A stretch of 33,322 nucleotides of DNA from Planctomycetaceae bacterium (GTDB lineage Bacteria > Planctomycetota > Planctomycetia > Pirellulales > Pirellulaceae), in assembly GCA_005798335.1 (NCBI GenBank), contig SYJV01000229.1, positions 1-33,322 of the forward strand, read 5' to 3'. How positions within the stretch are numbered: the stretch's first letter is position 1; each line of letters begins with the position of its first letter. A program made the translations under genes and the position numbers. The notes beneath the pieces are model-generated. The model ran no database searches and was not told the origin of the DNA. It worked only from the letters and a program-made list of their open reading frames with translations. Below, piece after piece: positions 1 to 33,322 of the stretch.

Positions 1-774
1 GAACAAACTATTCTCTGGGCTGCTTACGAGATCGTTCGTCCCGTGTACCAAGAATACCGGTGGAGTCGCGGCTGGCACGGAGATACCTGCTGCTAAGCCA
101 TCTTTATCCTTTGCCTTTAAGTAGCCCGGATACACGGAAACGGCAAAGTCGGGACGACAACTTACTTTGTCGAGTGCGTCCTGCGGCGGGTAAGTCTGAT
201 CGTCGAATCGAGTTGCAGCAGCAATCGCGAGATGACCGCCTGCGGAGAACCCGATGACGCCAATACGATCCGGTCGGACTGCCAATTCCGTTGCGCGATG
301 GCGAAGAATACGAATCGCGCGTTGAGCGTCTTGCAGAGGTCGGCGCGCGGGTTCGCCTTTTGGTTCGTCAGCTCGCCGAGGTACGCGGTATTTCAGCACT
401 ACGCCCGTGATCCCATGCGAGTTTAACCATGCAGCAACTTCCTCGCCTTCCAATTGCCAATAGAGGTCCCAGTAACCTCCGCCGGGGCAGATCAACATAG
501 TCGTGCCCGTCGCTTTATCGGCCGGCGGTGCAAACACTGTGATCGTCGGTTTGGTGACGCCGGTAATCAATCGTGTTTGTTCAGTCACTTCGACCTGCGT
601 GCGATCCAACTTGGGTGACAATCGCTCGCGTTCGGGGCCAATTTCCTGATTTTCGTCGGGAACGACCGTCGACCAAACATCGATTACGCGCGGCTCAATT
701 GCGAAAACTGTCGGCGCGCTAATCTGCGATCCCCAAAGTACCAAGCCAGACAAGCATCTAAGCAGTCTAGTCAC
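1..774 (-). CDS. Alpha/beta hydrolase, BD-FAE/acetylxylan-esterase-like (partial, C-terminus off window)
   Basis: Reading the minus strand from a GTG at 774 gives 258 uninterrupted codons that run off the window edge. The N-terminus (positively charged start, LSGLVLWG hydrophobic run, cleavage-like TVFA) looks like a signal peptide, so a secreted or periplasmic enzyme is likely. The fold markers are an early CPGGGY oxyanion-type motif, the nucleophile elbow GFSAGG with Ser at about residue 177, and HGTND with the probable catalytic Asp at about 248. The catalytic His should lie just beyond the edge. This arrangement is typical of planctomycete esterases of the BD-FAE/dienelactone-hydrolase type that deacylate polysaccharides. 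The start is only 11 bp after the sulfatase stop, implying co-transcription. The GTG start is an inference; substrate is unknown. Confidence 0.85.
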   Translation of the reverse strand, partial: MTRLLRCLSGLVLWGSQISAPTVFAIEPRVIDVWSTVVPDENQEIGPERERLSPKLDRTQVEVTEQTRLITGVTKPTITVFAPPADKATGTTMLICPGGGYWDLYWQLEGEEVAAWLNSHGITGVVLKYRVPRRADEPKGEPARRPLQDAQRAIRILRHRATELAVRPDRIGVIGFSAGGHLAIAAATRFDDQTYPPQDALDKVSCRPDFAVSVYPGYLKAKDKDGLAAGISVPAATPPVFLVHGTNDLVSSPENSLF

Positions 775-785
775 AGCGTAGATCC

Positions 786-2591
786 CTATAGTTTGAGGAA
801 TTTTGCATGTTTCAGCTCCAATACCTGCCCGCCGGGCATGGATAGAGCCTCAATGATAAATCTTGTACGTCCCTGGCCAATACTCATAGTGCCAAGTTGC
901 AAAGTGTGCCAGATTCGATTGCGGTACCGAGCATGACCATCCAAGTCGCGATGTGGCAGCCGGACCTCGCGCGGTTGAGCCTCGGGTACAGTGACCTCCA
1001 GCGATTGTTTACCCATGCGTACGCGGATTTTCGAACCTGCGTCCGCTAGTGGACAGGCAATCGCAAGTTCAATTTCGTAATCTCCAGCTTGCACAACGTC
1101 GACGTCGAACCAAATGGAAGCTCCAGCGGAGGTCCAGCCCATCAGCCAATCATTGGCAAAGCCAGGTCCACTAGCAAAGCGAAGCGGCGGATCATAGTAG
1201 GCTTGCGGCGCATGCAGTTCCACTGGATTGTGTTGATCGTATCCGATCGGCAACGGCAATCGCTCCAAGCCGTCTCGCGACACATCTGCATACCACGCGT
1301 CGTACTCTCCGCTTAATCGTTGAACAATTTCAGGATGTTGGTCGGCAATGTCATGTTCCTGACTTGGATCGGCCACCATGTCGTACAATTGCCACACGGT
1401 AGCGTTTGCGTCATTGGCCTTGGCTTTGGAACCACCTCCCGGTCCGCGAATTTCGCGGACCAATCGATAGCGCTGCGTACGCACGGCACCGGGGTACTTG
1501 TTGGATTCGTCAATCGGATTGTGAGTAAACAGCACTCGCTCTGGCCACGCGGATGTGTTGTTGTCGAGCAGCGGCCGCAGGCTGGTACCATCGAAGCGAG
1601 TGTCCGTAGGTTGTTTCACGCCGCACAGATCGAGTAGCGTTGGCAACACATCAATGTGCGCCGCGATTTGTTCGACCAAATGGGGTTGCCAGTTCGCATT
1701 GGGCCAATGAACGAACAGCGGTACCCGAGTCCCTCCTTCGTGTACCGACGTTTTTCCCCCGCGCATCCCGGCGTTGAAGAGTTTTACGCCCGCTGTGCCA
1801 CCATTGTCGGTTAACAGGACAACAATCGTATTTTCAGCGATGCCCAGCGAAGTTAGATGCCTGCGCAGTCGCCCCATATTTTCGTCGAGGTTCTCGCACA
1901 TACCATAGAAAGCAGCCACGTTGTCATCCAATCCGCGCGCTTTGAATTTCGCGAACTTGTCATCTGACACTTGAAACGGAGAATGCGGCGCATTAAACGC
2001 CAAGTAACAGAAAAACGGCCGGTCTTTTGTGCTCGAAATAAATCGTATCGCTTCATTGGTGAGAACGTCACTAATAAACCCTCGTGTGGGAGTAGGTTGT
2101 GATCCCCGCAAAAGATGAGCGTCAAAGTAGTCGTTCCAATGGCCGTTGTTGAAGCCGAAGAATTCCGCAAACCCTTGCCCCGGCGCAGTGTAAGGAAATT
2201 GTTCCCCATTGTGCCACTTGCCAAAACATCCTGTTTGATATCCGGCAGATTGCAAAATTTCGGCGATCGTGACTTCTGACGGACGCATCGCCTCTCGGTT
2301 GTGAGTCACACCATGGCACCCGGTTCTAAGTGGCCACCGACCTGTCAACAGAGCGGCTCGCGTGGGAGCGCAAAACGAGTTTACAAAGAAACGATCAAAT
2401 CGCACGGACTGGCGTGCAAGTTGATCTATATTGGGAGTCTCCACATACGGATTTCCGTGGATTGCAAAATCTCCGTACCCCTGATCGTCCGCCATGATTA
2501 ACACAATATTCGGGCGATCAACAGCCGCCAGTCGATGCCACAGTATCGCGCCAATCAAGATCGATGCTAAAGCCACTGAGCGAGCACGCAT
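786..2591 (-). CDS. Sulfatase, formylglycine-dependent S1 family, secreted
   Basis: The 601-residue protein has an N-terminal signal/anchor (residues 5-23), then RPNIVLIMADDQGYGD with the paired metal-binding Asp35/Asp36, and the sulfatase signature CAPTR at 74-78, where Cys74 would be converted to formylglycine by an FGE enzyme not seen in this window. A second metal-site motif, LLTDNGG, appears mid-protein. The last 140 residues look like a beta-sandwich appended to the catalytic domain. It probably removes sulfate esters from polysaccharide or glycans in the periplasm or outside. A GAGGGGA sequence lies about 10 bases upstream of the ATG. It sits 55 bp after the ThuA-like gene and 11 bp before the esterase-like gene. 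Family assignment is firm; the substrate is not predictable. Confidence 0.95.
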   Translation of the reverse strand: MRARSVALASILIGAILWHRLAAVDRPNIVLIMADDQGYGDFAIHGNPYVETPNIDQLARQSVRFDRFFVNSFCAPTRAALLTGRWPLRTGCHGVTHNREAMRPSEVTIAEILQSAGYQTGCFGKWHNGEQFPYTAPGQGFAEFFGFNNGHWNDYFDAHLLRGSQPTPTRGFISDVLTNEAIRFISSTKDRPFFCYLAFNAPHSPFQVSDDKFAKFKARGLDDNVAAFYGMCENLDENMGRLRRHLTSLGIAENTIVVLLTDNGGTAGVKLFNAGMRGGKTSVHEGGTRVPLFVHWPNANWQPHLVEQIAAHIDVLPTLLDLCGVKQPTDTRFDGTSLRPLLDNNTSAWPERVLFTHNPIDESNKYPGAVRTQRYRLVREIRGPGGGSKAKANDANATVWQLYDMVADPSQEHDIADQHPEIVQRLSGEYDAWYADVSRDGLERLPLPIGYDQHNPVELHAPQAYYDPPLRFASGPGFANDWLMGWTSAGASIWFDVDVVQAGDYEIELAIACPLADAGSKIRVRMGKQSLEVTVPEAQPREVRLPHRDLDGHARYRNRIWHTLQLGTMSIGQGRTRFIIEALSMPGGQVLELKHAKFLKL

Positions 2592-2646
2592 TTACTCGGC
2601 ATCCCCTCGCCTTTGTCAGCGGATTCAACGAATAACGAATCGACAA

Positions 2647-3432
2647 TTAACTCGGTGTATTTGGCGCGATAGGGCTGAGCGGCTGTTTGATATTTCTACC
2701 GGCAAGCTGAACAGTTCCGTCGGTGGGACGAGCCCATGCGATGGCGTTTGTAATAATGCGTTGAACGTTGAAATCGTGGTAAATCGGATAAGTCTCATGA
2801 CCGGGACTGAAATAAAATATCTTTCCCTTGCCACGGCGAAACGTGCACGCGCTTCGAAATACTTCGCCACCTTCGAACCAACTGACCGTTAACAATTCGT
2901 CCGGTTGAGGAATATCGAAGAGTTCACCATACATTTCCGACGCTGCCAGCTCAAAATACTCACCCTGGATGCCATCGAGTATGACGTGACCAGGGCTGAC
3001 GATCCATAGGCGCTCTTTTTCGTCGGCCTCGCGCCAGCGCAACATACAAGTCGTCCCCATCAACCGGCGAAAGATTTTCGATGCGTGGCCCGAATGGAGC
3101 ACAATTAATCCCATGCCTTCTAAGACGCGGCGCTGGACCTTGTCGACGATGCTGTCGGCAACTTTATCGTGCCCTGCATGTCCCCACCACAGCATCACAT
3201 CCGTCTTGGCCAGTACATCGTCCGAGAGTCCATGCAGTGGCTGGTCCAACGTCGCGCAGTGTACAGACACATTCGCTCCCCAACGCTGTTCAATTGCGCT
3301 GGCCAATACGCGATGAATGCCCTCGGGGTAGTTTTTCTGAACCACCGGCATGGAACGCTCGTGGATGAATTCGTTCCAAACGGTCACGTGCATGACTGCG
3401 TTACTCTCCATCATTTGGCCTCGTTTCATCAT
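2647..3432 (-). CDS. ThuA-like domain protein
   Basis: The 261-residue protein matches the ThuA (trehalose-utilisation-like) glutamine-amidotransferase-related fold: VWNEF near the start, [11 protein letters not shown] with a following helix, [14 protein letters not shown], and the late segment [18 protein letters not shown]. The WWGH, HSGH and SPGHE elements are characteristic. There is no signal peptide, so it is probably cytoplasmic. Its ATG overlaps the acetyl-CoA synthetase stop as ATGA, indicating translational coupling; a second ATG follows immediately. In planctomycetes such proteins usually sit among carbohydrate-catabolic and Gfo/Idh genes, and the neighbouring sulfatase and esterase agree with that. 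The biochemical activity of this family is poorly known. Confidence 0.88.
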
Positions 3433-5387
3433 GATTCGTCGTCCGAACGCAATTTAGCCAGCACAGTGTAATCCTCTAGAGTTGTCGTATCTCCAACCTG
3501 CTCCTTACCGGATGCGATATCGCGCAACAATCGTCGCATGATCTTACCCGAGCGAGTTTTTGGCAGTGCACTGGTGAAGTGGATATCGTCCGGCTGTGCT
3601 AGTGCACCAATCTCTTTGCGAACATGCATTTTGAGGGCGGTCCGCAATTCGTCGCTGGGCTGGCCGCTGCGCAGCGTAACGAAAACTGACAAAACCTGAC
3701 CGCGAATTTCGTCCGGCTTACCTACGGCGGCTGCTTCGGCGACAGACGGATGAGACACCAAGGCGCTTTCCACTTCAATAGTGCTCAATCGATGGCCTGA
3801 AACATTAATGACATCATCGATGCGCCCCATGATCCAGAAATAGCCGTCTGTGTCGCACCGGGCATTATCGCCGGTTAGGTACATACCGGGAATTTTCGTC
3901 CAATACTGTTCTTTGTAACGTGCGTCGTCGCCCCAGATGCCGCGCAACATGCCAGGCCAGGGATGATCGATACACAACATGCCACCACGGCCCAACGGGA
4001 CATCTTGACCTTTCTCATCGACGATCCTTGGACGCACACCAGGCAGAGGTTTGGTGCAGCTTCCCGGTTTGGTCGCAATCGCGCCCGGTAGCGGCGACAT
4101 CATAATGCCGCCCGTCTCAGTTTGCCACCATGTATCGACGATCGGACATCGTCCGCCGCCGATCTTGTTGTAGTACCACATCCACGCTTCGGGATTGATC
4201 CCTTCGCCAACACTTCCCAGCAGTCGCAAACTGGTCAGGTCGTGTTTGTCGACATGATGATCGCCCCACTTGATAAAAGCTCGAATCGCAGTCGGCGCAG
4301 TATACAAAATGGTCACGCGGTATTTCTCGATCAAAGCCCAAAATCGATCTTCCTCGGGCCAATTGGGCGCTCCTTCGTACATCAAGATCTTAGCACCAGC
4401 GGACAATGGCCCGTAGACAACATAGCTATGACCAGTGATCCAACCACAATCAGCCGTGCACCAAAAAATATCGTCATCCTGGTGATCGAACACCATTTGA
4501 AATGTACGCTTGGCGTACAAGTTATAACCGGCGGTCGTATGCCGAATACCTTTGGGTTTTCCGGTCGAACCACTGGTATAAAGGATGAACAGCGGCGTTT
4601 CACTATCCAGTGGAGTCGCGGGACAATCGGTGCTGGCCTGAGCCATCGCCTCGTGCCACCAAATGTCGCGACCGTTTTTCATCTGCACCGCATTTCCGGC
4701 GCGCTTGAGTACTACGCACTTCTCAACGGTTGAGCTCTTCGCCAGCGCTTCGTCGATGGTGTCCTTCAGCGGCAGGACCTTGCCGCGGCGATAGAGTCCA
4801 TCGCTGGTCAGTTGAATCTTTGCCTTGGCATCGTTATTGCGATCGGCGACCGCCTCAGCGGAAAAGCCCGCGAAGATCACTGAATGAACCGCACCGATTC
4901 TTGCACAGGCCAGCATGGCGACTGGTAACTCGGGCGTCATCGGCATGTAAATGCTGACCACATCTCCTGGCTGGACACCCAGAGACTTCAGGACGTTCGC
5001 AAACTTGCAAACCTCGCAATGGAGATCGCGGTAGGTTAACGTCCGCGTATCGCCTGGCTCCCCTTCCCAGAGAATCGCTACTTGGTCGCCTCGGCCTGCA
5101 GCGATTTGGGCATCCAGGCAATTGTAGCTGGCGTTTGTCTTCCCACCGACAAACCATTGGGCAAACGGTTCGTCCCACTGCAGAGTCTTCTGGAACGGCT
5201 CAAACCAGTGAAGATGCTGGCGAGCCTCAGCGGCCCAATACCCTTCCAGATCTGCGGCTGCGGCATCGTACAGTTGTTGGTACTCCGACAAGCTTTTGAT
5301 CGAAGCTCGGCTCGCAAAACTTTGGCTGGGCGGAAATATCCGTTGCTCCACCATGACTGTATCAACGTGCCCTGTTTGCTCACTCAT
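3429..5387 (-). CDS. acs: Acetyl-CoA synthetase (AMP-forming)
   Basis: It converts acetate, ATP and CoA to acetyl-CoA, AMP and pyrophosphate in the cytoplasm. The adenylation P-loop [11 protein letters not shown] is present, with the usual family blocks [20 protein letters not shown] and [17 protein letters not shown], and the C-terminal TRSGKIMRR, whose Lys (about residue 615) is the conserved catalytic lysine and known acetylation site. The frame is open to an ATG at 5432, but the ATG at 5387 gives 652 residues, the usual bacterial Acs length, has AAAGGG upstream and removes a non-homologous leader; I prefer it. It heads the minus-strand set acs, ThuA, sulfatase, esterase and is divergent from the SDR gene. 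Confidence 0.96.
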
Positions 5388-5632
5388 CAGTTTCTTACCC
5401 TTTGTCGTCTGCGAACTCGGCGGGATTTTCATGCCTCAGAACCGATCTTGAGACCCGACAGTTGACCGGAGTTAGCCGTCCAACGCCAAGAAAAACCTGC
5501 CATCTATTTCGACCGCACATGTTCCAAGGATGCCGATTCTAGTTCGCGGTGGAAAAGGCTGTCAAATAGGCTCCTGAGGATTCGGTTGCAAATGTCATTA
5601 GCAACGGTAAGATTTTCTCAAAAGGTAAACTA
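5388..5632. other. Divergent intergenic region between acs and the SDR gene
   Basis: About 245 bp (200 bp if acs begins at 5432) separates two divergent genes and must hold promoters for both strands. No confident -35/-10 pair or operator is visible. A weak inverted repeat GTTGC/GCAAC with an 11-base loop lies at about 5586-5606. AAAAGG at about 5619-5624 is the probable ribosome-binding site for the SDR gene. Confidence 0.4.
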
Positions 5633-6448
5633 ATGATGCCCAGACCCCCAAGCAAAGTTGTGTACGAAAATTCAGGCCGAATTGTAGTTGTCACCGGTGG
5701 CAGCAACGGCATCGGCTTGGCGATTTGTCAGGCGTTTCTCGCCAGTGGAGCATCCGTGGTCTGCATTGACGTTGCCCAGGCCAGCGATTCCAGTGTCGCA
5801 GGCAGTGCCGAATTTTACCGTGCGGATGTCAGCGATGAATCACAGTGCAAAGCCGCAATGGACCATGTGGTTGGCAAATATGGGGGCGTCGACGTACTGG
5901 TAAATAACGCTGCGATTCAGCCCCCACAGTCCTATACACCGGTCGATCAGTTGGATTCGCTGCTCGCTCAGCGCATCATCAACGTCAACTTCATGGGTTA
6001 TACCTATATGGCCAAATATGCGCTTGGCTATATGAAGGCACAGCGCTCGGGCGTTGTCGTTAACATCGCCAGCGGGCAAGGGCACAGAACCGCTCGACAA
6101 GTTCCGATCTACGGTCCCATGAAGGCTGCGTCAATTCTGCAAACAAAGCAATGGGGCGTAGAATACGCTCGTCATGGAATTAGGGTTGCTTCCGTTTCTC
6201 CCGGTGCGATCGATACGCCGCTCGTCCGCGCCAGCCTCGATGCGCAAGGCGGCGAAGCAGCGCTAGCCAATCGACATCCACTGGGACGCATCGGCCAACC
6301 TCATGAGATTGCTCAGGCAGTGCTTTGGCTGGCTAGCGACGATGCGTCGTTCGTAACCGCAACTGATTTGTCGGTCGATGGAGGATTGTCGGCCTTTGGG
6401 GCGTTTGCTGACCCCTATCCATTGCCGCAGGATTCCAGCCAGCAATAG
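5633..6448 (+). CDS. Short-chain dehydrogenase/reductase (SDR) family oxidoreductase
   Basis: A 271-residue classical SDR with a Rossmann fold. The cofactor motif TGGSNGIG is at residues 21-28, the NNAA motif at 91-94, and the catalytic triad is Ser147 (NIASG), Tyr160 and Lys164 (YGPMK). After the core comes the usual SPGAIDTPL region and the C-terminal GRIGQPHEIAQAVLWLASDDASFVTATDLSVDGG type ending (only its key elements are named here). An Asp after beta-2 (CID) suggests NAD rather than NADP preference; this is an inference. AAAAGG precedes the ATG-ATG start. It is transcribed alone, divergent from acs and convergent with the M50 protease. Substrate is unknown; glucose- or gluconate-type dehydrogenases are the nearest general class. 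Confidence 0.93.
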   Translation: MMPRPPSKVVYENSGRIVVVTGGSNGIGLAICQAFLASGASVVCIDVAQASDSSVAGSAEFYRADVSDESQCKAAMDHVVGKYGGVDVLVNNAAIQPPQSYTPVDQLDSLLAQRIINVNFMGYTYMAKYALGYMKAQRSGVVVNIASGQGHRTARQVPIYGPMKAASILQTKQWGVEYARHGIRVASVSPGAIDTPLVRASLDAQGGEAALANRHPLGRIGQPHEIAQAVLWLASDDASFVTATDLSVDGGLSAFGAFADPYPLPQDSSQQ

Positions 6449-6503
6449 TGGGTTGACTGCGCCGCGACAAATATCTAAGCGTGCGATCCATTGAGCGATT
6501 CGG

Positions 6504-7385
6504 TCAGCCAATGCGATAGGTACCAGGCGGAATCTCTTTCACTTCGATCGCGTCGATGACGTCATCTGATTTGTCGGGGAAACCTTTGGGGCCTTCGCTT
6601 GATCCTGGTCCGTACGAAGTATGAAACGTCCACGCTGCCGCTTGAGCGTTTGTCTGGAAACCAGATTGACCTGGCGTCCAAACCCATTGCATCCATGGAG
6701 GACTAGCCGTCGCGCGCCTGCGAGCTTCGAATAATTCGGCGGTCCCCGCAATGAACACGAAAACTGCGATCAACAGTAGGCCAAACTGACCATAAGCTAT
6801 CGACGCGATAACAAATACCAGCGACATCCAGCGACCAACTCGAGCGGCAATTTCCGTAGCCCGCAAATGACCAAGATAGATCGCCAGCAAACTCCGCAGC
6901 ACTCGTCCGCCATCCATGGGGAAAGCCGGCAGCATATTGAAAATTACCAACCCAATGTTGATGAAGCAAAGTTGGCCGATAAAACTAATTTCGCTAGGCT
7001 TGGAGGCTAATTCACCAGCGCCGACAGCGCCAGCCAATATCAACGCGAGGGCGATAACTACATTTACGGCGGGGCCTGCAACCGCGATGATCAACTCGTG
7101 CCAAGGTTCTTGCGGCAATCGCGTCAGGCGGGCAACTCCACCAATCGGCAACAAAGTAATATCGGTTGTCGGAATTCCAAACTTTGCGGCAGCAAAAGCG
7201 TGCCCGAATTCGTGAGCTAGCACACAAGCGAATACCGCCAACACGAATCCCGCTGCCACCATTCCAGCGACCAATCCTGACTCCGCCATGGAACTCAACA
7301 GGTAATACAACACGATGATCCAAAAGGTCCAATGGATGTAAATCCCGATTCCTCGAAATGTGCCGACCTTCCAACTGCCACCCAT
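6504..7385 (-). CDS. Site-2 protease family (M50) intramembrane metalloprotease
   Basis: The 293-residue polytopic membrane protein carries the zinc motif HEFGH at residues 58-62 inside a transmembrane helix and the second family motif NMLPAFPMDGGR, with Asp158 as the third zinc ligand. Several further hydrophobic segments cover residues 20-50, 98-122, 136-150 and 180-205. The family cleaves membrane-embedded substrates such as anti-sigma factors or pro-sigma factors; this member lacks the PDZ domain of RseP and the CBS pair of some SpoIVFB-like relatives. The C-terminal 75 residues are polar and not recognised. AGG lies about 8 bases before the ATG. No substrate gene is adjacent. Confidence 0.92.
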   Translation of the reverse strand: MGGSWKVGTFRGIGIYIHWTFWIIVLYYLLSSMAESGLVAGMVAAGFVLAVFACVLAHEFGHAFAAAKFGIPTTDITLLPIGGVARLTRLPQEPWHELIIAVAGPAVNVVIALALILAGAVGAGELASKPSEISFIGQLCFINIGLVIFNMLPAFPMDGGRVLRSLLAIYLGHLRATEIAARVGRWMSLVFVIASIAYGQFGLLLIAVFVFIAGTAELFEARRRATASPPWMQWVWTPGQSGFQTNAQAAAWTFHTSYGPGSSEGPKGFPDKSDDVIDAIEVKEIPPGTYRIG

Positions 7386-7570
7386 CGAATTTACCTGTTT
7401 AGAAAAGCGAGCACTTGTCCTGCCAAACCGGCAGTGTGCGAATCAATAATGTGGTACTCTATTTTCAAAGATCCTTGTAAGTGCAAACAATATACCAGCG
7501 CCACGCGATTAGTTGGACGAAGCTCCGCCAATCAACTTTCGCTTACTCTCCTATCGTCTTGAGGTCCAAC

Positions 7571-8971
7571 GTGCAATTGTTTACGCGATTCGTATGGAAA
7601 TCTTGTTTTTTTCTTACTCTCACAAGTGTTTATTGTGTTGCGGACCTAAGTGTCGCATCCGACCGGCCAAATATCATTGTGATCATGGCCGACGATCTTG
7701 GTTACGAAACGCTTGGCGCTAACGGAGGCACTTCCTATAAGACGCCACACCTCGATCGATTGGCTGGCCAAGGCGTGAGGTTTCAACACTGTTACGTTCA
7801 ACCGCTGTGCACGCCGACTCGAGTGCAGTTGATGACGGGATTGTACAACGTGCGCAATTATGTTCGGTTTGGGTACATGAATCCAACTGCGACGACATTT
7901 GGTAACCGCTTGCGAGCGCAGGGATACGCGACTTGCATCGCGGGCAAGTGGCAGCTTGGTCAGCAACTGGACTTGCCCAACAAATTCGGTTTTGACGAAC
8001 ACTGTTTGTGGCAACACACTCGCCGACCGCCCCGATACGCCAATCCGGGCTTAGAAATCAATGGTACGCAGAAGGACTTTTCTAGCGGAGAATATGGTCC
8101 CGATATCGTAAACGACTACGCTATCGACTTCGTTTCTCGCCACGACAATAAACCCTTTTTCTTGTATTACCCGATGATGCTGACGCATGGCCCCTATCAA
8201 CCAACACCCGACAGCAAGTCGTGGGACCCCACAGCCATCGGCGAAGCAGTCAATCGCGCACCAGAGCACTTCGGCCATATGGTCGAGTATATGGACAAGC
8301 TAGTCGGCCGATTGGTTGCTAAGCTCGACGAGCTGCGAATTCGCGACAATACTCTGATCGTCTTTATCGGCGACAACGGTACTGGCAGCGGCACTGTATC
8401 GAAGATGGGAAATAAGGAAATTGTCGGTGCTAAAGGCAAGACAATTTCGACCGGCATGCACGTACCCCTGATTGCGAATTGGCCCAAAGGGATCAAGCAA
8501 CCGCTGGTGACCAACGAATTGGCGGACAGCACCGACATATTGCCAACGATTTGCGAGGCTGCCGGCCTCCCCGCCGATTCTTTAGGACAAATTGACGGCC
8601 GCAGTTTCTTGCCATTGTTGCAAGGCAGATCTTATTCGCCTCGCCAGTGGGTCTATTCTTGGTATTCGCCCAGGCAAAGCAACAACCTTGAAGTTCGCGA
8701 GTTGGTGTTCAACCGAGAATTCAAATTGTATCGCTCGGGCGAGTTCATTGATTTGAGAAACGATCTGCTGGAAAAGCAACCTCTGCGAGTCGGTGACCTA
8801 ACAGGCGATGCTGCGCAAGCTGCAAAATCACTTCAGCTTGCGCTCGACCAATTCACTACTGCTCGACCCGCCGACCTCGATCAACCAACCTTAACGGAAA
8901 CAAGAACTCCGGCAGAGAAGAAGGGCAAGAAGGCCAACCGTCAAAAGAAAAAAGGCAAAGCAGCCGAGTAA
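7571..8971 (+). CDS. Sulfatase, formylglycine-dependent S1 family, secreted (GTG start)
   Basis: An arylsulfatase-type enzyme of 466 residues. The frame is open back to an ATG at 7481, but that would add a 30-residue leader with no relation to the family. The GTG at 7571 has GAGG seven bases upstream and starts a clean signal peptide ([20 protein letters not shown]), so I chose it. [15 protein letters not shown] supplies metal ligands Asp41/Asp42, and CTPTR at residues 80-84 is the formylglycine motif. IGDNGTGS is the later metal-site motif. The protein ends in a lysine-rich tail (about 17 Lys/Arg in the last 35 residues), unusual for a secreted sulfatase and possibly involved in surface attachment or polyanion binding. 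Confidence 0.93.
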
Positions 8972-8984
8972 GCTGTCTAAATTT

Positions 8985-9043
8985 CTGACATCGCGGAATG
9001 CGTCAAGCATTTCGTTGATGCATTTTCGATTCCGCGATGTCAG
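8985..9043. terminator. Perfect inverted repeat between convergent genes, probable bidirectional terminator or REP-like element
   Basis: Arms CTGACATCGCGGAAT (8985-8999) and its exact complement (9029-9043) enclose a 29-base loop that can itself pair TGCGTCAA with TTGATGCA through one G-U pair. It starts 13 bases after the sulfatase stop and ends 40 bases before the oxidoreductase stop on the other strand. No long T tract follows on either strand, so Rho-independent termination is not certain. Confidence 0.6.
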
Positions 9044-9083
9044 TCCGCGCCGCACGAAAGCCTTGACGGCTGAGAAATAGCGT

Positions 9084-10433
9084 CTACGAAATCCACGGTG
9101 GTTGCCAGCCTTGACGATAGGTCTTGGACAACCATTTCTGAGCCTCTGTTAGGTTAGAAATGGACAGCGATTGCGGTTCCCACATCAGTTTTTGGCCTGG
9201 GTACCGAATGGCAATGGTTCCGAGCAAAACCGTTTCGGTCAACGGACCGGAATAGCTGAAGCTGGAGGTTGTTGTGCCTTCGCCTCGGCAAGCATCGGCC
9301 CACTGAACGTAGTGATCGACTCCCTCTACTATCGGAATGTCGGCGGCTTGGAATTTTTCTTCGGGGAACAGTTTGGGATTCGCGACATGAGGAATCACCA
9401 GCGTCCCTTTCTCGCCCACCAATATCGAACCGGCACCCGGTAATTTGTAACCAGCCGGAATATCCTGGAACTTGTCTTGCGCTGGTTTAGCGCCAACTGC
9501 GTCATACCAAGTTACTTTGATCTTCTTTTCATTAGCAGTGAACTGCGTTCCGGGAAAAACGTAGGTCACCTTGGCTTGGTCGGTCCAGCTTTCGGGCTTA
9601 AACCGAGGTGCCTCGCCTCGCGCATTTTTGGGAGCGGTCAACTCCAAGCATTTGAACACTGGATCGAGAATGTGGCATCCGAAATCGCCGAGCTGGCCTG
9701 TTCCGTATGCCTGCCAACCTCGCCAAGCAAACGGATGGTACATGCCCTCCTTGAACGGTCGCGGGTCAGCGACACCGTGCCAGAGATCCCAGCGCACCTG
9801 GGCCGGAACGGGATCATGGCCGGCAGGTCGATCGATATGTCGCGGCCAACGTGGAGAACCGCCTTGCCAAGAATGTACTTCCTTGACTTTGCCGATCATT
9901 CCCGAGTGGACAATTTTTACGGCGGTGCGGTACGCTTGATGCGATTGAATCTGGTTTCCCATCTGAGTAACAACGTTGAACTTCTTAGCGGCCAATTGCA
10001 TTTGCCGCGCTTCGGCGAGAGTGTGAGTCAAAGGTTTTTGGCAAAATACATGTTTGCTCAAGTGCATGGCAGCCAACCCGACCGGAGCGTGCATAAAGTC
10101 CGGAGTCGACACAATCACCGCGTCCACATCTTTGGACTCGTCAAGCAACTTTCGCCAATCCGCATACTGGCGAGCTTGCGGGAATTTCTCGGCGGCCTGT
10201 CCAAGATGTTTGTACGAACTATCGATATTACACAGTGCAACGACTTGCACCTGAGGACTAGCCGCGACGCCGTTAAGATCACTCCACCCCTTGCCACCCG
10301 TGCCGACACTTGCCACTCTTAGACGTTCGTTAGCGCCCAGCACTCGCGAGTAACTCACCGCGGACAAAGAAATTGCGGAACCGGCAATCGACAGAGCCTT
10401 CAGAAAATCGCGCCGACAATTTTGGTGGGACAT
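9084..10433 (-). CDS. Gfo/Idh/MocA family oxidoreductase, Tat-exported
   Basis: The 449-residue protein begins with a twin-arginine signal (RRDFLKAL, Arg7-Arg8, then a hydrophobic run and cleavage near residue 34), so it is folded with its cofactor before export. The Rossmann dinucleotide motif is GTGGKG at 44-49. The catalytic-lysine motif is CQKPLTHT (Lys133), the QKP form of the usual EKP found in many planctomycete members. The C-terminal part has the alpha/beta substrate domain, with FKPESW and a SSFSYSGPLTE segment. GGAG lies seven bases before the ATG. Family members oxidise, reduce or rearrange sugars and cyclitols using NAD(P); the substrate is unknown. It is convergent with the sulfatase. 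Confidence 0.95.
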   Translation of the reverse strand: MSHQNCRRDFLKALSIAGSAISLSAVSYSRVLGANERLRVASVGTGGKGWSDLNGVAASPQVQVVALCNIDSSYKHLGQAAEKFPQARQYADWRKLLDESKDVDAVIVSTPDFMHAPVGLAAMHLSKHVFCQKPLTHTLAEARQMQLAAKKFNVVTQMGNQIQSHQAYRTAVKIVHSGMIGKVKEVHSWQGGSPRWPRHIDRPAGHDPVPAQVRWDLWHGVADPRPFKEGMYHPFAWRGWQAYGTGQLGDFGCHILDPVFKCLELTAPKNARGEAPRFKPESWTDQAKVTYVFPGTQFTANEKKIKVTWYDAVGAKPAQDKFQDIPAGYKLPGAGSILVGEKGTLVIPHVANPKLFPEEKFQAADIPIVEGVDHYVQWADACRGEGTTTSSFSYSGPLTETVLLGTIAIRYPGQKLMWEPQSLSISNLTEAQKWLSKTYRQGWQPPWIS

Positions 10434-10462
10434 CGCGAAACTCCAGAATTAGGGACAATTGG

Positions 10463-10891
10463 TCAGGGATTCGGCAGGTATGATTGTGTTATTATATACA
10501 TTTGGCACGAACAATATTGCAGCGACAATCGATGGTCATTTATTTGACAACCTGAATTGCGCGGGGGAGGCTGTTGGCCTGATTCCAGCCGAAGTCGCCC
10601 CAAATGAAATTCCGAATTGATGCGATCATGCCCAGCATGGAATGACAAGTGCATTCCAACTGGCACGCTTGGAAAATCGTAATTTCCGTCCGCATCGGTG
10701 CGCGATGCAAACTTCTTAGCGACGGTCTTCTGCGGGCCAACTTCTGCACGAATCCTGTCCATAGTCAGCATGACGTAACAAAATACTGGCATGTTCACTA
10801 TCGGCTTGTCACGCAGGTCGACCAACTTTCCCTGGAATGAAAGCGTTGGCATCATTTCGATCAGGGCGCTTGGTATAAAGATCACAGCCAC
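10463..10891 (-). pseudogene. Small carboxypeptidase-regulatory/Cna-B-like domain protein, probably frameshifted
   Basis: From a GTG at 10891 the first 90 residues look like a beta-sandwich regulatory domain: FQGKLVDLRDKPIVNMPVF, then TDADGNYDFPSVPVGMHLSF, the typical 'new strand with TDADG' pattern. After HAGHDRIN the frame turns into low-quality sequence rich in Pro, Gln and Cys. Dropping one T near 10610-10618 moves reading into a neighbouring frame that continues HDRINRNFIWGDFGWN and ends VVK at a stop at 10540. I therefore infer a one-base insertion; the intact protein would be about 116 residues. No signal peptide is obvious and the ribosome-binding site is weak. Function unknown; it may be a decayed gene or contain a sequencing error. 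Confidence 0.5.
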
Positions 10892-10974
10892 CGTGAGATG
10901 TTAGCGTGAATCCTATCGATAACTGCTACCGACATATCGCCCCTGACAACTCTACGAAACGGTCAGTCCATTAG

Positions 10975-11098
10975 GGCGAGCGGCAGAATGGTTCTTACTA
11001 TTACAAGCCCGAAGCGCGAGCGAGTGCGTACGTGCCAGGATTGACCCACTCGCTTGCGCATCGGGCTTGTATTGGTGAGAATCATTCTGCCGCTCGCC
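10975..11098. repeat. 52-bp-arm inverted repeat (foldback element, type 1)
   Basis: The left arm 10975-11026 and right arm 11047-11098 are 52 bases each, begin GGCGAGCGGCAGAATG and differ at only about six positions; the spacer is 20 bases. The inner part contains ACAAGCCCGA and GCGAGCGAGTG. From memory, a palindrome built on such 'AAGCCCGAAGCGCAAGCGAG' sequence is common between genes in Rhodopirellula-like genomes, but I could not check this. No flanking direct repeat is evident. The right end is shared with the target site of the adjoining 122-bp element. Confidence 0.85.
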
Positions 11099-11104
11099 TA
11101 GACG

Positions 11105-11226
11105 CAATACCGTTCAACGAACGTGGGATAAGCTTCCAGATTGTCAACCTGTAGCGGAGTTTCACCATTGCTTGCACAAGATATTGACAAGCTGGAAGCT
11201 TATCCCACGTTCGTTGAACGGTATTG
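11105..11226. mobile_element. 122-bp foldback (MITE-like) element, copy 1
   Basis: The element begins CAATACCGTTCAACG and ends with the complement. Its 43-base arms (11105-11147 and 11184-11226) match except at 11140 (A where the other full copy has C). The 36-base centre (11148-11183) is identical to copy 2. The ten bases on each side, CGCCTAGACG (11095-11104) and CGTCTAGGCG (11227-11236), are exact inverted complements of each other and match 8/10 as a direct repeat, so the palindrome visually extends to 53-base arms. No protein is encoded. Confidence 0.88.
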
Positions 11227-11256
11227 CGTCTAGGCGCACATCTGACAAACAGATCG

Positions 11257-12111
11257 CTACGAGGTCGGCGTAATTCTCTCTACACTTCCGGATGGGAGCC
11301 AGGCATCGCGACCGTCTGCCAATCGAACTCGCAACCATTGATCTCTCTGGTCGAGCACGACCAACTCAGTTCCACTGGGTAACGGTTGCGGCAACCTTGC
11401 TGGTGCCCCATGCGAATCCGCTGATCGAGCAATTACTTCTGCCACGATTACCACAGCCGCATCTAATCGTGGTCGCAGCGCCCGAACGAGCTCCAGAGAC
11501 ATTAAGACACTCCAGGCCAATATCGTTAACACAGCGAAACCACGCAGCCAACCCATCCGCCAACGCAACGACCCTGCGAAGGTTGCTGCGGCCAGCAGAA
11601 ATACAACCGCTGCGAGCGATTGCAGTAATTCGCTGGTCAAGTGTTTATGGAACGAGAAAAAAGAATCCAAAAAACTCTCTTCGACCGGGCGAGGAACCCA
11701 TTCGGGCAGTTGTGACCTAGCGTGACGCAAATTTTGCTGGGCGCGCCGATGGCTCGGATCAGATTCCAAAGCGCGACGATACGCGACAATCGCCGGCCCG
11801 AGCCTTTCAGCACCCAGCGCTGCGTTGCCGAGATTGACCAGCAATTCCGGGTTCTGCCATCGATTCTCTGCTGCGGTCGGCATCGATGAGGCCAATTGCG
11901 AAAATAACAATTCCGCGCGACCAAATCTAGCTAACCTCTCATCCCGTTGTTTCGCTTCGAGCGCTTGGCGGTACTGGTCGACGGCTTCCTGCAACATCCC
12001 TTCATGAGTTTGGCAAACTGCCACAGTCGAGATGCTAAACAACTCGAGGCAACAAACACACGCCAGGCTCAACCGGCAAAATGAGTTCCTATGGCTGACG
12101 ACACCGATCAT
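11257..12111 (-). CDS. batE: BatE-like TPR protein with C-terminal SH3-like domain
   Basis: The ATG at 12111 overlaps the batD stop as ATGA, so I start there (284 residues) although TTG at 12120 is also open. A signal-peptide-like hydrophobic stretch is at residues 13-33. Then comes a TPR-type region with ENRWQNPELLVNLGNAALGAERLGPAIVAYRRAL and NLRHARSQL elements (about 70-135), two transmembrane helices (about 160-210), and an SH3b-like domain at 240-280 (GTELVVLDQRDQWLRVR, then DAWLPSGSVERI). This order, TPR then membrane pair then SH3, is that of BatE proteins. It is the last gene of the Bat operon. The family supports envelope stress or aerotolerance in Bacteroidetes; the precise role is unsettled. 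Confidence 0.85.
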   Translation of the reverse strand: MIGVVSHRNSFCRLSLACVCCLELFSISTVAVCQTHEGMLQEAVDQYRQALEAKQRDERLARFGRAELLFSQLASSMPTAAENRWQNPELLVNLGNAALGAERLGPAIVAYRRALESDPSHRRAQQNLRHARSQLPEWVPRPVEESFLDSFFSFHKHLTSELLQSLAAVVFLLAAATFAGSLRWRMGWLRGFAVLTILAWSVLMSLELVRALRPRLDAAVVIVAEVIARSADSHGAPARLPQPLPSGTELVVLDQRDQWLRVRLADGRDAWLPSGSVERITPTS

Positions 12112-14051
12112 TTCGCACAAGCCTCGACAACTTGTTTGGCCCTTCGTACCAGTGCTTCGTCCAGCGGCTGGTCAGCGGCATTGGTCGGTGAAAAAATGAT
12201 GGCCTCGCACGCGGCGACCACTTGTTGAGCCTCGTCCCTGGGGGCATGAGGCAAGACTGAAATCAATTGCCTCAGCGCGGCAGCAATTTCTTCAGCCGCT
12301 TGCCGGCGAGGAAGACCAGCCGCCTTAGCAACTCGCGCTGCCTGCTGCCGAATGCACTTACTCGCTGCCACCAACGCTGGATCGCGCTGACGCATCCGGC
12401 GGTCGACTAGCGCCATGAAGACCAACAAACAGCTTCCCACATAGATTGTCCAATTAATCCAATCCTGTTTAGACAGAGTACGACTGGCAAGCAATAAGTC
12501 GGCGTTCGGTTCGATCGCTAAATCAGCCCCAGAGAGCGTGAATGAACTTGGCCGGTTCATCGCTGGCTTGACTCCCGAGTTTTCCGTCTCCGCGCCATTC
12601 ATGTTTCGACTGCCAGCGCTTTCGTTAGGCGGAATTTGTTTGCTGACCACATCTCCGGCACCAATTACTTTGGACGGCATCACGCGCAAGGCAATCGGTT
12701 TTGAAAAAGTCGTTTGATACGATTCGGTGGTTGGATCAAACCAAGAGTATGCAATGGCTGGAATCTCAGATACGCTTTCGTCGGCCACTCGCACAGATAC
12801 GCGAAATTTCTTAGTTCCTTCAGAGTATTCGCCTGCCATTTCTCCCTGCGGCAAGCGAAATTGATTGGGATTGAGGCCTCCGTCCGCAGACAGGTTTGGT
12901 AGCTTGGCATTGTCCACATTGCCATCTCCCTTCAAGGTGATATTCAGTGCGATAGGATCACCAACCCGTACGACAGTCCGATCCGCCGCCACTTCGACAA
13001 CAAAGCCATTACCGACGCCGCCGGAGAAACTTGCAGGCCGCCCCTCGGCTGGAAAAGGCTTTACTACAATCGTTTTCGGTGTATCCATCGCTTGTCCCAT
13101 TTCAACCTTGGCTGGCCGCCGTTGATCGAACAGCGAACCTTCGAACAAGTCGAATGGCGATCGAGACCGGCGGCGATCCCACTGAGTTACTTTTCGAATA
13201 GTCGCGGAAATCGACACCTCGGGGAACTCGCCAACTTTGTCGGGGATCATCACACGCGACGCGGCAAGAACCACAAAGTTCTTGCCATCTTGGCGAACTT
13301 CGCGTGCGGTGCCTTCTAAGTTAATCGTACCGTCTTTAGTCTCGATGGGCATGACGTTCGATCCGCGGCGAGGCTGTTCGTCAGTAGCAAACCGAAACAT
13401 ATCGAACAAAGGCGAATAGACATTTCGCTCTTCGAGACTGTCTGTTTCACCGGCATACCACCACTCGATCTTGACAGGGACACGCTGGTCGACATAGATC
13501 GGCTGTTCAGGCAGTATGAGCCGAACGCGTAGATCAGGGTCGTTGGGAACTGACTCGAAAGCGAATTGTCGAGATTTCACTTTTACCTGCTTCGCACCCT
13601 GCTGAATAATAAACGGCCCAACAGAATACTCACCAGCTTTGTCGGCGGTTACCAAGTACTGAATTTGATGCGTGACCTGCCGCGATTGAAATATTTGGCC
13701 ATCGCGGAAAACAGCTCTCGCCATCACTTGGGGAATTACTTGCCCCAAGCGACCACGCAATCCATCAGCCAGCTTTCCAGAGTTCGTATCAATCGAGACT
13801 GTCGGCTGTGGTTGTTCATCGAAACCTTCAACGTTGAACTGAATGATTGCTGCCTGTCCAACGTAATATGGAGGCTCCGATTGACCGACACTTACTTCGA
13901 TGTCCTGGGCGAATAACTGCTCCAACGTACTCACAGCGAGCAATCCAGCCAACAGGCTGATGTGTACAGCGTTCAATTTCCAGAGAATCAACCTTGATAT
14001 AAACTGTTGATCACGATGAACTTTTGCCCATGGCAATTGCATGTTAGTCAC
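12108..14051 (-). CDS. batD: BatD family protein (oxygen-tolerance/BatD)
   Basis: About 647 residues. GTG at 14051 overlaps the preceding stop as GTGA, with AAGGA just upstream; an ATG at 14042 is the main alternative. A signal peptide follows (LLAGLLAVSTLEQLFAQ), then EVSVGQSEPPYYVGQAAIIQFNV-type beta-sandwich repeats: the characteristic BatD start of an Ig-like domain, repeated around IVKPFPAEGRPASFSGGVGNF-like and VRVGDPIALNITLKGDG segments. A single transmembrane helix is at about residues 535-555, followed by a cytoplasmic tail of about 90 residues. Thus most of the protein is periplasmic. It lies between the BatB-BatC fusion and BatE, as in canonical bat loci. Assignment is strong; function is inferred from family and context. 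Confidence 0.9.
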   Translation of the reverse strand: MTNMQLPWAKVHRDQQFISRLILWKLNAVHISLLAGLLAVSTLEQLFAQDIEVSVGQSEPPYYVGQAAIIQFNVEGFDEQPQPTVSIDTNSGKLADGLRGRLGQVIPQVMARAVFRDGQIFQSRQVTHQIQYLVTADKAGEYSVGPFIIQQGAKQVKVKSRQFAFESVPNDPDLRVRLILPEQPIYVDQRVPVKIEWWYAGETDSLEERNVYSPLFDMFRFATDEQPRRGSNVMPIETKDGTINLEGTAREVRQDGKNFVVLAASRVMIPDKVGEFPEVSISATIRKVTQWDRRRSRSPFDLFEGSLFDQRRPAKVEMGQAMDTPKTIVVKPFPAEGRPASFSGGVGNGFVVEVAADRTVVRVGDPIALNITLKGDGNVDNAKLPNLSADGGLNPNQFRLPQGEMAGEYSEGTKKFRVSVRVADESVSEIPAIAYSWFDPTTESYQTTFSKPIALRVMPSKVIGAGDVVSKQIPPNESAGSRNMNGAETENSGVKPAMNRPSSFTLSGADLAIEPNADLLLASRTLSKQDWINWTIYVGSCLLVFMALVDRRMRQRDPALVAASKCIRQQAARVAKAAGLPRRQAAEEIAAALRQLISVLPHAPRDEAQQVVAACEAIIFSPTNAADQPLDEALVRRAKQVVEACAK

Positions 14052-17000
14052 CAATCCTTTTCGACGGAAGCTTGCCCGGTTGCAGCTCGTTTTTCGCGGT
14101 CGCGACGACGCTGTGCCTCGCGATCACGTACTGCTTGCAGCAATCGCGAAGGGTCACCACCGTCGGCCTTTTGTTCATCGGGTTTCTGCGGTTGATTTTG
14201 ACCAGCCTGCGATTGCTCTTGCTGCTGCTCGCTTTGCTGGTCATCCTGTTGTTGCTGGTCTTGGTTGGGCTGTTGTTGATCGGGCGGCTGCAAGACTGCT
14301 AGCGCTTCCAGCAGTTTTTCTAGCGCTGCATCTTGGCTCTTTCTTGCATCGGCAAATAGTGACTTGCTCGGTTGGTTGGTTGTTGTCACACTGACTGGCG
14401 CGCTGGAATCGGCGGGCTTGTCCGTTGAAGCATCTGGTACCGCAGGTGTCGCGTTAGGAGCGGGTTTTGAATCTGCTGACTTCCCGACTTTTTCTACAAC
14501 TTCGGCCAACTGATTCGATGCCTGCTGCATGGATTCTTGGCCTTCACCGACCAGCTTGGAAGCTTTGCTAAACTTCTCAGCCATGGCTGCTTGATGCTCC
14601 TTGGATTGCGCAGAGTCGGCATCGCCAGCGCTGTTAGGATTCGCAGCCGCTGCGGGTTGGCTCACCGCTGCCCCTTGTTCGGTCAATACCTGAGCAATTT
14701 GCTTTGCTATCTCAGACAAATCGCTCTGTCGCTGTTGAAACTGGCCAGTTTTCGGTTCGGTGGTTGAATCAGGCTGAATGCCTGCCGACTGCTCGGTTTC
14801 ATCGTTCAATTGCGATTGCCGCTGAGCTGTCTCCTGAAGGTGCTGGACAATCGAAAAAAACAGTCGGCGCAAATCTTGTAAGCGTTCCACCGATGTTGCT
14901 ACATGCTGGCGAGCCAAAGTGAGTGGTTCTTGATTGCGATCTTGTGCGCTGTTTAACGGCTCGCTGGCGCTTTGCATTGCTTCCCCTATATGTTGCACCA
15001 GTTGTTTGGCAAGCGAGAGTTTTTGTCGAGCCGCATCGATTTGCTCAGCGTTATTGTCGGCAACGGCAGGTTGCTGTGTACCGGTGGCAGATTTACCTTG
15101 CGGACTCGTTGGGCCAGCAGGACTTGGTGTGGGAATCTCGGCCAAAGCTTCATCGACCAGTTTGGCGATTCGCTCAACGCGAACTACGTTTTCTTTGTGC
15201 ATCCGAGCAGCCAATTCTATTTGCTGGTTGTTGATTTCTGGGACAATCGTCTCAGCAGCAGGCTTTGAGGTTTTGTCAGACTGCTCCGTGGAGTCCTTCG
15301 ATTCTGGTTTATCCTCATCAGGAGCATGTCTAGAGTTCGCCGTTACAGCCGCTTCGGCGGCAATGAACTTTTGAACCAAGCTCTCGCGCTGGTACGCCAA
15401 TTCCACCAGCCGTTGCAGGTCGAAGAATACTTCGCGAGCTCGCTGGAGTTCGTCGATGGCGCCAAGATGGCTCTGCGTAGCGCGATCGAAATCGCTGCTG
15501 GCCAGCGACTGTTTGCTGACCATGAGTTTTTCGTGTCCTTGCGTGAGATGGGGAGTTGCCTGGCGCAGCAAGGCCAAAAATTTCTCCTTCTGAAGCTCTT
15601 GTTGTTGGTGAGCAGCATCACCTTTGGATTTCGTCGAATCGTCCGCAGGAGTATCCGGCTGCTGAAGCGCGGCTTGAAGATTTGAATTCAATTCGCTCAG
15701 CCGACCCGCCACAGACTCGGCGTTTTCCTCGAGGTGTTCGCGAGTCAGCCAAGCCGGGCGGGCAGGGCGCTGCGCCGAGTCAGTTTTTCCAGCTTCGTCA
15801 CTTGGCTCCATTGGCTGATTATCACGTCGAATTGCCGCTTCCGCGGATTTTGAGATCGATGCCAAGGCGATCAATTGTGCATCGGAACTGACATCCGATA
15901 TGATTACGTCGAGCAATTCGACTGGGTTCCGCAATTGATCCCGTGCTCGTTTCAACTCGCTCAACCCGTTTGCGGCGCGGCGGAACGATCGTTCACCTTG
16001 TCGCCGCCGCATTTGGCTATGCGCTTGGCCGAAACGTTGGTCGGCTTGTGAAGTGTAGTGAATTAGATTCGAAAGCTGAGCAACGCGTACATTCTCTTCG
16101 GGGCTGCGATCCTTGTCCGTCTTCGCCTTGATGCGATCCAATTCTTCTCGCGCGTTGGAAGTGATCGCTTGAATATCTGATACGATTTGGCGCTGGTCCA
16201 TGGACAACTGACGAAAATCAGATCGAAACTCTTCACTTGACTCAGCCGATTCGCTTGGACTGCCCAGATTCGTCGCAATTCGATCGACCAATTGTCGAGT
16301 CGCGGCAATCAAATTCCGCTGCGCATCGATCGCTTCATCCAACTGCTGAGCCAAGTCACGGCCGTCCTTTTTGGCAAGCGAATCAGCCAACTCGACGATG
16401 CGTCGCAAAACAACCTCCAGATTGTGTCGTGAGTCTTGATCTTCAGGGCGAAGTCGAGCAGCGTCTCGAAACCAATCTGAGGCTTGGCGAAGATGTTTTA
16501 GTGCCTCCTCCGGTTTATCCTTGAGCAATCGGTCGGCGCGCTCGACTTGGACTATCCCGAGATTGTATGTTGCTCGGAATCGCACATCGCCGTCCGTACC
16601 GGCTTCCCGACGCGCGTCGGTCAACAATCGTTCTGCTTGATCACAGTCACTGGACAAAATATCGACCGCTTCGTTGTAGGCGGCACGCGGATCGATCGGC
16701 TGTACGGCAGCTTGATCGGTACCAGAGGAAGGCGATTTTGCTGCATCGCTGCCTGACTGATTTGGCGCGTTGCTGGCGACCTTCAGGGCGTTGCTTGACG
16801 ATTGGCTAGCGACTGGCGGCTGACCGCTAGCGCCACTGCTCACAAAACCAATTAATAACATCGAAGCCGTTATGGAACTGGTCCGCCTTGTTGAAGGCTT
16901 CACTCGGCGCAAGATTGGACGTTTACTCATAGGTACGGGAATTCCCAATTCCTTGCGTACCGACCCGGACCGCAAGATGATGCTGATTACGAGAAACACG

Positions 17001-17965
17001 AGACTCGCGAGAACTGCCCACTGAAAAACATCTTGTCGAATCGCGTGTCCTTGCCCGTCGGATTTTCCACGAACCAACGGGACAATATGGGCATCGTAAA
17101 TCGATTTCAAGTCCAACGCGCCTGTGCCGGCTGGGATATACGCTCCGTCGGTCGCTAGCGCAATTTCGCGCAAAGTTTGTCCGTCCAGACGCGTGATCAC
17201 CGATTTTCCGTCCGCATCGAGCACTTGTGTTTTCGCCCCAGTTCTGGGGTCGGTCACAAAGATCTCGCTGCCCGATTCATCACCGAATCCGATCGTTAGA
17301 ATTTTGATTCCGCGTTCAGCAGCGCTTTTGGCAGCATCCAGAGGGTGAGAATCGTGATCTTCGCCATCAGTGATCAGCATTAACACTCGCGATACGTCGG
17401 AGGAAGTGCGAAAACCGGCCACGGCCTTGCGAATTGGCTCTTCCAAACTAGTACCACCGCGCCCTACGCTGCTTGGGCCGGTGCTATCGAGAATCAACTT
17501 TAAGAACCCATAGTCGGGTGTCAACGGACAGAGTACAGCAGCGCGTCCGGCGAACGCAATCAAGCCCACTTGATCGCCTCGTAAATAGGAAAGCAAATCA
17601 GAGATTTCGGCTTTGGCACGCTCGAGTCGATTCGGAGCAGTATCTTCGGCCAGCATCGATTTGCTGACATCCAGACAAACCATAATTTGCGCTCCTGCGC
17701 GCGGAGTTTCGACGAACGTCAAACCAAGTTGTGGACGCATCAGCGCAAATACTAAAGACGCACCAGCAAGCGCCAAAAAAACCAAACTTAACCAACGGCG
17801 TGATGGCGACAAACGGCATGCCAGCCGGGCTTGCATCGCGGTACTGATAAACCGCGAAAGGATTTCGCTGCGTCGCCAGTCGATCCAAACTAAAATTGCC
17901 ACAACCGCAGCCAGCCACCAGGCGGCTTGCCACCAATTCGCATTCGCAAAATGAAATTCAGTCAT
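14048..17965 (-). CDS. BatB-BatC fusion: VWA domain, TPR, long coiled coil, Gln-rich tail
   Basis: The ATG at 17965 (TTG at 17977 is open too) gives 1305 residues, about four times a normal BatB. Two membrane helices (residues 10-30 and 58-77) precede a VWA domain with the MIDAS motif DVSKS (Asp99, Ser101, Ser103) and LITDGED. A third helix is near 310-333. At residue 346 a sequence MSKRPILRRVKPSTRR plus a hydrophobic run ending SSGASG looks exactly like a buried signal peptide. It is followed by a TPR region (about 415-520) and some 700 residues of Gln/Ala/Glu-rich coiled coil. The end has a poly-Gln segment, LLQAVRDREAQRR and the terminal VEKDW, an ending I associate with BatC proteins. Stop and start of the next gene overlap. 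Confidence 0.9.
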   Translation of the reverse strand: MTEFHFANANWWQAAWWLAAVVAILVWIDWRRSEILSRFISTAMQARLACRLSPSRRWLSLVFLALAGASLVFALMRPQLGLTFVETPRAGAQIMVCLDVSKSMLAEDTAPNRLERAKAEISDLLSYLRGDQVGLIAFAGRAAVLCPLTPDYGFLKLILDSTGPSSVGRGGTSLEEPIRKAVAGFRTSSDVSRVLMLITDGEDHDSHPLDAAKSAAERGIKILTIGFGDESGSEIFVTDPRTGAKTQVLDADGKSVITRLDGQTLREIALATDGAYIPAGTGALDLKSIYDAHIVPLVRGKSDGQGHAIRQDVFQWAVLASLVFLVISIILRSGSVRKELGIPVPMSKRPILRRVKPSTRRTSSITASMLLIGFVSSGASGQPPVASQSSSNALKVASNAPNQSGSDAAKSPSSGTDQAAVQPIDPRAAYNEAVDILSSDCDQAERLLTDARREAGTDGDVRFRATYNLGIVQVERADRLLKDKPEEALKHLRQASDWFRDAARLRPEDQDSRHNLEVVLRRIVELADSLAKKDGRDLAQQLDEAIDAQRNLIAATRQLVDRIATNLGSPSESAESSEEFRSDFRQLSMDQRQIVSDIQAITSNAREELDRIKAKTDKDRSPEENVRVAQLSNLIHYTSQADQRFGQAHSQMRRRQGERSFRRAANGLSELKRARDQLRNPVELLDVIISDVSSDAQLIALASISKSAEAAIRRDNQPMEPSDEAGKTDSAQRPARPAWLTREHLEENAESVAGRLSELNSNLQAALQQPDTPADDSTKSKGDAAHQQQELQKEKFLALLRQATPHLTQGHEKLMVSKQSLASSDFDRATQSHLGAIDELQRAREVFFDLQRLVELAYQRESLVQKFIAAEAAVTANSRHAPDEDKPESKDSTEQSDKTSKPAAETIVPEINNQQIELAARMHKENVVRVERIAKLVDEALAEIPTPSPAGPTSPQGKSATGTQQPAVADNNAEQIDAARQKLSLAKQLVQHIGEAMQSASEPLNSAQDRNQEPLTLARQHVATSVERLQDLRRLFFSIVQHLQETAQRQSQLNDETEQSAGIQPDSTTEPKTGQFQQRQSDLSEIAKQIAQVLTEQGAAVSQPAAAANPNSAGDADSAQSKEHQAAMAEKFSKASKLVGEGQESMQQASNQLAEVVEKVGKSADSKPAPNATPAVPDASTDKPADSSAPVSVTTTNQPSKSLFADARKSQDAALEKLLEALAVLQPPDQQQPNQDQQQQDDQQSEQQQEQSQAGQNQPQKPDEQKADGGDPSRLLQAVRDREAQRRRDREKRAATGQASVEKDW
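16928..16930 (-). other. Fusion seam: internal ATG of the ancestral BatC with its own signal peptide
   Basis: The ATG at 16930-16928 (Met346 of the fusion) starts a basic n-region, a hydrophobic segment and a small-residue cleavage-like site, yet it is in frame with the upstream VWA part without any stop. The most economical reading is loss of a BatB stop codon. Internal initiation here could still make a separate BatC-like product; no strong ribosome-binding site is visible. Confidence 0.55.
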
Positions 17966-17980
17966 AACGACATTCAACCA

Positions 17981-18997
17981 TCACGGCAATGTACGAAACA
18001 CAGTACCCAACGATAACGACCAGGCGGCCATCAATATCAGCGCTGCGATTACCCAAGGAACATAGTGTTCGTTGTATTGCAAATAGCGCAGCTCCGATAC
18101 TTCAGTACGTTCCAGCCGATCGATTTGTGCGTAAATCTCTCGCATCGCGTCTTTGTCGATTGCTCGAAAGAAGCGACCGCCTGTCTTGTCGGCGATCTGC
18201 TTCAGTCCTTCCTCGTCGATTTCAACCTGAATGCGTCGCAAAGTCATTCGACCCGTAAAGGGGTCCTGGGCTGGAAATGGTGCCAAGCCATTTGTGCCCG
18301 CGCCGATGCAGTAGATCTTGACTTGTTGGGCAACCGCTAGTTCGGCGGCTTGTTCGGGATCGATAGCTCCAGCGTTCTGCACTCCGTCGGTCAGCAACAC
18401 TACGACCTTGCTCTTGGCTTTGCTCTCGCGCAATCGTTCCACGGCCAGAGCCAAGCCATCGCCGATCGCAGTACCGTCTTCACCTTCTTCATGAACGATC
18501 TCCAGATCTTGAACCATGGTGGCCAAGTTGCCGTGATCGAGTGTCAAAGGGCAAAGACTGTCGGCGTAGCCAGCGAATGAAATCAATCCGATCAAATCGT
18601 CTGGGCGTCCGCGAGCAACCTTGCCGCCGAGAATGAACTCCTGCAATACTTCTTTGACCACGGTCAAGCGGTCAATTCCCAAGTCATCCTTGACTAAATC
18701 GCGTGCGTTCATCGACCCCGAACAGTCGATGACGGACATGATTGCAATCCCTTCGCGAATAACTTTGCTCTGGGCATCCGGCGTGCGCGGGCGCGCGAGC
18801 GCCACTGCAAGGCATGCCACTGCGAGTCCACTCAACAGCGCTGGCAGGCTTGACAAGCGCACGCGCCAGGTTGGTCCAGCACGATCCACCACCGCCAATG
18901 ACGAGAACCGCAGGGCAGATGGTACCCGACGCGCCAGACCCACAACGATTGGCGCCAACAGAAGCAGCGTCAGAAACCAAGGATCTCGTAATTCCAT
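17981..18997 (-). CDS. batA: BatA: VWA domain membrane protein
   Basis: The ATG at 18997 has AAGAAGG seven bases upstream and is preferred to GTG at 19003; the protein is 338 residues. Two N-terminal membrane helices (about 8-22 and 50-70) are followed by a VWA domain with a complete MIDAS: DCSGS (Asp91, Ser93, Ser95), a Thr near GEDGTAIG, and LLTDGVQN. A last helix is at about 312-332. This helix-VWA-helix layout and the RDPWFL N-terminus are those of BatA, an inner-membrane protein with its metal-binding domain in the periplasm. The gene lies in the middle of the Bat operon; 15 bases separate its stop from the next ATG. Confidence 0.93.
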   Translation of the reverse strand: MELRDPWFLTLLLLAPIVVGLARRVPSALRFSSLAVVDRAGPTWRVRLSSLPALLSGLAVACLAVALARPRTPDAQSKVIREGIAIMSVIDCSGSMNARDLVKDDLGIDRLTVVKEVLQEFILGGKVARGRPDDLIGLISFAGYADSLCPLTLDHGNLATMVQDLEIVHEEGEDGTAIGDGLALAVERLRESKAKSKVVVLLTDGVQNAGAIDPEQAAELAVAQQVKIYCIGAGTNGLAPFPAQDPFTGRMTLRRIQVEIDEEGLKQIADKTGGRFFRAIDKDAMREIYAQIDRLERTEVSELRYLQYNEHYVPWVIAALILMAAWSLSLGTVFRTLP

Positions 18998-19057
18998 GCA
19001 CACCTTCTTACGATTTACAGATTCTACTCACGATATACAAATCACCCAGGTCACCAT

Positions 19058-20125
19058 TCAAACCCGACGCGTTAGCGAGGAGTGCGCCAGCGAGGAACTT
19101 TCTGCTTCGCTATCCTGGAGCAAAAGTGGCGCGTTCTCGCGAGTCTCGTCCAGGAATCGCGCAGCCGTTTGTATCGATTTGTCGATATCCGCACTGGTGG
19201 GCTGGACTCCCGCGAATTTTACCAAGTCTGCTTGTCGAAGAAACTCGCGCAACAATGATTGATGCTCGCGCGACAACTCGGCAGAACCACCCAGCTTCCC
19301 AACTGAGGCCAGAAACTCTTCGGTGGTCAGTTCCGGAGCACGCAAGTCGAAACGATCCTCTAAGTAGCGCCGCACAATGCTCGACAGTTCGACGTAGAAT
19401 GCGTCCACCTGCTGGCTGGTCGGGCGCGGGCGTGCAAGCAACCGATCTAAACGCACTCGAGCGATTTCGTAAGCACTCTTTCGACGTGCGCGCTGTCGCC
19501 AAGCGATCCAGGCTCGCACTCCAAGCGGCACCGCTACCGCTATCACTAAACAACCGGCAGCGTAGAACGGCCAGTTCGAGCGCGGAAGCGGTTCGCGGCG
19601 CCCTAGTTTTCCAAGGGCCGGCTTCAGCTTGGCCGACGCTCCTTCCGGCACCACGGAATTAACCGTAAACTCTAGCCGCTCGGTCATGATTTCGAACGCA
19701 TCGAGACCATCGGGGGCAGATTTCTGACCTGGCCGACGATCGACATACTCGACCAGAATTGGCGGGATCGCTTGTTTGCCCGACGCAGGTGTTTGCAATC
19801 GATACTTTTGAATAAATACACTCCGTCCGCCGGAATCTATGGATTGCCTTGGCGCGAAATCGACGATCGTGAATCGCTCCACAGCGTCGCCAAATTCGGG
19901 CATTAACACTTCCACGTCCTTCTCGGCAGTGACGGTAATTGTCAACGTGACGATGTCGCCGATCGTGGGCTTGTCCGGTTCGAGCGCGATGCGAACCTTT
20001 ACGGGGCCAGATTCCGCATCACGCGAAATCGAATCTGCGCGGCAGACAACACTGGGCACCAGTGCTATGAACGCCAGCGAGCAGCGGAGAATTGCGTCAA
20101 TCGAAATCTGCAATCTAGCCTTCAT
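19058..20125 (-). CDS. BatD-N/DUF4381-like membrane protein of the Bat cluster
   Basis: The 355-residue protein has a signal peptide (LAFIALVPSVVCRA, residues 15-30), a beta-sandwich domain related to BatD (KPTIGDIVTLTITVTAEKDVEV, then a QKYRLQTPASGKQAIPP strand pair), one membrane helix (about 187-210) and a cytoplasmic C-terminal domain with VDAFYVELSSIVRRYLEDR followed by LTTEEFL, which is the hallmark of DUF4381-like proteins. It is therefore a short BatD-related partner. The ATG overlaps the DUF58 stop as ATGA, indicating coupling, and batA follows after 60 bases. The family is known only from MoxR/Bat loci. Confidence 0.85.
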   Translation of the reverse strand: MKARLQISIDAILRCSLAFIALVPSVVCRADSISRDAESGPVKVRIALEPDKPTIGDIVTLTITVTAEKDVEVLMPEFGDAVERFTIVDFAPRQSIDSGGRSVFIQKYRLQTPASGKQAIPPILVEYVDRRPGQKSAPDGLDAFEIMTERLEFTVNSVVPEGASAKLKPALGKLGRREPLPRSNWPFYAAGCLVIAVAVPLGVRAWIAWRQRARRKSAYEIARVRLDRLLARPRPTSQQVDAFYVELSSIVRRYLEDRFDLRAPELTTEEFLASVGKLGGSAELSREHQSLLREFLRQADLVKFAGVQPTSADIDKSIQTAARFLDETRENAPLLLQDSEAESSSLAHSSLTRRV

Positions 20126-21093
20126 CTTCGCATTCTTCGTTCGCGCATTCGAAAGAACTTAGCCAACGGATCGACAATGGAGCCCGCAGCGTCGATATGG
20201 ATAAAATCGATGCCCGACGCGCCAAACGATCGTCGCAGTGATTCGACTCGTTCGTTGCTCGCCCTCAATACTGCTTCTCGGAATCCCGTCGCACCGGAAT
20301 CATAAACCGCGATCCGACCTGTCTCGGGATCGGCCAGGTGTATCATACCCACGTTGGGGATTTCCGATTCTCTGGCATCAGTTACCAACACAGCAATCAC
20401 ATCGTGTTTCCGATTCGTATTACGCATAGGTTTGAGAAAACCGTCATCCAAGAAATCGCTGACTACGAAACAAACAGTCTTACGAGTGGTCACGGACATC
20501 AAAAACTCCATGGCCCCCGCGATATTGGTTGACTGGCGATCCGGTCGTTGAGCCGTGCGTTTGCGCCCCAGCGGCAGCCAACGCCTGCGAGCCATCCGAG
20601 TGCGAGTGGCAAGTTCCTCCGGAGTTTCACCGGTTCCATGGGCCAAAACATCGCGAATGACTCGCAAAGAATGTTTTTGCCCCTTGCGAGCAGGAATGTA
20701 TTGTTCGATCGAACCGTGAAATAGCGTCAAGCCGACTTTATCGTCATTACTGGTTGCCGCAAACGCTAGCAGCGCGCACAGTTCTGCAGTGGCTTCGCGC
20801 TTTGATCGACCAGCCGAACCGAAATCCTGCGACGCGGAAATATCCGCCATCATCATCAACGTCAACTGGCGCTCTTCCACATAGCGTTTGACATACGGCC
20901 CTCCCATGCGCGCCGTAACGTTCCAATCGATCGTGCGCACATCGTCGCCAGGAATATAGGGTCGGACTTCTTCAAACTCCATGCCGCGCCCGCGAAATAC
21001 CGATTCGTATTGCCCGGCCAAAACGTCCGCAACTTGCCGACCCGTTCGAATCTGAATTTCGCGAACGCGTTGAATTAGCTCTTTGGCAAGCAT
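20122..21093 (-). CDS. DUF58 domain-containing protein
   Basis: A 323-residue DUF58 protein, first gene of the Bat operon. The family signature is clear: VFRGRGMEFEEVRPYIPGDDVRTIDWNVTAR-type core (key residues RG, E, R, Y, PGDD, RxIDWN) followed by a degenerate VWA-like domain beginning MADISAS. No membrane helix or signal peptide is seen, so it is cytoplasmic. DUF58 proteins occur next to MoxR AAA ATPases and VWA proteins and are thought to work with them in assembling or activating envelope complexes. Here, no MoxR gene lies upstream; the next gene is on the other strand. There is no good ribosome-binding site before the ATG at 21093. Confidence 0.95.
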   Translation of the reverse strand: MLAKELIQRVREIQIRTGRQVADVLAGQYESVFRGRGMEFEEVRPYIPGDDVRTIDWNVTARMGGPYVKRYVEERQLTLMMMADISASQDFGSAGRSKREATAELCALLAFAATSNDDKVGLTLFHGSIEQYIPARKGQKHSLRVIRDVLAHGTGETPEELATRTRMARRRWLPLGRKRTAQRPDRQSTNIAGAMEFLMSVTTRKTVCFVVSDFLDDGFLKPMRNTNRKHDVIAVLVTDARESEIPNVGMIHLADPETGRIAVYDSGATGFREAVLRASNERVESLRRSFGASGIDFIHIDAAGSIVDPLAKFFRMRERRMRR

Positions 21094-21285
21094 GTTAATA
21101 AAGCGTCAATCGGAGCGCTGCTCTTGGGGAATTTTTAATCACTACGTTCTATGCTTTGTGGGACGTTTCTTCAAGCCTATTCCGCCGCACACAGCCCGAT
21201 CAACCGTATTCCACCCAGGGAGATTTTTCATAGAATGCACTGCGAATCCTTTTTCTGCTTGGACCAATCCAACTGGAGTCAATCT
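21094..21285. promoter_or_regulatory. Divergent promoter region of the Bat operon and the GlcG-like gene
   Basis: These 192 bases separate two divergent genes and so should hold the Bat operon promoter. No convincing sigma-70 pair or operator palindrome is visible. GGAG about nine bases before 21286 is the ribosome-binding site of the GlcG-like gene. Confidence 0.4.
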
Positions 21286-21771
21286 ATGAAATCTGCACCT
21301 ATTTTCGCGTTGGCCCTATTTGCTCTTACCGTTTCCTCACCATTTTCCTTTGCTCAGGAACCGACGCCTTACGGCGAGCCGATAGCGTTGGAGCAGGCCA
21401 AAAAAGTAATGAAAGCGGCGGAAGAGGAGGCCCGCAAACAGAAATGGCCTGTGGCGATCGCGATCGTCGATAGTTCTGGATTCTTGGTGATGTTCCAACG
21501 ACTCGAAAATACGCAACTTGGCAGTGTCGAAGTATCACTGGAAAAGGCCAAGACCGCAGCTTTGTTTCGACGCACCACCAAAGAACTAGAAGACCGCCTA
21601 GTGGCTGGCGGAGCAAACTTGAAAGTTCTGCGTCTGCCAGGCCTACCTATCGAAGGCGGCATTCCAATCGTCGTCAACGGAAAAATAATCGGCGCTATAG
21701 GCGTCTCTGGTGTCCAGTCAACCCAAGATGCGCAAGTCGCCTCGGCGGGTATCAAGGCCTTAGTGCCTTAA
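21286..21771 (+). CDS. GlcG/HbpS family heme-binding-like protein, secreted
   Basis: The ATG at 21286 follows GGAG and begins a normal signal peptide (residues 1-22, cleavage after SFAQ-like FSFAQ). Upstream in-frame codons to 21151 add only unrelated sequence. The 161-residue product has the GlcG/HbpS fold markers: LEQAKKVMKAAEEEARKQ helix, VAIAIVDSSGFLVMFQRLE, SLEKAKTAALFRRTT, PGLPIEGGIPI and GKIIGAIGVSG near the end. Members bind heme or corrinoid-like cofactors or have unknown small-ligand roles; the signal peptide puts this one outside the cytoplasm. The stop codon is inside the duplicated target site of a mobile element and remains intact. Convergent with the glycosyltransferase-like gene. 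Confidence 0.9.
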   Translation: MKSAPIFALALFALTVSSPFSFAQEPTPYGEPIALEQAKKVMKAAEEEARKQKWPVAIAIVDSSGFLVMFQRLENTQLGSVEVSLEKAKTAALFRRTTKELEDRLVAGGANLKVLRLPGLPIEGGIPIVVNGKIIGAIGVSGVQSTQDAQVASAGIKALVP

Positions 21772-21773
21772 CG
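21764..21773. repeat. Left 10-bp target-site duplication of foldback copy 2
   Basis: TGCCTTAACG abuts the left terminus of the element. It includes the TAA stop (21769-21771) of the GlcG-like gene. Confidence 0.88.
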
Positions 21774-21895
21774 CAATACCGTTCAACGAACGTGGGATAA
21801 GCTTCCAGCTTGTCAACCTGTAGCGGAGTTTCACCATTGCTTGCACAAGATATTGACAAGCTGGAAGCTTATCCCACGTTCGTTGAACGGTATTG
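21774..21895. mobile_element. 122-bp foldback (MITE-like) element, copy 2, with target-site duplication
   Basis: The 43-base arms (21774-21816 and 21853-21895) are perfect inverted complements with termini CAATACC/GGTATTG; the 36-base centre is 21817-21852. Pairing stops exactly where the direct repeats TGCCTTAACG (21764-21773 and 21896-21905) begin, which is what transposition by staggered cut and repair produces. It is 121/122 identical to copy 1 about 10.5 kb away. It encodes no protein. Lying between convergent genes, its hairpin could also end transcripts from both sides. Confidence 0.93.
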
Positions 21896-21905
21896 TGCCT
21901 TAACG
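21896..21905. repeat. Right 10-bp target-site duplication of foldback copy 2
   Basis: TGCCTTAACG, identical to the left flank at 21764-21773, directly follows the right terminus GGTATTG. Confidence 0.88.
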
Positions 21906-21942
21906 ATGGTCAGTTAAAAAAGTACTGAACAAGTGCGAATGA

Positions 21943-24135
21943 TTACAGTGGCTGGGTTGTGTTGACACTCAGCAAACTGTAGGTACTGCTGGACCAAAGG
22001 TCCTCCAGCCTGCCATCATTCAAACACGACTGAACGGCACTGTAAACGGGCCCCAATCGATTCCACCAATCTTCAGCTCGATCGGGCCCCAGAGATTTGT
22101 TGGCGATGACAAGGTGTGAAATCCGTCGGTTTGCCAGAAAACTATGGAGCGCTTCTGCGGTACCGAAGTGCTCTGGTGGTGTGAGCCCCGGCGCCTGAAA
22201 AAATGGAGTGCCGATGATGCAACACCGCGGAATGTACAAACTGCGGTTTTCAATCAACAGTAGAATTCGCGAGCCCGGAGAAGTGGCTTCGTCAATCTTT
22301 GTCGCCAGTTCAATGTACTCCTCGGTCAGCGAGTCATTCACCCAATCTGTACGGCTCCAAATTCCAAGATTCGTTTCCCAGGAGGCGAAATAGTAGCCAG
22401 CGTTTGCCCAAGGAAGGCTGACGATCGTCGAAACAACCAGCAACCATTCCACCAGCATTTTTGTGCGCCCAGCTAGGGACTTGATAGCCGCAGCACCTAA
22501 TACCACGACAACAACGAACAGTGGAATCGCCAAGCGTGATTGCTGAGCGGTGAGAAACCAAAATAGATACAGGATCAGGGCAGTTAACAACAAATGAGTC
22601 GGCCACGCCAGTTGGGAGTATGATACATTGATGGCTGAACGATTTCCGGTGGCAGGTCGGCTTGTTCGGTTGGGCATGCCGACTCGCCGACTCGGTCGAC
22701 CATGCGTTGCCGCGGCCAGCCAGCCGACTCGTATCGTCAGCCCGAGCAGTACTAGCCACTGCCAACCAATTCGACCATCAAAAAGCGCTTGATCCCAAGC
22801 CAAATAGATTGGCGAAAAAAGCAACGCAACGACTCCGCGCATGCCAAAGACGGACCCTCCAATCGCATGGTGATAATTGCTTGTTTCTAGCATTGCCGTA
22901 TTTGACGTAAACCACGCGGCAAAGAATGGGTAACACGGATTGCCTGCCAAAAACCATGGCCGCAAAAAAAATGGAGACGCGATCGCCACCATGGTTACCA
23001 CCAACATTGACGCCCTACACGAAATCAGAGGAATACTCCTGGTCGATGCGCTTAGGCCGCGCAATTTTCTTTGCTCATGCGTATCGACAAATTGTTTAGT
23101 GGCCAATTTGCCTCGCCGAGAGCCAGTCTTGGTGATTACGGGAACTTCCGGTGGTGAGATATTAGAATTCCATAATTCTGTCACCAACCATAACAAAGGA
23201 ATGACCACAAGAATCCCACCAGTCAATTTTGTCGCAGCAGCTCCACCAGCAATGATTCCGAGAATTATCAATGGACTCACACTCGAGCCACCCGCCCGCC
23301 ACTGCCGAGCCAAAGACCGCATGATGACTAACATAGCTGCGACGAATAACAGCAAGAAAACTTCGACGTAGCAATTCTGACTGATCATCAGCGAAGTCTG
23401 ACTCGCTCCAAGCGATAGCGTCAGTATCAATGCCGCGCGAGCATCTGAGACGTCTCGCGCGACGGTGTACAATAAGTATAAGCCGATGATCCAGATGCTC
23501 CAGGCAAGCAATCGCGACGTCACGAGAGACTCGATCGGAGCCGACATCCAGCATAGGATCTCTACTAACGACGGAAAGCCTGAGTAGGGCAAATCACCGT
23601 AGAACGCAGGCCAGCCATCAGCCATCCAAAGTCGCGGCAAAACTGAGTGGTAGACCAGTTCATCCCAGCCAGTTGGATAGTTCAATGCAGGCCCGAGTGT
23701 CAGCAATACACAAGGTGCAACGAGCAATAACCGCAACCTGGGTAGATCGGGAAAGTAGTAGCGCGAACCCGACGTACCAATCGGCTGCATTCGCACTTTC
23801 TTGGCTCGTTCTAACAGCCCAACGTGGATCGAGCGCACCGCCGATGCGAGGCCGTAAAGAGAAAACAGCGCCAAAGGCAACAACGAAAATGCGCCTGGCA
23901 GACCTGCCGTTGCACCAATGGTTACGCCGGAGAATGCAACAATTGTCAAGCCTGCGGCGGAATAGGCTAGTTCATATTCAAGGCCAGTGGGACAGGCGCT
24001 CTTCAGCCATCGCCTGAGCAATAACCCCGCTCCCCATGAGGCAATGAACAAGAATGCTACACCGACAATTGCCCAAGAAATCGAACCCATCGACTCAAGT
24101 GAAGGTAATCGTTCGATTCCTGCCATTGTCCTCAT
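21943..24135 (-). CDS. Polytopic membrane protein, GT-C-type glycosyltransferase-like
   Basis: The 730-residue protein has at least ten hydrophobic helices and a soluble C-terminal part of about 140 residues. The first large loop has PTGWDELVYHSVLPRL with an acidic pair (about residues 157-160), followed by GFPSLVEILCW; an acidic motif in the first loop is typical of GT-C enzymes (ArnT/PMT-like, dolichyl- or undecaprenyl-phosphate-sugar dependent). A basic loop near 330-365 is probably cytoplasmic. GTAGG lies about eight bases before the ATG; a second ATG is three codons in. It probably transfers sugar to an envelope component on the periplasmic side. Exact family is not certain; an unrelated polytopic protein is possible. 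Confidence 0.72.
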   Translation of the reverse strand: MRTMAGIERLPSLESMGSISWAIVGVAFLFIASWGAGLLLRRWLKSACPTGLEYELAYSAAGLTIVAFSGVTIGATAGLPGAFSLLPLALFSLYGLASAVRSIHVGLLERAKKVRMQPIGTSGSRYYFPDLPRLRLLLVAPCVLLTLGPALNYPTGWDELVYHSVLPRLWMADGWPAFYGDLPYSGFPSLVEILCWMSAPIESLVTSRLLAWSIWIIGLYLLYTVARDVSDARAALILTLSLGASQTSLMISQNCYVEVFLLLFVAAMLVIMRSLARQWRAGGSSVSPLIILGIIAGGAAATKLTGGILVVIPLLWLVTELWNSNISPPEVPVITKTGSRRGKLATKQFVDTHEQRKLRGLSASTRSIPLISCRASMLVVTMVAIASPFFLRPWFLAGNPCYPFFAAWFTSNTAMLETSNYHHAIGGSVFGMRGVVALLFSPIYLAWDQALFDGRIGWQWLVLLGLTIRVGWLAAATHGRPSRRVGMPNRTSRPATGNRSAINVSYSQLAWPTHLLLTALILYLFWFLTAQQSRLAIPLFVVVVVLGAAAIKSLAGRTKMLVEWLLVVSTIVSLPWANAGYYFASWETNLGIWSRTDWVNDSLTEEYIELATKIDEATSPGSRILLLIENRSLYIPRCCIIGTPFFQAPGLTPPEHFGTAEALHSFLANRRISHLVIANKSLGPDRAEDWWNRLGPVYSAVQSCLNDGRLEDLWSSSTYSLLSVNTTQPL

Positions 24136-24231
24136 TCGTATTGCCTACTCACGGAATTCTTAAAATTCGCGTTCTTCTGGGAATTGCGGTATCCGGAGCG
24201 ATTGGCGGTGTCTGGAATAGCTGATGGTTTG

Positions 24232-24253
24232 GAGCAATTGAGGACAATTGCTC
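24232..24253 (-). terminator. Hairpin downstream of peptidase T
   Basis: A perfect nine-base stem, GAGCAATTG/CAATTGCTC with a four-base loop, lies just after the peptidase T stop on the minus strand. No T tract follows, so it may be a terminator stem or only an mRNA-end structure. Confidence 0.45.
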
Positions 24254-24259
24254 TACCTC

Positions 24260-25513
24260 TTATACGCGGCCGTGAGCTTGCCAGAGGTCGAGCAGCTCGA
24301 CAAGGTGTTCAACCGCGGCGGCCATTTCGTTTAAGGATGTGAACTCGAGGACGCTGTGTATGTTGTGCTGGCCAACCGAGAGATTGGGAGTCACTAGCCC
24401 TTTCTCGCTGAGCATCGCGCCATCGGTTCCACCGCGAATGATGTCCAACTTTGCGGTTCGCCCCAAGCGATCGTGGGCAAGTTGGGCCAGTTCGAGTACC
24501 AGTGGGCATTGTCCCAAATAATCCGCCATATTGCGATATTGTCGCGTTCGCTGAATGTCGAATCGCAATCCTGGGAATCTGTCGGCGATCTCGGCTGACT
24601 TGTTCTGAACCAGTTCCGCATAAGTATCGAGTTTGGCGGAATCAAAATCGCGCAGCAGCATTTTCGCTTCGGCATTGGCAACGTCGCCGCGCAGGCTGTA
24701 GGGATGAATAAATCCGTCGCGACCGTCGGTCGATTCTGGCGACAGGCGGTCGCGCGGCAATTCGGCCAGCAACATACTCAATCCTCGCAAGGCGTTCACC
24801 ATGCGCCCTTTCGCAATCGACGGGTGGATGACTTTGCCGATCGCATGAACGGTCAGCAAATCTGCCGAAAAATTTTCACCTTCAACTACACTGGCGCCGC
24901 TCCCGTCGAGCGTGTAACCGGCGACAGCATCCACGGTTCGCAAATCGACATGCTGCGTTCCGCGTCCGATTTCCTCGTCACATGTAAACAAAATGCGTAC
25001 CGGACCGTGTGGCAAATATGGGTGCTCGATCAGATGACCAGCCAACTCCATGATCGCCGCTACTCCTGCTTTATCGTCACCTCCCAACAGCGTCGAACCA
25101 TCCGTGGTAACTAGGCAGTGTCCCTGCAAGTCCTGTAGAGCTGGGGTTTCGGCTGCTCGGATGATTTGACTGTCGCGCGCCAGTTGGATGTCGCCACCGG
25201 CATACTCTTCGATGACTTGTGGGTTGACACCGGCACCCGACGCATCGGGCGAAGTGTCTAGATGTGCGTTCAGTAGAATCGTTGGTACTGGACCGGTCAC
25301 ACTCGCAGGAATTGTTCCCCACACTAACCCATGTTCATCCTGGCGAGCATCCTCGATACCAATCGCTCGCAGTTCTTCCAGCAGCATTCTCCCTAGTTCC
25401 AATTGTCCAATCGAACTCGGATAACTAGTCGCTTCGGGATTGGCCGTGGTTTCGACTCGGACATAGCGGAGAAAACGATCTAGTAAACGGGCTGTGTTGA
25501 TGGGCGGCTTCAT
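24260..25513 (-). CDS. pepT: Peptidase T (tripeptide aminopeptidase)
   Basis: A cytoplasmic M20-family di-zinc aminopeptidase removing the N-terminal residue of tripeptides. The metal and catalytic motifs are present: NAHLDTSPD (His84, catalytic Asp86), GGDDKAG (bridging Asp146), CDEEIGRG (catalytic Glu180, Glu181), TLDGSG (Asp203) and HNIHS near the C-terminus. The frame is open to an ATG at 25645, but the ATG at 25513 gives 417 residues, close to the usual ~410, and removes a 44-residue leader with no family match; neither start has a strong ribosome-binding site. The central HPSIAKGRMVNAL part is the dimerisation domain. It is divergent from the exonuclease gene. Confidence 0.95.
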   Translation of the reverse strand: MKPPINTARLLDRFLRYVRVETTANPEATSYPSSIGQLELGRMLLEELRAIGIEDARQDEHGLVWGTIPASVTGPVPTILLNAHLDTSPDASGAGVNPQVIEEYAGGDIQLARDSQIIRAAETPALQDLQGHCLVTTDGSTLLGGDDKAGVAAIMELAGHLIEHPYLPHGPVRILFTCDEEIGRGTQHVDLRTVDAVAGYTLDGSGASVVEGENFSADLLTVHAIGKVIHPSIAKGRMVNALRGLSMLLAELPRDRLSPESTDGRDGFIHPYSLRGDVANAEAKMLLRDFDSAKLDTYAELVQNKSAEIADRFPGLRFDIQRTRQYRNMADYLGQCPLVLELAQLAHDRLGRTAKLDIIRGGTDGAMLSEKGLVTPNLSVGQHNIHSVLEFTSLNEMAAAVEHLVELLDLWQAHGRV

Positions 25514-25682
25514 AGGAAACGGAGTCCATGGTAACTTCGTGTTGGGTTGAACTAAGTCAAAGACAGGCCCATACTGAGCCGTCGAGATTTTATCCGCTTT
25601 GTGTCGTTGAGCGAACCGTACCGCAAATGAATCACGACTATCCACGTGCCCTAGATGACTAATCGAGCATAAGCCAACTCAC

Positions 25683-26513
25683 ATGAGCACCAATGCGATC
25701 CGCGACGTCCATTATTTCTTATTCGACGTGGAGAGCGTGGCTGACGGGGAACTGGTGTCAAATTCGCGATTTGCTGGCCAGGGGCTCGCGCCTCAGGCCG
25801 CAATATCCAAATTTCGTCAGCAACTGGTGATTGATACTGGACGAGACTTTATTCCGTACACTTATCAAATCCCTGTCGCGGTGGTGATCGCTAAGATTCG
25901 CGAAGATTTGAGCTTGATGGAAATCGTGTCGCTCGACCAGCCCGAACATCGACCACACGTGATCACCAAGCATTTCTGGACAGGTTGGGAAGCTTATCAG
26001 CGCCCCACGTTGGTCACTTTTAATGGACGTGGATTCGATATTCCATTGATGGAGCAAGCTGCATTTCGCTATGGAGTTTCCGTGCCGCAATGGTTCAATC
26101 TACTGGATCGAACCTATGAACAGAACCGCAACCGATACAACCTGAACAGCCATATTGATCTGCACGAAATACTCACGAATTTCGGTAGCACGTGGTTCCG
26201 CGGTGGATTGAATCTGGCCGCGAACTTGCTGGGAAAGCCTGGAAAAATGGATGTCCAAGGCGATATGGTACAAGATTTGTATGAGTCCGGACGCATTGCT
26301 CAGATCAACGAATATTGCCGCTGTGACGTGCTGGATACCTACTTCGTTTTCCTGCGAGTGTCCCTTATGATGGGGAAAATTACGCTCGATCAAGAACAAA
26401 TGCTGGTGCAACAAACGAAGGAATTCATTCAGTCGCAGGTTGACCAGCATCCGGCATATCGTCAATATCTGTCGCAGTGGGGAGACTGGAAAAACCCATG
26501 GAAAGACAATTGA
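25683..26513 (+). CDS. PolB-like 3'-5' exonuclease (DEDDy family)
   Basis: A 276-residue stand-alone exonuclease related to the proofreading domain of family B DNA polymerases. Exo I is FDVES (Asp15, Glu17), Exo II is [12 protein letters not shown] (Asp119) and Exo III is [11 protein letters not shown], giving the DEDDy Tyr211 and Asp215. All four acidic residues and the Tyr are present, so it should be active on DNA or RNA 3' ends with two metal ions. No polymerase domain follows. The start has no clear ribosome-binding site. The DUF1559 gene begins 14 bases after its stop, suggesting a shared transcript though no functional link is evident. Cellular role is unknown for this family (COG3298-like). 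Confidence 0.9.
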
Positions 26514-26527
26514 ACCAAGGTGACTTT

Positions 26528-28147
26528 ATGAATTTGATCACACGCATATCGATCATCGCGATTTTAATCCTGGCAAGTCGCCAATTGTCCGCGCAAAGCA
26601 GCGTAACTGCGATCGATCCAAAATATATTCCATCGAGTGCGATCGGATTCGCAACTCTCAATGCCAAGACGGTAATTTCGTTACCAGAATTCAAGCTCTA
26701 TCCGACCGAAGTTCTCTCGGCGGCGGGCATGGAAAACGTTGGCATCGATCCGCTGAAGATCGAACGCGTCGATTTTATCACAGGAATGCCCGGGCCAGCC
26801 GGTCCGATCCTTGCCGCGATGATCACCATGGCTGAACCCATCAACGAAGCGGCTCTGAATCCGCAGTTGTTCGCTGGACCCGATTGGCAAGATGATCGCG
26901 GGTTCAGATTTCGGCAACTGGCGGTCGAGCCGGCGTTGAATTTGGTTTTTCATCCACTGGACGATACTCGGTTGTTAGTCGGAACCAAGGCGTTTGTACG
27001 CATGATCGCGTCCGGTAAGAACCAACCTGGCCATGTCAGCTCGATCTTGGCGAAAATCAAATCGCAGCAGTCGCTCCTTATTGCTCTGTCCTTGAAGACA
27101 TTGCGGCCAATGCTGGAGGGATTCGCGGAAAGCGCTCAAGCACAATTGCCAAAGCCGATTGCCGATGACTTGCAGGCACTTGCGTCGAGCATCGATTACA
27201 TCGCTGTGCGCAGCAGCGTTGGAAGCGGAACCAAGACGCAAATCCTAATTTCGGCGCAGGACGCCAGCGCTGGTGAAAAAATCGAGGCTAGTTTGCGCCG
27301 TTTGATGGCTATTGGAAGTCAAATGATGGTAGCTGAAGCGAATAAGGGCATTCGAGGAAATTCGCCGACGGAAAAAGCGCTGCGTGCCTACGCGAATCGA
27401 TTATCCAAGGAGTTAACGACACTGCTGGCTCCAAAACGCACAAACGAACGCTTGCTGATTGAGCTGGAGAATAACTCTTCGGTGGCCACCACCGGTGTAT
27501 TGGTTGGCCTGTTGCTACCCGCAGTGCAGCCTGCTCGCGAAGCCGCGCGACGCGCGCAATCTTCCAACAACCTCAAACAAATCGGGTTGGCGTTTCACAA
27601 CTATCTTGATGCACATCGAAAATTGCCGCCGCCCGCGATTCGCGCGGCCAATGGGCAGCCGTTGCTAAGCTGGCGCGTGGCGATACTGCCGTTTATTGAA
27701 CAAGCGCACTTGTACGAAAAGTTTCGTTTGGACGAGCCTTGGAATAGTGAACACAATATCAAGCTGGTCGATGAAATGCCCGCGACCTATCGACATCCCG
27801 CAAGCAGTGGGCCCGTGGGTCGAACAGTTTACCTGGCAGTCGTGGGAGCCGAAGTGGGCTTGAAATCCGAGGGCGACACGAATCTGGAAGACATCACCGA
27901 TGGAACGGCCAACTCGATTCTCGCGGTCGAAGTCCACGACCACGCTGCCGTTACCTGGACAGCCCCCGATGATTTTAATCCGCTCGAACAAGACCCGATG
28001 GGAGCGATGAGAATTGGGATGGGTTCGCGGACGGCTAACGCGCTGTTCTTTTCCGGGGCGGTTCAGGCTATCGATGCGGCAATTCAGCCGAGCCTGTTTT
28101 GGAAATTGCTTACCCGGGCCGGTGGGGAAGTCGTTGAGTTGCCGTAG
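26528..28147 (+). CDS. DUF1559-domain secreted protein with unusual N-terminal domain
   Basis: The ATG at 26528 follows AAGG and begins a signal peptide ([20 protein letters not shown]); 26477 is an upstream in-frame start that would overlap the exonuclease gene and is rejected. Of 539 residues, the first 320 form a domain I do not recognise ([19 protein letters not shown] and DFITGMPGP among its segments). From about 324 on there is the DUF1559 core: [48 protein letters not shown] and [10 protein letters not shown]. In most DUF1559 proteins this core follows a type-IV-pilin-like leader, which is absent here, and the final DG-containing motif has become [11 protein letters not shown]. Function unknown. 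Confidence 0.9.
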
Positions 28148-28162
28148 AGATTGGCTTTAGGG

Positions 28163-28249
28163 GTCGCGCTTTCGAAATTCAAAATTGGCGGGGGGATTTC
28201 GTTTTCTATAATTGTTTACGGTCTCAAATTCGAATTTTGAACGCGCGAC
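28163..28249. repeat. Imperfect inverted repeat after the DUF1559 gene
   Basis: Arms of about 25 bases (28163-28187 and 28225-28249) share GTCGCGC termini and an AAATTC-rich interior, with a 37-base AT-rich loop. It begins 15 bases after the stop and may be a transcript-end structure; no T tract follows. Confidence 0.45.
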
Positions 28250-28392
28250 ACCACCACCTAATGCGTTTGCAGCGTTAGAGACACTTTGCCCCTTCGTCGG
28301 TAGTGCGACTGGAGTTATCATTTTGTTGTGGTTTCTCATTAGCTGCTACCGGTATTGAGGACCATCAATTAACATTCGCATTCAGTCGAACG

Positions 28393-28426
28393 CTTCCAGC
28401 TTGTCGACCTGAAGGTCAGATTCACC
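28393..28426. repeat. Degraded relic of the 122-bp foldback element
   Basis: CTTCCAGCTTGTCGACCTG and the following bases to TTCACC match the left-arm end and centre of the full element (CTTCCAGCTTGTCAACCTG ... TTCACC) at about 27 of 34 positions. TTCAGTCGAACG just upstream resembles TTCAACGAACG, as if about ten bases of arm were deleted. No matching right arm remains. Confidence 0.55.
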
Positions 28427-28482
28427 CAAGTACGGTTCTAATTCTATCTGCCTACTTGAAGGCTCAAACTGAGGAACTCTCC

Positions 28483-31242
28483 ATGAAATGGTACCTTTTG
28501 GCGGTTTGCTTCATTCTACTATCGACAGCGGCTGGGGCCGCGGATTTTGAACTTAGGAAAGGTGACCATATCTGCATAATTGGCGGGACTGTTGCTGAGC
28601 GAATGCAGCATTATGGCTGGTTGGAGACACTGATTCATGCTCGATTTCCGGAACACCAACTGGTCTTTCGAAACCTAGCTTACTCGGGCGACGAGATTGA
28701 TGGATTTCAAAACAAAGACCATCGATTGCGTTCGCGCGATTTCGGCAGCTTTGACCAATGGCTGGAAGGGAATGCTCCGTGTCCTCAACCGGATAAACTA
28801 TCACCACGCGACTTGGACAAAGTTCGGCAGAATCGGTTCGAGCTCACCAATACTAAGGCCGATGTGATTTTTGCGTTTTACGGCTACAACGAATCGTTTG
28901 CCGGTCAAGCTGGCTTGGATAATTTCAAGGCAAATGTGGCCGCATTTATCGATCATGTCGCGGGACAGAAATACAACGGCAAGTCAGCACCGAGATTGGT
29001 GCTATTTTCGCCGGTGGCTCACGAGAATGTCCAAGATCCCAATTTGCTCCCGCAGAAAGCGGTCACGGAGCGTAATATTCAATTGCGAATGTATGCCGAT
29101 GCGATGGCGGGAGTTGCCAAATCAAAAAACATTCCTTTCGTCGATATCCTTTCCTCGACAGAAGGTTCGCGCCTGGTTGGTCGTTCCATGACGATCAACG
29201 GCGCTCATCAAACCGAGCAAGGAGACGCGGCAATAGCGGTAGCTTGTGAAAACGGCTTGTTCGGCAATTCCAAGTATTCTGCAACTCTGGAAAACCTGCG
29301 CAAGACCGTCACCGACAAAAATTTCTTCTGGTATAACCGCTACCGCGTAACCGATGGCTATTCTACATATGGCGAGCGCGCGTTTCTGAAATTCTCGGAA
29401 GGGCCCGGTGGCTACGGGGATGGCTTGTCGAACTATTCCGTTGGTCAGCGAGAATTGGACATTCTCGATGTGAAGACTTCCAATCGCGACCAAGTTATCT
29501 GGGCGACCGCACAAGGAAAATCGGCTCGCGCGGACGATTCTAGTATTCCGAGCTTGATCCCAGTTATTTCCAACAAGCCTGGGCCGCTTGACGATGGCAA
29601 GCACGAATTCTTGTCGGGCGATGCGGCTATCGAGAAGATGACCATTCACAAGGACATGATTGTCGAGTTGTTTGCTGAGGAAAGCAAATTTCCCGAACTG
29701 GTGAATCCTGTGCAAATGGCTTTCGATACCCAAGGGCGATTGTGGGTAGCCGTCTGGCCAACGTATCCTCATTGGCAACCAACCGAGCCGATGGCGGACA
29801 AACTGCTGATCTTGGAAGACACCAATAACGACGGCAAGGCGGATGTGTGCAAGACTTTTGCGGGAGATATACACAATCCAACGGGATTTGAATTTTGGAA
29901 TGGCGGAGTCTTGGTCGCCCAGGGACCCGATCTTCTATTCTTGAAAGATACCAACGGCGATGATCGGTACGATATCAAAGAACGATTGATCCACGGCCTA
30001 GATACTGCTGATACGCACCATACTTCCAACAGTTTCGCGCTTGATCCGGGTGGAGCGGTCTACTTTCAGGAGGGCACTTTTCATCATACGCAAGTTGAAT
30101 CCGCTTGGGGTGCCCCGCGCCGCGTAGCGAACGGAGCTGTCTTTCGATACGAACCGCGAACTCAGAAATTCGATGTCTATGTTTCTTTTGGATTCGCCAA
30201 CCCGCATGGACATGCCTTCGAACCATGGGGGCAGGATTTCGTTTATGACGGTACCGGGGCTCAGCCCTATCACGCACTGTTATTTTCTGGCGATGTCGAC
30301 TTCCCGCAAAAACACGGTCGTCCACCACAAGTGTACGAACAGCGTACTCGGCCCTGCGCCGGTGTCGAGATTCTCAGCAGCAGTCACTTTCCCGAAGAAC
30401 ATCGTGGCAACTTGCTGGTTTTGAACGTGATCGGATTCCAAGGAGTATTGCAGTACAAGTTAATGGAAAAGGAATCTAGTTTTACGGCCACCGAAGTCGA
30501 TCCGATCGTGTTTTCATCGGACCCAAACTTCCGTCCTTCCGATATCGAAGTGGCTCCCGATGGTTCGATTTACTTTACCGATTGGCACAATCCCATCATT
30601 GGTCATATGCAGCACAATTTGCGTGACCCCAGTCGTGACCGCGATCACGGCCGCGTCTATCGCGTGCGGCACTATAGTCGCGAACTGTTAGTTCCCGCAC
30701 CAATCGCTGGCCAGCCGCTGGAGAAATTGGTGAAGTTGCTCGAATCGCCCGATGATCGCGTACGCCATCGCGCTCGCATTGAACTTTCCGGCCGCCCATC
30801 TGACCAAGTTCTTGCCGCTGCGAAAACTTGGACAGCATCACTGAAGAAGGACGATCCAGCTTACGAGCACCATATGCTGGAATCGCTGTGGTTGCACCAA
30901 AGTCACAACGTGGTTAACGAAGAGTTGTTAAAAACGATGCTCAAATCGTCTGACTCGCGGGCTCGGGCGGCGGCCACGCGCATCGTTGTCTATTGGCGTG
31001 ATCGAATCGCCAACCCTCTCGAACTGCTCCAAGCTTCAGTGAACGATGAACAAGCAAGAGTTCGCTTGCAAGCCATCTGGGCACTCAGCTACTTCACAGG
31101 CGCCGATGCCGAAAAAGCGTCTGAAATTGCAGTAGAATCGTTAGTTTTTGAACAAGACGATTACATCAAGCATACTTTGGCGGAGACCAACAAGACGCTC
31201 GATGCTCGAGTGGCTAGCTTCAAAAAGGCTCAAGAAAAGTAG
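28483..31242 (+). CDS. SGNH-like/propeller 'membrane-bound dehydrogenase' protein with HEAT repeats
   Basis: The ATG at 28483 follows GAGG and starts a signal peptide (LLAVCFILLSTAAGAA); the open frame back to 28303 crosses the repeat relic and is rejected. Of 919 residues, 20-275 form an SGNH/GDSL-like domain (block III-like FYGYNES; late INGAHQTEQGD), but block I reads IGGTVAE instead of GDS, so the nucleophile Ser is absent. Residues about 384-725 are the six-bladed propeller of the planctomycete 'membrane-bound dehydrogenase' family (MAFDTQGRLWVA, ILEDTNNDGKAD, FGFANPHGHAFEPWGQ, GSIYFTDWHNP). HEAT-like helices follow to the end. It lacks CxxCH, which the next gene carries. Probably a periplasmic sugar or glycan oxidoreductase partner; the electron path is inferred. 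Confidence 0.9.
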   Translation: MKWYLLAVCFILLSTAAGAADFELRKGDHICIIGGTVAERMQHYGWLETLIHARFPEHQLVFRNLAYSGDEIDGFQNKDHRLRSRDFGSFDQWLEGNAPCPQPDKLSPRDLDKVRQNRFELTNTKADVIFAFYGYNESFAGQAGLDNFKANVAAFIDHVAGQKYNGKSAPRLVLFSPVAHENVQDPNLLPQKAVTERNIQLRMYADAMAGVAKSKNIPFVDILSSTEGSRLVGRSMTINGAHQTEQGDAAIAVACENGLFGNSKYSATLENLRKTVTDKNFFWYNRYRVTDGYSTYGERAFLKFSEGPGGYGDGLSNYSVGQRELDILDVKTSNRDQVIWATAQGKSARADDSSIPSLIPVISNKPGPLDDGKHEFLSGDAAIEKMTIHKDMIVELFAEESKFPELVNPVQMAFDTQGRLWVAVWPTYPHWQPTEPMADKLLILEDTNNDGKADVCKTFAGDIHNPTGFEFWNGGVLVAQGPDLLFLKDTNGDDRYDIKERLIHGLDTADTHHTSNSFALDPGGAVYFQEGTFHHTQVESAWGAPRRVANGAVFRYEPRTQKFDVYVSFGFANPHGHAFEPWGQDFVYDGTGAQPYHALLFSGDVDFPQKHGRPPQVYEQRTRPCAGVEILSSSHFPEEHRGNLLVLNVIGFQGVLQYKLMEKESSFTATEVDPIVFSSDPNFRPSDIEVAPDGSIYFTDWHNPIIGHMQHNLRDPSRDRDHGRVYRVRHYSRELLVPAPIAGQPLEKLVKLLESPDDRVRHRARIELSGRPSDQVLAAAKTWTASLKKDDPAYEHHMLESLWLHQSHNVVNEELLKTMLKSSDSRARAAATRIVVYWRDRIANPLELLQASVNDEQARVRLQAIWALSYFTGADAEKASEIAVESLVFEQDDYIKHTLAETNKTLDARVASFKKAQEK

Positions 31243-31292
31243 TGTTTCGCGAGGATAGTAGGAAACCGCTAAGCATCGGCGCAAAAAAGAGT

Positions 31293-31342
31293 GTCGTCTT
31301 TCGCTCCGCGAAAGAACATACTTTCGCGGAGCGAAATGCGAC
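31293..31342. repeat. Hairpin repeat with TTTCGCTCCGCGAAAG arms
   Basis: Arms 31293-31314 and 31321-31342 pair over 22 bases with two mismatches and a six-base loop (AACATA); the inner 16 bases are perfect. Arms of this CTTTCGCGGAGCGAAAG type are, to my recollection, frequent between genes in Rhodopirellula-like genomes, which I could not verify. Confidence 0.75.
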
Positions 31343-31374
31343 TATCCTCTGACAGTTCTTCCTGCGCCGATCCT

Positions 31375-31410
31375 AAGGCTCGATGCACGACGCTCGAGCC
31401 TTTGTTTTTT
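31375..31410 (+). terminator. Intrinsic terminator of the propeller gene
   Basis: AAGGCTCG (31375-31382) pairs with CGAGCCTT (31395-31402) and is followed by TGTTTTTT (31403-31410), a standard Rho-independent terminator reading on the plus strand about 130 bases after the stop. It implies that the downstream cytochrome gene has its own promoter. Confidence 0.8.
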
Positions 31411-31455
31411 GCGAGTTGCTCGTTCAATACATCGTTCATGCAAGCGTAAGTAAGG

Positions 31456-32148
31456 GTGAGATCAGCGGTGGGAACTTGTAAGTTTGTTCGATGCGTCGCG
31501 TTGAGCGTGATCTTTCTGGCGACTCACTGCGCCGGGATCTCGTCGGTGGCCCAAGAGCCTGTTAGCGCGGTAGGGCCATTGATGAAATTGTTGCAAGGGG
31601 GCAGGCTGCTCCCGGAGCGACAGGGACCGGTAGTGGAAATGATTTGCAAACGCGGTAACGCACACGATCTGCGAGTCATTTTCGATCGCATTGTGGCGCC
31701 GACTGGATTCGCCGCAGATTTGCGGATGAAGTCCATGGATTGGTTAACCGATGCTGCGGCTACGCGCAAGGTTGTTCCAACTGGAGATCTAACCGCGATT
31801 GTTTCGTTGGTCAGCTCGACAAATCGCGATTTGCAATTATCGGCGATTCGATTGGCGGCTGCTTGGAAAGTCGAAGCCGTCGGTGACAATCTACAGGCCA
31901 TTGCGCTTGATTCGCACTCGCCGGTTCAACTGCAGCGCGCCGCGATGGAGGGTCTGGTCGTTATCGATAGTCCGGTAGGCAGAGCAAAACGACGATGTTT
32001 CGGTTGGCTGCAAAGGGACAGGCGAATAATATTCGTATGCTGGCAGTGCGCGGTTTGGCTCAGTTGGATCTGGCGGCGGCGAGCGAACAAGCAGCATCAT
32101 TGCTGGCTGAGTCTACTGCGGAAGTCGATTCGAGCGAAACGCTGTTAG
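31456..32148 (+). CDS. HEAT-repeat/PVC-type cytochrome, N-terminal part (frameshifted)
   Basis: The GTG at 31456 begins a signal peptide (VRCVALSVIFLATHCAG) and about 177 residues of HEAT-like helical repeats (LMKLLQGGRLL, then DLRVIFDRIV, TAIVSLVSSTNRDLQLSAIRLAAAW, VQLQRAAMEGLVV). At about base 31986 the reading becomes unlike protein (RRCFGWLQRDRR, then a Trp/Cys/Arg-rich run to the stop at 32148), while the helical pattern continues in another frame from 31995. Adding one A to the AAAA run at 31986-31989 joins the two parts exactly. The true gene therefore spans 31456-33257 and would encode about 600 residues. Only the part up to ~31985 is likely native sequence. Confidence 0.75.
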   Translation: MRSAVGTCKFVRCVALSVIFLATHCAGISSVAQEPVSAVGPLMKLLQGGRLLPERQGPVVEMICKRGNAHDLRVIFDRIVAPTGFAADLRMKSMDWLTDAAATRKVVPTGDLTAIVSLVSSTNRDLQLSAIRLAAAWKVEAVGDNLQAIALDSHSPVQLQRAAMEGLVVIDSPVGRAKRRCFGWLQRDRRIIFVCWQCAVWLSWIWRRRANKQHHCWLSLLRKSIRAKRC

Positions 32149-33257
32149 CGTTCTTGGACCGCAAAGATGGTTCCGAGACACTGGCGGCGGCGTTGTCTAA
32201 ACATAAATTGAATGTCGATGTCGCGAAGAAAACGCTGAGGTATATGTACTCGATCGGGCGCAGCGATCCGGCTTTGTCGGCGGTGTTGAGTGAAGCGGCC
32301 GGCGTTGCCACAGATCCACCGCCTCCAACTCAGGAGGAAGTTGCTCAGATTGGGCAGGATGTCCTCGCCAAAGGGGATGCAGCACGAGGCGAGGGCATTT
32401 TTCGCCGTGCGGACCTGAGCTGCCAGCGCTGTCATGCCATTAATCGGGCAGGTGGGCAAGTCGGTCCCGATCTGAGCGCCATCGGCCGAGATTCGCCGAT
32501 TGACTACGTGGTCAATTCGATTCTCAATCCAAATCTCGCCGTGAAGGAGTTGTACGTAACCAAAGTTTTTCTCCTGGACACCGGCAAGATCTTAACCGGA
32601 GTTGTCGTAGATAGGGATGACAATCGGGTTCTCGTCCGCGATTCGCAAAGCAAGACCGTGACGATTGCCACAGCAGATATTGAAGACGAGGCGGAAGGTA
32701 AGTCGCTGATGCCGCAAGGACTGACAAAGTTCTTGACGCGCGACGAAGTGCTCGATTTGGCCAGGTTTATCTACGAACTGGGCAAACCTGGACCATTCGA
32801 AGCTCGGAAAACTCCCAGCATCAATCTGTGGCGAATCATGACCGCGCCTCCTGACGAATTGACCAAGGAAGTGCCTCATCTGGAGCACATTCGGCAACTG
32901 GTGCTCAACAGTGCCGCGGATCAGTGGATCAGCGCCTATTCCAAATTCTCCGGCGCGCTGCCACTGAACGAACTACGATCGGGCAATCAAGCTACCGTAA
33001 AGATTATCCAAGGAGAAATTCAGATTAACGAGGCCGGCAAACTCAAATTTCAAGTCCGCTCAACGGAACCTTGGCAAATTTGGTTGAATGACCAGCCGCA
33101 AACGAATAGTGCTGATTTCGAAGCAATGCTTGCTACCGGACGCCATAAATTAACCGTGCGCATCGAGCTTTCAGATCGACTAAACCCGGAATTGCAGGTC
33201 GATGTAGTTCGCCCGGCAGATTCGCAGGTTCAATTTGAAGTCGGCAGCGGTTCGTGA
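31995..33257 (+). CDS. HEAT-repeat/PVC-type CxxCH cytochrome, C-terminal part (frameshifted)
   Basis: This continues the preceding part in another frame; the ATG at 31995 is probably not a real start because it has no signal peptide and starts inside a HEAT helix (MLAVRGLAQLDLA). HEAT-like helices run to about residue 115. Then comes the planctomycete/Verrucomicrobium-type heme domain: GEGIFRRADLSCQRCHAIN, with the c-type motif CQRCH at 32421-32435, GGQVGPDLSAIGRD, NSILNPNLAVKELY and a FLTRDEVLDLARFIYEL end. A C-terminal beta-rich domain of about 130 residues follows. Covalent heme attachment requires export, which only the joined protein would have. Likely electron acceptor for the upstream propeller protein, by context. 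Confidence 0.82.
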   Translation: MFRLAAKGQANNIRMLAVRGLAQLDLAAASEQAASLLAESTAEVDSSETLLAFLDRKDGSETLAAALSKHKLNVDVAKKTLRYMYSIGRSDPALSAVLSEAAGVATDPPPPTQEEVAQIGQDVLAKGDAARGEGIFRRADLSCQRCHAINRAGGQVGPDLSAIGRDSPIDYVVNSILNPNLAVKELYVTKVFLLDTGKILTGVVVDRDDNRVLVRDSQSKTVTIATADIEDEAEGKSLMPQGLTKFLTRDEVLDLARFIYELGKPGPFEARKTPSINLWRIMTAPPDELTKEVPHLEHIRQLVLNSAADQWISAYSKFSGALPLNELRSGNQATVKIIQGEIQINEAGKLKFQVRSTEPWQIWLNDQPQTNSADFEAMLATGRHKLTVRIELSDRLNPELQVDVVRPADSQVQFEVGSGS

Positions 33258-33281
33258 CCCGGTCGAATCCTCGTTTAACCC
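33258..33281 (+). other. Short downstream flank, with the presumed target site of foldback copy 3
   Basis: Between the cytochrome stop and the element terminus lie 24 bases. The last ten, CGTTTAACCC (33272-33281), are the position where a target-site duplication would be. Confidence 0.45.
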
Positions 33282-33322
33282 CAATACCGTTCAGCGAACG
33301 TGGGATAAGCTTCCAGCTTGTC
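33282..33322. mobile_element. 122-bp foldback (MITE-like) element, copy 3, cut by window end
   Basis: The 41 bases from CAATACC to the window edge match the left arm of copy 2 except for G instead of A in TTCAGCG (33293). The centre and right arm lie outside. It starts 25 bases after the cytochrome gene's stop, again at the 3' side of a gene. Confidence 0.85.

Follow-up and report, generated by a model that had tools for sequence, protein, structure and literature searches.

The window, meaning the whole stretch of 33,322 nucleotides that was analysed, comes from a planctomycete draft assembly and carries a 122-bp element at 21774-21895, between an HbpS-like gene and a convergent gene (Table 1). 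The arms of this hairpin (21774-21816 and 21853-21895, 43 nt each) were 100% complementary with 36 nt between them, and the element was bounded on both sides by the direct repeat TGCCTTAACG. The coordinates, arm length, centre length and flanking repeat given in the initial annotation proved exact to the base; its phrase "122-bp perfect foldback" is right for the arms, which contain no mismatch, and wrong for the 36-base loop, which is not perfect. Folding of positions 21750-21920 yielded -97.7 kcal/mol compared with a mean of -39.9 kcal/mol for shuffled sequences (z -15.8), and 0 of 200 dinucleotide shuffles folded as well.

Table 1. Coordinates of the element, its parts, its neighbouring genes and its further copies in the window
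Feature	Position	Strand	Basis
HbpS-like gene (PF03928), stop codon in left duplication	21151-21771	+	ORF, Pfam
Left target-site duplication TGCCTTAACG, holds the TAA stop of the upstream gene	21764-21773	+	sequence; ORF end 21771
Left terminal inverted repeat CAATACCGTTCAACGAAC, IS4-type end, 18 bp	21774-21791	+	sequence, end comparison
Left REP unit GTGGGATAAGCTTCCAGCTTGTC: GTGG foot and 8-bp hairpin	21792-21814	+	sequence, REP comparison
Loop, 36 bases	21817-21852	+	sequence
Right REP unit, inverted	21855-21877	-	sequence, doublet test
Right terminal inverted repeat	21878-21895	-	sequence, end comparison
Right target-site duplication TGCCTTAACG	21896-21905	+	sequence
Convergent gene, weak PMT_2 similarity below Pfam cut-off	21943-24135	-	ORF, Pfam
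Second element copy; flanks CGCCTAGACG / CGTCTAGGCG, 8/10 direct, 10/10 inverted	11105-11226	+	terminus scan, arm pairing
Third element copy, ends at contig edge; left flank CGTTTAACCC	33282-33322	+	terminus scan

Inside the 18-bp end, each arm consists of GTGG followed by the hairpin GATAAGCT-TCC-AGCTTGTC with an 8-bp stem, and the two units are inverted relative to each other. A GT[AG]G motif at the hairpin foot is the anatomy of a REP unit in the available text of PMC6006769, and the core of the element has what defines a REPIN, namely two inverted units, each with a GTRG foot and a hairpin. The initial annotation had read the element as a MITE, which holds, and had overlooked the REP unit in the inner part of each arm and the separable REPIN that forms the core.

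Since the stop codon of the HbpS-like gene lies inside the left duplication, the insertion left the reading frame unchanged; the transcript of this gene would gain a strong hairpin. An integron attC site, considered because the element stands directly behind the stop codon, was ruled out on inspection, the flanks being direct repeats. When the plasmid collection was queried with the 142-bp element, a single record was returned, with an irrelevant 29-base match (E 5).

Copy number, flanking repeats and empty sites

Two further copies, which the initial annotation lacked, lie in the window, where the 19-base terminus occurred five times at ≤3 mismatches against 0.01 expected. In the draft assembly of the same genome (8.46 Mb, 558 contigs), the terminus was matched at ≤2 mismatches 180 times in forward and 171 times in reverse orientation, and a reversed-pattern control was matched 0 times. 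Because each complete copy contributes one forward and one reverse terminus, the number of copies in the genome, complete or partial, is at least about 180. No element reduced to its two ends was seen, with 0 pairs of termini 30-100 bp apart in 283 kb of loci from this genome. The element offers a practical explanation for some breaks in the planctomycete assembly; the window itself stops inside a copy. In a search of 60 genomes, 29 bases of the loop matched positions 1501-1529 of a locus (L043) from another planctomycete (90%, E 6e-4), which may be chance.

Within this large population, 69 of the 83 copies of 122 bp differed from the consensus at no more than two bases and 56 had perfect arms, while seven differed at 25-29 bases and were read as wrongly oriented in the comparison. 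Such near-identity suggests recent spread. It also bears on the view that the hairpin ceased to move long ago and now persists as an RNA or terminator element at the ends of genes, a view compatible with the explanation preferred below. The very stable hairpin and the position directly behind a stop codon and between convergent genes agree with such a role, but an Rfam scan of the window gave no family at its gathering threshold and the little-diverged copies fit recent spread, and we consider this view unlikely.

The flanks of the copies were then read in elements paired by script. From 99 pairs, two chance pairings with an upstream near-match (L004:1467 and L339:292) were subtracted, the true copies behind them being counted separately; the remaining 97 elements are a subset of the at least about 180, picked by listing order and score and not at random, and 94 of them had 10 bp on both sides. 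An exact 10-bp duplication was found in 62 of these 94 copies, with a match at 9/10 in six more; one copy had an exact 9-bp duplication and none was exact at 11-13 bp. The 32 copies without an exact 10-bp duplication count against the MITE reading; five of the non-exact rows are copies with flanks GTCGTTGCAG/GGGTTAAACG, which appear to be repeated copies of a single nested arrangement. The target consensus was palindromic, CGYYTARRCG. In two of the 94 copies (window 11095-11236 and L338 391-532), the flanks were perfect 10-bp inverted repeats matching 8/10 in direct orientation, possibly through hairpin-templated correction of a quasi-palindromic duplication. Beside the first of these, a 55-nt inverted repeat (GGCGAGCGGCAGAATGG...) at 10975-11098 stops at the left flank of the second copy, and relatives of this repeat elsewhere in the genome host other copies.

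A search of the other 14 genomes of the genus with the gene upstream of the insertion at 21774 gave no match at E 1e-20, so that an orthologous empty site could not be read. Many copies lie inside other repeats, however, and unoccupied copies of these host repeats could therefore be used as empty-site controls. The joined flanks of one copy (C28) matched C63 at 98.2% over 110 bp, where the sequence runs without interruption through a single CGTTTAACCC; those of a copy in C63 matched C93 (L078) at 95.5% over 110 bp, and those of a copy in C302 matched C52 and C25 at 95.6% over 68 bp with a 2-base gap. The target is thus present once at paralogous empty sites. Together with the 62 exact duplications among 94 copies and the copy number, these sites uphold the earlier proposal of a MITE with a 10-bp duplication, for which the flanks of other copies had been named as a check. 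Other hairpins adjoined the insertions in 14 of 139 flanks, compared with 0 of 137 for sequence 280-390 bp away (one threshold set), and insertion beside hairpins is a possible route by which palindromes become enclosed.

Full-length relatives and the search for a transposase

A scan of contigs from many genomes with a variant terminus returned at least 114 stretches. Among the matches listed, Intrasporangium calvum (L156) carries a 1467-bp element with the ends CAATACCGTTCAGTTAGG / CAATACCGTTCAATTAAG and the duplication GGGCTAGCCC; its transposase contains Nterm_IS4 (PF13006) and DDE_Tnp_1 (PF01609) and lies above the cut-off of NF033592, its reading frame being apparently shifted near the end. 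Also among the matches listed, a right end of this type stands at a Planctomycetota locus (L157) next to a transposase that is 41% identical to that of L156 and above the DDE_Tnp_1 cut-off; the left part falls outside the available stretch, and the comparison concerns the right end only. Two plasmid elements annotated as IS4 family, one of ISBvi1 type (L397) and one from Rhodococcus (L398), have exact 10-bp duplications (CGGCTAGACA and ACTTTAAGGT, respectively) and ends with 4-5 mismatches in 18, and a third plasmid element (L396) has one recognisable end only. Flanks equal at 9/10 were found for a 1740-bp element with ends CAATACTGT in a genome of the window's family (G017), the agreement recorded for the full-length element L246.

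The end of the window element was identical to the right end of L156 at 15 of 18 positions, and the right end of E. coli IS4, TAATGCCGATCAGTTAAG, was identical to that of L156, CAATACCGTTCAATTAAG, at 14 of 18; the E. coli IS4 copy compared had a flanking repeat longer than 10 bp. The element has IS4-group inverted repeats, a duplication of like length and full-length relatives that encode IS4-family transposases, which together place it as an IS4-family MITE. The hint at IS4 in the initial annotation, which had advised a search for an insertion sequence with like termini, is thereby strengthened, L156, L397 and L398 all bearing such ends and exact 10-bp duplications.

In the genome of the window, the L157 protein had 0 matches at E 1e-10, and none of five DDE_Tnp_1 matches was an IS4-group gene bounded by these ends. 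A partial gene at a contig end (L031) was of the IS4_1 type above the NCBIfam cut-off, with no such end seen nearby. An autonomous partner was thus not found in this genome; a MITE does not strictly require one, and because the assembly is a draft the partner may be missing from it. With no transposase bearing these ends found in the genome, movement would be in trans, in agreement with the initial annotation.

Other candidates were set aside. The only one of the five DDE_Tnp_1 matches beside a terminus (C54) is a Tn5-type protein inside an element copy and was ruled out as the mobiliser; the transposases of L032 and L033 have other ends and other duplications, and a 1699-bp element between two termini (G020) is a MITE copy with a Tn5-type transposase gene inside.

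Two further families were encountered. The first of them, Tn5-like and with ends CTTnTTATACCCCACATCTT, uses the site GCTTCCAGC within the REP for insertion and duplicates 9 bp there (L061 471-797), and eight 131-bp copies with a 9-bp tandem duplication at GCTTCCAGC resemble excision footprints (L062, L276, L287, L309, L318, L328, L344 and L059:3289). At L059 1-1748, two partial MITE copies flank a Tn5-type transposase gene with mutually inverted junctions, through recombination or as an assembly chimera. A larger element with ends TGGACAGCGCCA, which appears to represent a third MITE-like family, contains five nested copies, all at one position (L080, L298, L309, L311 and L318).

Cores and ends as separable parts

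Twelve element families were compared, with one chosen representative each (for R. sallentina, the sequence of L204 and L388). Their ends were 92.6% identical on average (minimum 82%), and their cores were mostly unrelated; among all core pairs, only two cores shared an exact stretch of ≥12 bases. Strict inverted GTRG-hairpin doublets were found in five of the 12 families, two of these five coming from one genome (Prado165), compared with a mean of 0.02 and a maximum of 1 for shuffled cores in 300 trials. The other seven failed the strict test, and some of their cores are another kind of palindrome: the cores of KLAP7 and g7 (GTAGTGGACGAGG...) and that of Kuenenia resemble REPs by eye, with one side or both failing the strict rule, and the R. 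sallentina, Loclat, Verrucomicrobia and BS150m cores are palindromic to varying degree and are not REP doublets. In CALLUY, stand-alone doublets of its own core REP occur (L116, L142 and L187), with 6 of 42 units outside the ends; no unit lay outside the ends at the SJ293, KLAP7, Prado165 and Kuenenia loci, which are small samples around the elements themselves. Across Pirellulaceae and some other bacteria, one type of end is combined with palindromic cores that are unrelated to each other, several of them clear REP doublets.

Three loci from Akkermansiaceae/Verrucomicrobia (L163, L158 and L177) have the same ends around a GCAGAT-rich core, with 11-bp GC-rich flanking repeats that are exact in L163 and have one mismatch in L158 and L177. 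At L381 (G138) 208-721, four termini in the same orientation are spaced at 167 bp with no opposite terminus, as a tandem array with one element end.

These comparisons bear on the possibility that the element is an ordinary internally deleted IS4 derivative, its palindromic middle inherited from the parent insertion sequence and its REP likeness incidental. IS4 ends and 10-bp duplications suffice for a MITE, more than half of the families fail the strict REP-doublet test, and of five full-length IS4-type elements (IS4, L156, L246, L397 and L398) one, L156, has a single GTRG hairpin within the outermost 100 bp at one end. This single match corresponds to the shuffled rate, however, and no inverted GTRG doublet occurred in the first and last 100 bp of any of the five. 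The cores differ wholly between most genomes while the ends remain alike, and the REP or its paired variant exists without the ends in six congeners, as do stand-alone REPINs in the genome of the window. An internally deleted derivative is accordingly an improbable account of the element.

The occurrence of the REP apart from the ends was read within one genus (15 genomes), with a pattern covering the REP and its G-C paired variant; since the pattern omits units with an A before them at the third base, its counts are lower bounds. In relatives the REP occurs singly and in tandem without CAATACC ends, and both stem sides have changed together (AAGCT/AGCTT versus AGGCT/AGCCT). The exact REP of the window was present in G001, G002 and G011, in G002 partly as tandem units, and a paired variant or mixed form in G010, G012 and G013; none of the six had a terminus at ≤2 mismatches. 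In G003 and G004, also of this genus, the ends enclose other palindromes, with no match to the REP pattern of the window. The genome of the window itself contains at least 11 strict REP matches outside a MITE context, five of which were read: L227 and L233 are complete stand-alone REP doublets without ends, L244 is a single unit, and in L241 and L237 the REP precedes a unit that was judged by eye to be degenerate, inverted in L241 and oriented like the REP in L237. The L233 loop aligned with the MITE loop at a score of 34, the best of 2000 shuffles scoring 32; in principle, L233 could also have arisen from an element through erosion of its ends. REPINs thus exist outside the MITE, both for this core (L227 and L233) and for the core of CALLUY.

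The direction might also be the reverse, the dispersed REP units being debris of the MITE and not its source, and the terminus-bearing copies in this genome do far exceed the REP units that were matched strictly apart from the MITE (at least 11). Against this stand the six congeners that carry the REP or its paired variant with no terminus match, one of them partly in tandem, the other REP families found between the same ends in other genomes, and the stand-alone CALLUY doublets, and we regard a debris origin as very unlikely.

Movement of the whole unit by a tyrosine (HUH) transposase of the RAYT or TIRYT type, with the outer 18 bp as an extension of the REPIN, is highly improbable: the element contains REP units, 17 Y1_Tnp matches occur in the genome, and the available text of PMC3733652 describes tyrosine transposase genes between long inverted repeats and, in R. 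baltica, many such genes with repeats at their flanks, but the ends are those of IS4 transposons, 10-bp duplications are exact in most readable copies where IS200/IS605-type enzymes make no larger target duplications according to the accessible part of PMC2817692, and the REP of the window occurs within 5 mismatches at 0 of the 17 Y1_Tnp loci, some of which are clipped by contig ends. The best REP match near a Y1_Tnp gene has 6 mismatches and lies ~1.5 kb away (L066), and no cognate RAYT for the REPIN core was found among these 17 loci. Because a REPIN makes no target duplication, the 10-bp duplications keep the element as a whole from being filed as one. Four Y1_Tnp loci of this genome (L064, L065, L067 and L077) lie near GTAG-hairpin units of other REP families.

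Proposed mechanism and related systems

The element is very probably a non-autonomous MITE of the IS4 family (IS4 group) with a REPIN as cargo, and such ends have probably captured different REPINs several times. In this model, recognition of the 18-bp ends CAATACCGTTCAACGAAC by an IS4-type DDE transposase, supplied in trans, would lead to excision of the element by cut-and-paste and to its reinsertion at palindromic CGYYTARRCG-like sites, where a 10-bp stagger would be duplicated. The REPIN cargo makes up most of the long hairpin, and its two inverted REP units belong to the class of repeats on which RAYT (HUH) transposases act. REPINs would have been captured repeatedly between minimal IS4 ends, entering through RAYT insertion or through rearrangement at palindromic targets, and would then have spread by the IS4 route. 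The sequence data show the anatomy, the duplications, the copy number, the paralogous empty sites, IS4 transposases with such ends, the exchange of cores and REP or REPIN copies apart from the ends; continuing transposition, the identity of the transposase in this genome and the entry of the REPIN by RAYT insertion or another route are inferred.

As a MITE the element is ordinary, and its composition is unusual. Among the small mobile DNAs of bacteria, MITEs and REPINs are usually kept apart as classes that depend on unrelated enzymes; IS4 ends enclosing REPINs that differ from genome to genome suggest recombination between these classes, and suggest also that a REPIN can gain copies via the ends of a DDE transposon. 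We tentatively propose, as a possibility that falls short of an even chance, that Pirellulaceae REPINs have repeatedly exchanged RAYT/HUH single-strand transposition for IS4 DDE cut-and-paste through capture, the core perhaps being selected as helpful. The hairpin core may be selected because, for instance, an extruded cruciform would bring the ends together, or because one element can serve both transposases. The element provides a directly testable case of whether hairpin cores aid cut-and-paste transposition.

REPINs, RAYTs and TIR-flanked tyrosine transposases, many of them in R. baltica, are treated in PMC3116915, PMC3733652, PMC6006769, PMC2817692 and PMC3189936, and in the available portions of the open-licence literature we found no description of IS4 ends around REPINs. 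With the IS4 group (E. coli IS4 and ISBvi1-type elements) the window element shares ends of the same type, and with the full-length IS4-type elements L156, L397 and L398 it shares 10-bp duplications with a YTAR centre. It differs from the IS4 group in having no transposase gene, in its REPIN core and in that no autonomous partner was seen in its own genome, and it differs from E. coli IS4 in that its end is identical to the IS4 right end at only 11 of 18 positions.

As in REPINs or BIMEs (RAYT-associated REP doublets), as far as the available text of PMC6006769 and PMC3116915 describes them, the element has a GTGG foot, a short hairpin and two inverted units. Unlike these, it is bounded by IS4-type ends and a 10-bp duplication, and no RAYT gene was seen near the REP family of the window in its own genome. 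NEMIS and RUP are bacterial MITEs. Like bacterial MITEs in the accessible parts of PMC3733652 and PMC2817692, and like MITEAba12 in that of PMC6382973, the element is short and non-coding and has terminal inverted repeats; unlike NEMIS, RUP and MITEAba12, it encloses as its core a second family of mobile repeats, and this core is exchanged from genome to genome. A further parallel is the P. gingivalis MITE with an internal minisatellite, which also holds another class of repeat inside a MITE; in the available text of PMC4596501 that insert is a tandem repeat, whereas the insert of the window element is a mobile palindromic doublet.
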